Of a stretch of 64,000 bases of DNA, positions 1-64,000 are shown in pieces (position 1 is the stretch's first letter; each line of letters opens with the position of its first letter). The DNA comes from a bacterium. Its GTDB lineage: Bacteria > Desulfobacterota > Desulfocorpusculales > Desulfocorpusculum. The notes below the pieces were generated by a model. The model saw nothing but the letters and a program-made list of their open reading frames with translations. It had not been told where the DNA came from and ran no database searches. The position numbers were made by a program, and so were the translations under genes. The stretch lies in contig JBBFLE010000004.1 in NCBI GenBank assembly GCA_037481695.1, forward strand, positions 186,001 to 250,000. Reading direction: 5' to 3'.

Positions 1-2
1 AA

Positions 3-596
3 GGATATGTGAACAAGATCCTGCTCATTAAGCAGCTCCAGAATCATCGTTTCCTGCCTCTTTCCATGATCAAGAAGATTCTGCGGTATCAAAAAGGTTC
101 TGTGGAGAGGGAGTCCTTCTTGCAGTTGCATGATAGCTATTTCAGGCCTGTGGATCAGCTCCTGCCCACAGAGGTAGTAGGAGAAGAGGCTTTTAGAAAT
201 GCCACAGGGCTGGGCCGAAAGTGGCTGGCCAAGATGGAACAATGGGGAATAATCACTCCAGAGATAAGGGATGGGGAGAAGATTTACTCTCAAGACGATG
301 TGACCCTGGGCAGGGTGGTGGTGGACATGGACCGCATAGGCCTGGGGCCCAAAGACGGTTTCGACCCCGAAGCTCTAAAGCACTACAAGGACATGTTCCG
401 GGAAATAGTGATCATGTCACACAGGTATTACATACAAGGGGCCTTGGGCAAGCTCACCCCCGAGGAGTACTCGGCAAGGGCAGCCAAGGGCAGCGAAATA
501 ATGAGCGTGTTTTTCTACCACCTGTACCGGAAGATATCCAGGGAAGAATACAGAAGGATTCTGGCTCTGATGGAAAACAAGGCAAATGATTCCTGA
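3..596 (+). CDS. MerR-type regulator, 5' end cut by window
   Basis: The reading frame is open to the left edge and the first in-frame start (GTG at 9) would begin in the middle of a MerR-type winged helix. The run of residues IKQLQNHRFLPLSMIKKIL matches the second half of that domain, so the real start lies upstream and the gene is partial. The rest is a helical ligand or dimerisation region containing a second HTH-like stretch (ATGLGRKWLAKMEQWGIITPE), which may make it a tandem-domain regulator. It lies about 110 bp upstream of the ABC uptake operon on the same strand and could control it, but that is inference from position only. Confidence 0.7.
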   Translation, partial: GYVNKILLIKQLQNHRFLPLSMIKKILRYQKGSVERESFLQLHDSYFRPVDQLLPTEVVGEEAFRNATGLGRKWLAKMEQWGIITPEIRDGEKIYSQDDVTLGRVVVDMDRIGLGPKDGFDPEALKHYKDMFREIVIMSHRYYIQGALGKLTPEEYSARAAKGSEIMSVFFYHLYRKISREEYRRILALMENKANDS

Positions 597-703
597 TCCA
601 TGATTGAGTCGGGCAGACCTGCTTGGGATCTGGATATTTCCCAAGCGAGGTTTTCACCTAGGCGCGAAGGCGCAAGACATTCTCTTAGATAAGGAGGGAA
701 CAG

Positions 704-1969
704 ATGAGGCGCCGATCAAGAATTGCCGGTTGGGTGGGAGCTCTGGCTACCATGGCCCTGTGTTTAGGATTTTTTCAGCCGGCCATGGCCCAGGAAGAGG
801 TGGTAATAGGCTTCACCGGACCCCTCAGTGGAGTTGCGGCGGAGTACGGTCAGGATTGCGTAAATGGTATAGAGATGGCGATCCAGGACATCAACAAGTC
901 AGGGGGAATTAATGTTGGAGGCAAGAAGTATAACCTGAAGCTGGTCAAACTGGATGACCAGATAGACCCCACTCAGGCAGTCAACAACTGCAGAAGACTA
1001 AAGGACCAGCACAAGGCCTCTGTCATCTTCAACCCTGTTTTCAACACCCTGGCTGCCATGGCCAAGATCAACGAGGAGAAGGGAAACGAGTTTTTGATAA
1101 TGGCCTACACCAGCACCCCCAAGATGGTGGAAATGGGAAACAAGCTGGCTGTGGCCATACCACCTCCGTTCACGGCGTATGTGCGCACCTTCGCGGAGCT
1201 GGCATGGGAGCAGGGTTGGAGAAAAGCGGCCATGGTGGTGACATTGGGAGCGTATGGGGACGAGTGGAGAGCCGCCTTCAGGGATTACTGGCAGAAAAAG
1301 GGTGGACAGATAACCGAGGACAAGCCAGCCAACTACTACGCCGAGACAGACTTTTCAGCACAGCTCACGGCGGCCCTGGCCACAAAGCCTGAGTTCCTGC
1401 TCATTGGAGGTCCTTCGGCCACAACGGCTCTGGTCATCGAGCAGGCCAGAAACCTGGGCTTCAAGGGAGGCTTTGTGCTCATAGACCAGGCCAAGGTGGA
1501 CTATATCGAGAACATCCTCAAGGGGGTGAAGCTCCTGGGAAACACCATCGGGGTAGCGGCAGTAAGAGACATACCCACACCCTCGGTGCCTGCCTGGGAC
1601 AAACGCTACAGGGAGAATTACAAGCGCATGCCTACCTGGGAGACTGTCCTGAACTACAACGCAGCTCACGCTGTGGCAAGGGCAATGGAGGCAGCAGGCA
1701 CTACCAGCGATGCTGCGGCCATAAGAGCTGCCTTCCCCAAAGCCTTTCCCATGCTGGGAGACAAGTTCCCCTCCGAGTACCACGGTATAACCCCTGGTGG
1801 ACGCATCCATTGCCCTGCCTCCATTCAGAAGCTGGACCCAGGTGGAAAGTACGGACCGGTCTTGCTGGCCGCCTGGTGGTTCAAGGATAAAGCCGACTTC
1901 GACAAGTTCAAGGCAGGCCGCCCCACCAGTGAGACCTGGGCATTCTTCAAACACGAAAAAGAGGAGTGA
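704..1969 (+). CDS. Periplasmic substrate-binding protein of Liv/HAAT ABC transporter
   Basis: This 421-residue protein has a classic Sec signal peptide (basic MRRRSR, hydrophobic core, cleavage near AMA-QEE at about residue 30). A type 1 periplasmic binding fold follows: VVIGFTGPLSG at the start of the mature part and AIQDINKSGGI a little later are the usual signatures of LivK-like receptors. A strong Shine-Dalgarno (AAGGAGG) precedes the ATG. It is the first gene of a five-gene uptake operon. The family binds branched-chain amino acids, but many anaerobe members bind urea, amides or aromatic acids, so the ligand cannot be read from the sequence. Confidence 0.9.
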   Translation: MRRRSRIAGWVGALATMALCLGFFQPAMAQEEVVIGFTGPLSGVAAEYGQDCVNGIEMAIQDINKSGGINVGGKKYNLKLVKLDDQIDPTQAVNNCRRLKDQHKASVIFNPVFNTLAAMAKINEEKGNEFLIMAYTSTPKMVEMGNKLAVAIPPPFTAYVRTFAELAWEQGWRKAAMVVTLGAYGDEWRAAFRDYWQKKGGQITEDKPANYYAETDFSAQLTAALATKPEFLLIGGPSATTALVIEQARNLGFKGGFVLIDQAKVDYIENILKGVKLLGNTIGVAAVRDIPTPSVPAWDKRYRENYKRMPTWETVLNYNAAHAVARAMEAAGTTSDAAAIRAAFPKAFPMLGDKFPSEYHGITPGGRIHCPASIQKLDPGGKYGPVLLAAWWFKDKADFDKFKAGRPTSETWAFFKHEKEE

Positions 1970-1981
1970 AAAGGCATCTGC

Positions 1982-2021
1982 GGGTTGGGAGCAGGTTGTT
2001 GAACTCCTTGGCTCCCAACCC
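1982..2021 (+). promoter_or_regulatory. Intercistronic hairpin between binding protein and permease
   Basis: A perfect 11-bp inverted repeat (GGGTTGGGAGC at 1982-1992, GCTCCCAACCC at 2011-2021) with an 18-nt loop lies in the 88-bp gap after the binding-protein gene. No T-tract follows. Hairpins in this position commonly stabilise the upstream mRNA or partly terminate, giving more receptor than permease; that role is inferred. Confidence 0.6.
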
Positions 2022-2057
2022 CAAGGCTTTCAAATCCTGACCCATGGGGATTAGGGT

Positions 2058-2921
2058 ATGGAACTTTTTCTCCAGCAACTCTTCAATGGCATCATGCTGG
2101 GCAGCACCTACGCCATAGTGGCTGTGGGTCTGACCCTGGTCTTCGGGATTCTCCACATACCCAATTTTGCCCACGGCCATCTTTACATGCTTGGGGCTTA
2201 TGTGGCTTTTTTTCTCATGAGCATGTACGGCCTTGGGTTTTGGGTGGCACTGTTGTCCTCCATGGCAATAATGGCTCTGGTGGGAATAGTCCTGGAGAGA
2301 CTGGCTTACAGGCCCCTTCGCAATAGACCACACATAGACTCTTTTATCTCTGCTGTAGGGGCCCTCATGATCCTGGAGACCAGTGTCATAGTCATCTGGG
2401 GACCCCAGGGAAGGCGCATACCAAATCCCTATCCGGACATCGTGGAGCTCTTCGGGGTAACCATGTCCCATCAGCGCCTCTTGGTGATAATGGCAGCAGT
2501 GGCAATGATCCTGGCCCTGCACTTCTTCATCAAGCACACCACGGCTGGAGCCACCATAGAAGCCGTGGCCCAAAATCGGGAGGGAGCCATGTTGGTGGGC
2601 ATAGACGTAAACAGGGTTTCCTCCCTAACCTTTGCCATCTCTGCTGCCACGGCCGCTGCAGCAGCATGTCTGGTGGCCCCTATTTTCATAATATCTCCCA
2701 CCATGGGTGCGCTTTTGGGCATGAAGGCCTTTGTAATAGTCATTCTGGGAGGCCTGGGAAGCATACCAGGAGCCATCTTGGGAGGCTATATCCTGGGCCT
2801 CTTGGAGGCTTTGGGAGGTGGATATCTCTCTGCAGCATATAAGGACGTTTACGCCTTTGGAGCCCTGATCTTGATACTTTCCATACGTCCCACAGGCCTC
2901 TTCGGAAAAGAGGTGAGCTGA
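2058..2921 (+). CDS. livH: ABC transporter permease LivH
   Basis: This 287-residue, highly hydrophobic protein has about eight membrane helices. The opening FLQQLFNGIMLGSTYAIVAVGLTLVFGILHIPNFAHG is, in short pieces (LGSTYAIVAVGLTLVFG, NFAHG), the hallmark of the LivH permease family. A GGLGSIPGA motif near the C-terminus is the cytoplasmic coupling loop that meets the ATPase. It overlaps livM by one base (TGATGG), which indicates translational coupling. It forms the inner-membrane channel with LivM. Confidence 0.93.
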   Translation: MELFLQQLFNGIMLGSTYAIVAVGLTLVFGILHIPNFAHGHLYMLGAYVAFFLMSMYGLGFWVALLSSMAIMALVGIVLERLAYRPLRNRPHIDSFISAVGALMILETSVIVIWGPQGRRIPNPYPDIVELFGVTMSHQRLLVIMAAVAMILALHFFIKHTTAGATIEAVAQNREGAMLVGIDVNRVSSLTFAISAATAAAAACLVAPIFIISPTMGALLGMKAFVIVILGGLGSIPGAILGGYILGLLEALGGGYLSAAYKDVYAFGALILILSIRPTGLFGKEVS

Positions 2922-3940
2922 TGGCCCTTGTTAAGAACCTGCAAAAAAGGTGGTGGCAATTGCTCATCCTGGGCATGGCCCTGGCTTTGCCTCATTTGCT
3001 TGGCAGCCGCTACCTTTTTCAGATAGTGCTCATGGGTTACCTTTTCTCCATAGCCACCCTCAGCCTGAATTTGATACTGGGATACACAGGCCAGGCCTCT
3101 TTGGCCCATGCAGGATTCTTCGGGATAGGGGCTTACGGGGTGGCATTGCTGACCAAGGCGGGCATCTCCTTTTGGTTGGCCTTGCCTTTTTCAGCTCTCT
3201 TGTCTGCTTTGGTGGGCTTTCTCATCGGACTTCCCACTCTTCGCACAAGAGGCTCATATTTTGCCATCTCCACCCTTTGCTTCGGGGTGATCATATCCAT
3301 AGTGGCCGGAAACTGGATAAGTCTCACAGGAGGCTACACCGGCGTTGTTGGAATCCCGCCTCCCACACCTGTGAAGCTGCCCTGGGGGGGACAGATAGGC
3401 TTCGAGGACAGAATGGCCCAATATTACCTGGTGCTGGGCTTCCTGCTTTTTACCCTCTGGGTCATGAACAGACTGGTGCATTCCCTTTTGGGACTGAGCT
3501 TCATGGCTGTCAGGAACAATGAGACCTTGGCAGGGGCCCTGGGAATAGACACCTTTCGGGTGAAACTGCTTTCCTTTGTGGTGGGAAATTTCTTGGCAGG
3601 CATGGCCGGAGGCCTTTACGCGAGCCTCATAGGAAGCATCAGCCCGAGCACAGCCTCCATGGAGCTAACCTTCAACTGGCTGGTGTACCTTCTGCTCGGA
3701 GGGGTGGCCACCTTGAGCGGCCCCATAGTGGGAGCCTTTATCATACCCCTGATCATGGAGTCGTTACAGTTCTTGGCCGAGTACAGGATGCTCATATTCG
3801 GAGCACTTCTCATAGCAGTGATAGTCTATTTCCCAAGGGGAGCCATGGGGGCAGCGGAAATGCTGCGGCAACGGGTGCGGGGGTTGCTCCACAGAAGAAG
3901 GGAGGCCACAGAGGGTGTTGTTGCAGGTCAAGAACCTTAG
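2921..3940 (+). CDS. livM: ABC transporter permease LivM
   Basis: This 339-residue permease has about ten predicted membrane segments. LGYTGQASLAHAGFFGIGAYG near residues 53-73 and LLGGVATLSGPIVGA near 265-280 are the conserved LivM channel and coupling motifs. The length is typical. The C-terminal tail is basic (RQRVRGLLHRRRE). It overlaps livH by one base and livG by 26 bases, so the block is one transcription unit. It pairs with LivH to form the transport channel. Confidence 0.93.
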   Translation: MALVKNLQKRWWQLLILGMALALPHLLGSRYLFQIVLMGYLFSIATLSLNLILGYTGQASLAHAGFFGIGAYGVALLTKAGISFWLALPFSALLSALVGFLIGLPTLRTRGSYFAISTLCFGVIISIVAGNWISLTGGYTGVVGIPPPTPVKLPWGGQIGFEDRMAQYYLVLGFLLFTLWVMNRLVHSLLGLSFMAVRNNETLAGALGIDTFRVKLLSFVVGNFLAGMAGGLYASLIGSISPSTASMELTFNWLVYLLLGGVATLSGPIVGAFIIPLIMESLQFLAEYRMLIFGALLIAVIVYFPRGAMGAAEMLRQRVRGLLHRRREATEGVVAGQEP

Positions 3941-4691
3941 CAAGAATTTCTCGGGGCTGGCCGCGCTGCAGGATGTAAGCCTGGATGTGTCCCAGGGAGA
4001 GCTCCTGGCCATAGTTGGCCCCAACGGGGCGGGCAAGTCTGTTTTCTTCGGGCTCATAACCGGCATGCTCAGGCCCTCGGGGGGAAGCATTCATTTCCTC
4101 GGGGAAGAAATCACTGGCATGAAGCCACACCAGGTGGCCAGAAGAGGGATAGCCAGGACATTTCAGACCACATCCCTTTTCGACCAACTAAGGGTAATAG
4201 ACAACCTGGCTCTGGGTTACAGGGTTCGAACCAGAAGCGGCCTTTGGTCCACGCTTCTACACGCCCGTTCCTATGCCGAGGATAGGGCCAGGGTCACTGA
4301 GCGCGTGCTGAAGGTCCTAAAGATAATAGGCTTGAGCCACAGGGCCCTTCATTTTGTCTCCACTCTCTCCCAGGCCGAACAAAGAAGACTGGCCATAGGC
4401 ATGGCCCTCATGAGCCAGCCCAAGCTTCTGTTGCTGGATGAGCCCACAGGCGGTCTGCTTCAGCGCGACACTCAAGAGATAACAGATCTCATTCGAAACA
4501 TTCATCTCCAGCAGGGAGTGACCATCTGTCTCATAGAGCACAAGATGCGCATGGTAATGGAGCTGGCTCAAAGAATGGTAGTTTTGAATTTCGGGAGCAT
4601 CATTGCCGAGGGTCCGCCCTCGGTCATTGCGCAGGACCCAAAGGTTATAGAAGCCTACCTGGGGGTGGACCACTTTGCTCAGACTCAATGA
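3915..4691 (+). CDS. livG: ABC transporter ATP-binding protein LivG
   Basis: This 258-residue ATPase has Walker A GPNGAGKS near residue 35 and a Walker B LLLLDEPTGG. The signature loop reads LSQAEQRRL instead of the usual LSYGQQR/LSGG form. The insert after Walker A (GEEITGMKPHQVARRGIARTFQ) is typical of LivG. The frame requires a non-ATG start; GTG at 3915 places VKNLSKNF at the N-terminus, inside the last codons of livM. The altered signature motif is unusual but leaves the conserved Q/R region intact. Confidence 0.9.
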   Translation: MLLQVKNLSKNFSGLAALQDVSLDVSQGELLAIVGPNGAGKSVFFGLITGMLRPSGGSIHFLGEEITGMKPHQVARRGIARTFQTTSLFDQLRVIDNLALGYRVRTRSGLWSTLLHARSYAEDRARVTERVLKVLKIIGLSHRALHFVSTLSQAEQRRLAIGMALMSQPKLLLLDEPTGGLLQRDTQEITDLIRNIHLQQGVTICLIEHKMRMVMELAQRMVVLNFGSIIAEGPPSVIAQDPKVIEAYLGVDHFAQTQ

Positions 4692-5385
4692 CGTTATAAC
4701 AAGCATAGGAACTTTTGAGGCCATCCAAGGAGTTTCCCTCCAGATAGCACATGGAGAGTTCGTGACTCTCCTTGGCAGCAACGGGGCTGGCAAGACAACC
4801 CTGTTGCGAACCATAGCAGGGGTGTTGAGGGCCACAGGAGGCAGCATACTCTTCCAGAACAAGCCCATCCACCACCTGGCAGCCCACCAGATAGTGCGCC
4901 TGGGTTTGGCCCTGTGCCCGGAAGGCAGACAGCTCTTCCCAGAGCTATCGGTTTACAAGAACCTGATGTTGGGGGCATATGTGCGAAAAGATGATTCCCA
5001 AGGCTTCCGGCAAACCCTGGAAGAGGTGTATAATCTGTTTCCCGTCCTCAGGGAAAGAAGCTCTCAGATGGCAGGCACCCTCAGTGGGGGTCAACAGCAG
5101 ATGTTGGCCATAGGCAGAGCACTCATGTGCAAGCCCAGCATGCTCCTGTTGGATGAGCCATCCATGGGCCTGGCTCCCATGGTGGTCAGAAAGATCATGG
5201 GGGAGATCTTGCCTGCCATTCATGCCAAAGGGACCACGTTGTTTCTATCCGAGCAAAACGCCAACATGGCCCTGGCCATAAGCCAAAGGGCCTATGTTCT
5301 GGAAAGCGGGAAGATAGTCCTGGAAGGGGCCAGCAGCGAGCTGGTCATGGACGAAAAGGTAAAGAAGGCTTACATAGGAGCCTGA
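4675..5385 (+). CDS. livF: ABC transporter ATP-binding protein LivF
   Basis: This 236-residue protein is the second ATPase of the operon: Walker A GSNGAGKT, signature LSGGQQQML and Walker B LLLDEPSMGLAP, the last being diagnostic of LivF. The in-frame start is TTG at 4675, overlapping livG by 17 bases. With LivG it energises the LivHM channel. It is the last gene of the operon; the next 400 bp contain no convincing gene. Confidence 0.92.
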   Translation: MLRLNDVITSIGTFEAIQGVSLQIAHGEFVTLLGSNGAGKTTLLRTIAGVLRATGGSILFQNKPIHHLAAHQIVRLGLALCPEGRQLFPELSVYKNLMLGAYVRKDDSQGFRQTLEEVYNLFPVLRERSSQMAGTLSGGQQQMLAIGRALMCKPSMLLLDEPSMGLAPMVVRKIMGEILPAIHAKGTTLFLSEQNANMALAISQRAYVLESGKIVLEGASSELVMDEKVKKAYIGA

Positions 5386-5482
5386 GAGAAAAGCCGAGAC
5401 TGATCCTATCAGTTCATTGTTGCCAGCTCCTTTCCAAGGAGGAGATGGCTCATGAGGGCCTGCTTCAAGTTCTGCTCTGTGC

Positions 5483-5513
5483 GCCCCTGGGGGATTTAGC
5501 TGAGCCCAGGGGC
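5483..5513 (+). terminator. GC-rich hairpin after liv operon
   Basis: GCCCCTGGG at 5483-5491 pairs with CCCAGGGGC at 5505-5513 (9-bp perfect stem, 13-nt loop), about 100 bp past livF. No U-run follows, so it is either a weak or Rho-assisted terminator or an RNA-stability element. The rest of 5386-5784 has no recognisable gene. Confidence 0.4.
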
Positions 5514-5800
5514 AAACCGATCTGAGGTTGTCTATCTTTATTGTGGTTGGGCTCTCACAAGAAAAACATACCGGCAGCCAGGGCATGTGGCCCAGAAGTT
5601 CACCGGTCCTGGCCAATGATTCGGGTTGATCTTCCAAGCAATGAAAAATTTCTCCTAAGAGATGCTCCCAAAGGCCTGGGGTGGGCCCTGGAAAAAACTT
5701 GGCCTTGTTCGGGATCAAGGCAGCTTTAAGATCAGGCCAGAAACAAAGCTTTGGTCTTCAGCAAACCCAAAGGAGGTAAAGGCCATGAGAATCAAAAACA

Positions 5801-6898
5801 TTGCCCTTGTGGACGCTACTTGGTTGTCTTTCTCTTTTGGTTTGTTTGGAGGGGACCTGGGCCCAATCTTGGACCAAGATAACCCCTGGACCTACCAGGT
5901 TTTTGGGCATGACACTGGAGCCAACCTGCTCTGGTTTGACAGAAAGCACATACTCCTTTTGGGCCAAGGCCGGCTCCACACCAAATCTGGTCATATACCT
6001 CCAAGGCGGCGGGGCCTGCTGGAGCCCCGAGTCCTGCGTCACTGATCCTACTTACTACCCTGATGTCACAGACGCTGATAGCCCCGATTTTCTCCATGGG
6101 ATTTTCGCGTTTGGCGTTGAGGAGAATCCATTGAAGGATTGGAGCTTTTTATATGTGCCTTACTGCACAGGGGATCTTCACTGGGGCTCCAATGATTGGG
6201 TGTACAAGTACGCCCCTGGCCAGAGCTGGACCATCCATCACAGGGGGCTTCAAAACTTCCTGGTGGCCCTCAAGTGGGCCAAGGAGAACTTCCCCAGACC
6301 CAGGAAGATCCTCATAACAGGCTCCAGTGCCGGCGGATTTGGAGCCATAGGGGTCTTCCCTTGGGTAAAACGATTGTACCCCGCTTCCAGGATGTATGTG
6401 CTCTCGGATGCAGGATCAGGTGATACGCCCAGGGAATTCGACGCCTTGGCGGATCTTCACTGGGGAATACAACTTCCATGGTGGGTAGGGGGCATCTCCA
6501 AGCCCATTTATCTGCCTGAGTTCTGGAGAAAGATGGCCCAAAGACACCCCAGAGTGCGCTTTGGAGAGTATGTGGCTGCATGGGACTCCACCCTTACTTG
6601 GTACAGGAACGAAATATTGACATATTTCCAGGTGGCAACTGACGAAAGCAATGTTTGTGAGGATTTCCACACCCATCTGATGAATACCATCGCTTTCAAA
6701 CAGGAATCCCCCAACTATAAAAGTTATGTGGCTCAAGGCCAACTGCACGTGATACTGCCCAGACCTCAGTTTTACACCGAAGCCTCGGCAGGGATTTCCT
6801 TCCTCCAATGGCTTAGTTACATGATCTACGACTCCCCGGCATGGGACAATGTGGCTTGCAGCGAGGACTGCGGCAAGCCCGCAGGGTGCCCTTACTAG
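5801..6898 (+). CDS. Exported pectinacetylesterase-family hydrolase (start disturbed)
   Basis: This protein of about 365 residues belongs to the pectinacetylesterase/Notum family of serine carboxylesterases. It has the oxyanion segment VIYLQGGGACW, the nucleophile motif ITGSSAGGFG, the following LSDAGSG, and a late GQLHVIL that may supply the catalytic His. The N-terminus from TTG 5801 is a hydrophobic export signal (PLWTLLGCLSLLVCLEGTWAQ) without basic residues. A perfect Shine-Dalgarno and ATG lie just upstream at 5771 and 5785 in another frame and would encode MRIKN; one base removed near the A5 run (5794-5798) would fuse the two into a normal signal peptide. The natural substrate is unknown; deacetylation of polysaccharide is the family expectation. 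Confidence 0.75.
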   Translation: MPLWTLLGCLSLLVCLEGTWAQSWTKITPGPTRFLGMTLEPTCSGLTESTYSFWAKAGSTPNLVIYLQGGGACWSPESCVTDPTYYPDVTDADSPDFLHGIFAFGVEENPLKDWSFLYVPYCTGDLHWGSNDWVYKYAPGQSWTIHHRGLQNFLVALKWAKENFPRPRKILITGSSAGGFGAIGVFPWVKRLYPASRMYVLSDAGSGDTPREFDALADLHWGIQLPWWVGGISKPIYLPEFWRKMAQRHPRVRFGEYVAAWDSTLTWYRNEILTYFQVATDESNVCEDFHTHLMNTIAFKQESPNYKSYVAQGQLHVILPRPQFYTEASAGISFLQWLSYMIYDSPAWDNVACSEDCGKPAGCPY

Positions 6899-6977
6899 AT
6901 GATCAGCCCGGATCATACCAGATGAAAAAGGATGATCCGGGCCTCCAAGCCCTCGCCAAGAATATGGAGGCCCCAAA

Positions 6978-8246
6978 ATGCCTTACTGGTTCGAGAATCC
7001 CACACTCAAAGCCATAGTGCCCCTGGCCCTCTCTACGGCCATGAAGGGCCTCAACACCATCATCAGGGTGCCTGCCATCTACGCAGGATTCAACGTGCTT
7101 CCCCAGGGGCCGGTGATAGGTCCCTCCACCATGGGGGCTATTTCCCCCCGTTGTCCCCGCAAGAGGGCCTTCTTGGTCACCGACGGGTTCAACCAGCCAA
7201 ATGCCCAAAGGGTGGCCAGGTTCCTTCAGGCCAACGGTTTCTCAACCCAGATCTGGCCCAAGACTCTACCAGAGGTGCCCTTGCCCAATGCCATGGAGTG
7301 CGCAGTGGCCATGAGGGATTTTGAGCCGGATCTCATCATGGCAGTGGGCGGGGGCTCTGTAATGGACATGGCCAAGGCCGCATGGATCCTTTATGAAAGG
7401 CCAGACATCCAGGATCTGGCCATGATCTCCCCTCTGGATCCGCTGAATCTGAGGCAAAGGGCCATGTTGGCTGCTGTGCCCACCACAAGCGGCACAGGCT
7501 CGGAATGTACAGGTGCGGCGGTGCTAACTGATGTGGAGGTCCACAGGAAGATCCCCATAGCAAATCTGGAGCTGATCCCTGATGTGGCCATCCTTTGCCC
7601 TGAGTTCACTGTTTCCATGCCCCCGGGGCTCACAGCCGGCACCGGACTGGATGTGCTGGCCCACGCCATGGATGCCGCAACAACCCCTGCAGGCAATGAA
7701 TTCACCGATCCCCTGGCCTTAAAGGCTGTGGAGATGGTTTTCCAGTGGCTCCCAGTGGCGTACAGGGACGGAGAAGACCGAGAAGCCCGCCATCGAATGA
7801 TGCTGGCTGCCTGCCTGGCCGGAATTGCTTTCGGCACCAGCGGCTGCCATCTCACCCACAGTCTGGGTCATGCCCTTGGGGCGGTCTTCGGAATCCACCA
7901 CGGCCTGGCTGTGGGGTTCTTCATTCCCTACACCTTGCAGTTCTGTAGTAAGGTCACTGACCGACACCTCTCCATCTGCAAGATCCTGGGTCTTCCAGCT
8001 CATGATCCTGTTGAGGGGTTAAGGCTTCTGGTGGAAAGGGTATGGGAGCTTTTCTCCCAATTGGGAGTCCCTCGTACATTGCAAGGTCTGGGAATCCAGC
8101 CCCAGGAGCTGGAGGCCCAGATGCCCACATTGGTCAAGTACGCATACGAGGACGTGGACTCTTATTTCAGCCCCAGGCCCATCACGCCCCTTCAGTGCGA
8201 AAGGCTTTTCAGGTATGCGTACCAGGGCAAAGAGGTGGATTTCTGA
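6978..8246 (+). CDS. Iron-containing alcohol dehydrogenase
   Basis: This 422-residue group III (Fe-dependent) alcohol dehydrogenase has the NAD(P)-binding GGGSVMDMAKA and TTSGTGSE motifs. Its metal-ligand region reads GLDVLAHAMDA, THSLGHALG and GIHHGLAVG, giving the expected Asp and three His. GGAGG sits nine bases before the ATG. It precedes an aldehyde:ferredoxin oxidoreductase by 50 bp, so the pair could interconvert an alcohol, its aldehyde and its acid. The N-terminal extension (MPYWFENPTLKAIVPLALSTAMKG) is longer than in most family members. Confidence 0.9.
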   Translation: MPYWFENPTLKAIVPLALSTAMKGLNTIIRVPAIYAGFNVLPQGPVIGPSTMGAISPRCPRKRAFLVTDGFNQPNAQRVARFLQANGFSTQIWPKTLPEVPLPNAMECAVAMRDFEPDLIMAVGGGSVMDMAKAAWILYERPDIQDLAMISPLDPLNLRQRAMLAAVPTTSGTGSECTGAAVLTDVEVHRKIPIANLELIPDVAILCPEFTVSMPPGLTAGTGLDVLAHAMDAATTPAGNEFTDPLALKAVEMVFQWLPVAYRDGEDREARHRMMLAACLAGIAFGTSGCHLTHSLGHALGAVFGIHHGLAVGFFIPYTLQFCSKVTDRHLSICKILGLPAHDPVEGLRLLVERVWELFSQLGVPRTLQGLGIQPQELEAQMPTLVKYAYEDVDSYFSPRPITPLQCERLFRYAYQGKEVDF

Positions 8247-8296
8247 TCTGTGGCCTAAGAGGGGCTCATTGAATCCCATCCATGGAGGAAACCAAA

Positions 8297-10132
8297 ATGC
8301 ATGGTTACCACGGCCGTTTCCTGGAAGTGGATCTGACGAGTGGCAGCCTTAGGGATCTTCCCTTAACAGAGGAGTTCTGCGGGAATTTCATAGGAGGAGC
8401 CGGCCTGGCCTCGGCCTTGCTCTTTGAGCGCATGGAGTCCAAGATGGACCCACTGGCCCCTGAAAGCCCCTTGATAATGGCCACTGGGCCCTTGACGGGC
8501 TCGCCTCTTCCCATGGTTAGCCGTTATGCAGCCTGCGGGATTTCCCCCCTTACAGGCTTCTGGGGCGAGGCCACAAGTGGAGGAACATTCCCATTCAGGC
8601 TCAAGGGCTCTGGCTGGGACGGGGTGATCTTCCTGGGCAAGGCTTCCACTCCTGTGTACCTGGCCATGGGAGATGGAAAGGCACAACTCAGAGATGCCTC
8701 TCACCTGTGGGGGATGGATACCTACAAGACCCAGGAAAAAATATCCCAAGAGTTGGGTCTGAGAGAGATTTCGGTGGCCTGCATAGGCCCTGCTGGAGAA
8801 AAGCTTATCCCCTATGCATCCATAATTAACGACCGTGGAAGGGCTGCCGGAAGGTGTGGCATGGGTGCCCTCATGGGCTCCAAGAATCTGAAGGCAGTTG
8901 CCACCTGGGGGGACCTGAAACCCTCTTTGGGGGATCCACCCAAGGCTGCACAGCTGGCCTCCCAAACAATTGAACAAATAAAGGGACATCTGGTCTCGGT
9001 AGCCTTCAGGGAGTATGGCACTCTCATGTACATGGATATGGGCATGGTTCTGGGGGACACTCCTGCCAGGTACTTCACCCAAAGCGTGTTCCCTGTCAGT
9101 TCGGTCACTGGCCAGGCTCTGAGGCAGAAATACAGGGTCCGCAATTATGCTTGCCGCGGATGCCCCATAGGTTGCGGAAGGCAGATCAAGGATTTCAAGC
9201 CCTCTGTGGATGTGGATGGCCCCGAGTACGAGACAGTTGCAGCCTTCGGTCCCCTTTGTTTGAACATGGATCTGGAGACCGTGGTGCAAGCCAACCACCT
9301 GTGTAATTCCCAGGGGCTGGACACCATCTCCGCAGGAGTTTCCATAGCTTATGCCTTCTACCTCTTTGAAAAGGGAGTTCTGGAGGCCGACAAAATCGGA
9401 TTTCAGCTCCATTGGGGGGACGGACAAGCAGTGCTGAAGCTGCTTGAGATGATAGCTGGCAGGGAGGGCATAGGAGATCTTCTGTGCCAGGGTACATTAG
9501 CCATGGCCCGCGCCCTTGGCAGACCCGAGGGAGAGGCTGCTCAGGTCAAAGGCCTTGAGATGCCCATGCACGACGGCAGGGCTTTTCACGGCCTTGCTGT
9601 CTCTTATGCCACAGGGCCCAGAGGTGCCTGCCATCTCAAGGGGGATTATTACAACGTGGATCTGGGAAGTCTGGTTCTGGAATACATGATACTGCCAGCA
9701 GAGCGCATGAGTTCTGTAGGCAAGGGGGAGCAGGCAGCCAAGTACCAAAGCCTTAAAGATCTTTTCGACTCCTTGACCCTTTGCAAATTTGCTCCCCTTA
9801 CCCCCACACAGATTTGCGAGATGCTTCAAGCTGTAACCGGCAGTCAGATCACACCCCAGGAGCTTCTCAAAGCAGCAGACAGATCCATCAACACCAAAAG
9901 GGCCGTGAGCATTCTTCAGGGCCTAACCAAGCAGCAGGACACACTCCCAGAGATCTGCATGACACCCTTGGAGCAAGGCTCCACAGCGGGCAGCAGGCCT
10001 GATCTGGAAATCATGCTGAAGGATTACTATGCATACAGGGGGTGGGACCCGCAGACGGGTTGGCCCACCCAGGAGAAGCTCTCGGAGCTGGGCTTGGAAC
10101 AGGTTGTCCAAAAGCTCTATCACAAACCATGA
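8297..10132 (+). CDS. Tungsten aldehyde:ferredoxin oxidoreductase (AOR family)
   Basis: This roughly 611-residue enzyme oxidises aldehydes to carboxylates with ferredoxin and carries a bis-pterin tungsten site and one [4Fe-4S] cluster. The N-terminal GYHGRFLEVDLTSG is the family start. CRGCPIGCG supplies three cluster cysteines; a later Cys in LTLCKFAP is the likely fourth. The pterin-binding DRGRAAGRCGMGALMGSKNLKA stretch is present in order. I prefer ATG 8297 over 8282 because GGAGG lies seven bases before it. The coenzyme and true substrate aldehyde cannot be read from sequence. Its stop overlaps the MoaD-like gene. Confidence 0.92.
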   Translation: MHGYHGRFLEVDLTSGSLRDLPLTEEFCGNFIGGAGLASALLFERMESKMDPLAPESPLIMATGPLTGSPLPMVSRYAACGISPLTGFWGEATSGGTFPFRLKGSGWDGVIFLGKASTPVYLAMGDGKAQLRDASHLWGMDTYKTQEKISQELGLREISVACIGPAGEKLIPYASIINDRGRAAGRCGMGALMGSKNLKAVATWGDLKPSLGDPPKAAQLASQTIEQIKGHLVSVAFREYGTLMYMDMGMVLGDTPARYFTQSVFPVSSVTGQALRQKYRVRNYACRGCPIGCGRQIKDFKPSVDVDGPEYETVAAFGPLCLNMDLETVVQANHLCNSQGLDTISAGVSIAYAFYLFEKGVLEADKIGFQLHWGDGQAVLKLLEMIAGREGIGDLLCQGTLAMARALGRPEGEAAQVKGLEMPMHDGRAFHGLAVSYATGPRGACHLKGDYYNVDLGSLVLEYMILPAERMSSVGKGEQAAKYQSLKDLFDSLTLCKFAPLTPTQICEMLQAVTGSQITPQELLKAADRSINTKRAVSILQGLTKQQDTLPEICMTPLEQGSTAGSRPDLEIMLKDYYAYRGWDPQTGWPTQEKLSELGLEQVVQKLYHKP

Positions 10133-10407
10133 GGGTAAGGGTCATATTCCACGGGATTCTTTCAGACTGGCTGGGCACCCAAGAGGCCTCCCTGGAGCTC
10201 CCCCAAGGAGCCTCCCTCAGAGACCTGACCCAGATGCTCAGAGACAGATTCTCTCATGTTATGCCCCAGCAGCTCTGGGATCCTTCTAACAACACCTTTG
10301 CCAAACAGGTCTTGGCTGTAAGCAACGCAGAGCCATTGAGGGACCTGGACACCACTCTTGAAGAAGGGCAAGAGATCGGCTTTTTCCTGCTACTGGCCGG
10401 AGGATAA
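10129..10407 (+). CDS. MoaD/ThiS-family sulfur carrier protein
   Basis: This 92-residue beta-grasp protein ends in the diagnostic double glycine (LLLAGG), the site that becomes a thiocarboxylate when sulfur is carried into molybdopterin. Its ATG overlaps the AOR stop (ATGA), so the two are co-translated. The placement suggests a dedicated sulfur carrier for the tungsten-pterin cofactor of the neighbouring AOR. MoaD-like genes are a regular companion of AOR genes in anaerobes. A longer frame exists upstream but lies inside AOR. Confidence 0.85.
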   Translation: MRVRVIFHGILSDWLGTQEASLELPQGASLRDLTQMLRDRFSHVMPQQLWDPSNNTFAKQVLAVSNAEPLRDLDTTLEEGQEIGFFLLLAGG

Positions 10408-10418
10408 GAGATTTTTCC

Positions 10419-10452
10419 GGGGAGGTGGGCATCTTGGCCCACCATCCCCTTT
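10419..10452 (+). terminator. Strong hairpin ending the ADH-AOR-MoaD unit
   Basis: GGGGAGGTGGGC (10419-10430) pairs with GCCCACCATCCCC (10437-10449), a long GC-rich stem with one bulged base, followed by TTT. It lies 12 bp after the MoaD-like stop and before the oppositely oriented carboxyltransferase gene. Confidence 0.65.
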
Positions 10453-10576
10453 CCCGCATCATGGAGGATTGGTGTGCAAAGCAGGCCAGATGGAAAACAT
10501 CCTGGGATGAACTGATTCCTGCTCAAGCACAGCCTGATTTTTCCCTATGGTCCTTCCCAGGTTTGGGCCAGCCATG

Positions 10577-11998
10577 TCACTCCTGAGGTTCCTCCATCAC
10601 CGCCTTGGGCAGGCCGTACTTTTTCTCCAGGAACTCCTTGCCGGTTGTGGGATAAAGCGCCGCCACCAGCACATCCTCCTCTGTACGAGCCAGATCCCCC
10701 AGACTCTGTCTCACTGCCTCCAGCTCCGGCTCTAGTATATCGGCTGGCCTTCCAGTGAAGGGTTCACTTCCCCTCTTGTACCCCTTGAGCGCCTTTTTCC
10801 TGACCTCCGGATCTATGGGAGTGGGGGTCTCTCCGTAGAGCCCATAGCAAAGATCTTTGACTTGGTTGGCTATCATCCTCCACCTTCCGAAAAGCACATT
10901 CAGAACAGCTTGAACGCCCACGATCTGTGAAGTGGGGGTCACCAAAGGAGGAGTGCCCAGCTCTTTTCTGGTTGAGGGCAGTTCTTCGTACACCTCCTGG
11001 AGCCTATGCAGGTTGTTGTTCTCCTTGAGCTGGCTGACCAGGTTGGAGATCATTCCACCGGGAATCTGGTGTTCCAGCACCCCCACGTCTATTACCGCCA
11101 CTCGGGTGGTGTCCAGAAGATCCACATATTTCTGTGCTATGGGCTCCAGCCTTGCACTCAGATGAAGAAGGGCATTGAGATCTAGTCCTGTGTCCCTCGG
11201 GGTGCCGTATAGGGCTGCTACTATGGGCTCTACTGCCGGCTGAGAGGTTCTAAGTGCAAAGGGGGCCATGCAGCAGTCCAGTATGTCCACACCCGCCTCT
11301 ACGGCCTTCAAGTATGCCATGCTGGCCATGCCTGAAGTGTAGTGTGTGTGAAGATGGATGGGAACAGAAACCGTCTTCTTCAGGCCGCTGATGAGCTCAT
11401 AGGCGTCATACGGGGATATCAGACCGGCCATGTCTTTTATGCAGATGGAGTCTGCTCCCATGTCCTCAAGGCGTCTGGCCTTCTCCAGGTAGTAATCCAG
11501 ATGGAAGACCTCTCCGCCCATGCGCCTCTGGGTGAGACTGTAACATATGGACCCCTGGAAATGCTTGCCGTTGGCCTTTATTACTTCCACACATGTCTTA
11601 AAGTTCCTGAAATCATTGAGAGCATCGAAAACCCTGAAGACATCTATCCCCACCTCGCAGGCCTTCTCCACAAAGGCTCTGGCCACATCATCAGGGTAGT
11701 TTCGGTACCCCACCAGATTCTGCCCCCTCAAGAGCATGGAAAAGGGAGTTTTCTTTATGAGCTTCTTTAGGATCTTGGGCCTCTCCCAGGGATCCTCCCC
11801 CAGAAATCTGTGCATGGTGTCAAAGGTGGCCCCTCCCCACACTTCCATGGCCCAGAAGCCCATGCGGTCCATCTCTTCGGCCAAAGGCAACATGTCCTCT
11901 GTACGCATCCTAGTTGCAAAAAGGGACTGATGCCCGTCGCGGAAGGTGTTATCCTGTATCTTCACGGGATTATTGATTGAATTGCCTTGCTCACTCAT
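10577..11998 (-). CDS. Pyruvate/oxaloacetate carboxyltransferase subunit (PycB/OadA-type), no biotin domain
   Basis: This 473-residue protein is the carboxyltransferase of biotin-dependent pyruvate carboxylase or oxaloacetate decarboxylase. The TIM barrel opens with IQDNTFRDGHQSLFATRM, the metal-binding HLHTHYTSG lies mid-protein, and the conserved helical domain follows. It ends before the biotinyl domain usually found in these subunits, so a separate biotin carrier must exist outside the window. ATG 11998 was chosen because GGAGGG lies seven bases upstream; ATG 12031 is an alternative. It overlaps the MutS2 stop by eight bases. Whether it runs forward (anaplerotic) or backward is unknown. 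Confidence 0.88.
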   Translation of the reverse strand: MSEQGNSINNPVKIQDNTFRDGHQSLFATRMRTEDMLPLAEEMDRMGFWAMEVWGGATFDTMHRFLGEDPWERPKILKKLIKKTPFSMLLRGQNLVGYRNYPDDVARAFVEKACEVGIDVFRVFDALNDFRNFKTCVEVIKANGKHFQGSICYSLTQRRMGGEVFHLDYYLEKARRLEDMGADSICIKDMAGLISPYDAYELISGLKKTVSVPIHLHTHYTSGMASMAYLKAVEAGVDILDCCMAPFALRTSQPAVEPIVAALYGTPRDTGLDLNALLHLSARLEPIAQKYVDLLDTTRVAVIDVGVLEHQIPGGMISNLVSQLKENNNLHRLQEVYEELPSTRKELGTPPLVTPTSQIVGVQAVLNVLFGRWRMIANQVKDLCYGLYGETPTPIDPEVRKKALKGYKRGSEPFTGRPADILEPELEAVRQSLGDLARTEEDVLVAALYPTTGKEFLEKKYGLPKAVMEEPQE

Positions 11999-14465
11999 CC
12001 ATTGCCCTCCTATTTGTATTTTGCCAGCCATGCGCTACAGGCTCCTGGGTCTTAGACTCCTGCCCTGGGTCTGGGTCCCTGAGCGAGACCACAGTGACAC
12101 CGTCTCCTCCCTCACCCCTTGTGCCTGGCCTGAAACCAGATATCCAGGAGCATTCCGAAAGCCATTTGCGCACTGCACTCTTCAAGGCTCCGGTGCCGTG
12201 ACCGTGGATGATTCTCACCTGGGGCATGGGGCCCAGCAGGGCTCTGTCCAAGTATTGAGCCAGCTCCTCCAATGCATCTTCTGTCCTCTTTCCTCTTAAG
12301 TCCAGTTGGGAAGGGCTCTGCGCCACCGTGGCTGTCCCCAACGGCGAGGAACTCTTACTGACTGCAGCAACTTGTTGGGACGCGGGAGCTTCGATCCCTC
12401 CTAGGGAGTCCATGTCCACCCAGACTTCCATTCGTCCCACCAAGACCCTCACCTTGCCCTTTGCCAAGGAAGGATCATCCATTAGTATCCCCTGCTGGCC
12501 CAAGGGTATCACATGCACCCTGTCCCCGGGCTTGGCCTCTCCAAGGGGCAGGATCTTTTCTGGAGCTGAAAGAACCTGAGGTCTGAGGCCAGCAGCCAGT
12601 TCCTCTAGCTGCATGCGGCCATGCTGGAGCTTCTTGCGAGTGGGAGATTCTGAGATCTCTGCCAGCAGTTGCTTTATCCTTTCCCTTGCTTCCTGGATTT
12701 CCACTGAAAGTCGCCTTCGCTTCTCCCTCAAGAAGGCCTCCCGCTCCTCTTTGAGGCTGCGCACCAGCTGTTCCCTCTCGACAGCCAGTTCCTCCCACCT
12801 TGCCCTGGCGGCCTCAAGCTTATCGCGCTCCTGCTCCAGAGCCTTGCGTTGCTGCTGCATTTCCCTCAGGAGAGCCTCCAGCCTCATCTCATCTCCCCTC
12901 AGTCTCCTGGAGGCAGCTCCCAAAACCTCTTGGGGCAACTCCATCTTTCTGGCTACTTCCAGTGCAGAGCTTTCTCCCGGGATTCCCTGCCTGATCTTGT
13001 ATGTTGGTGTGAGGGTTTCCCAGTCGAACTCCATGGCAGCATTGAGCGCTCCTGGCCTGCCCTGCGCCCAGGCCTTTACCTGAGGGTAATGGGTACTGGC
13101 CACCACCAGAGCCCTCTTTTCCATCAACTCTTCCAGGACAGCCAGGGCCAGGGCCGCCCCTTCCTGGGGATCTGTGGAGCCTGCCAACTCATCCAACAGA
13201 ACCAAAGAGCCCTCTGATGCTCTGCGGAGGATCTCCCTCAAGTTGCGCATGTGAGCAGAAAAGGTTGAGAAGTCGTGATATATGTCCTGCTGGTCCCCTA
13301 TGTCTGCAAAAATCTTCTTGAAAAAAGGCATGCGCGAGCCTCTATGGGCCGGCAAGTGCAATCCGGATTTGGCCATCAAGGCTGCCAGACCCAAGGCCTT
13401 GAGAAGCACAGTCTTGCCCCCTGCGTTGGGGCCTGAGATGACCACCACCTTATCTTGAGCCTCCATGACCAGGTCGTTGGGCACCACATCCTTGGACCTG
13501 AGGGCCAAAAGAGGATGGCGAAGGCCTTTGAGCACCATCTCCCCATTCTCCGAGGGACTGGGCTCAGAGCCTTCCAAGGCCGCCGATAGCCTGGCTCTGG
13601 CCTGTATCATATCCAGCCTGGCCAGGACCTCCTGGTCCACCCTCAGAGATTCAATGCACTGCCCCACCGAGCTGCTCAGGGCCGACAGAATTCGCTCCAG
13701 CTCTTTTTCCACCTCCAGCTGAGCCAGCCTCAGATCGTTGTTGAGTTCCACCAGCCACGGAGGCTCCACAAAACATGTGGCCCCGCTGGAAGATATGTCA
13801 TGCACTATTCCGCCCAGTTTGGCTCTGGCTTCTGCACGAACAGGCAGAACAAAGCGATTTTCCCGAATTGTGTAATAATTGTCCTGCAGGAATCCTGAGA
13901 CATCTTTACGCCTCAGCAAGTCCTCGAGTCTTCTCTGAAGGGCCTCCCGCCTTTGCCTGACCTCTTTCCTTAGGATACCCAATCTCGTGGAGGCCCGGTC
14001 CGTGACATTCCCTTCTTTGTCTATGGCCTGATCTATGGCCTCTGCAAGCCACGGTACATCATCCAAAGCCTGGGCGATTCCCCAAAGCCCGCGATAAACT
14101 TGTTGCTCCTTGATAAGGGCTTTTCGAACCCCGGCCACACTCCCCAAGAACTCACGTACCTGAGCCAGCTCCCGGCCCGAGAGTCTTTCTCCTCTCTGTG
14201 CCTTGGAAAAAACGGGGTCCATATCTGCTGAGCCCCAAATGGGAAGAAGGCCGTGCTTTTCCTGGAAAATCACCATCTCGGATGTCAAGGCCAGCTCCTT
14301 TGCTGCCTCTGATTCTGACTCATAAGGCACAAGAGTGCTGCAAAGCCTGGCACCCCTTGAGCCCATTGCAAAGCCGGCCAACTGCTTGCAAAGCTCAGGC
14401 CATTCAAGAAGCTCCAGACTAAGCTTTTCCATCTCCTGCCCTTCTGTTGAATTCATAGAAGACAT
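11991..14465 (-). CDS. mutS2: MutS2 endonuclease/ribosome-rescue ATPase
   Basis: This 824-residue protein has the MutS2 layout: core and clamp helices, the MutS ATPase with Walker A GPNAGGKT and the LVLLDELAGSTDP Walker B, a long coiled coil (roughly residues 520-620, rich in E, R, Q) and a C-terminal Smr nuclease domain (LDLRGKRTEDAL, then HGHGTGALK). It lacks the mismatch-binding N-terminal domain of true MutS, as expected. In other bacteria MutS2 suppresses recombination or splits collided ribosomes. The gene leads the small operon with the carboxyltransferase gene. Confidence 0.93.
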   Translation of the reverse strand: MSSMNSTEGQEMEKLSLELLEWPELCKQLAGFAMGSRGARLCSTLVPYESESEAAKELALTSEMVIFQEKHGLLPIWGSADMDPVFSKAQRGERLSGRELAQVREFLGSVAGVRKALIKEQQVYRGLWGIAQALDDVPWLAEAIDQAIDKEGNVTDRASTRLGILRKEVRQRREALQRRLEDLLRRKDVSGFLQDNYYTIRENRFVLPVRAEARAKLGGIVHDISSSGATCFVEPPWLVELNNDLRLAQLEVEKELERILSALSSSVGQCIESLRVDQEVLARLDMIQARARLSAALEGSEPSPSENGEMVLKGLRHPLLALRSKDVVPNDLVMEAQDKVVVISGPNAGGKTVLLKALGLAALMAKSGLHLPAHRGSRMPFFKKIFADIGDQQDIYHDFSTFSAHMRNLREILRRASEGSLVLLDELAGSTDPQEGAALALAVLEELMEKRALVVASTHYPQVKAWAQGRPGALNAAMEFDWETLTPTYKIRQGIPGESSALEVARKMELPQEVLGAASRRLRGDEMRLEALLREMQQQRKALEQERDKLEAARARWEELAVEREQLVRSLKEEREAFLREKRRRLSVEIQEARERIKQLLAEISESPTRKKLQHGRMQLEELAAGLRPQVLSAPEKILPLGEAKPGDRVHVIPLGQQGILMDDPSLAKGKVRVLVGRMEVWVDMDSLGGIEAPASQQVAAVSKSSSPLGTATVAQSPSQLDLRGKRTEDALEELAQYLDRALLGPMPQVRIIHGHGTGALKSAVRKWLSECSWISGFRPGTRGEGGDGVTVVSLRDPDPGQESKTQEPVAHGWQNTNRRAMDE

Positions 14466-14483
14466 CCCTAGCAGGTGGCGAAT

Positions 14484-14495
14484 GAACGATCGTTC
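14484..14495. promoter_or_regulatory. GAACGATCGTTC palindrome upstream of mutS2
   Basis: A perfect 12-bp palindrome lies 19-30 bp upstream of the mutS2 start, inside a wider imperfect repeat (14480-14501). Its form resembles TetR/AcrR-family operators. No TetR gene lies in the window, so the link is speculative. Confidence 0.4.
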
Positions 14496-14770
14496 GCATT
14501 CCTCAATACCATTTCAGCTCTCAACCTGTCAATACCGGAGTTGCCTTAGAGCGGCTAGCATGGGAAATCTCAGGTTCACACATCAACCGATGTGCAGAGT
14601 TTTAAGCTGCCCGGTGCTTTTTTCCATCAGAGTTGAGCCAGAGGGAGGAAACCTTTGAACAAGCCCAGATTCCAAGAAACCTGGGGGACATGAGCCTTTT
14701 ATCGTTCCATTCCTGTTTCCCCCAGCTTCGAGTCATGATTGAATGCTCCTGGCCACTCGGGCATGGAGAC

Positions 14771-14814
14771 CTCACCCCGTGGAGGTGAGCGTAAAGGGAT
14801 GGTAAAGCTTTACC
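14771..14814 (-). terminator. Two inverted repeats after nucleotidyltransferase gene
   Basis: CTCACC/GGTGAG (14771-14789) and the perfect 14-bp palindrome GGTAAAGCTTTACC (14801-14814) lie just past the stop of the minus-strand nucleotidyltransferase gene. They may end its transcript. The rest of 14496-14770 shows nothing I recognise. Confidence 0.35.
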
Positions 14815-14845
14815 CTTAAGGGTTGATCACACCGGATGCTGAGAT

Positions 14846-15292
14846 TCATTCCTCACCAATGGCTTCAAGATCTGCCAGATCTTTCTTTCTTCCTATTGCC
14901 CGCTTGTTGCGGATTAACTCTTTTCTGCCAATGTAGTGTACAGGGACGTCGCCGAACATGCCTTCCACCCAACCGCTGGCCGCTTCCTCCCACGCTACAC
15001 CAGTGATGGATGTCAAAATATCCACCCTAACTGGGGGAACCCCCAGTTGTACAATTCGATCAGCCTCTGTGAAATCCTGCACTTTGAGTCCAACTGATGC
15101 AAAGCCAAACTGCTGGAGGGCTTTGAGGATGCGTTGTGCATTATCTAGGTCAGGTCGCACAAAAAGGTCCAGATCCCCTGTATATCGAGGGGCTCCATGG
15201 TAGGCCAATGCATAAGCGCCTATTATCATATATTCAACATTATGAGCGTTTAATAACGCGAGCAAATCTCTGAAGTCTTGCTGAACTTCCAT
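14846..15292 (-). CDS. Small nucleotidyltransferase (AbiEii/MNT-like)
   Basis: This 148-residue protein has the minimal nucleotidyltransferase fold: EYMIIGAYALAYHGAPRYTGDLDLFV contains the G-(x)n-D-x-D metal site (DLDLF near residue 40). It lacks the C-terminal domain of full AbiEii toxins. It overlaps a small upstream gene by 53 nt, a pairing widespread in bacteria and often annotated as a type IV-like toxin-antitoxin or of unknown role. The 14.5-20.5 kb surroundings are accessory and hold IS relics, consistent with horizontal gain. Confidence 0.75.
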   Translation of the reverse strand: MEVQQDFRDLLALLNAHNVEYMIIGAYALAYHGAPRYTGDLDLFVRPDLDNAQRILKALQQFGFASVGLKVQDFTEADRIVQLGVPPVRVDILTSITGVAWEEAASGWVEGMFGDVPVHYIGRKELIRNKRAIGRKKDLADLEAIGEE

Positions 15293-15422
15293 CCAGTTGT
15301 CTCCTCATGTACTCTACGGCCGAGACCCTTTGCTCCGGTGTCATGGAAAGCCAATAGGCGAGATTATCTTTCACCTCTGAAAAATTCTTCAAATGAGCCT
15401 TCCTAACAAGCTTCCGTATCAT
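15240..15422 (-). CDS. Small partner protein of nucleotidyltransferase
   Basis: A 60-residue basic protein starting MIRKLVRK. Its middle (DNLAYWLSMTPEQRVSAVEYMRRQ) and its SSARLQR tail match the small protein regularly encoded just upstream of AbiEii/MNT-like nucleotidyltransferases. The frame is open further upstream (to 15590), but ATG 15422 has GGAGGGA four bases before it, and the upstream residues do not resemble the family. A role as cognate antitoxin is inferred from position. Confidence 0.6.
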   Translation of the reverse strand: MIRKLVRKAHLKNFSEVKDNLAYWLSMTPEQRVSAVEYMRRQLDGSSARLQRFARVIKRS

Positions 15423-15667
15423 CAATCCCTCCATACAAACCAGAATCGAGCTATCGATTCCGATTTGGTTTAGCGCACTTAAGTGCACATCCCAGCGGCA
15501 AAACCGTTTCTTATGTTCTCGAAAAGAAACCTCCTTGGTGTAGCCTTGCTTTGGAAAAACCAATAGACAAGCAGCAACCCAATCAATCACAGCATTACAA
15601 GAAATATACTTAGAATGTGCAGCAGATTCCAGGGTAAAACCGACAAATGCGTTGTGCCCCTTTTGTC

Positions 15668-15939
15668 AAGATACTTATTTGGATGGATGGGAGCTATGAG
15701 ATTCCGTTGGGCTATGAGGTGACGCATGCTTCTGTGTCTGACACCAGAAGGTTATTGCCGAGTATGGAGGAGCTAGAGCATATGATGAGGCCATGGAGAT
15801 GACGTTTTTTGGTTTTGAGTGGGAGCGTTGGACGTTGAAGTATCTATCTGCGGCTGCGGCCTGTGGGAGTGACGTTGTTGGTGTGAAGAATGACGATTTC
15901 GACTGGTTGCGTCGGACCTGTTGGGACGGCCGGAAGTGA
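15668..15939 (+). pseudogene. Transposase relic, frameshifted
   Basis: Two short frames read in order like the middle of a DDE transposase: DGSYEIPLGYEVTHASVSDT (from 15686) in one frame, then FGFEWERWTLKYLSAAAACG (about 15814-15873) in another, ending at the TGA at 15937. The second piece resembles the GYEKERxTLKYRCPAAAYG stretch of a common IS transposase family. Both ends are missing. It sits exactly where the permease gene on the other strand is cut. Confidence 0.55.
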
Positions 15940-15999
15940 AAACCCAACCCAGATGGCCAGAAGCGTGGACAATCATGAGCTTGCGATGGAACTTCACGT

Positions 16000-16128
16000 T
16001 CAATGATGGCGGCTCAAGGCTATAGTGCGTCCCCCACCGGCCCCGCGAACCTTCTCAGCCGAGAAAGGCACGTAGTACGCCGCGATAAAGCCCAGAAGGA
16101 TGACCAAAGGCTTGGTACGTTCTCGCAT
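16000..16128 (-). pseudogene. Truncated permease gene after acr3
   Basis: The frame MRERTKPLVILLGFIAAYYVPFS (first part) reads like the N-terminus of the ArsP/SO_0444-type permeases. It begins 11 nt after the acr3 stop, as a normal operon gene would, but stops after 42 codons with an unrelated tail (GAGGGRTIALSRHH). The transposase relic follows directly. I read it as a fourth ars-operon gene cut by an IS event. Confidence 0.5.
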
Positions 16129-16138
16129 GGTCTTGATC

Positions 16139-17377
16139 CTATTTGGCCACGAGTTCCTTGGTCACCCTCGTGGCGTGCCCTTCCTGCCAGCGGAACCAAT
16201 GGGGCGTTCTAAGACAGATCTTCACGAGCATGAGCATCACGGGCACCTCGATCAGGACCCCTACCACAGTGGCCAGGGCTGCCCCCGATGAGAGACCGAA
16301 GAGCATGGTAGCCGTGGCGATGGCCACCTCGAAGTGGTTGGATGCCCCGATCATGGCAGAGGGGGCCGCGTCCTCGTAGCTAAGCCTCAGGAGCCTGGCA
16401 AGTACGTAGCCCAGCCAAAAAATCAGGTTGGTCTGGAGAAAGAGCGGGATGGCGATCCAGAGGATAGTGAGGGGATTGGACACAATGACCTCTCCCTTGA
16501 AGGAGAAGAGGAGCACCAGGGTTATGAGAAGCGCCACGATGGTGATGGGCGTCAGGATGTGTAGAAATTTTTCCTTGAACCAAATCTCACCACGCGACTT
16601 TATGATCAGCTTTCGGGAAACATAACCCGCCACAAGAGGCAGGGCCACATAGATCCCGATGGATAGAACCAGTGCCTGCCAAGGCACAGGGAGTCGGCCC
16701 ACACCCAACAAGAAACCCCCCAGAGGACCATAGAGAATGAGCATGGTCAGAGAATTGATGGCCACCATGACCAGGGTGTGGCCGTCGTTTCCCTTGGCCA
16801 GGAAACCCCATACGAGGACCATGGCCGTGCACGGGGCGATCCCCAGGAGGATGCAGCCGGCTAGGTAGCTCCGCCAGAGGGGGACCTCCAGGAGCTTGAT
16901 TCCCTCTTGCAGCACTACCTTGCTGACCCCATGGGTCGCACCCACGGGCAGGTCCAACCCCAAAGGCATCTTCACGTAGTCAACCGCATCTGGGCCAATG
17001 AATGTGTAGAAGAGGCTTCCCAGGAAGAAGACGCTGATGGCATACATGGTAAACGGCTTGATGGCCCAGTTCACAAAAAGGGTGAGTGCCACTGGCTTGG
17101 CGTTCTTGCCCGCCTTTATCACCTCTCCGAAGTCAATCTTCACCATAATCGGGTACATCATGAAGAAGAGGCATACCGCTATCGGGATTGAGACCACCGG
17201 TGCTTCATCCACGTATATGGCCAGGGAGTCTAGGTACCTGGCCACAGTGGGGGCCACTTTCCCCAGGACGATGCCAGCTATGATACAGAGGATCACCCAG
17301 AGCGTGAGGTATTTCTCGAAGAAACCCAGGCCCTTCGGTTCCTTGGTGATGCATGCTTCATCGGCCATTGAGTCCAT
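16139..17377 (-). CDS. acr3: Arsenite efflux transporter Acr3
   Basis: This protein of about 412 residues has ten hydrophobic helices and belongs to the Acr3 (BART superfamily) arsenite exporters. [20 protein letters not shown] carries the conserved Cys of the Acr3 transport site, and [12 protein letters not shown] is the second signature. The open frame extends further upstream through arsC, but the family start fits [15 protein letters not shown] (17377, or 17368), giving a 20-nt overlap with arsC. It pumps As(III) out across the inner membrane. Confidence 0.92.
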
Positions 17378-17837
17378 CCTGTTGGATGAGTATTTCGGGG
17401 AGCCGCTCAACGAATGCGCGTATCTGATCCCGCACTCGCCGATAGTGCCCAAGGGCCTCCTCCTGTGTCTTGGCGTTTGCGGCCAACTGGGGCGGATCTT
17501 GCAACCCTTGGTGCACGAGTGCGGTTCGAGCCGGAAAGATCGGGCAGCTTTGCTGGGCATCATCGCAAAGGGTGATGACGTAGTCGAACTCCAGATGGGA
17601 GATCTCATCCAGAGACTTGGGACGCTGACTCGAGATGTCCACTCCTGCCTCGGCCATCACATCCACGGCCCGCGGGTCCATCCCTTTGGGGGCAACTCCG
17701 GCTGAGTAGGCCTCTACCTTACCCCTCAGGAGGTGGCGCGCCCACCCCTCCGCCATTTGGCTGCGGCAGGAATTGCCGGTGCAAAGGAAAAGGATACGGA
17801 GGGGCCCTTGGGCAGTGTTGCGGGAAGAGTCTTTCAT
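17358..17837 (-). CDS. arsC: Arsenate reductase, low-Mr phosphatase type
   Basis: This 159-residue protein has the phosphatase loop [19 protein letters not shown] at the start and a CDDAQQSCP segment near residue 90 that holds the redox cysteines of thioredoxin-coupled arsenate reductases. It reduces As(V) to As(III) for export by Acr3. It overlaps the arsR stop by four bases. The C-terminal tail is slightly longer than usual. Confidence 0.9.
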
Positions 17838-18223
17838 CTGCTCGAATCCTTTGACCGCGAGACCTCTCGTTTTATCTGCGATCTCCTGCAGATAATATTG
17901 CGATCCAGTTTGGAAGCTTTAAGCAGGAGTGTCTGAACCTCAGGGTCCTCTTGAAGCCAATCCCGCATTCTTTCTAGAAGTTCGCGGGCAAAAGGGTTGA
18001 CCGGGGAATGGTTCCAAAGGTAGTTGACCCACGGGCCCTCTTTTCGCTGCTCCACGAGGTCTGCATTCTCCAGAACCCTCATGTGTCGGGAGACGCTGGG
18101 CTGGGCAATGCCCAGTGCCTCTGTTAGCTCGCAGACACACATGGTCCTGTGTTGCAGCATCTTCATGATCCGTATGCGGTTGGGATCGGCCAGGGCTTTA
18201 AGGACCCGGACAAGCATTCTCAT
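17834..18223 (-). CDS. arsR: ArsR-family metalloid-sensing repressor
   Basis: This 129-residue winged-helix repressor has KALADPNRIRIMKMLQHRTMCVCEL near the N-terminus. The Cys pair in MCVCEL is the As(III) site of classical ArsR, and the recognition helix reads AQPSVSRHMRVLENADLV. Arsenite binding should release it from the operator just upstream. A basic, unusual tail of about 30 residues follows the domain. First gene of the arsR-arsC-acr3 operon. Confidence 0.92.
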   Translation of the reverse strand: MRMLVRVLKALADPNRIRIMKMLQHRTMCVCELTEALGIAQPSVSRHMRVLENADLVEQRKEGPWVNYLWNHSPVNPFARELLERMRDWLQEDPEVQTLLLKASKLDRNIICRRSQIKREVSRSKDSSR

Positions 18224-18238
18224 AGGGTTAGCTCGCTA

Positions 18239-18275
18239 GATTGTTATATAACTAATCAGCTATATCGTTAGCATA
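18239..18275 (-). promoter_or_regulatory. AT-rich ars operator/promoter region
   Basis: Just upstream of arsR is a sharply AT-rich patch with the repeated half-sites TATATAAC and CTATATCG around TAATCAG. Read leftward it holds TATAAC at a suitable distance for a -10 box. It is the natural place for the ArsR operator. Confidence 0.45.
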
Positions 18276-18904
18276 AAGACGCTCCCTGTACTTGTCAACA
18301 AGTTCATAAAGCCGCTTTAGCCTCGGGGTGGACCTAGGTGAGTTTAACCGTGGTTTGGCGCAAACCTGAAATCACTACTCCTCCCTTGGAATGACTCCCA
18401 CCTGAGTGCTATCCTCTTTTCACCTCGTTTCCCAATGTATCTGTTTTTTCACCATGGGGCCACTTGGTCCGGTTGGCCCTGTTTCTCGCACAGGCGGGAG
18501 GCGCGGTAATTGGTAAATCCGCTTTAGAGGTTGCCTGCCCAAAGGCTCTGAACAAGGAAAGGAGCGGGCAGCGTACATGGCTTCAGAATCAACCGGGATG
18601 AGATGACCGAGACGCGTTCCTGTGACAATCTAAGCGGTGAGGGGGGGGGAACCACACCGTCTGTGAACCAAACATCTTGGTGAGTGAGCACTGTTGAACT
18701 CCACAGGGATGTGATCAGGAGGTACGTGAAGGCCCAGCAGGAAGATCCAATGAGAGTGCAAAGGCTTCGGCTTTGGAGGGACAGCGGCGAATGACATTAT
18801 CAGGAGGCTGTGGCCCGAAAAAAACCTCGACAAGGTGGGAGGTGGTTTACTTGACACGAAATTTTTAGATTCTTGGGAGCTTGGTACGGATTCTGGAGCG
18901 GCAT

Positions 18905-19056
18905 CATGTCCCGGCGCAACGGGGATCGGCCGGCCGCTTTATCGTACAGCATGGCATTTCGCGGAGTCGGCTAGCTACCGCCCTGATCCCACGCCCCGAC
19001 TGCCAATGATCCAAAATCTCCCCCATGTCTCGCACCGTCACCTTCCTCCTTGCCAT
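18905..19056 (-). pseudogene. IS21-family istA relic
   Basis: Read leftward from ATG 19056, the frame begins MARRKVTVRDMGEILDHW and continues QSGRGIRAVASRL, the standard N-terminal helix-turn-helix of IS21-type IstA transposases, then degrades and stops. The terminal-type repeats at 19129-19193 lie behind its start, as at the left end of an IS21 element. The remaining transposase and istB are gone. Confidence 0.65.
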
Positions 19057-19128
19057 CGGCCCAGCCTCCTCTGTGCTCAAAGCTGGACCATGGTCGCATC
19101 ACTGCCCCTACTTCGCCACACCCCAGAG

Positions 19129-19193
19129 GTGGGTCAATTAGATGAAAACTAGGTGGGTCATATCCGTGAAAAATCAGCCCTCAAAGTGGGTCA
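19129..19193. repeat. Three GTGGGTCA repeats, IS21-type end
   Basis: GTGGGTCA occurs at 19129, 19153 and 19186, each followed 5-6 bases later by TGAAA. Multiple short terminal repeats are characteristic of IS21-family ends, and the istA relic starts beside them. A fourth copy lies at 20493. Confidence 0.55.
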
Positions 19194-19839
19194 TTTCCAT
19201 GAAAGCTGACAGGTTTTTCTTTTGCGAATCTGCCCACAAACATTTCCATCTTTTGCATGTCATCGCCAAGCGAAAGGGTAGACTCTTCCTTGCTTAGTAA
19301 CCTGGATTAATTTGGCAACAGTATCCATTTCTTACCCAAAACCGCTTTGAGCTAATTTGGGTAAAAAGTGGTGATCCAGTTGTTTTTTATACTGTTTTTG
19401 GATCTTTGGTGAGGCTAAGCTCTACACTTGGGCCCCAGTGCAAGTAATGTGCTAGAAAGGCCTTGGGCCAGGAGTCCAAAGCCCAAAAGATCTATATGAC
19501 CCCTTTTGTTTACCCCTGGCTTCAAATCGCGTACCTGCACATGCTACCGATGCCCCATCGGGCTGACCCAAGCTGGCTCCTTCAGTGCACTATGCTCCCA
19601 CGGGGAGCCTCGGTTCTCCCATGCCCAATCACATATGATGATCCATCCTCCCTTGTCCGGACGCTTCCCTATTGCCAAGACCCCAAAGCCTTCATGCATC
19701 ACTTTTTGAACTCTGGAAATGGATCCAGAAGCATTGAAAAAAATTTCAGAGAATTCGAAGCCTTTTCATTTACAAAGGGAGCGGGCTGTTCTATAGTTCG
19801 CGCAAGTTACTTAATCCTAGAAAAAGGGAGGATAAGATC
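19194..19839. other. Gene-poor stretch with a 9-bp inverted repeat
   Basis: No convincing gene. TTACCCAAA (19332-19340) and TTTGGGTAA (19356-19364) form a perfect 9-bp inverted repeat with a 15-nt spacer, a possible operator or small hairpin. The segment 18276-18904 on the other side of the IS21 relic likewise has no protein I recognise. Confidence 0.4.
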
Positions 19840-20253
19840 ATGAAGAAATTGTTTTATGTGCCGATCATGGTTGCAGCAGTGGTGTTAGTGACAGCTAGTA
19901 TGAGTAGGGCTGCCGAATTTCCCAACCTACTCGGGAACTGGGACGGAGCTGTAAGCTATGTCGGCTGGAATGAAAGCTCAAGTTTCTACTACGCTTCATC
20001 GGGATTTCCTATTGAAATTCAAATTCAGGACTTTGGTAACGGCAATTTTTACGGTCTTATGAATGATTACTATCCCTTTACAGGCAACGTTTCCAAGAAA
20101 AAGGTGGTTACCATAATCCTTTACGGGGCTTCTGGTGACTATAAGATCATCACAGGCAAGGTAAGTGGCAACAAAATGACCGGGACCATGCAGCACTTCA
20201 AGCCTGGTCAGGTGGATACCGGAACATTTACCTTATATAAACAAGGCCCCTGA
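19840..20253 (+). CDS. Small exported protein, unknown function
   Basis: This 137-residue protein has a clean Sec signal (MKKLFYVPIMVAAVVLV, cleavage near SRA-AEF at about 25). The mature part alternates short hydrophobic and polar strands with many G, Y, N and F (NLLGNWDGAVSYVGW at its start), which suggests a small beta-sandwich or lipocalin-like barrel. GGGAGG precedes the ATG. Its base composition is more AT-rich than the neighbours, and it lies between two IS21-like relics, so it may be acquired. I do not recognise the family. Confidence 0.75.
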   Translation: MKKLFYVPIMVAAVVLVTASMSRAAEFPNLLGNWDGAVSYVGWNESSSFYYASSGFPIEIQIQDFGNGNFYGLMNDYYPFTGNVSKKKVVTIILYGASGDYKIITGKVSGNKMTGTMQHFKPGQVDTGTFTLYKQGP

Positions 20254-20440
20254 ATTCATCCTTGAAAAGCTGGGCCTTTACACTTCAGGCCATGATGCCC
20301 CATGAAAAGAAGCTCAGGATTTGACTCAACTGCCAAACTAGAGACAAGCCGGATCGGGCCGTGAGGATTCCAGAAATGATTCTGAGGGCTCCATGGCAGT
20401 TCTGGACATGACATAAGGAAGACCGGCTAGGTCCAGACAC

Positions 20441-20512
20441 CATGGGCCACCATGAAAGCCTGCTAGCCTGTTTTTCCATGCCAAGCTGCTTGGTGGGTCA
20501 ATTAATGAAAAG
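20441..20512. repeat. Second IS21-like end fragment
   Basis: TGGGCC..CATGAAAGC...CAGG/CTGTTTTTCC (20444-20478) resembles 19187-19215, and GTGGGTCA at 20493 is followed by ATTAATGAAAAG much as at 19129. It is in the same orientation as the first copy. The rest of 20254-20719 shows no gene. Confidence 0.35.
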
Positions 20513-20719
20513 AGGTCTCCTGGATCTGGCCAATCCAGGGGACCCAAGCCAAACAGTGCTGACACATATGCCATGCCAGCTGCCCTCCACATCACTTACC
20601 AAAATGACCTGGAAATCGTGGGCTGCCCTTGAAAATGGCGATATAGAGGCTCACCAGTGTTCTTACCCTCCATGGAAGGCATCTTGTGCCTTGGGGACTG
20701 TCACGTTACAGTAAAGCCC

Positions 20720-22015
20720 ATGAATGCATTGAAACCTCTTCGAGTGGCGGTGCTCATAGACCATCGCCCCAACCATCCTGGAGAAGTGGGAGGACTGGCC
20801 GGCACCTGGGAGCAGTTGAGCCTGGAGGCCGCAGGAAGAGAGGATCTTGAGCTAACCTTGTTTTTTCTGGGAGATGAACCCAGGGTGGAAAGGCCGGCCC
20901 CAAACCTCAAGAGGGTTCTCATGAGGCCTGCCTTGGGCACAGAGGCGCTTCCCTTTCTTTCCTCCATTCCTACCCACACAGACCTGGCCCCCATGCATCC
21001 AGGTCTTTTCCGCAGCCTCAGGGGTTTCCACGTCATTCACTCCACCGAGGCCTTCTATGCTTTTGCCAAGACAGGTCTTTGGGCTTCCAGAATCAGGAAA
21101 ATACCGCTTGTGAACTCCATCCAGACAGACATCATCTCCTGGGCCGGCGTGTACACCCCTGGAATTCTCCACAGAATCCTCCCAGGCCCGGCAGCCTGCT
21201 GGCTCTTGAATAGATATGGTTTCTTGGAGCGTCAAAAGCGTTCCATGGAGAGAAAGCTGGCCCGGTACATGAGGGCCTGCTCGGCCGTGCTGGTATCCCA
21301 CCAAAAGGACATAGTCAGACTGAGCAGGCTTGCCCCTCACACGCCCCTGTATTTTCTTAGAAGGGGAATAGACTTAAGTCTTTTTCATCCAGGCAGGAAG
21401 GACAAGGAACTTCTTCTGCAACGTTTTGGAATTCCGGGCAACAGGCGCCTTCTTCTATTTGTGGGTCGCATGGACCAAGTCAAGGGTGTGATGATTGCGG
21501 CTAAGGTGGTCAAAGAGCTTGCTGAGCAGGGGCTGGAAGTGCACCTGGTGGCTGTTGGAAACGGTTCCCAGAAGGGGGAGGTCGCAAAGCTTCTTGGAGA
21601 CCGAGTTACCCTCACCGGAAACCTTCCCCACGGGGAACTGGGTTGGATATATGCCAGTGCTGAGCTGCTTCTGTTTCCATCGGAGGCCGAGGTCTGGCCC
21701 AATGTGGTGACCGAGGCCAAAGCATCCGGCCTGCCCGTTTTGGCCTGTGTGCAAGGCGCCAGGCACGTGATGTTGGGAGACGGGCAAGACGGCCTGCTCC
21801 TTGTTGACAGGGACCTGCAAAGATGGGTGAACTGTACCAGGGAACTCTTAAGCAATCGGGCCCTGCTCAAGAAGATGGGGGAGAAGGCCAGGCAACATGC
21901 TCAGACCCACTACCCCTCCTGGACACAGGTAATGGAGGAAGATGTCCTGCCTGTATGGCGCGAAGTGGCAGAGGGCTCTTTCTCCTGCTCTTTGGGAGCC
22001 AGTTTCCAGAGCTGA
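20720..22015 (+). CDS. Glycosyltransferase family 4
   Basis: This GT-B fold protein of about 431 residues transfers a sugar from an NDP-sugar. The C-terminal domain has LLLFVGRMDQVKGV near residue 250 and the E-x7-E type nucleotide-sugar motif in FPSEAEVWPNVVTEAKASGLPVLA. ATG 20720 (MNALKPLRVAVLIDH) was taken because GT4 proteins start just before this first beta strand. It ends tail-to-tail with the minus-strand GT39-like gene, overlapping it by 106 bp. It may build a surface glycan or glycolipid. Confidence 0.85.
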   Translation: MNALKPLRVAVLIDHRPNHPGEVGGLAGTWEQLSLEAAGREDLELTLFFLGDEPRVERPAPNLKRVLMRPALGTEALPFLSSIPTHTDLAPMHPGLFRSLRGFHVIHSTEAFYAFAKTGLWASRIRKIPLVNSIQTDIISWAGVYTPGILHRILPGPAACWLLNRYGFLERQKRSMERKLARYMRACSAVLVSHQKDIVRLSRLAPHTPLYFLRRGIDLSLFHPGRKDKELLLQRFGIPGNRRLLLFVGRMDQVKGVMIAAKVVKELAEQGLEVHLVAVGNGSQKGEVAKLLGDRVTLTGNLPHGELGWIYASAELLLFPSEAEVWPNVVTEAKASGLPVLACVQGARHVMLGDGQDGLLLVDRDLQRWVNCTRELLSNRALLKKMGEKARQHAQTHYPSWTQVMEEDVLPVWREVAEGSFSCSLGASFQS

Positions 22016-23652
22016 AACTTTCCGTCTGCAGCCACTGGAGGGGGAAGCCCGGAGATGTTAAGTAGTTCTATTCCCTTGGGGGTTGCAGCCAGTGCCAAGG
22101 CTTTGCCAGAACCCATCATCTCCAAGAATTCCTCCATGGAGATTATCCATATGGGAAGCCTGGGGGCCTGAGCCCTTATCTCTGTTTTGTCCTGGAACCT
22201 CACCATGAGCACCCGGCGTCCTGAATAGAAACTCCAGCCCGCTGTTCCCTCGAACTGCCTATCAGTTGGATCCACCAGTACAAGAGGCCATTGTTTGGGT
22301 ACATTTTCAAAGACCCAGACAGCCAGATCCCGCCTGCTCTCCACTGGGGCCATGGCTCCCTGGACAAGGGAGAGCATCCAACCCCCAGGCAGCATCACAG
22401 CTCCCACAAGCATAGCCGAAGCCCATCTTTTGCCCTTTACCATGAAATAGGCCGAGATTCCCATTAACAGGGCCACCATGGCCATGCATATCTGAACTCT
22501 GCTCAGAAGCTCTGGCCTGGCAAGATCCTTCCAGATCCTCTCCAGTATCTCTTCTGTCACAAAGACCCCTGCGGCCGAAGCCACTCCCAGCCCTGCCAGC
22601 AATAGAGATGCACCCCAAGCATAAGCAACCCTTCCAGGCTGGGCCAACCAAGCCCCCACCAAAGCCACCAGGGGAGCCAAAGCCGGAAGAGTGTAGGGCT
22701 GATTCCTGCCGGCCGACAGGGCCACAGAGCCCAGAACCAACAAAACATATATCCAAAGAAATCCCCTGATGTTACCCTTGCTTCGCGTAATGGACCCGGC
22801 CCAAGGAAGAAGCAGTGCCAGTGGCCCCAAAAACCCAAGGAATCCAAGGAATATTTCCCAATGCGGGAGGGCAACAAAAGGACTTCCTCCCCCCGAGGCA
22901 ACCCTTTGCAGCTGCTGTTGCAGAAAATGATGGGACAAGAAACCGGGTTGCTTGAACTCCACCGCCAGGAACCAGGGCAGGCTAATCCCGAAAAAGATCA
23001 CCAATCCCATCAACCAGGGCACTTCTTGGAATTTCCTGCGCTCAAGCACAACAAGAAAAACAAGCAAGGCTCCCAAGGGATAAAGGGCCCCGGCCAGACC
23101 CCTGGAGAGCACCGCCATGGCACAAAGCGCAAACCCCAGCAGATGGTAGGTCCTGCGCCCATCCATCAAACCCTTGCAGAAGGAGGCTAGGGCACCGCTC
23201 ATGAAAAATATGCCCACCACGTCGCTGGAGAGCATCCTGCCGTAGTATTGCGCACCAGGGGTTCCCAAGTACAGGGCCGCACCCAGTATAGCCCATGGTG
23301 GCCCAACCATCATGTACACAAGCCAGCCCACAAAAAGCGCTGTTCCCAAGGTGGCCACAGCATTGGGAAGCCGAGCGGCCAGCTCGTTCTTCCCCAACAC
23401 CTTCATGGAAAAGGCCACCAACCACCCCACCATGGGAGGCTTGTTCAGATATGGAGAGCCGTTGATATGAGGAACGATCCAATCCCCTGTTTCAAGCATC
23501 TCCCAGCCTACCTCGGCAAAACGAACCTCCCGGAAATCCCTCAATGGAAGGTCCTGGATCCCCATGAAGAGGGAAAGACTAAGCAGCAACCCCACACCCC
23601 AGAGGCCTGCCCTTGTCACAGGGGAAGCCCAGCTTCCAACATTGCTTCTCAT
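21910..23652 (-). CDS. ArnT/GT39-like membrane glycosyltransferase
   Basis: This protein of about 580 residues has many membrane helices and the GT39/ArnT entry motif: DFREVRFAEVGWEMLETGDWIVP near residues 40-62, with the acidic pair that takes the lipid-linked sugar, then GSPYLNKPPMVGWL. A soluble C-terminal domain follows. Such enzymes move a sugar from a polyprenyl-phosphate carrier onto lipid A, protein or glycolipid on the periplasmic side. ATG 23652 is preferred because it overlaps the upstream stop as ATGA. Confidence 0.85.
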   Translation of the reverse strand: MRSNVGSWASPVTRAGLWGVGLLLSLSLFMGIQDLPLRDFREVRFAEVGWEMLETGDWIVPHINGSPYLNKPPMVGWLVAFSMKVLGKNELAARLPNAVATLGTALFVGWLVYMMVGPPWAILGAALYLGTPGAQYYGRMLSSDVVGIFFMSGALASFCKGLMDGRRTYHLLGFALCAMAVLSRGLAGALYPLGALLVFLVVLERRKFQEVPWLMGLVIFFGISLPWFLAVEFKQPGFLSHHFLQQQLQRVASGGGSPFVALPHWEIFLGFLGFLGPLALLLPWAGSITRSKGNIRGFLWIYVLLVLGSVALSAGRNQPYTLPALAPLVALVGAWLAQPGRVAYAWGASLLLAGLGVASAAGVFVTEEILERIWKDLARPELLSRVQICMAMVALLMGISAYFMVKGKRWASAMLVGAVMLPGGWMLSLVQGAMAPVESRRDLAVWVFENVPKQWPLVLVDPTDRQFEGTAGWSFYSGRRVLMVRFQDKTEIRAQAPRLPIWIISMEEFLEMMGSGKALALAATPKGIELLNISGLPPPVAADGKFQLWKLAPKEQEKEPSATSRHTGRTSSSITCVQEG

Positions 23653-24161
23653 AGAACCACCCGATTGGCCCAAATCCCGTGGAGATTGCACTGGGTCTTC
23701 ACCGTGATCTGCATGGAGGCCCTTCTATGCAGGCTCAGTTGCCACCTGGGAATCAGGTTTCCAGGCTCCAGACTTATTTCGCAGGCCTTAAGATCATCAA
23801 CCCACACCTGGATCCACTGGAGGTAATGAGCCTGCGTCATGTGGTGGAGCTGTCGGCCAACCCTTATGACAAGCCCCAATGCCTCTTCTTTGCTTTCAGG
23901 GGAGATCACCTCCAACAGGGGCACGTGGTCAACCTCCAGTCCTTGGAGTCTTGTAATGTCCTTGGGCCAGTGGACCTCGGGCTCAGGCTTTTTCTCCTGG
24001 GAGGATTTGAGCTTGGAGTCCTGGGAAGATTTCTTCTTGCTCTTTTCCGAAGACCGCTGTTGAGCCCAAAGGGAGGTGTTTGCCAATGGAAGTCTCCAAA
24101 ACACCGCCAAGGCAACAGCCACAAGGCCCATAGCTGCCTTCAGACAAATCCTTCGTTTCAT
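23649..24161 (-). CDS. Exported superoxide reductase-like (SORL domain) protein
   Basis: This 170-residue protein has an N-terminal signal or anchor (MKRRICLKAAMGLVAVALAVFW), a Ser/Lys-rich linker (residues 36-60) and a desulfoferrodoxin-type iron domain. All five expected ligands of the SOR centre can be placed: His79 (VDHVPLLE), His106 or 107 (LHHMT), His112 (AHYLQWI), and Cys158 and His161 (CNLHGIW). Classical superoxide reductases are cytoplasmic, so an exported form would act in the periplasm. The desulforedoxin domain is absent. It is co-translated with the GT39-like gene. Confidence 0.75.
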   Translation of the reverse strand: MKRRICLKAAMGLVAVALAVFWRLPLANTSLWAQQRSSEKSKKKSSQDSKLKSSQEKKPEPEVHWPKDITRLQGLEVDHVPLLEVISPESKEEALGLVIRVGRQLHHMTQAHYLQWIQVWVDDLKACEISLEPGNLIPRWQLSLHRRASMQITVKTQCNLHGIWANRVVL

Positions 24162-24197
24162 GCCCTTACCCCCTGCGGCTTCTTCCTTGCGATCTTG

Positions 24198-24719
24198 CTA
24201 GAGTTCTGTCCAACTCCCCCAGACCCTCGCCTCGAGCGCCAAGAGGAACTCCTTTATGTCCAGGCCACAGCCAAAACCGCCCAGGCTTCCATTCCCACGG
24301 ACCAAACGATGACAGGGCACCAAAAGCGGGACCGGATTGCTTCCAGCGGCCCCTCCCACTGCTCTGGCAGCCCCCGGAAGCCCCAAAGACCTGGCCAGCT
24401 CACCGTACGAACTCTTGTGACCGTAAGGAATCTCTCTCAAGAGATTCCAAACCTTCATCTGAAAACCTGTGCCCCAAAGATCCAGCTGGGTCTCAAAGCT
24501 TCTCCTTTTGCCTTCCAAATACTCCTCAATCTGATCCATGACATCTCTGTTGGCGGCCTGGTCCACCCTGAACTCACAGTCTTTCCTTCTTACCAGCTCT
24601 CTCTCCAGCTTCTCTCTAGCCCCCCTCAAGGAGATCCCGCAGACTCCCTTTTTACTGGAGCATATCCACATGGGCCCCCAAGGGCCGCTAAAGCCCGAAA
24701 TCCAAACGTGCACTGGCAT
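24198..24719 (-). CDS. ogt: Methylated-DNA-protein cysteine methyltransferase
   Basis: This 173-residue DNA repair protein removes O6-alkyl groups from guanine in one suicidal step. The acceptor motif LVPCHRLVRGNGSLGGF is intact, preceded by the helix-turn-helix segment IPYGHKSSYGELARSLG. GGGGAGG lies seven bases before the ATG. It is close in size to Ogt. It sits between the SOR-like gene and a hydrolase on the same strand. Confidence 0.92.
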   Translation of the reverse strand: MPVHVWISGFSGPWGPMWICSSKKGVCGISLRGAREKLERELVRRKDCEFRVDQAANRDVMDQIEEYLEGKRRSFETQLDLWGTGFQMKVWNLLREIPYGHKSSYGELARSLGLPGAARAVGGAAGSNPVPLLVPCHRLVRGNGSLGGFGCGLDIKEFLLALEARVWGSWTEL

Positions 24720-24815
24720 TAGGCCACCTCCCCTCTCACACTCCGTAAAGGCCCAGGCCTTCCAATATGAACTTTAGGGCCTCTTTCATCTCTCAAGGAA
24801 TTGGTGAATATTACT

Positions 24816-25490
24816 TCAGCCTTTCCAGGCCGGACAATCCCCAAGTCCCTTTGCCCAGGAGCAAACCCTGGCCTCTATCGCATGCTTCAATTTTTTTTCA
24901 AAGCCCCAAAAAAAGTGGTCAGCCCCTTCCAGGATCTCCATCTCTTTGGGCTCATGGAGACAACGAAAGAGATCCTGAACCAAATCCAGTGGGCAAAAGT
25001 TATCATGAGAGCCAGCCAGGATCATTTTTCTGCCATCAATAGCTCTTGCAAAGGAAAATTCCCATATCCCTACAGGAGGTGCTACGGCCACCCAACCCAG
25101 TATGGGCTCCGTTTCGTGTAGAGCCCGCAATCCAACCCACGCCCCAAAGGAGTATCCCACAAGAACAAACCTGGAGGACTCACAACCCGTCTTACTTCTA
25201 AGGAATTTCATAGCTGACTTCACCTGCTGTACCTGCTCCTCCCCCTCGGCCATTGCCCCATGGGCAGCAGACGACTCCCTGAAATTGAATCTGAGCACGC
25301 TTGCCCCTATCTCTGCCAAAGCACTGCATGCTGCCAAGACCACATTGTTGTCCATGTTCCCGCCGTAACTGGGATGGGGATGGCAAACCAGCCCTGCCAA
25401 GCCACTGCCCAAGAGAAATCTCCCATCCAGCATCAGAGCCCCGTGGGGGATCCAAACCCTTTCCTCTTGCGTTCTTGCTCCCATAAACAT
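24816..25490 (-). CDS. Alpha/beta hydrolase
   Basis: This 224-residue protein has the alpha/beta hydrolase core: LVCHPHPSYGGNMDNNVV after the second strand, the nucleophile elbow VLVGYSFGAW, an Asp in GSHDNFCP and His in EGADHFF. The HPHP-x2-GG-x-M-x-N segment is typical of the small hydrolase family often annotated as CocE/NonD or dienelactone-like. AAGGGGG precedes the ATG. It follows the ABC exporter permease by 13 bp and may share its transcript. Confidence 0.8.
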   Translation of the reverse strand: MFMGARTQEERVWIPHGALMLDGRFLLGSGLAGLVCHPHPSYGGNMDNNVVLAACSALAEIGASVLRFNFRESSAAHGAMAEGEEQVQQVKSAMKFLRSKTGCESSRFVLVGYSFGAWVGLRALHETEPILGWVAVAPPVGIWEFSFARAIDGRKMILAGSHDNFCPLDLVQDLFRCLHEPKEMEILEGADHFFWGFEKKLKHAIEARVCSWAKGLGDCPAWKG

Positions 25491-25503
25491 GCCCCCTTGA
25501 GCT

Positions 25504-27189
25504 TCAATCCTCCCTCGCTTCCAAACAAGCCAGCCCCTTTTTCATGGGTATCCAGAAAGCAAGGGCCGTAAGCACTCCAAGGAGCGCCAGGCTCACCCCC
25601 ATGCTCAGATAGCTCCAGATCCCCAAGCTCACCCCAGTAAACTTGGAGTGGAATATCAGGTAAACGGGCATTCCCTCCAGGGTTACCACCGCTCCCATGA
25701 AACCCACTGACAGGAGCATGTAGATCAGCCCCCCCATGCCATTGGAAATGTGGGCCGCGTTTTCCACCTGGAACCTGGGATAAATGGCCCCCAGCCCCAC
25801 ACCTAAGCCCGTCAGGGCAAAACTGGCCAGCAACATTGTGGTGGTGGAAAGGACCATCATGAATGGAGCCACCTTCAGAAGGGCATTGGAGGCTATCACC
25901 AAAAACTCCGAAAGCAGAGTCAGGGGCAGCAAACTGGTCCAGAATTTGGCCCAAAGGAAGGTCCTCAGGCCAAGGGGGGAAGATCGAATTATCCAGAAAG
26001 CCCTTCCTTCCAGACTCACCGCCGGGAACACGAAACGCACCCCCACTGCAGCCACCACAAAACCGGCCAGCCCCATGTTCAGAAATGCTATGAGATTCTG
26101 TAGGTACCAGGACTCCAAAGGGGCCTTCTCCAGAGGCAAAGCAGCGAAGTTGTAAAGATAGACAACTATTAGGGCACCCAGCAGCAGAAGTTGAGACCAT
26201 TGTGAAGGATCTCGAAAGAAGATGAGCACGTCTTTGGCCACCAAGGGACGAAGCCCCGATGGGAAAAGCCTGGCCAGATGGGCTACCACGAAATGCACCA
26301 CTTGGGAGCGACTCACAGCAGCCCTCCTGCCCTCCTGAGAGCGGGACCAGCCCTTTCTGTACACTGCTTGGGCAAACCAAGCCCCCATGACCACAAAAGC
26401 GCAGGCCGTGGACCAAAGCATGGAAAGGAAGAAGGCAGGGAAACCCTTTGTCCCGAAAAGGGACGGAGAGACCACCTGCACCACCCAGTGACTGGGCAGC
26501 AAAGGATAGCGAGGCGCATTGAGGGCCACCAAGTATCCCAGCACACCGCTGAAGGTCTCTGGATTAACCAGCCTTTCGGGCTGGAGAAACCTGATGAGCA
26601 GGTACAGCCCTACCCCAAAGACAAGGCCCATGATCAACATCACATCCCTGGCCCTTCGTGCAGGGAAAAGGTTGGCCAAACCCATCATGACAGCCACTCC
26701 AAGGGCCGCCGAAATAAGAAGGAAGGCGGGAAGGCTCAAGAGCAGCATGAGATAGTAAATCCAGGATGCCCCATAGGCCACCCCGTAAACCAAAAAAACA
26801 GGAGTTCCAAAAAGCACCACCATCCATGAGCTGCCAGTGAGGGTCTCCAGCAGTTTGGCCTTGTAGATCTGAGTCGTTTCTATGGGAGCGGCCAGAAGCA
26901 GCTCCAGATCCCTGGATAGAAAGAAACTGGAGAATGAGGTAATAACATTGCTGAACACCAATAGAGCCAGAAAGGTCAGCAAAATCATGGAAAGAAGCTT
27001 GGCGGCCAGAACATCTCCCAGAGACTCGATGCTCCTAAAATAATTCAGAATCCTCCAGAATCCCCAAAAGGTGCCTGCCCAAAACAGAGCTCCCAATGTC
27101 AGAAACAGTAGCAATCTGAGACGCTCTCCGGTCTCCATCCTGCGTCTTAAGGAAAGCCACCATGGAGTTGTGAGTCTCAACCAGGTCAA
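25504..27189 (-). CDS. ABC exporter permease (ABC-2 type)
   Basis: This 561-residue protein has about twelve hydrophobic helices in two halves separated by a polar segment (around residues 290-340). It matches the large single-chain exporter permeases found beside one ATPase. The upstream gene is exactly such an ATPase, 61 bp away. The start is TTG at 27189 with AGGGGA upstream. The substrate is unknown; neighbours suggest an envelope or peptide-related cargo. Confidence 0.75.
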   Translation of the reverse strand: MTWLRLTTPWWLSLRRRMETGERLRLLLFLTLGALFWAGTFWGFWRILNYFRSIESLGDVLAAKLLSMILLTFLALLVFSNVITSFSSFFLSRDLELLLAAPIETTQIYKAKLLETLTGSSWMVVLFGTPVFLVYGVAYGASWIYYLMLLLSLPAFLLISAALGVAVMMGLANLFPARRARDVMLIMGLVFGVGLYLLIRFLQPERLVNPETFSGVLGYLVALNAPRYPLLPSHWVVQVVSPSLFGTKGFPAFFLSMLWSTACAFVVMGAWFAQAVYRKGWSRSQEGRRAAVSRSQVVHFVVAHLARLFPSGLRPLVAKDVLIFFRDPSQWSQLLLLGALIVVYLYNFAALPLEKAPLESWYLQNLIAFLNMGLAGFVVAAVGVRFVFPAVSLEGRAFWIIRSSPLGLRTFLWAKFWTSLLPLTLLSEFLVIASNALLKVAPFMMVLSTTTMLLASFALTGLGVGLGAIYPRFQVENAAHISNGMGGLIYMLLSVGFMGAVVTLEGMPVYLIFHSKFTGVSLGIWSYLSMGVSLALLGVLTALAFWIPMKKGLACLEARED

Positions 27190-27250
27190 ATCCGTCCCCT
27201 ACTTGGACAATTGTAAGACCCTTGTGAAGATCCCGGCTGTCTCTACAGGC

Positions 27251-28015
27251 TCACCTGGAAGGAAGCCCACCCTCAAGGCCCCCCAGATCCTCCCCACCGG
27301 TTAGGCGCAGGAATACCGACTCCAGATCCTCTCCTGACTCGCCGGCCATTTTTCTCAATTCCTCTGGAGTGCCCTGGGCAATGATTCGCCCCTTCTGAAG
27401 TATGGCTATGCGATCGCACATCTCCTCGGCCACTTCCAGGCTGTGGGTGGACATGAATATGCTGGCACCCCTTTGTTTGGCTTCCTTGCGGAACACCTCC
27501 TTGAGAAGCCTGCTTCCTCTGGGGTCCAGCCCTACCATGGGCTCATCCACCACCAAGACCAGAGGTCTGTGTAATAAGGCAGCACACATCACAAGCCTTT
27601 GTTTCATGCCGTGAGAGTAATTCTCTATGAGTTGTCCCCGCCATTGCTCCAGCTCGAAAATGCTCAGAAGCTGCTCCATTCTTTGGCGGGTGAGTGCCGC
27701 GCTCAAGCCATATATACCTCCCAGAAAAAGCAGAAACTCATCCCCTGTCAACTTCTCATAGAGGAAAGGCCTGTCGGGCACCAGCCCCATGGCGGCCTTG
27801 GCTGCCTCGGGCTCTTTGAGAATGTCGTGGCCTGCAATTTCCACGGTTCCAGAGGTGGGTCTGAGAAGACCAGCCATGACCCTGATGGTGGTAGTCTTGC
27901 CTGCGCCGTTTGGGCCGAGAAATCCGAAGATCTCTCCGGGCTCCACTTGAAGGCTCACGTCCTCCAGGGCATGAAAGGATCCATAATGTTTTGAAAGATT
28001 CCAAATCCTTATCAT
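27251..28015 (-). CDS. ABC exporter ATP-binding protein
   Basis: This 254-residue ATPase has Walker A GPNGAGKT, a signature reading YSHGMKQR (as in CcmA/NatA-type exporters) and Walker B LVLVVDEPMVGLDP. Its ATG overlaps the stop of the transglutaminase gene. With the following permease it forms a complete exporter. Confidence 0.9.
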   Translation of the reverse strand: MIRIWNLSKHYGSFHALEDVSLQVEPGEIFGFLGPNGAGKTTTIRVMAGLLRPTSGTVEIAGHDILKEPEAAKAAMGLVPDRPFLYEKLTGDEFLLFLGGIYGLSAALTRQRMEQLLSIFELEQWRGQLIENYSHGMKQRLVMCAALLHRPLVLVVDEPMVGLDPRGSRLLKEVFRKEAKQRGASIFMSTHSLEVAEEMCDRIAILQKGRIIAQGTPEELRKMAGESGEDLESVFLRLTGGEDLGGLEGGLPSR

Positions 28016-29520
28016 CGGTGGGCCAAAATCTCCACCTTCAAATTTCCCATCAGGGAGACCAGCTTAGCCTGGCTTTCCAACTCCCCTTCCACGAACTTGA
28101 TATGTGTTGCATCGGCTGGGAATTGTCCCAACAAGCTGTCAAGGCTGAACCACTGGCCCAGGAAAACTTCGTTCCAGGCATGATAATAAAAACGGCCTTC
28201 CATGTACAAGATTCCTGCACAAATCTTGGTGGGAATCCCGGCTGCTCTAGCAAGGGCTGCAAAAAGCACAGCGTGCTCGTTGCAGTCTCCCTGCCTGGTC
28301 TTGAGCACCTCTACAGCACTTGGAACACTCAAGGTGGGTAGTTTTTCCAAGTTCTCGTGCACCCAGGCTAGAATCAGTTCCACTGCTTTGATGGCATCTG
28401 TTTCTGCCTGTAGAATCTTCCGAGATGTATCCCGTATGGCCGGATCATCGCTTTGAATGAAGGCAGTAGGATCCAGGAAAGCTGCCAGATGCTCTGTCCT
28501 GGGATGGGGCAGTTCATAGCTGCACGCTTTCTCCAGATCCTCCTTGAACACCTCCACCTCATACCTGGATCTTCTCTGTCTTGTCCCAACCATAGCAAAC
28601 TCCGAAAGGTCTGCACCAGACAAACGCACCTTCAGGTAAGAGGTCCTACGAGGTTCCTCCAGATGCCGCTCCGTGGGCACGGACATGGCTCGAAACAGGT
28701 CCACCCCCTTGCCCACAGCCCAGCCTTGCCCCAAGGCCTGTTCCCTGCTCTCCCTTAGCATGCTTAGTCCACCAAAGCCCTCTTCCCGAAGCACCTCTCC
28801 CTCAGGGTTCACCCAGGCCCGAGAGTGAAGCCCAGCCCAGTGATAGCTGAGCCTCAGGGCATCCACATCCCGCTCCCCCCAACGCACCCTCTCCACTGCC
28901 TCCACAACTATTTCCATGGGCTCCATGGCCAAGGTAAAAGGATCCACCATGGGAAATCTATAGCGCTGGCCCGTTTTCAACTGCCCCTGGAGAGCAAGCA
29001 TATATCGAATGGTCTGGGGTACAAATGGGTTCTCTTTCATTGGAATGCTGATCTCACGAACCCGCCCAGCGGATCGTATCTGAACTGAGAGTTGCGACTC
29101 CAGCATCTTACCCTCTGCCTCAAAACGAGTAGGACCGCTTTCCACCCTGGTGAGAAAACTCTTGAGAACAAATCCCTCTGTGGCTTCTACAACTGTGGTG
29201 CTCTTGAGCTCCCTGGGTATGCCAAGCAAGCTGAGTCTCAGGAAAGCACTTTCCTCCAACACCCAGCCGTTCTTGGAACGGTGGAGCCGGGTGCTGGCAT
29301 GGCCTATCTTCTGGCCCTGGGCGTAGATTCCCATCCACTCCTCCCGCTCTTCCAACTCCTTGGCTGCCCCTGTAGCAGGACCCGCCGGAGCGTGAGGCAG
29401 GAAGTATTCCCTCCAGATCAAAGCCCCGCACATGACCAGCCACCAAACCACTATTACCACAGAGATCATCCTGCGGCACTTTGGAAAGCGTCTTTTGCCC
29501 CCCACAGGACCCATCTTCAA
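28012..29520 (-). CDS. Membrane-anchored transglutaminase-like protein
   Basis: This 502-residue protein starts with a basic stretch and one membrane anchor (ISVVIVVWWLVMCGALIW), then a large extracytoplasmic region ending in a transglutaminase-like cysteine protease fold. RQGDCNEHAVLFAALARAAGIP holds the catalytic Cys, YYHAWNEV the His and SLDSLLGQ the likely Asp. It overlaps the PHP gene upstream and the ABC ATPase downstream by four bases each. The trio suggests processing of something that the exporter handles. The natural substrate is unknown. Confidence 0.82.
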   Translation of the reverse strand: MKMGPVGGKRRFPKCRRMISVVIVVWWLVMCGALIWREYFLPHAPAGPATGAAKELEEREEWMGIYAQGQKIGHASTRLHRSKNGWVLEESAFLRLSLLGIPRELKSTTVVEATEGFVLKSFLTRVESGPTRFEAEGKMLESQLSVQIRSAGRVREISIPMKENPFVPQTIRYMLALQGQLKTGQRYRFPMVDPFTLAMEPMEIVVEAVERVRWGERDVDALRLSYHWAGLHSRAWVNPEGEVLREEGFGGLSMLRESREQALGQGWAVGKGVDLFRAMSVPTERHLEEPRRTSYLKVRLSGADLSEFAMVGTRQRRSRYEVEVFKEDLEKACSYELPHPRTEHLAAFLDPTAFIQSDDPAIRDTSRKILQAETDAIKAVELILAWVHENLEKLPTLSVPSAVEVLKTRQGDCNEHAVLFAALARAAGIPTKICAGILYMEGRFYYHAWNEVFLGQWFSLDSLLGQFPADATHIKFVEGELESQAKLVSLMGNLKVEILAHR

Positions 29521-30197
29521 CTTTTCTCGCCCCCGAAACGCTCCACCAGCTCAGAAGCATTGCTCCAGGCCAGGTCCAATTCCTGGGAGTTCATTCCTGC
29601 CCCCAAACCTATCCTGGCTCTGAAATCAGGCTCCAGGATATCCTGGGGGCCGTGGGTGTCGCTGTTAATTAGGAGCCTGGCTCCGGCTTCCCTTGCCATC
29701 CGCACCACCCAGCCGTTGGCCAGGCTATGGCCCTTGCGTGTACTGAGCTCCAAGAACACTCCCGAGGCTGCTGCCGTTGCTGCATCTTCAAGGCTTATAA
29801 GCCCGGGGTGGGCCAGCAGATCCACACCTGCCTCCAGGGCTGCCTTGTTGGTGCTGGCTGCCACGGGCTCCACCAGGGTCTCCCCATGAACCACCACCCA
29901 TTTTGCCCCCATCTGCCTGGCCCGAAGAGCAAGTTTCTCTATGCGGCCAGGAGGCACGTGGGTCAGCTCCACCCCTGGCACCACCAGCGTATTCCATTGC
30001 TGACCCAGCTCTTCCACGAATCTAAGCAGTCTGGAAAGCACGAACTCCATGTTAGAACTGTCCACATGGTCTGTTATGGCCAAACATCTGCAACCCCTTT
30101 GCTGCGCCCTTTGGAGCAGCTCCGAAGGCAGTAACTCCCCATCGCTGAAGATGGTGTGGGTATGAAAATCAGCAAACCAGTCCTTTGTGATCATCAC
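29517..30197 (-). CDS. PHP-domain phosphoesterase
   Basis: This 226-residue protein opens with FADFHTHTIFSDGELLPSEL, then AITDHVD and VVPGVELTHV, and has a late INSDTHGP, giving the metal-binding His, Asp and Glu residues of PHP phosphoesterases in order. It resembles stand-alone histidinol-phosphatase-like members, but the substrate cannot be set. It follows miaB directly (one base apart) and overlaps the transglutaminase gene. Confidence 0.85.
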   Translation of the reverse strand: MMITKDWFADFHTHTIFSDGELLPSELLQRAQQRGCRCLAITDHVDSSNMEFVLSRLLRFVEELGQQWNTLVVPGVELTHVPPGRIEKLALRARQMGAKWVVVHGETLVEPVAASTNKAALEAGVDLLAHPGLISLEDAATAAASGVFLELSTRKGHSLANGWVVRMAREAGARLLINSDTHGPQDILEPDFRARIGLGAGMNSQELDLAWSNASELVERFGGEKS

Positions 30198-31523
30198 CTA
30201 AGCCCCCCTAGATACAAGAGCCCTACCCCATAGAGAATGTTTGAGACTCTTCTCTATGGCTACCTTCACAAGCTTTCCCTTCATGGAACTGGCGTCTCCC
30301 GACATGTGCACTATCCTATAGCTCCTTGTGCGGCCTGTGACCTGATCAGAGCCGCGCACAGAAGGTCCCTCCACCAAAACCTCTTGAAGACTGCCTATGC
30401 ATCCCTCCAAGATGGAAGAGGTGATGGATTCCTGGAGTTCTTGCACCAGGCGAAGCCGCTCAGCCTTTACCTCTTGGGGAACATTGTCAGGCATCTGGGC
30501 CGCCTTGGTGAAGGGCCTTGGAGAAAACTTGAAAGAGTAAATGAAATCGAAGCGAACTTTCTCCAAGAGATCCAGTGTAAGCTTCAGATCTTCCTCTGTC
30601 TCGCCTGGGAATCCCACGATAAGATCCGTGCTCAAAGCCATCTCCGGGATGCGTTCCCGTAAGGCATCCACCTTTTTTAGGTAATCCTCCCGGGTATAAC
30701 CCCTGTTCATGGCCTCGAGAATTCTTGTGGAGCCTGACTGCACAGGCAGGTGCAGATGTTCGCAAACCTTTCCCAGGCGAGCAAAGGCATCCATAAGCTC
30801 TGTGGAGAGATCCTTGGGATGAGATGTGGTGAATCTTATTCTCTCTATGCCTTCCACATCCTGTATGGCTTCAAGGAGTCTAACAAATCCTCCCGAATCT
30901 CCCAGGGTTCTGCCGTAAGAGTTCACATTCTGACCCAGCAACATCACTTCCTTGACCCCATGGAGGGCCAGTTTCCTGACCTCTTCCAGGATCTCCCCAG
31001 CAGGCCGACTCTGCTCAGAGCCCCTCACATGAGGCACGATGCAATAGGAGCAAAGATTATCACAGCCCTGCATTATGGTCACAAAGGCCCTGACCTCTCC
31101 TTTGGGAACACGTGGGGAATAATGCAGGCTACCCACATCCTGTGTCATATCCACCCGACAGGATCTAAGCCCTTGTGATGCCATGCGTACAAGCTCTGGA
31201 ACCACCCCTATTTGATGTGTTCCAAAAACAAAATCCAGGTGGGGTGCTCTCTCCAAGAGCCTTTCTCCAGCCTGTTGGGCCACACAGCCACCCACCCCAA
31301 GGATCAAAGATGGCCTCTTCCTTTTGAGTGGAAGCAGCCTGCCCAGGGCGCTGTATACCTTTTGCTCGGGTTTTTCCCTCACACTGCAGGTGTTCAAGAT
31401 TATGCAGTCCGCCTCTCCAAGATCCTTAGCAACTTCATGCCCCTCTTCTTCCAGCAGTGACAAGATCTTCTGGGAGTCGTTTTCGTTCATCTGACAACCG
31501 TACGTAGAAACATATACGCGCAT
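30198..31523 (-). CDS. miaB: tRNA-2-methylthio-N6-dimethylallyladenosine synthase
   Basis: This 441-residue radical-SAM methylthiotransferase modifies A37 of tRNAs that read UNN codons. The N-terminal UPF0004 domain has STYGCQMNENDSQ, LNTCSVREKPEQK and GGCVAQQ, supplying the three Cys of the auxiliary cluster. The radical-SAM cluster is in CDNLCSYCIVPHVRG. A TRAM domain closes the protein (VLVEGPSVRGSDQVTGRTRSY). Length and motifs are those of MiaB and not of RimO or MtaB. Confidence 0.94.
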   Translation of the reverse strand: MRVYVSTYGCQMNENDSQKILSLLEEEGHEVAKDLGEADCIILNTCSVREKPEQKVYSALGRLLPLKRKRPSLILGVGGCVAQQAGERLLERAPHLDFVFGTHQIGVVPELVRMASQGLRSCRVDMTQDVGSLHYSPRVPKGEVRAFVTIMQGCDNLCSYCIVPHVRGSEQSRPAGEILEEVRKLALHGVKEVMLLGQNVNSYGRTLGDSGGFVRLLEAIQDVEGIERIRFTTSHPKDLSTELMDAFARLGKVCEHLHLPVQSGSTRILEAMNRGYTREDYLKKVDALRERIPEMALSTDLIVGFPGETEEDLKLTLDLLEKVRFDFIYSFKFSPRPFTKAAQMPDNVPQEVKAERLRLVQELQESITSSILEGCIGSLQEVLVEGPSVRGSDQVTGRTRSYRIVHMSGDASSMKGKLVKVAIEKSLKHSLWGRALVSRGA

Positions 31524-31850
31524 AATAAAGAGCCTTTTCCCCTTGCAGATTGAAGTACGGGACCCCTTGCTTATTCCACGAGCTTGTGCTTGTCCCCGCG
31601 GATCTTGGGCCAGTGATCAAATTAGCAGACTCAAAGCCTCTGGGGAAGCTCCCAAGGGTTAAAACCAGCCCATCCCCCAAGAGTCATGCTCAAAAGGCCC
31701 ATGTTTGAGATAAAAGGAAGGTATGGCCCATCCTCTTGGATGAGCCACCCCTCCTGCCTTGAGCAAGAACCTTTGCCCTCAAAGAGTTGTCAGAGCAGCT
31801 CTGGGGAGTTTGCCCCTTGGTTTCAGATATTGGCTTGCTGGGGGAGGTTC
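31524..31850. other. Intergenic stretch without visible features
   Basis: Lies between the miaB start and the stop of the Cys-rich small gene on the same strand. It should contain the miaB promoter, but I see no convincing -35/-10 pair, hairpin or gene. Confidence 0.4.
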
Positions 31851-32156
31851 TCAGGACTGCTGGACGGCCTGGCTCTGGGGGGGCTCTACGCTGGCAACAG
31901 CGGCCTTCTTTTCATCATCAACCAATTTGCGGCCTATGGGGCAACCCTCGCAAAGACCGAGTCCTTTCTTAAGAACATAGTGGAAGGAATCGTCCTCGGA
32001 TACGGTTTCAAAGGCCTTTCCCAAAGCAGCCCTGTACCTCTTCATGCAGGCCTTCTTTGAAATCAGAAGAAGGCCCGGTTGATGAGGACAGACAATCATC
32101 TCCCGTCTATGTTCCTCCATCCAGTTGTTTATGTCTTGATCCTTGATGTAACCCAT
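31851..32156 (-). CDS. Small Cys-rich protein, unknown
   Basis: A 101-residue protein starting MGYIKDQD. Four cysteines are arranged as C-x14-C (VCPHQPG...KKACMKRY) and a later CEGCPIG, which suggests a zinc or Fe-S site of a type seen in small conserved delta-proteobacterial proteins. ATG 32156 is chosen because GGAGGAG lies nine bases upstream; the open frame continues 25 codons further. The Ala/Gln-rich tail looks disordered. No function is inferred. Confidence 0.6.
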   Translation of the reverse strand: MGYIKDQDINNWMEEHRREMIVCPHQPGLLLISKKACMKRYRAALGKAFETVSEDDSFHYVLKKGLGLCEGCPIGRKLVDDEKKAAVASVEPPQSQAVQQS

Positions 32157-32461
32157 TGTTTGCTTCTCCTCCTTAGATTCTAGCTCACCTCTTGAAGGTA
32201 TTTTGAAACCATGCACCAACAGTCTAATCACTCCTTATCGTAAGTCCATAGGGGAAGTGCAGGTGGCAAACATTTTTTTTGACAACTTCCCCCCCAGAAA
32301 GTTCCACATATCCCTGCCCACAAGCCCATTTTCCCCTCACCCTTACTCCAGATAGAAATCATGCCAGGGCGCTTGGTTTTGGCACCCATGCTTCCTGCCT
32401 TGGCCCATGGCCTTTTTTCATTAAGACGAAAATTTTTTCTTCAGGTTCACCTTTTCGGGGG

Positions 32462-32501
32462 AAAAAAAGAATTTTTCACCTGCTGGCCCAAATCTTTGGG
32501 C
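32462..32501 (-). terminator. Terminator after the phenol operon
   Basis: Read leftward past the ubiX stop, GCCCAAA/TTTGGGC (32486-32501) forms a hairpin, followed by an AT-rich stretch with a run of seven T (32463-32469, complement). It is well placed to end the long minus-strand operon. The remaining gap to 32157 is AT-rich and holds TTGACA at about 32279 on the plus strand but no gene. Confidence 0.45.
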
Positions 32502-32537
32502 ATGCGCCAGGGGCCTTTGTGGCAGGCGCTTAGTACA

Positions 32538-33113
32538 TCAGCCTCCTGACCACCTGGGGAATAACTCGTTGGGAATCTGGAACTGATCCAGGATTTTTCC
32601 CACCACATGCAGGATTAGCTGCTCCATGGTGGATGGCTTGTGATAAAAGCCAGGGATGGGTGGTAGTATGACGGCTCCCAGCTCTGCAGCCTGACACATG
32701 AGCCTCAGGTGGCCAAGATGTAAGGGAGTCTCCCTTACTGCCAGAACCAGTCTTCTTCGTTCCTTAAGGCATACATCCGCAGCACGCACCAGCAGGTTAT
32801 CGTTGTAGGAGTTTACTATGGCCGAAAGGCTCTTCATGCTACACGGTACAACAGCCATCCCCTCTGTTATGAAGGAGCCGCTGGCTATGGGGGCTGCATG
32901 GTCCCTCCAGTCATAAACCACCGTGGCCAGACTCTCCACTTCCTGGATGGAGCAATGGGTTTCCAGTGAGATGGTTTTCTTTGCAGCATCCGTGATCACA
33001 AGGTGAGTCTCAACCCCCTTGTCCCTCAATGCCCTGAGCAACTCCACCCCATAAACTGCACCGCTTGCGCCGCTGATACCTATTATCAGACGTCCTGATC
33101 CCCATGCTTTCAT
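32538..33113 (-). CDS. ubiX: UbiX-type flavin prenyltransferase
   Basis: This 191-residue protein makes prenylated FMN, the cofactor of UbiD-type (de)carboxylases. The FMN-binding IGISGASGAVYGVELLRAL opens the protein; VVPCSMKSLSAIVNSYNDNL and RLVLAVRETPLHLGHL are the conserved middle motifs and LPPIPGFYHKPST the C-terminal one. It is the last gene of the phenol cluster and would serve the UbiD-like carboxylase encoded 5 kb upstream. Confidence 0.93.
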   Translation of the reverse strand: MKAWGSGRLIIGISGASGAVYGVELLRALRDKGVETHLVITDAAKKTISLETHCSIQEVESLATVVYDWRDHAAPIASGSFITEGMAVVPCSMKSLSAIVNSYNDNLLVRAADVCLKERRRLVLAVRETPLHLGHLRLMCQAAELGAVILPPIPGFYHKPSTMEQLILHVVGKILDQFQIPNELFPRWSGG

Positions 33114-33268
33114 GTGATGGTACTCCAGTTCTTTCCTGGACCCCCCATGGATCTCCCAAGCCCACGTGGTCCTTTTGGAAGCAGCTCTTGGAGCGACTCT
33201 ACTAAAGCCCCTGGAGCACTCTGAAGGTATGTATCCTGGATTTCTCTTGCCTTGGCCTGCAAATCGGC

Positions 33269-33937
33269 TCAGACACCCTCACCCTCTGGGCAGCTTGCTT
33301 GTTCTATTTCCATGATACGGTACCCGGCCTGTCTCAAGCTCTGGATCAGCTCTTGTGGCCTTTGGGTCTCCACCCTGAGCACCACCTTGACACCCGTCCC
33401 CTCTTTCTGATTCAGGGTGAAGATGCTTCGCAACACCGCCTGTGTCTGCTCCACTATCTGGGAGATTTCTCTAAGGGTCGAAGGCCCCATTGGTACATCC
33501 CTTAAGGTAATTCCCACCCATTCTTGCCTCACACCCAGCACCTGGGCAAAGGTCTCGAATATCTCCTCGTATGAGACGGTTCCCACCAGCTTCCCTGCCT
33601 CCACAACGGGGAAAAAGCTTATCCCGAGCTCAGCACCTTTTCTCATGGCTTCTTCCACTGGCTCATCTGCGGAAATGGCCTTGGGCTTTCTTATCATCAG
33701 GTCCTTTACCTTGAGCCGCTCATTGAAATAGCGCAGCTCATAGACATTCTGCCTGGAGGTCACGTATGTGGCGGCCTCGTACAGGTCTCTTCTTCGAAGC
33801 ACACCGCGCAGCACACCGTTGTCCACTACAGGCACGTAACGCAAACCATGGCGTTGTATGAGCTCCTGGGCCTCGCTCACGAGGGCGTCGCTATGAATAC
33901 TTACAGGATCCTTCCGCATCCAGTTTCTTACAATCAT
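33269..33937 (-). CDS. ppsC: CBS-domain protein, phenylphosphate synthase subunit 3-like
   Basis: A 222-residue (about 24 kDa) protein with two CBS domains (roughly residues 1-60 and 75-130, each with the RYVPVVDNG or SFFPVVEAG strand) and an ACT-like C-terminal part. In Thauera, phenylphosphate synthase needs a 24-kDa, two-CBS third subunit for full activity; size, domains and location all fit. ATG 33937 is chosen because GGAGG lies eight bases upstream. It overlaps the Tm-1-like gene by 47 nt. Related CBS proteins lie at 51.3-52.6 kb, so the assignment depends on context. Confidence 0.7.
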   Translation of the reverse strand: MIVRNWMRKDPVSIHSDALVSEAQELIQRHGLRYVPVVDNGVLRGVLRRRDLYEAATYVTSRQNVYELRYFNERLKVKDLMIRKPKAISADEPVEEAMRKGAELGISFFPVVEAGKLVGTVSYEEIFETFAQVLGVRQEWVGITLRDVPMGPSTLREISQIVEQTQAVLRSIFTLNQKEGTGVKVVLRVETQRPQELIQSLRQAGYRIMEIEQASCPEGEGV

Positions 33938-35141
33938 TACCAGCCTCCTGCAAAAGCTCTTCCATGAGCCTGACCGCTTCCAGCGCAAAGCTCTCCTGGT
34001 TTATGTGGGCTTCCACCCGCCTTATCTTGAAATCCGGGGGAAGGGCCCCTTCCAAGGCAGACAAAAGCGCTTCTCGAGAACCAGGATCATGAAGCGGCAT
34101 CCCAGGCCCATCAGCCTCTGACCAACCCAGGGCCGGCACCAAGATCCTGATGGGTGCCGGGTAATTCTTGATCCGCGCTGCCAGATCCTCCCCAAGCCTG
34201 GCCGACTCCTGCGGCTCCAAGCCTATGGCCGAACGGAAATCGTAAAAAAAGAGCTTTCGGTCCCTGTACGCCTCCGGCACCGAGTGCTTTGTGAACTGAA
34301 GCACTGCACAGTCAAGACCTCCAGGCACTATTAGCCTGGGCAGCGCCTTGCCCCTGCCCGGACAAAGCCTGGCTTTCCCCGCCCCCTGGCAATACCCCCC
34401 AAACATGTCGTCGGCCAATTCATGCAAGGCAAGATCCAGGATTGCATTGAAAAAACCGCGGGCAGCCATTTCCTCCATGGCTCTGCCGCCTGTGCCATTG
34501 GCGTGAAAAACCACCACCTCATAACCTTTGTTTTCCAGAAGCTCTCTGATGCGCTGAGCAGCCTCGCTCACAAAACCAAAATTGGTCATGGCTATGCTGC
34601 CGCGCCTGGAAGGCGGTTCCCACCGGGCCCGTGCCATGGCGCAGATGGCTGCAGCTGCCTGGTCCAGGATCTTTCCCGTAACAGAATTGATCCCCACCAG
34701 ATCAGCCACGCTGTGTATCATGGTTATATCGCATGTGGATACTATCTCCGAGAGATCTCTGGAGGCCACCGTGGAGACCATGACCTTGGGAAAGCCCACA
34801 GGCAGATCTCTCATGACCGCCGTTGCCATGTGAGTGCCTGTGCCCCCTCCACAGGATATCAAACCACAGATTTCTCCCCTTTTCTGGAGGCCTATTACCT
34901 CTGCCCTTGCTGCCTTGAGCACTCTCTCCACTGCCTCTTCCCTGGCCAGCTTCCCCCTGAGGCCCAAGTCCAGGTCTGGAGGAAAGGCTGGGGGGCCCAG
35001 AGTGCCTATGTTTATTGTCAACACCGGAATCCCACGTTTGAGTACCGCCTCTCTAAGAAAAGAAAACTCCTCCCCTTTGGAATCCAGGGTGCCCATGAGT
35101 GCTATGGAGCCCATATCAGTTTGGCTCCTGGCCCGTATCAC
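33891..35141 (-). CDS. Tm-1-like (UPF0261) protein, second copy
   Basis: This 416-residue protein has the Tm-1-like/UPF0261 architecture: IALMGTLDSKGEEFSFL at the N-terminus, the glycine-rich ISCGGGTGTHMAT, and VVFHANGTGGRAMEEM in the second domain, ending with RRVEAHINQESFA. The family is named after a tomato virus-resistance protein that binds ATP; its bacterial role is not known. It is a clear paralogue of the gene at 36740-38038. It overlaps both neighbours, so it belongs to the phenol operon. Confidence 0.85.
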   Translation of the reverse strand: MIRARSQTDMGSIALMGTLDSKGEEFSFLREAVLKRGIPVLTINIGTLGPPAFPPDLDLGLRGKLAREEAVERVLKAARAEVIGLQKRGEICGLISCGGGTGTHMATAVMRDLPVGFPKVMVSTVASRDLSEIVSTCDITMIHSVADLVGINSVTGKILDQAAAAICAMARARWEPPSRRGSIAMTNFGFVSEAAQRIRELLENKGYEVVVFHANGTGGRAMEEMAARGFFNAILDLALHELADDMFGGYCQGAGKARLCPGRGKALPRLIVPGGLDCAVLQFTKHSVPEAYRDRKLFFYDFRSAIGLEPQESARLGEDLAARIKNYPAPIRILVPALGWSEADGPGMPLHDPGSREALLSALEGALPPDFKIRRVEAHINQESFALEAVRLMEELLQEAGNDCKKLDAEGSCKYS

Positions 35142-35331
35142 AGCCCAAGTTGAGTTGCAACATCCGCAGGCTGGCTAAGATTCTCCTGGTGTTCCTCTCT
35201 ATGGCCTGAATGCCATGGCATTGATCCAGAAGCTCCTGGGCGGTCTCTTGCATCCTGGTCACTAGGCCCGCCAGCCTCTGGGGGTCCACAGCGGATTCCT
35301 GAAAATCCCTACCTGGACTCTCTTTCATCAA
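35116..35331 (-). CDS. 71-residue protein of the phenol operon, unknown
   Basis: A small helical protein (AIERNTRRILASLRMLQLNL near the C-terminus; one Cys in each half). It is fitted between its neighbours by a 4-nt overlap with the ligase stop and a 26-nt overlap with the Tm-1-like gene, which supports a real gene. Thauera phenylphosphate carboxylase has a small unique subunit (gamma, about 10 kDa); this could be an analogue, but I see no sequence proof. It may also be a small partner of the ligase or of the Tm-1-like pair. Confidence 0.55.
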   Translation of the reverse strand: MMKESPGRDFQESAVDPQRLAGLVTRMQETAQELLDQCHGIQAIERNTRRILASLRMLQLNLGCDTGQEPN

Positions 35332-36710
35332 GATCCTCCATGGGTCTTACGCAGGTCCTTGAAACGTCTTGCTTTCACTTCGTAACGCGGCAGAGATCCA
35401 TAAGGGTGGAAACTGATCTCGTAGCCCAGATTGGTCTTGATCCTCAATTCCTGTATGAGCCTGGAGAGCACTTCCTGCTGGCGTGATTGGGCCCAGGGCT
35501 GCAGTTCCACTTTCAGAGCGATCTTTTCGGTGTCCTTCTCCCTGCTGACCACCACCTCATATTCATCCCCCAGCTCGGGGATGGACCTTACCACGTCTTC
35601 TATGGCCGTGGGAGCCAACAAGACTCCCTTCACCTTGGTTATGTCATCCGCCCTTCCCAAAACGCCTCCCTGTATCAACCTGAAGCTCCTGCCGCATCTG
35701 CAAGGCTCTCGGGACCACATGATGATGTCTTTGGAGTCAAACCTCACACAGGGTTGGGCCAGGCGATCAAAGGCAGTGATCACCATCTTGCCGGGTCTTT
35801 CAGGCTCTTGGATCAGCCTGCCTGTGTCCAGATCTTCGATCTGGACCAGGAACATGGCCTCGTTGACGTGAAGCCCCCCTGGCTGCTCCTCACACTCGTA
35901 ACTCCAGGCTCCTATCTCAGTAGCTCCCACATGGTCAAAGACCTTAGCTCCCCAGGCCTCTTGGATTCTGTGCTTGGTGGCAGGCACACTTGCCCCGGGC
36001 TCCCCGGCACAGGTTATTCTTCTGACCCAGAGGTCTTTAGGAGGATCCAGGCCCAGCTTTTTCCTTGCCACATCAGCCATGGACAGGATATAGGTGGGAG
36101 TTCCCATCATGGCTGTGGCCCTAAGCTCCTGCATCTTGAGAACCCTCGCCTCTGTGTTTAAAACCCCTCCCGGCACCACCTCGCATCCCAATTTCTCCGC
36201 ACCGTAATGACCGGCCCAAAAAGCCACAAAAACGTTGTAACCAAAGGGTATAAACACCCTGTCCCGACTCCTGTAACCCTGTGCATACAGTATGTAAGCC
36301 CAACACTCGGACCACCATTCCCAGTCCTCCCATGTGTCTGGCTGGTATACGGGCTGACCAGTTGTGCCGCTTGTCTGGCGAAACTCGGTCACTTCCTCCA
36401 GGGGCACACAGAGCATGTCTCCATAAGGATATGGCTCCTTGCTCTGAATGGAGCGCATCATGGATTTTTCCACCTTTGGAACCTTTGCAGCATCCTCCAG
36501 GGTTCGGATATCCTCTGGCTTGAGGCCGGCATTGTCGTAGAGTTCTCTGTGGAACTTGGAACGGTTGTAGGCCCAAGAAAGAATCCTCCTGAACTTCCTC
36601 AACTGAAGCTCACGGATCCTCTCCTCAGGCATGGTCTCCAAGAGAGGATTCCACATGCGACTTGCATTGGGATGCATAAGCTCCTCCCCAGCCAAAGATT
36701 CAATTTCCAA
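35328..36710 (-). CDS. PaaK-type aryl-CoA ligase
   Basis: This 460-residue AMP-forming ligase belongs to the phenylacetate-CoA ligase family. The phosphate-binding loop is RQTSGTTGQPVYQ near residue 112; YECEEQPGGLHVNE and DDITKVKGVLLAPTAIE are the later motifs, and the C-terminal swivel domain is present. Within the phenol cluster the likely substrate is 4-hydroxybenzoate, the product of the carboxylase. Other aryl acids are possible. Confidence 0.8.
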   Translation of the reverse strand: MEIESLAGEELMHPNASRMWNPLLETMPEERIRELQLRKFRRILSWAYNRSKFHRELYDNAGLKPEDIRTLEDAAKVPKVEKSMMRSIQSKEPYPYGDMLCVPLEEVTEFRQTSGTTGQPVYQPDTWEDWEWWSECWAYILYAQGYRSRDRVFIPFGYNVFVAFWAGHYGAEKLGCEVVPGGVLNTEARVLKMQELRATAMMGTPTYILSMADVARKKLGLDPPKDLWVRRITCAGEPGASVPATKHRIQEAWGAKVFDHVGATEIGAWSYECEEQPGGLHVNEAMFLVQIEDLDTGRLIQEPERPGKMVITAFDRLAQPCVRFDSKDIIMWSREPCRCGRSFRLIQGGVLGRADDITKVKGVLLAPTAIEDVVRSIPELGDEYEVVVSREKDTEKIALKVELQPWAQSRQQEVLSRLIQELRIKTNLGYEISFHPYGSLPRYEVKARRFKDLRKTHGGS

Positions 36711-36739
36711 CTAATGGGGACTCTTTCCAAGATTCTTGA

Positions 36740-38038
36740 CTAATCTTGGACCCTTCCCAAGGCCTCTACCAGAGCTTCCACCACGGCCCTGGCAAAGGCA
36801 GGCTCGTTTATATGGGCATCCACCTCCCTAACGGTAATGGCCGGATCCAAGGATCCCTTCAACACTTGGAGGAAATGGCTGTCCACCTCAGGGTCATGAA
36901 GGGGCCCTCCCTCCACGCTCAGAGAAGAAAAGCCTCTGACAGGCACCACAAAGAATACCAGCTCCTTCCTGGGATGCTGATTCAGCCTGTGAGCCACCTC
37001 CTTGGCCACCATTTCCACTTCCTGGGCGGTGGTCCTGGCCTGGACCCTCATGTGATCCTGTACCAGAAGCTTTCTTTGGGCAAGACCTCGATCAATCCAA
37101 AGAGGGTCACCTTTTTCTTTGCGTTCAATGGGTCCACAGCTTAACATGTCGAACCCGCAAGGCGTCAAGATATAAGGAGTTTTGCTCCTAACAGCCCCAA
37201 GCAATCTTGATGGCCCTGCATCCCTGTTCCCCCCCAGGAGGTGCTCGCTTAAACCCGCTGGCACCAGGTCCACAAATGCTTGGAAGAGACCTTGGCCCAC
37301 CAAGTCTTCGGCAGCCCGGTCCCCCATGCCCGTAGCGTGAAAGGAGATGACATTGTAGCCTAGCTCCTCCATCATTTGCCGCACTTGCTGGGCGCCCTTG
37401 TCACAAAAGCCCAGCTCGGTCAAAGCCACAGAGGGACGTTTCTCCCCGGCCACAGGAAGCCAGTTCTCCACCATTCCGCAGATGGCTCCACAGGCGTTGT
37501 TCATGAGAGTCCGCACCAAAGGGTTCATACCCACCGTATCCACCACGGTGTGCATGACCGTTATATCCCTCAGCCCCAGGAACTGGGAAAATTTTCCGGC
37601 ATAGGCAGGCATGGCCGCGGCACTGGAGACAAGCAGCTTGGGGAACCCGAAGGGAAGAGCTCTCAGAGCAGGCAGGGCAATGGTGCTGGTGGTCATTCCC
37701 CCAACGGCCACCACCCCCCTTATGCGATGGGACAGCTGAAACTCCAATATTTTCTCGGTCAAGCCCTGGGACATCAGGCTGGTGGCCTTCTCCCTGTTGC
37801 TCACCGCCAGTTCTCTTATGGAACCGCTTTGAATTCCTCCCAATCGGGCAAGCTCCCCACTGCTCACATCTGGGGCCTCTCGGGGGGAAATCCCCCCGAT
37901 TCCCAGGCTGGTATCAATGAGCAGAGCCTCCATACCCTTGCTTCGTATCCTCTGGCAGAGGAAGCTTAGGGCCTCCTGCCTTTCATCCAGCATTCCCACG
38001 ATTGCTACTGCCACTTTCTTTCCCCTCCCCTCTTGCAT
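36740..38038 (-). CDS. Tm-1-like (UPF0261) protein, first copy
   Basis: This 432-residue protein belongs to the same family as 33891-35141: VAIVGMLDERQEALSFL at the start, AVGGMTTSTIALPAL in the glycine-rich loop, ISFHATGMGDRAAEDLV in the second domain and REVDAHINEPAFA at the end. The loop reads GGMTTST where the paralogue has GGGTGTH, so the two have diverged in a probable ligand site and may form a heteromer or bind different ligands. It lies seven bases from the UbiD-like gene. Confidence 0.85.
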   Translation of the reverse strand: MQEGRGKKVAVAIVGMLDERQEALSFLCQRIRSKGMEALLIDTSLGIGGISPREAPDVSSGELARLGGIQSGSIRELAVSNREKATSLMSQGLTEKILEFQLSHRIRGVVAVGGMTTSTIALPALRALPFGFPKLLVSSAAAMPAYAGKFSQFLGLRDITVMHTVVDTVGMNPLVRTLMNNACGAICGMVENWLPVAGEKRPSVALTELGFCDKGAQQVRQMMEELGYNVISFHATGMGDRAAEDLVGQGLFQAFVDLVPAGLSEHLLGGNRDAGPSRLLGAVRSKTPYILTPCGFDMLSCGPIERKEKGDPLWIDRGLAQRKLLVQDHMRVQARTTAQEVEMVAKEVAHRLNQHPRKELVFFVVPVRGFSSLSVEGGPLHDPEVDSHFLQVLKGSLDPAITVREVDAHINEPAFARAVVEALVEALGRVQD

Positions 38039-38044
38039 CCAAAA

Positions 38045-39442
38045 TCACAAGCCCAATTCACCCCAGCGTTCCTTAACCCTCTTGACCACATCCTTGTCCA
38101 GCTCTATGGGTATGGGCTTGTCTTTCCACTCATATGGAATTGTGGCATCTATGAGAAGCCTTCCCGTTATGTCTCTGGAATCTATGGGCAAGGATGGATC
38201 CAGAGGGGTGGATCTGCCCCTTCTTATGATTTCGCACCTGTTGGGCTGCGCCCTGAAAGAAAGAGCATAAAGGACTCTTGGCAGATCCCATGGGTCTATG
38301 TCTTCATCCACGACTATTACTGTCTTGAGCCCGTAGGCTCCCATTTCAGTTGAAATGGCCGCAGTTAGAACCTGATTGGCATGACCCGGATACATCTGCT
38401 TGATGGAGATGATTGCCAACATCCTGCCTGAGCCTTCCGGAGGGCAGTAAACGGCCTTCAGCCCTGGAATGCGCATATCCACCAGCTGCTGCCACAGGGT
38501 GGCCCCATAGGTCAAGGCCATGGTCATGTGGGTATCGGTGACAGCCCTTCCCACGGTGGTGCCCCAAAATATTGGATTATTCCTGAAAGTTACACATTTC
38601 ACCTCAATGTAGTTGCGCTCATCTGTTCCCACTCCCGAGTAATAGCCGGTGTACTCTCCAAAAGGCCCCTCGGGCATGGTCTTGTTGGGATCCACGATGC
38701 CTTCCACAACTATCTCGGCGGTGGCTGGCACCGGCAGATCGTTGGTCTCAGCTTTCACCACCTCTATGGGACATCCTCGAATGGAGCCAGCCAGATCATA
38801 CTCGCTTACGAAGGCAGAAACCCTGGCAGCCCCCATGAGAAACAGCAAGGGGTCGCATCCCACTACAGCCGCTACGGGCATGGGCTTCCCAAGCGCTTGG
38901 TACTTCTTGAGCATTATGTCGGCATGTTTTCCTTTTATGAACTGTGTGCCCAGGAGGTTGTTGCCCAAGAGTTGAAGCCTGTATGTGCCAAGATTGACCC
39001 ACCCTGTCTCTGGATCGCGGCTCAGCACGAAGACAGCCGTGCCAAAGAAACGCCCACCGTCTCTGGGATAGAACTTGGGCACAGGGAACCTGTAAAGATC
39101 AACTTCTTCTCCCCGCATGATGTTTTCCTTGCATGGTCCTGTCTCCACCCACTTGGGAGGGATCTTCTGCTGATTTTTCTCCACCCACAGCCGCATCAGA
39201 TCCACCAGAGTTGAATCCAAGGGGGCTCCCACTATGAGAGCCAGTCTTCTGGTAGTAGTGCAGACACTGGTGAGAACCGGTGTGTCATAGCCCTTGACCT
39301 TCTCGAAAAGAAGAGCAGGGCCAGCCTTCTCCTCGTTCAACTTGGCTATGTGGGAAAGCTCCAGATTCCAATCCACCTCCGCCTTGATCCTTTTGAGCTC
39401 CCCTTTGCTCTCCGCCAATCCAATCCATTCTCTAAGATCCAT
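38045..39442 (-). CDS. UbiD-type carboxylase (phenylphosphate carboxylase-like)
   Basis: This 465-residue protein belongs to the UbiD family of prenyl-FMN (de)carboxylases. The active-site segment MPEGPFGEYTGYYSG (Glu, Arg and Glu region) and the RAVTDTHM and MYPGHANQVLTAA motifs are in place. In phenol-degrading anaerobes phenylphosphate is carboxylated by UbiD-like subunits to 4-hydroxybenzoate. Thauera uses two UbiD-like subunits plus two small ones; only one UbiD-like gene is present here, as in some Geobacter-type clusters. ubiX at the end of the operon would supply the cofactor. Confidence 0.88.
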   Translation of the reverse strand: MDLREWIGLAESKGELKRIKAEVDWNLELSHIAKLNEEKAGPALLFEKVKGYDTPVLTSVCTTTRRLALIVGAPLDSTLVDLMRLWVEKNQQKIPPKWVETGPCKENIMRGEEVDLYRFPVPKFYPRDGGRFFGTAVFVLSRDPETGWVNLGTYRLQLLGNNLLGTQFIKGKHADIMLKKYQALGKPMPVAAVVGCDPLLFLMGAARVSAFVSEYDLAGSIRGCPIEVVKAETNDLPVPATAEIVVEGIVDPNKTMPEGPFGEYTGYYSGVGTDERNYIEVKCVTFRNNPIFWGTTVGRAVTDTHMTMALTYGATLWQQLVDMRIPGLKAVYCPPEGSGRMLAIISIKQMYPGHANQVLTAAISTEMGAYGLKTVIVVDEDIDPWDLPRVLYALSFRAQPNRCEIIRRGRSTPLDPSLPIDSRDITGRLLIDATIPYEWKDKPIPIELDKDVVKRVKERWGELGL

Positions 39443-39495
39443 GCCTTCCTCCTAAAAATTGAGAATCTCATGAAGGGAATCCCTCCATGCATCAC

Positions 39496-40566
39496 TCAAT
39501 CTCCCACCCTGAAGGGCTTCATTGCCCTTTCCATGAGCAGGTCCAAGCCACTTTTCTTTCCCAGCAAAGGGCCTGTCTTGCGCTGGCTCCATACGGTCTC
39601 GGGCCTGCTTTGCAGGATCAAGACATTGCCTGGAGCCATCAGATCCTTGTCTATGGCCCATTCGATGTCCATGGGTCTGCCATAATGGGCTTCCACTGCT
39701 TTGCCGATTTGGGCCAGGTTCACCACATCCTCGTCCAGCATGCACTGGTTTTCCTGTCTCTCCTCGGGAATTGGGACCTTGATAACGCTTTGTGTCTCCG
39801 GATCTGTGGTGAAGTAGCAGTGTTTGCGGGATATGGTTCTACTTATGATCTGCATGCTTACCTTGTCCACCACGAATTGGTCAGGGGTACACTCCCCGCT
39901 TACCACACTTTCCCCGAAGCCCCAGTTGGCGTCTATGACTATGCGAGAGAGATCCCCTGTGGCAGGATCCAAGGTAAACATGACTCCAGCGTTCCAGGAA
40001 TTGACCATCTTTTGAATACCCACGGATATGGAGACACCCTCATGGGAAAAACCCATTCGTACTCTGTAGCCTATTGCCCTGGCCGAAAACAGACTGGACC
40101 AACACCTTTTTACATGTAAGAGCAGATCATCCATGCCCCGGATCCAAAGGAATGTGTCCTGTTGGCCAGCGAAACTGGCATCCGAGAGATCTTCTGCAGT
40201 GGCGCTGGATCTGACGGCCACAGGCAAGGCAGGCACCTGACACATGCGAGAAAGCCGCCTATAGGCCTCACCTATGTCGTCTTCCACTTCCATGGAAATG
40301 GGAGCACCTTCCATGAGAGCCCTTATCTCGAGGCTGGCCTTCTCCATGGAAGCAGGATCCTTTTGGTCCATATCATTCAGGATTTGGTTGATCTTACCCT
40401 GAAGGCCTGATGCTGTCACAAACTCCTGATATGCATGAGTGGTCAGGGCAAAACCCGGTGGCACTGGAATGCCAGCCCTCATGAGCTCCCCAAGGCTGGC
40501 ATTCTTGCCCCCTACCAGAACCACGTGTTCTTTGCCCAGCTGATCCAACCAGACTATCCGACTCAT
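39496..40566 (-). CDS. ppsB: Phenylphosphate synthase subunit 2-like (ATP-binding)
   Basis: This 356-residue (about 40 kDa) protein corresponds to the N-terminal, ATP-grasp third of PEP synthase: VGGKNASLGELMRAGIPVPPGFA at residues 18-40 and VAVRSSATAEDLSDASFAGQQDTF in the middle, ending with ILQSRPETVW. It lacks the phosphohistidine and PEP domains. This is exactly the layout of the phenylphosphate synthase subunit that uses ATP to phosphorylate its partner. It lies 78 bp after ppsA. As a free-standing domain it cannot be a PEP synthase by itself. Confidence 0.85.
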   Translation of the reverse strand: MSRIVWLDQLGKEHVVLVGGKNASLGELMRAGIPVPPGFALTTHAYQEFVTASGLQGKINQILNDMDQKDPASMEKASLEIRALMEGAPISMEVEDDIGEAYRRLSRMCQVPALPVAVRSSATAEDLSDASFAGQQDTFLWIRGMDDLLLHVKRCWSSLFSARAIGYRVRMGFSHEGVSISVGIQKMVNSWNAGVMFTLDPATGDLSRIVIDANWGFGESVVSGECTPDQFVVDKVSMQIISRTISRKHCYFTTDPETQSVIKVPIPEERQENQCMLDEDVVNLAQIGKAVEAHYGRPMDIEWAIDKDLMAPGNVLILQSRPETVWSQRKTGPLLGKKSGLDLLMERAMKPFRVGD

Positions 40567-40644
40567 ATAATTCTCCTCCGCCCTTGAAATTACACAGGAG
40601 AGGTGAGACTAGGGGTTTTGCCCCTCTTTTCCAAAGCAAGCTCT

Positions 40645-42489
40645 TCAGGCCCGCTCCAAGAGTGTGACTACTCCTTTGTCTCCGTTGACACGAATCAGAT
40701 CCCCGGTCTTAATGACCCCCGTTGCTATGCCAACTCCTGTGACGGCCGGAAGACCATATTCCCTGCAGACAATGGCTGCATGGCTGGTAAGCCCTCCGAT
40801 GTCCGTGACCACAGCCTTGATCTTTGTAAAGACCGGAGCCCAGGAGGGGTTGGTGGTGGGACATACCAGGATCTCTCCGGGCTCTATGGAGGTGATCTCC
40901 TCCAGCAATTTTATGACCCTTGCCTTACCTTCAACCGTACCCGCAGAGGAAGCAAAGCCTTTTACCTCAGTGACCTCCTCAGGGCTTACGGTGCCTGCCT
41001 TGAGCCACTCGTCCACCTTCTCTGAGGTGACACCCCAGAGCATGACCGTGAATGGCTCTGCTATCTCCTCAGGAACCGTTCCCAAGGCCGGAGGAGGGCT
41101 CCAGCTTCTGGCTGCCTTTAGGATGGCCCTTCTCTTGGAAGCCTTCTGCTTCCAGAAGGCAGCTCTTGCTGGCACGCCCTCTCCAAGGGCATAGGCCGTG
41201 ACCATGTCCTCTATGATCATGGGAACCTCGAAGCGGTTGAAGAGGAACAGGTCATCCGCCTCTTCCAGCATGCCATAACGCTTGAGAAGATCTGCCAACT
41301 GCCACATTTTCTCGAAGACTATGGTATGGAACCAATGCTCTACCCAAAAAAGATGATCTTCTGCATAGCGGTATATGGTTCGGCAGGTGCGATAGGCATC
41401 CTCAAAGGCCTTGCGATCATCTTCATTGGGGATCAGTTTCCTGTACTCCTCGGCCATTCTTTCTCTTTCTTTTTCGATCTCTTCCAGATACCGCTCTATG
41501 CGTTCACCCCTGTCCAGCCTTTCCACATAGCTGCGCAGGTAGCTGAAGGGAACCTCCATCCTATTTATCCAGCTTCCTTCATAATGGAACCATCCGCTTC
41601 CGCAGGAGGCATAAAACCAAGGCCTCTTTACCTCTTCCAGGTGCCTTAGCCATTCCCTGCCTTCCATAGTCTTGGACAGAGCCTGAAGCTTGGCTGCAGG
41701 GGGATCGTCGTTTCCCAGGACCGCCTTGACAGATGGCATGGTGGAGGCCAGCCTGGCCAACTTGCACAGCTCTTCTTCTGGCCTGTACATGGTCACCACT
41801 GCACCGGCCACCAGCTTGCCTATGGTGCTTTCACTGATCCCTGGGAAGAGCTTTCTGCAGGTATCGGCAAACATGAGATACCCCAAATATGAGAGGTTCA
41901 AGTACTCAAAGTGGTATTGCCAGCCCTTTATCACCGCATTGACCAGCCGATCATAGGCATCCATGATTTCGAAGGAGGTGAAATACCCTCGGGGAGCCGG
42001 GAAAACCACCTCATCGGGTTCGAAACCCGGTAGCTCCTTGGGGATGGATAACTCCTCCAGGGAGTCTCCAAGTGCCCTGAACTTCTTTAGCCACTCTTGG
42101 TAGAGTTCGTCGAAATGCTCGAAAACATAGAAGACCCTCTTTTGGAAAAACTCGGCTTTTTTCTGGATGAGCTCTGGCGGTGGCGGCTCCACCGCGCAGA
42201 TGAACATGTAACAGCCCACCATGCGCTGGGCCACACCTTGAGCCGGAGGAATACAAAAAACCCTTGTGTTGTATTGGGAAAGGGAGATCTGCCAAGCCTC
42301 ATGGAATATGAGATCCCATGGGTACATGGGATCCGGGGCATGGATCTTATCATGGTACCAAAACTGCCTGTCTTCCCACTGAGCCCGCTCAGGGCTGAAA
42401 AGATAGTAAGGCGGGTACATCTCCTCCCATCCTTGCAGTTCAGGGGGATATTCCATCTCTGAGGGCCTCGGGAAACCTGTTCTAGCCAT
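40645..42489 (-). CDS. ppsA: Phenylphosphate synthase subunit 1-like (phosphohistidine)
   Basis: This 614-residue (about 70 kDa) protein carries the swivelling phosphohistidine domain of PEP synthase at its C-terminus: DIGGLTSHAAIVCREYGLPAV, with His570 as the likely phosphorylated residue. The first 500 residues form a long, Trp/Tyr-rich alpha-helical region unlike PEP synthase. Size, domain order and linkage to ppsB match the subunit that passes the phosphoryl group to phenol. AAGGAGGTGAGCC precedes the ATG. It is the first gene of the minus-strand operon. Confidence 0.85.
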   Translation of the reverse strand: MARTGFPRPSEMEYPPELQGWEEMYPPYYLFSPERAQWEDRQFWYHDKIHAPDPMYPWDLIFHEAWQISLSQYNTRVFCIPPAQGVAQRMVGCYMFICAVEPPPPELIQKKAEFFQKRVFYVFEHFDELYQEWLKKFRALGDSLEELSIPKELPGFEPDEVVFPAPRGYFTSFEIMDAYDRLVNAVIKGWQYHFEYLNLSYLGYLMFADTCRKLFPGISESTIGKLVAGAVVTMYRPEEELCKLARLASTMPSVKAVLGNDDPPAAKLQALSKTMEGREWLRHLEEVKRPWFYASCGSGWFHYEGSWINRMEVPFSYLRSYVERLDRGERIERYLEEIEKERERMAEEYRKLIPNEDDRKAFEDAYRTCRTIYRYAEDHLFWVEHWFHTIVFEKMWQLADLLKRYGMLEEADDLFLFNRFEVPMIIEDMVTAYALGEGVPARAAFWKQKASKRRAILKAARSWSPPPALGTVPEEIAEPFTVMLWGVTSEKVDEWLKAGTVSPEEVTEVKGFASSAGTVEGKARVIKLLEEITSIEPGEILVCPTTNPSWAPVFTKIKAVVTDIGGLTSHAAIVCREYGLPAVTGVGIATGVIKTGDLIRVNGDKGVVTLLERA

Positions 42490-42726
42490 GGCTCACCTCC
42501 TTAGCTTTTAGTTGACTGAAAAGGGATCCTCTCCCAAGGAAAAATCCAGGCCCAGACCAATAGCAATTCTGCTGCAGAGAATTCCAGGTCCATGAACCAC
42601 GGGCTTCTGACGCATGGAGCTGCAAGGGGCTCAGGAGAATCTTTCAGCAACCGAGAGGATCATGCAGCGGCATTAAGACTCTTAAGAAGATCGAGAATTC
42701 GCTGGATCTTGTAAAAAGGCCCCTGG

Positions 42727-42800
42727 GATTCCTTAGATACACCCTTGCGTCTTGGGAGTCAAATTTTATATTCTTATACCATGCATAAGCTTTTCTTATG
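42727..42800 (-). promoter_or_regulatory. Candidate LysR-controlled promoter of the phenol operon
   Basis: Read leftward, TTGACT (42757-42762), a 17-bp spacer and TATCTA (42734-42739) form a plausible but weak promoter. The inverted repeat CATAAG-N5-CTTATG (42784-42800) lies about 65 bp upstream of the inferred start, the usual LysR recognition position. The same repeat is 22 bp from the lysR start, so it could also mediate autoregulation. The rest of the 332-bp gap is leader sequence with no gene. Confidence 0.45.
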
Positions 42801-42821
42801 ATCCCTTAGGATTCTACCTCT

Positions 42822-43751
42822 ATGATCAACTTCAATCAGCTAAGAGCCTTTTGGGAGGTGGCCAGAAAAAACAGCTTTTCCAAGGCTGCCCAATCCCTTT
42901 TTGTGACCCAACCGGCAGTCAGCTCTCAGGTACGCTCTTTGGAAGAGGCCACTGGGCTCAAGCTTTTCCGCAAGAGGGGTCGACAAGTGGTGCTCACAGA
43001 GTCCGGCGCAGAACTCTTCCAATATGCCCATCGCCTCTTCGAGCTGGAAAGGGAGATGGAGGCAGTGGTGGCACAGATGCACAAGCTGGAGCGTGGGGTG
43101 TTGAAGGTGTGCACAACCAAGACCTACGCCCGCTATCTCATGCCGTCTATAATGACCAGGTTTCACGCAGCCCATCCAGGCATAAAGATAGTCCTGGAAG
43201 AGGGAAGCTCATTGGAGATGTGTAGAAGCCTCCTGGAGCTCAGAAACGAGTTGGGAGTGCTGGCAAAGGTAGAAGAGACCAAGAGAATCCAGTTCATACC
43301 TTTCAGAAATGAAAGAATAGTCCTCTTTACATCTCCCCGACACCCTTTTGCCTCCAGAGAAGCAATACGCTTCTGTGACCTGGAGGGTCAGCCCGTGATC
43401 ATGAAGGAAAAAGGCTCCGGCACCCATGCCTTGGTAACACAGTGTTTCGCCCGCCACGGCATGGTGCCCAATGTGCTTGTGGAAACAAGCAATGTAGATT
43501 TCATCAAAGACATGGTGAGCAAGGGGGAGGGAATTTCATTTCTGGTGGAGCAGGCTGTGCGAGAGGATGTCCGAAGGGGGCTTGTCAGCACTGTGATCCT
43601 TTTGGATCAAGACATGGAGCTTCCTGTTTTCATCGCCATAAGAGAAGCAGATAAGCTTTCCCCATCGGCCAAGGCTTTTCTGGATATACTTCTGTACATC
43701 AGGGAAGAAAAAACCTCTGGAAACTCCACGGCCTCTTCTCCAGAAGGCTGA
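42822..43751 (+). CDS. LysR-family regulator of the phenol cluster
   Basis: This 309-residue protein has the LysR helix-turn-helix (FSKAAQSLFVTQPAVSSQVRSLEEATGLKLF at residues 20-50 in order) and a periplasmic-binding-like effector domain (VCTTKTYARYLMPSIMTRFHAAHPG onward). It is divergent from ppsA, the typical arrangement for a LysR activator and its target. The effector may be phenol or a pathway intermediate; this is inferred from position. The related CysB/CbbR-type domain does not indicate the ligand. Confidence 0.88.
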   Translation: MINFNQLRAFWEVARKNSFSKAAQSLFVTQPAVSSQVRSLEEATGLKLFRKRGRQVVLTESGAELFQYAHRLFELEREMEAVVAQMHKLERGVLKVCTTKTYARYLMPSIMTRFHAAHPGIKIVLEEGSSLEMCRSLLELRNELGVLAKVEETKRIQFIPFRNERIVLFTSPRHPFASREAIRFCDLEGQPVIMKEKGSGTHALVTQCFARHGMVPNVLVETSNVDFIKDMVSKGEGISFLVEQAVREDVRRGLVSTVILLDQDMELPVFIAIREADKLSPSAKAFLDILLYIREEKTSGNSTASSPEG

Positions 43752-43762
43752 ATCACAGCTCC

Positions 43763-44062
43763 TCACAGAGCAAAGACCTCTCCTTTTTCCACCCTCATGA
43801 TCCCGTAAAGAAGTGCTTCCTGAAGCGCTGTCATGGGATCCATATGGAACCTGGGAACACTGCAATAACCTTGCACAGGAAGTTGCACAGGCTGAGATAC
43901 TATCATAAGCTCCCCTATCCATCCAGCAGCAGCCTTTCTTGTCCAGGCCAGGAGTCGAAATCCTTTGTACTCCAGCTCCAAATCACCGCCAAGGGACGGC
44001 GTTTCCCCAATCTGCTCGGTCTCCCCCAGGGGCCCCAGGATCAAGAAGCAAGGTACACACAT
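43763..44062 (-). CDS. Small protein, unknown
   Basis: A 99-residue frame with GGGGAGG six bases before its ATG, which supports translation. The centre (LELEYKGFRLLAWTRKAAAGWIGEL) reads like the short beta-rich proteins that begin YKGYxI with a following helix containing ALQEAL. The first 25 residues look unrelated. It ends 12 bp from the convergent lysR gene. No function is proposed. Confidence 0.5.
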   Translation of the reverse strand: MCVPCFLILGPLGETEQIGETPSLGGDLELEYKGFRLLAWTRKAAAGWIGELMIVSQPVQLPVQGYCSVPRFHMDPMTALQEALLYGIMRVEKGEVFAL

Positions 44063-44128
44063 CCTTAGCCTCCCCAGGCCATAAATTCATATGGTGAGCT
44101 TCTGAACAAAACAAGGCCATCCAACCCA

Positions 44129-44677
44129 TCATGGGTTTGTGCCATTCATCAGTCTTCTTACCTGCTTTATGTCCTTGACCCTGGATGGCAGCAGTTCCAT
44201 CCTCCCCTTGCCCATCATCTTGAGCCCCACCCCAATGTCCTCGAACAACCTCCTGGTGGCCAGCTTGTAACGCATCATGAGCCCCAGTTCATAAACCCTC
44301 CCCCAACGCTTCACCTCACCCAAAAAGGCCCTGTGAAACTCCATTATCCCGGGCTCCCCCACCTTCACCCCGCTCTCCAGGGCCATCTCCCTCAAAGCAT
44401 CCATCATGGCTGGAATATTCACCCGGTTGGGACACTGGCTCAAACAGGAGTAACAGCCCACACACAACCAGATGGCCCTGCTCTCCAGAACCTCACGCCT
44501 CATGCCCCTCTGTACCATACGGATGATCTGGTTGGGGTTGTACTCCATGGCCTCCACCACAGGGCAGCCCCCACCACAGCTCAGACACTGGTAACAACCA
44601 TTGAAGCTCTGACCGCTTCGACGAGAAACCTCCTCCAGAAAGGAACTCTTTCCCATCTTGCGCCCCCGATCTCCCAT
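44129..44677 (-). CDS. HdrC-like 4Fe-4S dicluster protein
   Basis: A protein of about 182 residues with two Cys4 sites: CYQCLSCGGGCP (Cys28, 31, 34, 38) and CVGCYSCLSQCP (Cys72, 75, 78, 82), followed by the helical tail typical of heterodisulfide reductase subunit C. HdrC relays electrons between an HdrA/HdrB pair or a membrane partner. No hdrA or hdrB lies in the window, so this is a solitary copy. ATG 44677 is the preferred start; the open frame extends 21 codons further. Confidence 0.8.
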   Translation of the reverse strand: MGDRGRKMGKSSFLEEVSRRSGQSFNGCYQCLSCGGGCPVVEAMEYNPNQIIRMVQRGMRREVLESRAIWLCVGCYSCLSQCPNRVNIPAMMDALREMALESGVKVGEPGIMEFHRAFLGEVKRWGRVYELGLMMRYKLATRRLFEDIGVGLKMMGKGRMELLPSRVKDIKQVRRLMNGTNP

Positions 44678-44808
44678 AAATGATCTTCTTTCCTGTAAGT
44701 TATCGCCCCACCCACCCAGAGTCAATGTTGCATGATGCACTTTGAAGATTGCATGAACATCTCACGGCTGTTACCTTATCTTAAAGAGAACCTTTGAGGT
44801 CTGGGAAA

Positions 44809-45627
44809 ATGCATTTCAGGTTGCTGGCCGTGCATGCTCATCCTGATGATGAATCCATAGGCACTGGGGGCACCCTCGCCCTTTACGCCAGGAGAGGAGT
44901 TCATGTGGTATTGGTCTGTGCCACGAGGGGCGAGGAGGGGAAACTACATGGCGTGAATCCATCAGAGGACCCGGCCACCATAAGAACCAGGGAGTTGGAG
45001 GCAGCCTGCAGGATTCTTGGAATTGAGGATGTAAGATTTTTGGGTTACAGGGATTCCGGGATGGCCGGCACCCCGGCCAATTCTCATCCTGAGGCTTTCT
45101 GCAATGCAGACCCTCTAGAGGCTTCCAGGCAATTGGCCGGGATATTGAGAGAGACTAGGCCTCATGTTGTGATCACTTACAATGAGAGGGGCTTTTACGG
45201 CCACCCTGACCATGTGGCAGCCAACAAGGTTACCAATCTGGCCTTGGAGGAAGCCCGCAACCCAGGCCCTCGGGGAGAGCCACCATGGGAGGTGCCCAGA
45301 CTCTTTTACACAGCAGCGCCCAGGAGTCGTCTCCTGAGATTGGACCAGTTCCTCAGGACTCAGGGCAACACAGGATTACCTTACTCTGTTGAGATCTTGG
45401 GAACCCAAGATGATGAAATAACCGCCTGGATCGATGTGAGAGAGGTCCTGCATCTCAAGCTCAAGGCCATTTCTTGCCACAGGAGTCAGCTTGGCCCACA
45501 TAGCCTCTTCTCCAGGCTTCCATCATCCCTATATGAAGAGGCATGGGGAACCGAATGTTATGTTTTGGCCAGGGGCACATATGGAATACAGGAAAAGATC
45601 TCGGATCTTTTTTGGGGTCTTCCATGA
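44809..45627 (+). CDS. LmbE/PIG-L family deacetylase
   Basis: A 272-residue zinc deacetylase: AVHAHPDDESIGTGGTLALYARRG has the His-Pro-Asp-Asp metal motif, and a later YNERGFYGHPDHVAANKVT supplies the third ligand His. Family members remove N-acetyl groups from GlcNAc-linked small molecules (bacillithiol, mycothiol, GPI precursors). ATG 44809 is preferred with GAGGT nine bases upstream; TTG 44794 is an alternative. The substrate is unknown. Confidence 0.87.
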   Translation: MHFRLLAVHAHPDDESIGTGGTLALYARRGVHVVLVCATRGEEGKLHGVNPSEDPATIRTRELEAACRILGIEDVRFLGYRDSGMAGTPANSHPEAFCNADPLEASRQLAGILRETRPHVVITYNERGFYGHPDHVAANKVTNLALEEARNPGPRGEPPWEVPRLFYTAAPRSRLLRLDQFLRTQGNTGLPYSVEILGTQDDEITAWIDVREVLHLKLKAISCHRSQLGPHSLFSRLPSSLYEEAWGTECYVLARGTYGIQEKISDLFWGLP

Positions 45628-45725
45628 ACATGGAACTCGCACAAGGCATGCAGAGATTTAGCCCCAGGCCAAGGCCGCGGACCCCAATTCCCCCAGGCCC
45701 GCAGCCTTCCCCTAGACCTAGCTCT

Positions 45726-46091
45726 TTACCAATACCACCAAGGGTTCCAGGGATAGTAGTAATAGTAGTACCCCGGCCAGCCGTACCACCAGCTGGGGTA
45801 ATAGTACCATCTCCAGCCATAGTGATGATGGTGTCTGTGCCAGTCCCTATGGTAATAAGGCCTGTGAGAGCCCTGCCACCTATCAGAAGACCTGTATCCG
45901 GAGTGGTATCTCTGATAGCGGCCACCCGATGCTTCGCTTCGGGCCTTCTGGATGTAAGCACCCTGATGTGCTTTGCTCAGGTAGCTTTTTTGCTGGGTTT
46001 GTGCCAGGGCCTCTGGGCCAAGACTCCATCCAAATCCCACAAGCAGTCCACTAAGGAGAATGACCTTGAAGCTTTTGTCTAGTATTTTCAT
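45726..46091 (-). CDS. Exported Tyr/Trp/His-rich low-complexity protein
   Basis: A 121-residue protein with a standard signal peptide (KVILLSGLLVGFGWSLGPEALA-Q). After about 50 ordinary residues it becomes extreme in composition: WHRHHHHYGWRWYYYP and then a WWYGWPGYYYYYYPWNPWWYW type tail to the very end, 17 of the last 25 residues being Tyr or Trp. A structural, metal- or surface-binding role is conceivable. The 5' end overlaps the divergent SNase-like frame by 32 nt. No homologous family is recognised. Confidence 0.7.
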   Translation of the reverse strand: MKILDKSFKVILLSGLLVGFGWSLGPEALAQTQQKSYLSKAHQGAYIQKARSEASGGRYQRYHSGYRSSDRWQGSHRPYYHRDWHRHHHHYGWRWYYYPSWWYGWPGYYYYYYPWNPWWYW

Positions 46092-46761
46092 TTTGACGCC
46101 CTCCCTTCTTTACTCATTTGGACTAGGGAAGGCACCTGGGGGTTTAATCCTTGCCTGGAAAATATTTTGCCCAAGAAAAGCCACTATCCATGGCTTCCTG
46201 TTGGGCATTGCCCTGGCTGTGGCTTGGGTTCAAAGCCAGGCCGATACCAGGACCCCCCGCAGTTTTTCAGGAAAGGTAAGCGGTGTCCGATCAGGCCACA
46301 CACTCATAGTGCAGGAGGGGGACAGGACTCACAAGGTCAACTTGTACGGAGTTGTTTCTCCTTCCCCAGGGGCTCCTCAGGCAGAGAAAGCCAGGGCCTT
46401 CCTGGAGCAGATCGCCTTTGGAAGGATGGTAACAGTTGAGGCAGTTGCCCCTTTTAGCCCAAGGGTTTTGTACGCCTTCGTGCAGCTGGGAGATCAAAAC
46501 TTAAACGAAGAGATGATTAGACAGGGCCTGGCGTGGGTTAACCAAGAGGCATGTGCCATGGAGATCTGCCAAAGGTGGAAAACTTTGCAGGAGGAGGCCA
46601 AGGCCGCCCAACGTGGCATCTGGAGCGATCCATCCAAGGCTCCCATCCTGGAGAAAGGGCGTGGTAAGAGCCGTCCAAAGAGAAAAGGGTCAGACTTGCA
46701 TCTGACCCCTAAAGCTCCTTTGGCGTCCCCAACGGGATTTGAACCCGTGTTGCCGGCTTGA
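46060..46761 (+). CDS. Degenerate SNase-like exported protein
   Basis: A frame of 233 residues with an OB-fold like that of staphylococcal nuclease: VSGVRSGHTLIVQEGDRTHKVNLYGVVSPSP, then ARAFLEQIAFGRMVTVEA and NLNEEMIRQGLAWVNQEAC. The catalytic D-x-P-E of the family (YGIDAPE) reads YGVVSPS here, so the metal Asp and general-base Glu are both absent. The true start is uncertain; a membrane or signal helix (FLLGIALAVAWVQSQA) begins near residue 45. The C-terminus runs through a terminator and into the antisense of tRNA-Glu. Confidence 0.65.
   Translation: MTLKLLSSIFILTPSLLYSFGLGKAPGGLILAWKIFCPRKATIHGFLLGIALAVAWVQSQADTRTPRSFSGKVSGVRSGHTLIVQEGDRTHKVNLYGVVSPSPGAPQAEKARAFLEQIAFGRMVTVEAVAPFSPRVLYAFVQLGDQNLNEEMIRQGLAWVNQEACAMEICQRWKTLQEEAKAAQRGIWSDPSKAPILEKGRGKSRPKRKGSDLHLTPKAPLASPTGFEPVLPA
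46683..46708 (-). terminator. Terminator of the tRNA operon
   Basis: Read leftward after tRNA-Glu, GGGTCAGA (46701-46708 complement) pairs with TCTGACCC (46687-46694 complement), with a 6-nt loop, and is followed by TTTT. The perfect 8-bp stem plus T-run is a good intrinsic terminator. It lies within the C-terminal codons of the SNase-like frame on the other strand. Confidence 0.7.
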
Positions 46762-46798
46762 AAGACCGGTGTCCTGGGCCTAGCTGGACGATGGGGAC
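46721..46798 (-). tRNA. tRNA-Glu (anticodon TTC)
   Basis: A 78-nt cloverleaf: acceptor GTCCCCA/TGGGGAC, anticodon stem CCGGT/GCCGG with loop CTTTCAA (anticodon TTC), T-arm ACGGGTTCAAATCCCGT, and encoded CCA. It is the second tRNA of a two-gene unit. Confidence 0.93.
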
Positions 46799-46812
46799 TC
46801 ACATCAAACCAT

Positions 46813-46886
46813 TGGGCCGTGCTGGATTCGAACCAGCGGCTCTCTGCTTAAAAGGCAGATACTCTACCTGGCTGAGTTAACGGCCC
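46813..46886 (-). tRNA. tRNA-Lys (anticodon TTT)
   Basis: A cloverleaf with acceptor GGGCCGT/ACGGCCC, anticodon stem TCTGC/GCAGA with loop CTTTTAA (anticodon TTT), and T-arm CTGGTTCGAATCCAG. The discriminator is A and the CCA end is not encoded, unlike the tRNA-Glu gene 14 nt downstream. Confidence 0.93.
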
Positions 46887-46904
46887 AGGCTGACTTGATC
46901 TCAA

Positions 46905-46933
46905 ATTATAACCCATAGGCAGCAGCACACCAA
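46905..46933 (-). promoter_or_regulatory. Promoter of the tRNA-Lys/tRNA-Glu unit
   Basis: Read leftward, TTGGTG (46928-46933), a 17-bp spacer and a perfect TATAAT (46905-46910) precede tRNA-Lys by 18 bp, a textbook sigma-70-type spacing. Confidence 0.7.
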
Positions 46934-46968
46934 GCCCCTAACCAAGACAGGCCCTAAGGCCCAAGAAT

Positions 46969-46993
46969 CACTTGGGAGCTTGAGTCCCAAGTG
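46969..46993 (-). terminator. Hairpin after purA
   Basis: CACTTGGGA (46969-46977) and TCCCAAGTG (46985-46993) form a perfect 9-bp stem with a 7-nt loop, 58 bp past the purA stop. No long T-run follows. It probably ends or stabilises the purA transcript ahead of the tRNA promoter. Confidence 0.5.
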
Positions 46994-47051
46994 GAAAATA
47001 TTCTTTGTGGAAAAACATGATGCAGGCTGAGCCATGGGCTTTTTCGTGCGG

Positions 47052-48383
<1,332 letters not shown>

Positions 48384-49970
48384 TCACAATTCCACCTGGA
48401 TGACCCTGACTATGTGCTCCAGATTCTGGATTTCCTCCAAAACATTCTTGGCAATGGGATCATCCAGGTGGAGAAGGGAGACTGCCATTCCACCCAAGCG
48501 GTCCCTGCCGAACTGCATCATACCGATGTTGATCTTGTTACGGCCCAACGTAGTTCCGATATTGCCTATGACACCTGGCCTGTCCTCGTTGTAAATGAAA
48601 AGTATGTTACCTTCGGGAACGGCCTCCACCAGGAAGTTGTTTATCCTCAAGATACGGGGGTTTCTCTTGCCCAACAAGGCTCCAGATACTGAAAGCTCCT
48701 CCCTGTCGGATACGGCCCTTATGGTAATGAGGTTTGTGTAATCCTCATGCTTTTCGGTAACCGACTCGGTTACCTTTATGCCTCTGGCCTTGGCCAATAC
48801 AGGTGCGTTTACGAAATTGATGTTCCCACTCAGCATGGGCGAGAGGAACCCCTTTAACAGCGCTGAAGTTATGGGCCCGACTCCGTACTGGGCCACTTCC
48901 CCGGTGTATTGGAGATGTACTTCCTTGACTCCGCCTTGGAGGATCTGGGCCGTGAAGCTCCCCAATTTCTCGGCCAGATGCAAGTAGGGCCTCACATGTG
49001 GCAGGATCTCGGAGCTCACGGAAGGCACGTTTACCGCATTTCTGACCGTGCCCCTCAGCAGAAAATCCACTATCTGTTCGGCCACAGCCACTGCCACGTT
49101 TACCTGAGCCTCCTCGGTGGAAGCACCCAAATGGGGGGTACAAATTACCTGATCCAGCCCCAGCAGGGGATTATTCTCAGGGGGTTCTTTCTCAAAAACA
49201 TCTAGAGCAGCCCCTGCCACCTTCCCCGAGACCAGGGCATCATACAAAGCCTTCTCATTTATGATTCCTCCCCTGGCACAATTCAGTACATAAACCCCCT
49301 TCTTCATCTTCTTGAAGGCTTTCTCATCTATGAGGTTGATGGTCTCCTTGGTCTTGGGTGTGTGAACCGTTATGAAGTCGGACCGGGCCAGCAGCTCATC
49401 CAGTGGGACCATCTCCACTCCCAACTTGGTCACCACCTCCGGGCTCAAAAATGGATCATAGGCTATGACATTCATGTGGAGGCCGTGGGCGCGGTCAGCC
49501 ACTATCTTGCCGATGCGACCCATGCCTATTATGCCCAAGGTCTTGTTGAAGACCTCGGTACCCATGAATTTCTTCTTCTCCCATTTCCCAGATTTCACCG
49601 ATGCTGTGGCCTGGGGTATACGCCTGGCCAAGGCCAGGAGCATGGAGATGGTATGTTCGGCCGTGGTGATGGTGTTGCCCTCAGGGGTATTCATGACCAC
49701 TATGCCTTTTTTCGTGGCCGCATCCAAATCCACATTGTCCACGCCTATCCCGGCCCTTCCTATGACCTTCAAGCGTTCGGCAGCTTCAATTATGTCTGCC
49801 GTTAGCTTTGTTCCGCTGCGAATGGCTATGGCATCATAATCCACTATCACGGCCTTGAGTTCCTCGGGACTAAGGCCTGTCTCCACATCCACATCCAGGC
49901 CCTCTGCCCTACGGAACACCTCTATCCCCTCTTCTGCCAAAGAGTCACTGACCAAGACTCGGTATCCCAT
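48384..49970 (-). CDS. serA: D-3-phosphoglycerate dehydrogenase, ACT type
   Basis: This 528-residue enzyme oxidises 3-phosphoglycerate in serine synthesis. It has the NAD-binding GIIGMGRIGKIVADRA near residue 147, the catalytic His in CTPHLGASTEEAQ near residue 280, an intervening domain, and a C-terminal ACT domain (RPGVIGNIGTTLGRNKINIGMM) that usually binds serine as a feedback inhibitor. GGAGGA precedes the ATG. It lies 35 bp after a class V aminotransferase gene that may supply the next step. Confidence 0.95.
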   Translation of the reverse strand: MGYRVLVSDSLAEEGIEVFRRAEGLDVDVETGLSPEELKAVIVDYDAIAIRSGTKLTADIIEAAERLKVIGRAGIGVDNVDLDAATKKGIVVMNTPEGNTITTAEHTISMLLALARRIPQATASVKSGKWEKKKFMGTEVFNKTLGIIGMGRIGKIVADRAHGLHMNVIAYDPFLSPEVVTKLGVEMVPLDELLARSDFITVHTPKTKETINLIDEKAFKKMKKGVYVLNCARGGIINEKALYDALVSGKVAGAALDVFEKEPPENNPLLGLDQVICTPHLGASTEEAQVNVAVAVAEQIVDFLLRGTVRNAVNVPSVSSEILPHVRPYLHLAEKLGSFTAQILQGGVKEVHLQYTGEVAQYGVGPITSALLKGFLSPMLSGNINFVNAPVLAKARGIKVTESVTEKHEDYTNLITIRAVSDREELSVSGALLGKRNPRILRINNFLVEAVPEGNILFIYNEDRPGVIGNIGTTLGRNKINIGMMQFGRDRLGGMAVSLLHLDDPIAKNVLEEIQNLEHIVRVIQVEL

Positions 49971-50005
49971 GGCTCCATCCTCCTATTGTTCGAGCCTTCC
50001 CTTTT

Positions 50006-51151
50006 TCAAGCCTCACCTGCCAGGATCTGCTGGGCCACTCCAACCCCTTTCCCAAGTTCCACAGGCAGGCCCAGGTCTCTTAAGGTCAGCTCCAGGGACG
50101 AGATGCCGATGATCACATCAAAGGCGTCCATAAAACCCATATGCGCTATTCGGAAGATCTTTCCCTTGAGGTGACCTTGACCTCCGGCCACCCGCACTCC
50201 ATAACGATCCCATAGGTGCCCGGTGATCTTTCCTGCATCAACTCCGGCTGGTGCCTTGACCGCAGTGACAGCCTCACTGGGTGAATCAGGAGCCAAAAGC
50301 TCCAGGCCCAGAGCTTTGACAGCCTCCCTGGTGGCCCTGGCCATTCTGAAGTGGCGTTCGAAGATGCGCTCCAAGGTCTCCTCTCGAATCCTCTGGAGCA
50401 CCTCCCTGAGACCCACGATGAGAGACACAGCCGGGGTGTATGCATTCTGGTTTTTCTTGGCTGAAGCCAGCTCCTTCTTGAAATCAAAGTAGAAACGAGG
50501 CAAAGAGGCCTTTTCCACAAAACCCCAGGCCTTAGGGCTCACAGAAGCAAAGGCCAGGCCCGGGGGCAACATCACTGCTTTCTGAGACCCAGCAACCACT
50601 ATGTCCAGACCCCAAGCATCTGTTTGGATGTCGAAGACACCAATACCCGTTATGGCATCCACTATGAGTAGGGTCTCGGGATATCCGCGCACTATTTCCC
50701 CTATCTCCTTCACTGGATGACGTACTCCTGTGGAGGTCTCGCTGGCCTGCACCAAGACCGCCCTAATCTTGGGATCAGCATCCAAAGCCTTTTGCACTTC
50801 CTCAGGCCTCACGGCCTTCCCCCATTCCACATCCAAAACCACGGGCAGGATGCCGTAGGCCATGCAGATCTCCTCCCACCTTTCCCCGAATTTTCCTCCC
50901 CTCACCACCAGTGCCTTATCCCCTGGGCTCAAGGTGTTTGTCACAGCACCTTCCATGGCACCGGTGCCCGAAGAGCTGAACAATAGCACCTCGTGCTGGG
51001 TCTGGAAAAGATACTTCAGCCCCTCTCTCACCTCCTGAAAGATAGCCCCGTATTCAGCCGTGCGATGATGGATTATGGGTTGAGCCATGCTAAGTAGTGT
51101 TGAGGGGGAAATGGGCGTTGGACCTGGTGTCAAGAGATAGCTCTTGCGCAT
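50006..51151 (-). CDS. Class V aminotransferase (serine-pyruvate/alanine-glyoxylate type)
   Basis: A 381-residue PLP enzyme: SSSGTGAMEGAVTN near residue 60 and the Lys in VAGSQKAVMLPPGLAF near residue 190 mark the family. In anaerobes lacking serC, an aminotransferase of this class beside serA can stand in as phosphoserine aminotransferase; the adjacency suggests the same here. ATG 51151 is chosen because AGGAGG lies five bases upstream; a GTG lies two codons further up. Confidence 0.87.
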   Translation of the reverse strand: MRKSYLLTPGPTPISPSTLLSMAQPIIHHRTAEYGAIFQEVREGLKYLFQTQHEVLLFSSSGTGAMEGAVTNTLSPGDKALVVRGGKFGERWEEICMAYGILPVVLDVEWGKAVRPEEVQKALDADPKIRAVLVQASETSTGVRHPVKEIGEIVRGYPETLLIVDAITGIGVFDIQTDAWGLDIVVAGSQKAVMLPPGLAFASVSPKAWGFVEKASLPRFYFDFKKELASAKKNQNAYTPAVSLIVGLREVLQRIREETLERIFERHFRMARATREAVKALGLELLAPDSPSEAVTAVKAPAGVDAGKITGHLWDRYGVRVAGGQGHLKGKIFRIAHMGFMDAFDVIIGISSLELTLRDLGLPVELGKGVGVAQQILAGEA

Positions 51152-51190
51152 TTTCACCTCCTTGTTTTGTCAGGCCTTTCCAAAGTTCGC

Positions 51191-51223
51191 AAAAAAAGAG
51201 ACCCGTCACATTTTTCGGGTCCC
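51191..51223 (-). terminator. Terminator between CBS gene and aminotransferase
   Basis: Read leftward, GGGACCCG pairs with CGGGTCTC (one G-T pair) with a 9-nt loop and is followed by seven T. A second perfect stem, TCCATCC/GGATGGA, lies at 51251-51268. The CBS pair is therefore probably not co-transcribed with the aminotransferase gene. Confidence 0.7.
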
Positions 51224-51281
51224 TAAACCCCCACCCTGCAACCCGGGCCTTCCATCCTTGAGGATGGACGATGTGCACGGG

Positions 51282-51941
51282 CTAGCCATAAAGTCTCAAG
51301 GGAACCACTTTTTCCACCCTGAACCCGGCCTCTTTCAACCCTTCCATCACAGGCTTATGTTTTGGGGCCTTGCATCTGATTATTATCCTCTTTTCCACAG
51401 AGCCTTTTTCAGGAAAGGAAAAGATGCTCAGGGGCAAGGCCTTGGTCTTGCGCAATACCTCGGTTATTTTAGCAAAGGTGTCCTCATCCACCGACACGTT
51501 GTACAGAGTGAGCCTCAAGACGCCCTCTTCACGGGCTGCAAAAATCTCTAGTAGCCCCCTGGTTACCTCGGTAGCCGTGGCTATACCCACAAGTTTTCCA
51601 TTCTCCACCACGGGAAAGGAGCCTATGCCCTTCTTGTAACCAAGAAGCACCACGTCCTCCACGGGTGTGTCTGGACTAACCCATACCGGATCCTTCACCA
51701 TGACATCAGCCACTGTCATCCTGGCCAAAAGATAAGACAACTCGTGCATACTCAGGGTGGTGGCAGAAGAAGGAGAGGCCTCCAAGATCTTGCGCCTGGT
51801 CAGCATGCCCACCAGCTTACCTTTTTTCACCACAGGGAGATGGTGAATCTTGAATTCGTCCATCTTTTTTCTGGCATCCACCAAGAGCGTCTCAGGAGTC
51901 ACCACCACAGGATCTGTTGTCATCCAGTCCCGGATTCTCAT
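51282..51941 (-). CDS. CBS-CBS-ACT-like protein
   Basis: A 219-residue protein with two CBS domains (MRIRDWMTTDPVVV at the start, MVKDPVWVSPDTPVED in the middle; each has an HLPVVKKG or SFPVVENG strand) and a C-terminal ACT-like part (LRLTLYNVSVDEDTFAKI). CBS pairs usually bind adenine nucleotides. It is a close paralogue of the next gene and shares the layout of the PpsC-like protein at 33.3 kb. GGAAGGAGG precedes the ATG. Function unknown. Confidence 0.82.
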   Translation of the reverse strand: MRIRDWMTTDPVVVTPETLLVDARKKMDEFKIHHLPVVKKGKLVGMLTRRKILEASPSSATTLSMHELSYLLARMTVADVMVKDPVWVSPDTPVEDVVLLGYKKGIGSFPVVENGKLVGIATATEVTRGLLEIFAAREEGVLRLTLYNVSVDEDTFAKITEVLRKTKALPLSIFSFPEKGSVEKRIIIRCKAPKHKPVMEGLKEAGFRVEKVVPLRLYG

Positions 51942-51989
51942 GAAGCCTCCTTCCCCCTTTCTGACTCAGAAGAAACTTTTTTAAAACGC

Positions 51990-52622
51990 TCACCTGTGTA
52001 GGGAATACCCCTTTGCCTTGAGGGCTCTCTCCACTGCCGACTGTTCTTTGCCTCTGGCTCTTATGACCACCATGCGTAGATCACTGGCTTTCTGAGGAAG
52101 GCTGAATATGCTTACAAGTTCTGCTCCAGTTTCTTCTACCAGCTTGCCGATCTCAAGCAGAACCCCCTTTTGGAGATCCACATCCTTGAGGGTTATGCGA
52201 ATCAGTTCCTCTTTGGCACCAAGCATAGCCAGGTATGCCCGCACTATGTCGGACTCTGTGGCGATCCCCACCAACTTTCCCTTGTGTAGCACAGGCAGGG
52301 CCCCAACCCCTTTCTCGGCACCCAAGAGCACCGCATGTTCCGCCGAGTCATCCGGGCCTACCACCACCAGATCCTTTGCCATAACGTCCTTGACCTCCAG
52401 CTTGGACAGAAGGTAATGCATCTCGTGAATGCTTAGGCTTGAGGCCGAAGAGGGACTAGCTTCCATGATATCCCTGTAAGTAACTATGCCCACCAGCTTA
52501 CCTCGCTCCACCACTGGCAGGCGCCGGATCTTTCGGTCCCTCATGATTCTCTGGGCTTCCAGAATCGGCGTATTCGGGGCAACTACCACAGGATCGGTGA
52601 CCATCCAGTCCTTGACAAACAT
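51990..52622 (-). CDS. CBS-CBS-ACT-like protein, paralogue
   Basis: A 210-residue protein with the same plan as its neighbour: FVKDWMVTDPVVVAPNTPI, a RRLPVVERG strand, a second domain with GALPVLHKGKLVGIATESDI and an ACT-like tail beginning IRITLKDVDLQKG. GGGAGGAA precedes the ATG. The two genes are 48 bp apart and look like a tandem duplication, with identical SPSSA-LS-HE linker features. Confidence 0.82.
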   Translation of the reverse strand: MFVKDWMVTDPVVVAPNTPILEAQRIMRDRKIRRLPVVERGKLVGIVTYRDIMEASPSSASSLSIHEMHYLLSKLEVKDVMAKDLVVVGPDDSAEHAVLLGAEKGVGALPVLHKGKLVGIATESDIVRAYLAMLGAKEELIRITLKDVDLQKGVLLEIGKLVEETGAELVSIFSLPQKASDLRMVVIRARGKEQSAVERALKAKGYSLHR

Positions 52623-52801
52623 GGTTTCCTCCCGGGCTCTGGGGACCTTCTGGAGTATACTCTAGCCCTCATTGTCCATTCACGGAAAGAGACAAGCTAG
52701 AGCTTTACTATATGAACAGCCAGAAATCAAGCCGAAAATTATAAGCCTTCTGGGTCTCAGCTCTTCCATCTGCTGCAAGGCAAAAGGCCAGCAGTTTTTT
52801 T

Positions 52802-53122
52802 TCAAGCAGTCTCTTGGCAAACCCAATTCATGTAATCGGCAAGCCCGTCTGCCACATCCAGGGCCAGGATCTCTGGAAGCTCATAGGGATGTAAAGAGCG
52901 AACCACGCTCATCAATGGTTCCATCAAGTCTTTGCGTGTCTTGATCAAGAGCAACACCTCCGGATCCTGGCATAGCTCTCCTTTCCATCTGTAAAAGGAG
53001 CGAACCCCCCCCAAGACACTCACGCAGGCAGCAAGCCTTTTCTCGATAAGGGCTCTTGCCAGACTGGCAGCCTTCTGCTCATCGGGCATGCTCACCAAGA
53101 CCACCCTGAGCTGCTTTTCCAT
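52802..53122 (-). CDS. cutA: CutA divalent-ion tolerance protein
   Basis: A 106-residue trimeric protein: VVLVSMPDEQKAASLARALIEKRLAACVSV at the N-terminus, FYRWKGELCQDPEVLLLIKTR in the middle and HPYELPEILALDV near the C-terminus are the CutA1 motifs. Its role is not settled; metal tolerance is the historical description. ATG 53122 fits the family length and has GGAGAG upstream; the frame stays open 37 codons further. Confidence 0.92.
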   Translation of the reverse strand: MEKQLRVVLVSMPDEQKAASLARALIEKRLAACVSVLGGVRSFYRWKGELCQDPEVLLLIKTRKDLMEPLMSVVRSLHPYELPEILALDVADGLADYMNWVCQETA

Positions 53123-53365
53123 GCTGTTGCTCTCCAATACTTTTTTTACCCCCCTGTCTGCACTTCTAGCACTCTGCGGGGCAGAATATAACGGGGCGGG
53201 CCTTGGGACTTTACCCAGGGCGCTTTTCAACAAAAACTGAAATCAGACTTTAGCATGAGCCCCCTTTACTGGGAAGGCGTCCTTGACAGTCTGTTGCAGC
53301 CGGACGTACCATGCTTGAAGCTCATGCTCTGGCTTAAGAGTATGCTTTCCAGCCAAGGGGCGGCC

Positions 53366-53698
53366 ATGTTCGACCTGGGCATGCAGGAGATCTTGATAGT
53401 GCTCGTTGTGGCCCTGGTCTTCATAGGCCCCAGGAAGCTCCCTGAAATAGCCAAGACCCTGGGCAGGGCCTTTATTGAGCTTAGACGTGCAGGCGAAGAG
53501 CTCAAGGGCCAAATAGATCTTGCAACCATCATGGAAGAGCCCGAACCACCCAAGGCTCCAGCACAAGGGGGGCAGGCAGAGGCTGAGCAGGTAGACCCAG
53601 GGCCAAGCCAATCCCCCAGTCATTCCTCAGAACAAGTGGAGGAACTCAAGGCCCCTGATGAGGCTCAAGCCGAAGCTCCCCAGAAAACTCAAGCCTGA
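53366..53698 (+). CDS. tatB: Twin-arginine translocase TatA/B-type subunit
   Basis: A 110-residue protein with one N-terminal membrane helix, a hinge and an amphipathic helix: MFDLGMQEILIVLVVALVFIGPRKLPEIAKTLGRA in short is the TatB-like start, with Glu near position 8 and FIGPRKLPE at the hinge. A Pro/Gln/Ala-rich tail follows. ATG 53366 has AAGGGG upstream. It overlaps tatC by 41 nt, so the two are co-translated components that recognise and move folded Tat substrates. Confidence 0.88.
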   Translation: MFDLGMQEILIVLVVALVFIGPRKLPEIAKTLGRAFIELRRAGEELKGQIDLATIMEEPEPPKAPAQGGQAEAEQVDPGPSQSPSHSSEQVEELKAPDEAQAEAPQKTQA

Positions 53699-54467
53699 CG
53701 AGAAGGTCTCCTTCATAGAGCACCTAGAGGAACTGCGCTATCGATTGATCGTGTCTCTGGTGGCCGTGCTCGTGGGAACAGTGGTTGCTTATGTTTTCAA
53801 GGAGGAGATCTTCAAGTTCATCTCTGAGCCTCTACTGAGGGTTCTGCCCCCCCAAGACAGGCATCTGATATTCACAGGCCTGCTGGAAGCCTTCATGGTC
53901 TATCTGAAGACCTCTTTCTTTGCAGGGCTGATGCTCTCTGTCCCAGTCATCTTGTACCAGCTCTGGGCCTTTATTTCTCCGGGGCTTTACCCTCCAGAGA
54001 AGAGACTGGCTCTGCCTTTCATATTCTTTGCCAGCTTCTTCTTTTTGGGAGGTGCCGTATTCGGCTATTACGTGGTGTTCCCTTACGGCTTCCAGTTCTT
54101 TGTGGGCTTTGGAGGAGATTTCATAAAACCCCTCCCATCCATGAAGGAGTACCTCAGCTTCGCCACTTTCCTGCTCTTGGCTTTCGGAATAGTCTTCGAG
54201 CTACCCATCTTCATATTCTTTTTAGCCAAACTGGGTCTTGTGCATCCGAGAACCCTTCGAAGAGGACGAAGGTATGCCATACCAGTCATATTTCTGGTGG
54301 CTGCCATCCTGACCCCAGGACCAGACCCAATCTCACAGTGCCTCATGGCAGTACCCCTTTGCATTCTCTACGAGCTGGGCATATGGGTAGCGGTCTTTTT
54401 CGGAAAACCCAGCAGCCAGAAACAATCCCAGGCAACACAGGAATCAACTGAAGAGGGACAGGCCTAA
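53658..54467 (+). CDS. tatC: Twin-arginine translocase subunit TatC
   Basis: A 269-residue protein with six membrane helices. FIEHLEELRYRLI near residue 19 is the signature that binds the twin-arginine signal; LYPPEKRLALPF and FGIVFELPIF are further family motifs. It lies in frame shift overlap with tatB. The start may be a few codons further in. Confidence 0.94.
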   Translation: MRLKPKLPRKLKPDEKVSFIEHLEELRYRLIVSLVAVLVGTVVAYVFKEEIFKFISEPLLRVLPPQDRHLIFTGLLEAFMVYLKTSFFAGLMLSVPVILYQLWAFISPGLYPPEKRLALPFIFFASFFFLGGAVFGYYVVFPYGFQFFVGFGGDFIKPLPSMKEYLSFATFLLLAFGIVFELPIFIFFLAKLGLVHPRTLRRGRRYAIPVIFLVAAILTPGPDPISQCLMAVPLCILYELGIWVAVFFGKPSSQKQSQATQESTEEGQA

Positions 54468-54573
54468 GCGGCTCCAGTGCTTAAGCATCCTGATCTGTCA
54501 AAGGAAGCTGAGCACATTCTTTGGGATAAATCCCTTGCCTGCAAATCTTCATGGGTCCAGATACCCAGGCGCT

Positions 54574-55560
54574 TCATATCCAGCCCATTTCGCGATACCA
54601 GATATAAGTCTCCCTCAGCCCATCTTCCAATGAAATGGTAGGTTGGAAGCCCAGCTCCACTTTGCTCTTTTCAATGCTACAGGTCCAGCCTGGCTGGAGC
54701 ATCTCCTTGAGCTTTTCTCTATTGTAAAGAGGGGGCAGACCCAAGACCCAAGAAAAGGCTTCGGAAACGAGTGCTGCTGACCAGGCCACAAAAAAGGGAA
54801 CCCTTAGAACTCTTATATCCACCTCCATGATCTTTGCCAAAATCTGGGCCACCTGGCTCCAGGTGTGCACCTCACCATCTGAAACAGGGTATATTGACCC
54901 TGATGGCACATGGGCCATAGCAGCCAAAAGCATTGCCCTGACCAAGTCCCTCACGTGGATCATGCATATGTATCTGTCCTGAGCACCCAGGTTTATGAAC
55001 CATCCTTTCTTGACCATGCGAAAAAAGGCCAGCACATCTTTGTCCCTCGGGCCATACACAGCTGTGGGCCTGAGTATCACCACTGGGAGCTCAGATGCGA
55101 ATTTGCATGCCAAATCCTCGGCCCTGGCCTTGCTCAACCCGTAATGACTCACCGGACAGCAGGGCTCGGTTTCCCCCCTGGGACAGGATGGGGAGTTGGG
55201 ACCCCAGGCAGCCAGGGAGCTAAGAAGTATTACCCGCTGAGGAGGCTTTTTCATCTTTGTGCAGGCCTTAAGCAAATTCAGGGTTCCCAGTGTATTAGCC
55301 CTTATGTAAGAACTGAGACTTCTGGCTTTGGTGACTCCTGCCACATGGAAGACCCAGTCCATGCCCTCCAGGGAATTTTCCAGGACTCCATCTTGCTGTA
55401 GATCCCCTGTGGTTAGTTCCACATCCAGCCCTCGGACCCAGTTGAGGTTGCTGGTACTCCTGACCAAAATACGCACCTGGTGTCCATCCTGTAGTAGCGC
55501 TTCCACCAGGTGGCTTCCCACAAAACCTGTTGCTCCTGTTACAAAGGCCCTCAAAGCCAC
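54574..55560 (-). CDS. Extended SDR reductase/epimerase, CerR-like candidate
   Basis: A 328-residue NAD(P)-dependent extended short-chain dehydrogenase: nucleotide-binding VTGATGFVGSH at residues 7-17, HVAGVTKA, and the catalytic YGLSK (Tyr140, Lys144). The closest general type is 3-beta-hydroxysteroid dehydrogenase or dihydroflavonol reductase. In bacterial ceramide synthesis the keto group is reduced by an NAD-dependent epimerase-like enzyme (CerR); the divergent serine palmitoyltransferase-type gene makes that the leading hypothesis. A generic nucleotide-sugar role is less likely. Confidence 0.72.
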   Translation of the reverse strand: MALRAFVTGATGFVGSHLVEALLQDGHQVRILVRSTSNLNWVRGLDVELTTGDLQQDGVLENSLEGMDWVFHVAGVTKARSLSSYIRANTLGTLNLLKACTKMKKPPQRVILLSSLAAWGPNSPSCPRGETEPCCPVSHYGLSKARAEDLACKFASELPVVILRPTAVYGPRDKDVLAFFRMVKKGWFINLGAQDRYICMIHVRDLVRAMLLAAMAHVPSGSIYPVSDGEVHTWSQVAQILAKIMEVDIRVLRVPFFVAWSAALVSEAFSWVLGLPPLYNREKLKEMLQPGWTCSIEKSKVELGFQPTISLEDGLRETYIWYREMGWI

Positions 55561-55713
55561 CCCCCTTTGCCTTTATCAGGAATCCCCTGAGGCTGTATTT
55601 GTCTCTGCCCTTGGCCTTAAAGGCTTGGCACCCTTGGAATGCTGGTAGACTCCAGAGATTGTTGACCCAATCCTAGTCCCCAAAACTCTTGCCTTGCCTC
55701 ATCAAGAAATCAT

Positions 55714-55742
55714 CTAACGACCCCAAGCTCAGGGGGCGTTAG
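55714..55742. promoter_or_regulatory. Inverted repeat in the spt upstream region
   Basis: CTAACGACCCC and GGGGGCGTTAG form an 11-bp stem with one mismatch around a 7-nt loop, between the divergent reductase and spt genes. It could be an operator or a leader hairpin. The rest of 55561-56013 shows no gene. Confidence 0.4.
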
Positions 55743-56013
55743 CTGCCCAGGCGGGCTCCTGCCTCAGGAATCCAATCTGGGGAAAACTCATGATTTCACC
55801 CCTGCACCCAGGTGACCTCCAAACATTGCCATGTGCCATGGGGCCGGCTCCTCGTTGACAAAGCTCTGGCGCTTGAATAGAATTCACCAGCTTATCTGCC
55901 CAAATCGGCCTGAGCCTGCTACGGGCAAAAGGGCCTGGGCAAGCAACATTGTGAGCTGTTTGAAACCCCCAGGCAAGCTCTTGGAGACCTTGCCCAGAAT
56001 TGAGGAGCGCCTA

Positions 56014-57198
56014 ATGGACATCTTCGAGAAGTGCTGGAAATTCACCCAGGCAGCGGAAGCCAGGGCCTCGGGTTATTACCCCTATTTCATCCCCATAGAG
56101 TCGCAACAGGACACAGAAGTCCTTATCAACGGTAGACGCGTAATAATGATAGGCTCCAATAATTATCTGGGACTGACCACTCATCCCAAGGTGAAAGAAG
56201 CTGCGGCCGAGGCCCTCAGACGCTTTGGCACTAGCTGCACAGGTTCACGATTTCTCAACGGCACCATAGAGCTTCACGTGCAATTGGAGGAGAGATTGGC
56301 CAAATTCACCGGTAAGGAGGCTGCACTGGTTTTCAGCACGGGCTTCCAGACCAACCTGGGCACCATCTCAGCTTTGGTAGGACGCCACGACACCGTAATA
56401 ATAGACTATGATGACCATGCAAGCATCGTGGACGGTTGCCAGCTCTCCCACGGCAGAACCATCCGATTCCGCCACAATGACATGGCTGGTCTTCGCAGGG
56501 CCCTGCAGAAAGCCAACCCGAGAACAGGCAGACTGGTGGTGGTAGATGGTGTGTTCAGCATGGAGGGGGACATAGCCCCTCTACCTGAGATTGCAGCCTT
56601 GTGTAAAGAATTCGGTGCCCGATTGATGGTAGACGACGCACACTCCATAGGAGTGCTGGGAAAAAACGGCAGCGGCACAGCCTCTCATTTCGGGATGACC
56701 GACCAGGTGGATCTGATCATGGGTACATTTAGCAAGTCCTTCGCCTCCCTGGGTGGGTTCGTTTCAGCCAAGGCAGAAGTCATAGATTACATAAAGCACA
56801 TGTCTAGGGCTCTCATATTCAGCGCCTCCATGCCCCCAGCCTCCATAGCAGCCTGCCTGGCCTCCCTGGACATCATGGAAAAAGAACCCGAGAGAAGGGA
56901 AAGGCTCTGGCAGATAACTCGAAGGATGCATCGGGAATATAAAGCCATGGGACTCAATATCGGCAACACCCAAACCCCCATCATTCCCATCATAATAGGA
57001 GATGACCTCAAGGTTTTTGTTTTCTGGAGGCGGCTGCTGGAGGAAGGTGTCTTCGCAAATCCTGTGCGCAGCCCGGCTGTGCCGCCTGGAAGGGCATTGT
57101 TGAGAACCAGTTACATGGCCACCCATACTGACTCGCAGTTGGACAGAGTTTTGGAGGCCTTTCGAAAAGTAGGAAAGGAGTTGGGGGTCATATCTTGA
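56014..57198 (+). CDS. spt: Alpha-oxoamine synthase, serine palmitoyltransferase-like
   Basis: A 394-residue PLP enzyme of the family that condenses an amino acid with acyl-Co[14 protein letters not shown] (72-84), [11 protein letters not shown] (131-141), [10 protein letters not shown] with His210, and [11 protein letters not shown] with the PLP Lys241 are intact. BioF, Kbl and SPT share this fold; the neighbouring CerR-like and GNAT/YghO-like genes, and the absence of other biotin or threonine genes, favour SPT, giving 3-ketodihydrosphingosine from serine. ATG 56014 has GAGGAG upstream; the frame is open 61 codons further but those residues are unlike the family. Confidence 0.78.
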
Positions 57199-57475
57199 GA
57201 GTATCATGCCTCAGGCAATGGGACTCTGGGGCCTCATCGCTGAAGACAAGAGCATGTCCCTTTGTTCCTGTGGGCCAGGCTCCATTGGGAAGGGATGTTA
57301 GACAATAGCCTGGAAAAGGGCAATGAACAGAATTGTTTTGTCCGCTCCTTACAATGATGCTAGAGCTCTTTGCCCATGGATTGAAGAGCATCCAAAGCCA
57401 GGGCCATGAGGATTCTAGAAACTGGATGACTCCCTTCTGAGGTACAGGCCAGAAAACCTTTCCAGGAGGAAGGCT

Positions 57476-58597
57476 ATGCCAGGATCTTCTATTCGAGTGG
57501 AGGAGGTTGTAAACAGCAAACACAGAAGTGCTTTTCTGAAGTTTCCGTGGGTTGTGTATAGGCAGGACCCTTTTTGGGTGCCCCCCTTGCTCATGGAGCG
57601 CAAAGCCTTCATAGATCCCAAGAAAAACCCTTTTTTTCAGCATGCAGAAATAGCTCTTTTTTTGGCCCTGCAGGATGGGCATCCCGCAGGCAGGATAGCT
57701 GCTATAGTCAACCACAACCACAATAGATTTCACCAAGACCGAGTCGGCTTCTTTGGTTTGTTCGAATCCATCCATGATGAGCAGGTATCTCGGGCTCTAC
57801 TTGGAAGAGCAGCGGAATGGCTTCGCCAAAGGGGAATGGAAATCATGAGGGGCCCTGCCAGCTTTTCCACCAATGAGGAAATAGGTCTTCTGGTGGAGGG
57901 CTTCCAGGACAGCCCAATGATAATGATGCCCTACAACCCCCCCTATTATGCACAACTGTTGGAAAATTACGGCTTTCGCAAGGAAAAGGATCTTTACGCT
58001 TTCATCCGCACTGCAGAGGATATGCCTGAGCGCTTGTATAAACTGGCGGAAAAGTTGAAAGAGAAAAATCGATTTACTGTCAGAAAGCTGCGCATGAAGG
58101 AGCTAAAGCAAGAGATACTTCGCTTCAAGTCTGTCTATGAGTCAGCATGGGAGCGCAATTGGGGCTTCGTGCCCATGACCGAGGCTGAGATCGACCACAT
58201 GGCTTCTGAGTTAAAGAAAATACTGGATCCTGATCTTGTTTTTTTTGTAGAGGTTGAAGATAAGATCGTGGGGTTTTCCCTGACCCTGCCAGATGTCAAC
58301 CAGGCCCTCAAGAAAGTCAATGGCAGACTCTTTCCCACTGGTTTCATAAAGCTCATGTATCATTTTAAGAAGATCGATCAGGTCCGCGTTCTACTCCTGG
58401 GAGTGGCCCAGGGCTATCGCAGAAAAGGAATAGATGCAGTATTGTATCTTGAAACTTTCAAGGAAGGCATCAAGAAAGGATATAAAAGAGGGGAATTTTC
58501 ATGGATTCTAGAGGACAACGATGCCATGATCCGTCCCCTAGAGGCCATAGGTGCTAGCCGCTACAAGACCTACAGGGTATATGATCTGCCTTTGTGA
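57476..58597 (+). CDS. YghO-like GNAT protein, bacterial ceramide synthase candidate
   Basis: A 373-residue protein with a FPWVVYRQDPFWVPPLLMERK opening, a GPASFSTNEEIGLLVEGF mid-segment and a GNAT-type C-terminal half (LLGVAQGYRRKGIDAVLY, an acyl-CoA-binding loop). It matches the large YghO-type proteins; bacterial ceramide synthase (bCerS), which N-acylates the long-chain base, belongs to this group. AGGAGG precedes the ATG. It lies 277 bp after spt on the same strand and overlaps the convergent PAP2 gene by 28 bp. Confidence 0.72.
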   Translation: MPGSSIRVEEVVNSKHRSAFLKFPWVVYRQDPFWVPPLLMERKAFIDPKKNPFFQHAEIALFLALQDGHPAGRIAAIVNHNHNRFHQDRVGFFGLFESIHDEQVSRALLGRAAEWLRQRGMEIMRGPASFSTNEEIGLLVEGFQDSPMIMMPYNPPYYAQLLENYGFRKEKDLYAFIRTAEDMPERLYKLAEKLKEKNRFTVRKLRMKELKQEILRFKSVYESAWERNWGFVPMTEAEIDHMASELKKILDPDLVFFVEVEDKIVGFSLTLPDVNQALKKVNGRLFPTGFIKLMYHFKKIDQVRVLLLGVAQGYRRKGIDAVLYLETFKEGIKKGYKRGEFSWILEDNDAMIRPLEAIGASRYKTYRVYDLPL

Positions 58598-59508
58598 GAG
58601 AGCTGTTCTTGAGGGCTTTGCCCTGAATCTACCGGGGTGGCCCTCCACGGTAGCTCTTCTTGGGGCAACCATCTCCTCAAGAGGGAGGCCAGCCAGCCTG
58701 AGACAAGGGCCAGTAGCACGCCTGCCATGACATCCACAACGTAGTGATAGCGAAGATAAACGGTGCTGAAAACCAGGCTTGTGACCACCACCAAATAGGC
58801 CGGAAAAGCCCTACGGCAATAGCGCCAAACATAGTAAAGGACCAACAGGCTTATCCCCACATGGCCGCTGGGAAAGGCATCCCTTTGCAAGAGCTCCAGC
58901 CTGTCCAGAGACTCCCTGATCCAGTTGGTCAGCCATAGCCCCTCCAGCGCACGGCTCTGCAGATGGGCTATTTCGAAACGTGGGCCCAAGGCCGGAAATG
59001 CAAAATAACCCAGATAAGAGATGTAAAAAGCGCTCACCACTCCCACCATTGCAGCCTGAAAACCCTCCCAGTTGCGGCTGCGCCACAAGAGGAGGCCCAG
59101 CAAGATGGGGAGGAAATAAAAGGTGGTATATATGATCTGCAGGTATTCGGTAAGCAACGGGTGCATGTACTGCTCGAGCCACACGGTGGGATGCACTCCG
59201 AACAGGGCAAAATCCCATTCCACAAATAGCCCGTCCAGGTCTTTGGGATTGATGGGGTGAACCAGATAGTGGAGCTCCCTGAAGGCCAAGGGGATGCTTA
59301 TGATGTGGTACCAGGTTGCCAGATGCATCCAAAGCTTGGATGGATTCTGGTGGGATTTCCACAAGATCCCCAAGATGGCCGAGATCCAGGCCAAGTGAAG
59401 AAGAGCATGGAACCATGCATCTTCCACCCGTTCTCGAAACAGTATGATCAGAGACCCCACGCATCCCAGATAGAAAAGGGTCACCAGGTCCTGCGGTCGC
59501 AACTTCAT
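58570..59508 (-). CDS. Aur1/PAP2-like membrane phosphotransferase or phosphatase
   Basis: A 312-residue protein with about six membrane helices and the PAP2 core: FPALGPRF (residues 171-178), AFPSGHVGIS (211-220) and YLRYHYVVDVMAG (251-263, His255 and Asp259). GPR plus FPS-GH plus the HYxxD helix is the pattern of the inositol-phosphorylceramide synthase (Aur1/Ipt1) branch. Next to spt and the ceramide synthase candidate, it may add a phospho-headgroup to ceramide, or simply dephosphorylate a lipid. It overlaps the SAM hydrolase gene by four bases. Confidence 0.75.
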   Translation of the reverse strand: MKLRPQDLVTLFYLGCVGSLIILFRERVEDAWFHALLHLAWISAILGILWKSHQNPSKLWMHLATWYHIISIPLAFRELHYLVHPINPKDLDGLFVEWDFALFGVHPTVWLEQYMHPLLTEYLQIIYTTFYFLPILLGLLLWRSRNWEGFQAAMVGVVSAFYISYLGYFAFPALGPRFEIAHLQSRALEGLWLTNWIRESLDRLELLQRDAFPSGHVGISLLVLYYVWRYCRRAFPAYLVVVTSLVFSTVYLRYHYVVDVMAGVLLALVSGWLASLLRRWLPQEELPWRATPVDSGQSPQEQLSHKGRSYTL

Positions 59509-60302
59509 TTTACGCCCTGCACCACTACCTTGGTCTCACCCGCTTTGAGGCCCAATCTCTCCTTGGCGCTTGCCCCCCTTGCGGCTATCTCCAGGAAACC
59601 CGAGCTGCCTATCAGGGCCAAGGGTTCACCCGGAAGAGCTTCGCCATAAGTCTTCTTCATAGAATCCAAAACCAATGACTCCCCCACCATGATCCTGAAC
59701 TTGCCTTTGTGGCACATCTGACTCAAAGCCTTTTCCTCTATATTTGTGACCCCATTTCCGAATCGGTCCACGTACACTATGCGCCCTTCTATGAAGCCTT
59801 CACCAAAACTCAAAGGGGGCTGCTCCAGGCGCACCCAGCTTTTCATCTCAGGTCCCAGCGAAGCCAGCCTACCACCTGATGCCAGGTGAGCAGCTGCCGG
59901 AGCAAAGATGTCCCTGCCGTGGAAAGTGGGACTTGGGGGTCGTAACATCATATCCTTGTTTTCGATGCGCCTGAGCTCCACCTGAGGATACAACTCCAAG
60001 GCCAGGCTCAAAACCCCGTTGTCCGGGCCCACGAAGAAGAACCCCCCTGCCCTGGCCGCCAAGGCGGCTCTGGAGGTGCCCACTCCCGGGTCCACCACCA
60101 CCAAGTGCACCGTGCCCATGGGAAAACAAGGGAGAGCCTGTCTGAGAACCCAGGCAGCCTGAAACAAATCCCCAGGAGGTATTTCGTGGGTTATGTCTAC
60201 TATGGTACAGCAGGGGTGACGGCTCAGAATCACCCCCTTCATGGAGGCCACATACCAATCTGAGGTCCCGAAATCCGTTGTCAGGGTTATCAGCCCGCGC
60301 AT
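59505..60302 (-). CDS. S-adenosylmethionine hydroxide adenosyltransferase (SAM hydrolase)
   Basis: A 265-residue DUF62 protein: LITLTTDFGTSDWYVASMKG at the start, DITHEIPPGD, VVVDPGVGT and FVGPDNGVL are the conserved motifs of the enzymes that use water (or halide in fluorinase relatives) to release adenosine and methionine from SAM. The C-terminal domain has YVDRFGNGVTNI. ATG 60302 is chosen because it gives the family start MRGLITLTT. It is upstream of and overlaps the PAP2 gene. Confidence 0.9.
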   Translation of the reverse strand: MRGLITLTTDFGTSDWYVASMKGVILSRHPCCTIVDITHEIPPGDLFQAAWVLRQALPCFPMGTVHLVVVDPGVGTSRAALAARAGGFFFVGPDNGVLSLALELYPQVELRRIENKDMMLRPPSPTFHGRDIFAPAAAHLASGGRLASLGPEMKSWVRLEQPPLSFGEGFIEGRIVYVDRFGNGVTNIEEKALSQMCHKGKFRIMVGESLVLDSMKKTYGEALPGEPLALIGSSGFLEIAARGASAKERLGLKAGETKVVVQGVK

Positions 60303-60473
60303 CCATCGGACCTCCAAGTGCTCCCCTGTGTCCCCCCCACCGAGCAAACCACTGTGGCGGATCTTAGGAAAACCAGGCGGCAGTGTCAAGCTTCGGGCTT
60401 TGCTTGACAGTGTAGCCCAAGCCCCCTAGCATCCAATGGTGGAAAAGATTCAAAGAGCAGCGAGAGGTTTTCC

Positions 60474-61178
60474 ATGAGTCTCAAGGCAGACCTTTATCTT
60501 AACCGCACAGATCCACTTAGGTACATGAGACATAGTGACTGCGAACAATGCGGCTTTTCATCTTGTTCCCAGTGGCTTGAGAAACTCAAAAGGGGAGAAG
60601 CCAGGCTCCAGGATTGCCCCACCTTGGAGCCGGGGCAAAGCCATGCCCTGCAAGTCTTTCTTTCCCTTGGGCAGCTTCTCCCAGATGTGGAGATCACCCA
60701 ACACCCCGTAGCAGGAGTCACTGGAAGGCTCGAAATCAACGAGCCAGGGCCAGAATCCCCATTGCTTGTAACGGGCAATGCTATTCAAACAGAGGAAGTG
60801 GTGCTGGCAGTGCTTTCCACCACAGACGCCCCTTTTCACCTGCTCTTTGTGGACACCCAAGGTCATACCGTGGACATGGCCCTCATTTACCAGACCTTTA
60901 CTCCCGAGGCTGTGGTTAAGGCCTTGGAGGGCTCTGGGCTGGATTCCTTGCTCTCACACAAGGAGTTGATCATTCCTGGTCTGGCAGCCCCACTGAAGGC
61001 TCCATTGGAGAGAATGAGCGGATGGAAAGTCACCGTTGGCCCTGTTTGCATAGGAGAGCTGCCACTTTTCTTTGGGTCTGACTGGAGCAGGCCCTCTGAG
61101 AAGAAATCCCAGGATATCCTCAATTCTGTGGGATCCATGGACCTGCCGGGCTCTGGTTCGGGGAGGGAAACAACATGA
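60474..61178 (+). CDS. Mini corrinoid Fe-S protein-like (CdhE/AcsC-type ends)
   Basis: A 234-residue protein. The N-terminus has the Cys4 pattern CEQCGFSSC...DCP (Cys23, 26, 31, 48) that binds the 4Fe-4S cluster in the large subunit of the corrinoid iron-sulfur protein (AcsC/CdhE). The second half (VTGNAIQTEEVVLAVLS, then HKELIIPGLAAPLKAPLER and WKVTVGPVCIGELP) corresponds to that protein's C-terminal domain. The TIM-barrel between them is missing. It is co-translated with an AsmA gene (4-nt overlap). A role in methyl or corrinoid handling is possible; no other Wood-Ljungdahl gene lies nearby. Confidence 0.7.
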   Translation: MSLKADLYLNRTDPLRYMRHSDCEQCGFSSCSQWLEKLKRGEARLQDCPTLEPGQSHALQVFLSLGQLLPDVEITQHPVAGVTGRLEINEPGPESPLLVTGNAIQTEEVVLAVLSTTDAPFHLLFVDTQGHTVDMALIYQTFTPEAVVKALEGSGLDSLLSHKELIIPGLAAPLKAPLERMSGWKVTVGPVCIGELPLFFGSDWSRPSEKKSQDILNSVGSMDLPGSGSGRETT

Positions 61179-63151
61179 GCAAGGTTCTTCTTTGGTTCAT
61201 GCTGCCGATAGTGGTATTGGGATTTCTTGCCCTATCGGTGCTGGTTTTGATTCCAATTTTATTGGAAAGTTCGATTTTTAGACCCAAGCTGGAGAGCTGG
61301 ATTTCCATGGGTGTGGGAAGGCCGGTGTTGATCCAGGGGCCTGTGAGAATCTCTCTGTTGCCTGAGATCAGAGTCTCTCTTTCAGGACTAAGTGTTGGAG
61401 CTCCAGAAGGTTTCCCAGAAAAATACCTGGCCAGAGTTGATTGGCTGCAGGCAGAAACCACCCTGGGCCACATCTTTGGAAAAGGTATAAGGCCCCAGTC
61501 CATGGAAATGAAGGGGCTGCATCTGGTGGTGGAGAGAAGCTGGGGAAAAGGGTCCCTCTGGCCTGGGATCCCAGGCCAAGCCAAGCAATCAGATTCAGGG
61601 GATAGCAGTGGGGCTGACAGAAGATCCAGGTCCAAGTCTCAGATCTCACCATTTCTTTTGCTGCCCGGAGTGGGGCTCAAGATTTCTCAAGGGGAGATAC
61701 TGTTGGTGGACCCAGTTGACAAGGCCCTTGGCAGAATAACTGGCCTGGGTCTGAGTCTTGGAAAGCCATCTCCAGACGGATCCCAACATCTCAAGGTACA
61801 AGGTAGTTTCCAGGGTCATTCCCTCCTGGCCGAAGGCATCCTCAAGGACCTAGGAAAAGATAGTGCAGGCAAACAGGTCTTGCTCCTGGAACTCAACTGC
61901 CGGACAGAAGGCAGGCCCATAGGATCAATTACAGGCCAAATCCGATCTTGGCAGAAAACCCCAGAGGCTGAGCTGCTGGTTCGTATGGAGCCTTTCTCCT
62001 TGCAAGGGGCTCTTCGAACACTTGGCTTGGAGCCCAAAGGCTACTTTTGGGAGCATTGGGGCCGGGTCTCTTTCCACGGGAACCTGGTTTTATCCCCAAG
62101 CAACTTGGAACTTAGACAAGCTGAGCTTAGGGCGGATGAGCATCTCATAAGGTTTTGGATGCGCATGGGGAAAAGCGATGAAAAAGGCTTGGAACTGAAT
62201 CTGGAAGTGGAGGAATTGGACCTGAATCGCTTTTCAGCCGGCCAGGGTGTCTCAAGCCCAAGAAAGAAAAAACCAGGGGTTCTAAAAAACCACTTGGGGC
62301 AACAAACCAAGGACTCAACTGCCATTGGAAGTCTGGATTTTCCAGTGCCCCCCATGGCTGGCTCAGTAAGGATTCATAAAGTTTTGTTCAAATCCCAGCC
62401 CCTGGAGGACGTAAGGATTTCTTACAGGCTTAGGGAGACGGTGCTTGAAATGGAGGAAATAAGCCTTAGGCTCCAAGGGGGAGAGCTTTGGGGTAGGGGC
62501 TCCGTGGACTTGGACAGGGCTCCCCCTTACCTCCACTTGGATTTGAACACCCGCGGCGTCCAGGTGGGGCCTGTCTTGGAGAGGCTTGCCAGGACCGTTT
62601 TTCTGGAAGGAAGCATGGAGAGCAGATGGTCTCTTGAGGGTTCATGGGAAGGAGATCTGGACAGGGCGGCACTGGCCTGGACCGCACAGGCCGACATCCT
62701 TCTCACCCAAGGGAGCATCAAGGGGGTGGATCTGGCCAGAATATCACGCTCCCTGGGGCTTGCCAGCAAGAAAGAGGAAAAGAAAGAGGCTTCTCAAGCC
62801 CGCACCTCCTTCACCCGTCTGGAGGCTCATTTGAGCTTGGAGCAGGGGCATCTCAAAGTATCCAAGGCTTTCATGCAGAACAAAGATCTTACGGTTCTGG
62901 CAGCAGGTCAAGCCAACCTCCTTGAGAAGTCCCTGGATTTCAGACTGGAGCCTGAGTTGGGTTCTCAAAGTGAGCAGGAGCATGGAGCCACCCTGTTGGT
63001 GCCTTTTTGGGTTGATGGAAGCTTTTCCCACCCCAGGTTCCATCCTGATCTGGCCGGGATCAAGAAGAAGGGACAAGGCAAGCTGCATCTTACTCTGCCC
63101 TCCAGTAAGGAACTGAAGGAGGTCTTGCGCAACCTTTTGAAGGGGCGTTGA
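61175..63151 (+). CDS. AsmA-family envelope protein
   Basis: A 658-residue protein with one N-terminal membrane helix (LWFMLPIVVLGFLALSVLVLIPILL) and a large periplasmic part that begins with the AsmA pattern (FRPKLESWISMGVGRPVLIQGPVRISLLPEIRVSLSGLSVG in order). The second half has the DUF3971-like beta repeats expected of AsmA/YhdP bridge proteins. Such proteins help move phospholipids to, or organise, the outer membrane. GGGAGG precedes the ATG, which overlaps the mini Fe-S gene. Confidence 0.85.
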   Translation: MSKVLLWFMLPIVVLGFLALSVLVLIPILLESSIFRPKLESWISMGVGRPVLIQGPVRISLLPEIRVSLSGLSVGAPEGFPEKYLARVDWLQAETTLGHIFGKGIRPQSMEMKGLHLVVERSWGKGSLWPGIPGQAKQSDSGDSSGADRRSRSKSQISPFLLLPGVGLKISQGEILLVDPVDKALGRITGLGLSLGKPSPDGSQHLKVQGSFQGHSLLAEGILKDLGKDSAGKQVLLLELNCRTEGRPIGSITGQIRSWQKTPEAELLVRMEPFSLQGALRTLGLEPKGYFWEHWGRVSFHGNLVLSPSNLELRQAELRADEHLIRFWMRMGKSDEKGLELNLEVEELDLNRFSAGQGVSSPRKKKPGVLKNHLGQQTKDSTAIGSLDFPVPPMAGSVRIHKVLFKSQPLEDVRISYRLRETVLEMEEISLRLQGGELWGRGSVDLDRAPPYLHLDLNTRGVQVGPVLERLARTVFLEGSMESRWSLEGSWEGDLDRAALAWTAQADILLTQGSIKGVDLARISRSLGLASKKEEKKEASQARTSFTRLEAHLSLEQGHLKVSKAFMQNKDLTVLAAGQANLLEKSLDFRLEPELGSQSEQEHGATLLVPFWVDGSFSHPRFHPDLAGIKKKGQGKLHLTLPSSKELKEVLRNLLKGR

Positions 63152-63204
63152 TCAAGAACCATTGGCATCCCCTCCATGAAGGTGCTCATATTTTGGGTGA
63201 CACA

Positions 63205-63801
63205 ATGTTCAAGGACTCTGCGGCAGAGGTGATCACACAGATGAGGGCTCTGGCAAGATTTTTCTATGAAGCAGGTCTTCTCAAAAGAATCAAGAGAAGC
63301 GGCTGGTGGGTGGCCGGGGTGAAAGACCCTGAGAGCGTGGCTGAGCATAGCTTCAGGACAGCTCTGTTGGGATACGTGCTGGCCCTCCTTGAGGGGGCAG
63401 ACCCTCTTCGCACAGCAGCCATTTGCATCTTGCATGATTTTCCTGAAGCCCGAATAGGGGACCTTCATCGTTTAAACGACCGCTATCTGGACTCTTTCCA
63501 GGCTCAAAAAAAGGCCCTGGCAGAGCAATTGGCTTCCCTTCCGGAGATCTGCAGCCAGGAATTAAGACAACTGTATGCAGAATGGGAACAGGGAGAATCT
63601 AAGGAAGCGGTTGTGGCAAAAGACGCCGATGTATTGGAGTGCTTGATCCAGGCAAAGGAATACCAGGCTCAAGGCTGCTCTTCTGTACAGGAGTGGATCA
63701 ACAACGCGGCCTCTCGGCTTCAAACCGCCTCTGCCAGGGCCCTTGCCCAAAGCTGTATGGAGCAGGACCCAAAGGAATGGTGGCATCAGATGAGGGATTG
63801 A
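63205..63801 (+). CDS. HD-domain hydrolase (YfbR-like)
   Basis: A protein of about 198 residues with the HD metal motif: VAEHSFRTALLGYVLALLEGADPLRTAAICILHDFPEARIGD in order supplies the first His, the HD pair and Asp, and KDADVLECLIQ the final Asp. It resembles 5'-nucleotidase/YfbR and HDDC2-type enzymes. ATG 63205 is taken as the start; TTG 63148, directly after AsmA, is an alternative with AAGGGG upstream. Confidence 0.85.
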   Translation: MFKDSAAEVITQMRALARFFYEAGLLKRIKRSGWWVAGVKDPESVAEHSFRTALLGYVLALLEGADPLRTAAICILHDFPEARIGDLHRLNDRYLDSFQAQKKALAEQLASLPEICSQELRQLYAEWEQGESKEAVVAKDADVLECLIQAKEYQAQGCSSVQEWINNAASRLQTASARALAQSCMEQDPKEWWHQMRD

Positions 63802-64000
63802 GCCCAGTTCCTTTGAGGCCCAAGCAGAGCCTCTCTCAGAAAACTCAACCACCTGTACTGGATTTTCCTGGCGGGTACGGCTGATTTCGAGCTTTTTCAG
63901 TTCAAAAACTGCTCTTGTTCAAGATGAAAAGGAGCTATTTGGTCATGAAAGGCCTCATCCTATGACATCATTAAACAACATACCCCGCATTATCCAATTG
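63802..64000. other. Window end, no visible feature
   Basis: After the HD gene the last 200 bases become AT-richer toward the edge. I see no start site, hairpin or RNA gene. Confidence 0.4.

Follow-up and report, generated by a model that had tools for sequence, protein, structure and literature searches.

The large subunit of the corrinoid/iron-sulfur protein (CFeSP), termed AcsC or CdhE, has an N-terminal iron-sulfur (FeS) domain and a C-terminal cobamide-binding domain, and between them a TIM barrel that forms the pairing contact with the small subunit. What kind of protein remains when the barrel is absent? The question is raised by a short gene in a 64,000-nucleotide stretch of DNA from a bacterium of the Desulfobacterota (Desulfocorpusculum; contig JBBFLE010000004.1, positions 186,001–250,000), here termed the window. 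The initial annotation, made from the sequence alone, had described a protein of AcsC/CdhE type without the barrel, co-translated with an AsmA gene and far from any acetyl-CoA synthase gene, and had offered two roles for it: a free-standing Fe-S activator or a corrinoid-binding module with a new partner.

Architecture and fold of the short protein

The gene (60474–61178, + strand) encodes 234 residues and is defined by its open reading frame, Pfam matches, PDB match and structural match. It starts with ATG, six bases downstream of the sequence GAGAGG (60462–60467, +), which was read directly and is a likely ribosome-binding site by consensus resemblance only. The FeS domain (PF04060) is matched at residues 21–49 (60534–60620, +; 29.9 bits, Pfam cut-off 23) and contains Cys23, Cys26, Cys31 and Cys48, spaced CX2CX4CX16C as in CFeSP. 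The Pfam profile PF03599 (CdhD) matches residues 76–192 with 58.2 bits (cut-off 24.8), and the match takes in positions 263–379 of the 387 in the profile, i.e. the C-terminal part only. The linker between the two matches measures 26 residues and the TIM barrel is absent.

In a comparison with PDB sequences, the best solved relatives are CFeSP large subunits (2h9a_A, E = 1.2e-18). Relative to 2h9a_A, approximately 245 residues are missing between the two parts, which align at offsets of −6 and +239; the four cysteines align with those of 2h9a_A without gaps, the N-terminal match alone being weak (8.4 bits). NCBIfam ranks CdhE first (NF003195; 98.5 bits, cut-off 306), followed by the Hgc models (NF040863 and NF043039), HgcAB-like proteins with 73.2 bits (cut-off 285) and HgcA with 54.1 bits (cut-off 275), all of them below cut-off. 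Neither an ASKHA ATPase domain nor a radical-SAM domain is matched in the window protein (Pfam and NCBIfam, E ≤ 1), PADLOC gives no match, and a transmembrane segment was not found, the top 19-residue Kyte–Doolittle mean being 1.43, from residue 108 within the corrinoid domain.

An AlphaFold2 model of the window protein, built from 32 relatives, has a mean pLDDT of 89.9 and a pTM of 0.83, with low values only past residue 210. Foldseek returns six PDB matches at E < 0.001, of which five are chains of CFeSP and one is 9a0b, a deposited model of HgcAB. VIA-align superimposes residues 77–202 of the model on residues 316–441 of 2h9a_A (Z 19.3, rmsd 1.4 Å over 126 residues, 32% identity), and the model on the HgcA model 9a0b_A with Z 12.5 and 3.0 Å over 134 residues. 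The matches to structures of Mmp10/DUF512 type (9cg1, Z 6.3; 7qbs, Z 5.4) do not rise above what common folds give; rows past rank six, which lie at that level, are not used as evidence. Residues 76–204 (60699–61085, +) thus have the fold of a CFeSP-type cobamide-binding domain, as judged from the C-terminal part of PF03599 and the superposition of the model. A chance resemblance is excluded because of the PDB match, the structural Z-score and the existence of homologous short frames in other genomes, whose scores are clearly separated from those of CdhE. The partial PF03599 match, the short linker and the superposition on 2h9a_A bear out the description of an AcsC/CdhE-like protein without TIM barrel; a Cys4 motif and the AcsC/CdhE C-domain do lie together within 234 residues (Pfam, the cysteine spacing, the Z-score), and the C-terminal half of the predicted structure superimposes on the CdhE domain.

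Distribution, phylogeny and gene neighbours

The genome from which the window comes holds a full-length CdhE (PF03599 positions 2–386), a CdhD-type match and its sole match to CdhC, the acetyl-CoA synthase, all on contig C18. The short gene sits on contig C4, which confirms the distance from any acetyl-CoA synthase gene. The short form is present in eight of 59 genomes, this one included. We searched profile A1 (11 rows) against 395 genomes of the phylum, and found the window type, here called type A, in 30 of them. The copies are near full length in 28; partial copies occur in G107 (two pieces, contig C205) and G233 (a C-terminal piece only, contig C45). The weakest best type A hit per genome has an E-value of 2.4e-40, whereas that of the best CdhE is 6.1e-25; the CdhE matches are confined to the C-part of the profile and lie in frames that mostly measure about 450 residues. 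A divergent type, termed type B, was detected in two of the 395 genomes (E = 2.7e-35 and 8.5e-34).

The type A genomes belong to families f1 (3 genomes), f2 (3), f7 (11), f39 (6), f51 (5), f63 (1) and, doubtfully, f18 (1). The single f18 copy, in G119, lies near a contig end, with its start at base 92, and the other four f18 genomes in the survey have no short form, so that the family assignment of G119 may be a binning error. Three further loci, among them one with the same sequence as the G190 copy, lie in records named 'Deltaproteobacteria bacterium', and a fourth locus is a full CdhE. The 573-residue frame of G077 (locus L080) looks like an open-frame extension and not a fusion, because the conserved start MLRADLY lies within it. 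In a second group, 301 genomes from the phylum to which a Thermoflexia genome belongs (presumably Chloroflexota), no short form was found at E ≤ 1e-15 among the 50 matches listed, all of which have frames of 370–599 residues and start no earlier than model position 55. No title or abstract in the literature searches made is about a stand-alone or truncated form of this kind.

Type A is a separate family under purifying selection, beside CdhE and HgcA. The dN/dS ratio is 0.08–0.39 in 12 pairs and in both halves of the protein, with some dS values very low or saturated. A tree was built from 85 C-domains (two type B, described below, 26 type A, 43 CdhE and 14 Hgc); the program cautions that its branches are long and its columns few. 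In this tree, each of the four groups forms one side of a branch, with support of 91/97 for type A. When the columns of the cap helix and of residues 191–196 are removed, support is 99/90 for type A, 100/100 for CdhE, 99/91 for Hgc and 99/95 for type B. A joint clade of types A and B has support of 96/85 in the full tree and is absent from the best tree without the motif columns, where the AU test does not reject it (p = 0.186); a common origin of the two types is thus neither demonstrated nor refuted. Among the Hgc sequences, L105, L109, L110 and L111 are HgcAB-like, have the cap motif NVWCA and branch apart from the other ten; L105 and L109 have a C-terminal ferredoxin-like part.

A full CdhE accompanies the short form in 28 of 32 genomes. 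Those without it are G042, G080 and G317, which have a CdhD-type match, and G233, which is 78% complete; a full CdhE or a CdhD-type match is thus present in 31 of 32. CdhC is matched, in some cases weakly (E of approximately 1e-11 to 1e-15), in 267 genomes out of 395, and in 28 of the 32 that have a short form. No enrichment with the acetyl-CoA pathway is claimed from these figures, given the dependence between clades and the fragmentary state of several genomes.

In the window, the TGA of the short gene overlaps by four bases the ATG of an AsmA family gene (PF05170; 61175–63151, +), the end of which is in turn overlapped by an HD-domain gene (PF13023; 63148–63801, +). The upstream neighbour is divergent and encodes a SAM hydroxide adenosyltransferase (PF01887/PF20257; 59505–60389, −). 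The same AsmA cluster is next to the short gene in all three f1 genomes, with the HD gene following in two; the HD-gene cluster is also present in L039. Co-translation with AsmA, as initially annotated, is therefore upheld by the overlap and by all f1 genomes but is local to this one family: the link occurs in no examined locus of other genome families.

Elsewhere, the neighbours differ. In families f7 and f51, the next gene encodes a single-domain CheY-like receiver, followed by a GlgC-like nucleotidyltransferase, in 12/12 loci (12 of the 16 carrier genomes were examined), and a histidine phosphatase of the same cluster is nearby in eight loci. This conserved order is seen at L041:6069–10289, L081–L085 and L092–L096, the domains being assigned by Pfam on one representative, L041. 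The receiver is also present in two of the three named records; in L032 the nucleotidyltransferase follows, although the ORF picker took an overlapping frame on the opposite strand. The f39 loci have a convergent neighbour (4/4), and the f2 and f63 loci have no neighbours in common. The comparison of neighbours that had been proposed alongside the genome search accordingly reveals settings that differ between genome families and no partner common to all type A operons, and the type A neighbours scanned, which represent part of the loci, include no corrinoid gene.

Other features of the window include a cluster at 54574–59508 that resembles bacterial sphingolipid synthesis and may serve this function. 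It comprises genes for an epimerase-like protein (54574–55560), a serine-palmitoyltransferase-like protein (55831–57198; NF047600, 576 bits, under the cut-off of 640), a GNAT-like protein of 373 residues (57476–58597) and a PAP2 phosphatase (58570–59508). Two adjacent tRNA genes (Rfam RF00005) lie at 46724–46886 (−).

A second short form, type B (L087, L155 and others), also consists of an FeS domain and a C-domain without the barrel; L087 and L088 are 31–33% identical to the window protein. Type B occurs in six of the 18 genomes of the order of G329, all of family f56. All six f56 loci have genes for a sensor kinase and a sigma-54-type regulator upstream and mtaA downstream. In L087, L153, L155 and L156, mtaA is followed by mtaC and a complete mtaB, and then by cobW, a gene for a 190-residue protein and a gene for a RamA-type activase; the contig of L152 stops within mtaB and that of L154 past mtaA. 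The activase of L155, the operon of which spans L155:3–12284, matches TIGR04270 with 540.6 bits (cut-off 500). In part of the f56 loci, the gene families were assigned by tblastn. L087 has a gene for an AmiS/UreI-like protein between mtaB and cobW. In a second family, type B is found in two of 39 genomes, outside any mta operon, so that the association with mta genes is limited to a single lineage so far. The type B gene of G275 (L088:387–6356) adjoins genes for a low-molecular-weight phosphatase, a rhodanese, a CCG-domain protein and an ArsM-like methyltransferase. Plasmid records, which were searched with the type B protein only, yielded a single match (Acetoanaerobium), which takes in 52% of the query.

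The putative cofactor site

In HgcA, according to an excerpt of the published account (PMC7305189), the cobamide is contacted by the side chains of Thr60 and Thr66 at its tail and by the backbones of Val91 and Ala153, with Cys93 of the cap helix below the cobalt. The motif T100-x-N102-x3-T106 of the window protein (60771–60791, +) places T100 and T106 on Thr60 and Thr66, a mapping of residue numbers that is our own reading. The type A census has 30 rows, 28 from survey genomes and two from named records; positions 100 and 106 are Thr or Ser in all 30. N102 and G130 are likewise found in 30/30, and in all 85 rows when CdhE and Hgc are included.

The cap helix, V133–I138 (60870–60887, +), is a helix in the model and contains the invariant pair D134-M135. 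M135 occupies the axial position: ungapped PDB matches set it on residue 375 of 4djd_C and residue 378 of 9fzy_F. In CFeSP, a Thr of the cap helix is the side chain nearest to cobalt, and Thr375 and Thr378 are cited in the available part of a review (PMC13331322), the legend of which, as read, assigns the two numbers to the two structures in swapped order. The axial residue is Met in type A (26/26 in the tree set, 30/30 in the larger census), Thr in 42/43 CdhE and Cys in 14/14 Hgc. Type B has Asn here in 8/8 loci and all four FeS cysteines in 8/8; the Asp before the axial position is kept, and Ser replaces Cys192 in 2/2. The small residues that follow the axial position in CdhE (WAAGK) and most HgcA (AAGK) are replaced in type A by the bulkier M/L, I/V, Y/F and R/E/K. 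Also invariant in type A are W204 and, within the motif GPxCxxELPLF (residues 189–199; 61038–61070, +), C192 and E195 (30/30 rows).

The window protein resembles the CFeSP large subunit in the order of its domains and in its cysteine spacing, but has Met for the Thr nearest to cobalt and falls on a separate branch; its gene is not beside acs or cdh genes in its own genome, and its relatives often lack Fe-S cysteines. HgcA and HgcAB-like proteins share the corrinoid-domain fold without TIM barrel, and the motif GPxxxxDLPxFL at the end of HgcA is similar to that of type A. Unlike HgcA, however, the window protein has the cap sequence TVDMALIYQTF in place of NVWC(A)AGK with its axial Cys, an additional N-terminal FeS domain, no transmembrane segment that we could find and no HgcB neighbour. 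The class 2 cobalamin radical-SAM proteins Mmp10 and DUF512 are reported to have a CFeSP-like cobalamin fold and a hydrophobic residue under the cobalt, namely a cap-helix Leu (PMC13331322, in the part available); they differ from the window protein in their radical-SAM domain, and the structural match is weak. The reductive activators RACo and RamA differ in having an ASKHA ATPase domain.

Possible roles of the short forms

The reading that we favour, at about even chances, is that type A is a compact, free-standing and soluble cobamide-binding protein of the CFeSP fold, with Met under the cobalt and a partner outside its own operon. The cobamide would be held base-off, with its nucleotide tail in the conserved pocket formed by Thr/Ser 100 and 106. 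Met135, on the cap helix under the cobalt, might act as a thioether ligand that coordinates oxidized cobalt states and leaves upon reduction, or as a hydrophobic plug that excludes water, as the Leu of Mmp10 is reported to do. The protein could then act as a small mobile corrinoid carrier that supplies a partner encoded elsewhere with a methyl group or with the cobamide as such. Several observations weigh against this reading: the bulkier residues after the axial position could fill the corrin site, the conserved Thr/Ser, Asn and Gly could serve the fold and not the cofactor, and the scanned neighbours offer no candidate partner.

A broader proposal is more tentative, and we hold it at clearly less than even chances. 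Type A would be a further natural family of the CFeSP fold, Met-capped, that has lost the barrel throughout and the Fe-S cluster in several lineages, and type B would be an Asn-capped short form, serving methanol:corrinoid methyl transfer with MtaABC and RamA. For type B, a role with MtaC as activator or methyl acceptor is a live idea in the f56 lineage only.

The same bulky residues could instead mean that the cofactor has been lost, and that the fold now forms a scaffold, a sensor or a protein for some other ligand, with D134, M135, C192, E195 and W204 as marks of the new function. This explanation, which we regard as possible but rather unlikely, would fit the invariance of C192, E195 and W204, the type A neighbours scanned, with no corrinoid gene, and the CheY-like receiver in the 12 examined f7/f51 loci. 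It is harder to reconcile with Thr or Ser at both tail-contact positions in every row and with the cap helix retained in the model, and also with the hydrophobic Leu that is reported under the cobalt in Mmp10 and DUF512, which have this fold (PMC13331322, in the part available).

The role of a free-standing Fe-S activator, which would reduce the corrinoid of CFeSP or of another protein, is improbable. The complete motif of the window protein itself speaks for it, as does type B, with its four cysteines, upstream of mtaA–mtaC–mtaB, cobW and the RamA-type activase in one family. Across type A, however, all four cysteines are kept in only eight of the 30 rows; three are kept in nine, two in eight, one in two and none in three, and the C-domain is conserved throughout. 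Incomplete sets are those of families f7, f51 and f2, of the named records and of a single f39 row. The N-terminal region is under purifying selection in these rows too and is therefore functional there, but not as a four-Cys cluster. The Fe-S cluster would thus be an accessory that was lost in several lineages, and not the core of the function, and the window protein has no match to the ASKHA ATPase domain of RACo and RamA. As the family function, the activator put forward in the initial annotation is not supported; the corrinoid-binding module with a new partner is better supported, judging by the conserved residues at the tail positions.

Less probable again is an alternative CFeSP large subunit that pairs with the small subunit AcsD/CdhD. 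The C-domain of type A has its homologue in the part of CFeSP that lies over the corrin on the barrel of AcsD, and nearly all short-form genomes have a full CdhE or CdhD-type match, but the protein lacks the barrel needed for pairing, its gene and cdhCDE lie on different contigs in the own genome, and Met takes the place of the axial Thr. A decayed or internally deleted cdhE copy, suggested by an architecture equal to CdhE minus the barrel and by the partial copies in G107 and G233, is barely credible, and a pseudogene or CdhE fragment is rejected, given the occurrence in several genome families, the dN/dS values, the family's own invariant residues and its branch outside CdhE.

We also considered a corrinoid donor to a core methionine synthase of MesB type, an idea that derives from the CFeSP-fed enzymes described in the part of PMC7857596 available. 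For the own genome this candidate is rejected: PF01717 has no match there, while it matches 10 of 14 controls.

For the annotation of genomes such as these, it follows that a match to PF03599 or PF04060 need not mean CdhE or HgcA. The short forms are small proteins without barrel or membrane part, and should be easier to study. The corrinoid domain of CFeSP is termed the oldest cobalamin fold in the review cited above (PMC13331322, in the part available). The residue under the cobalt varies with the chemistry: acetyl-CoA synthesis goes with Thr, mercury methylation with Cys and Mmp10 with Leu; if the reading favoured here is true, a family with invariant Met and a short form with Asn would be two more natural steps in that series.
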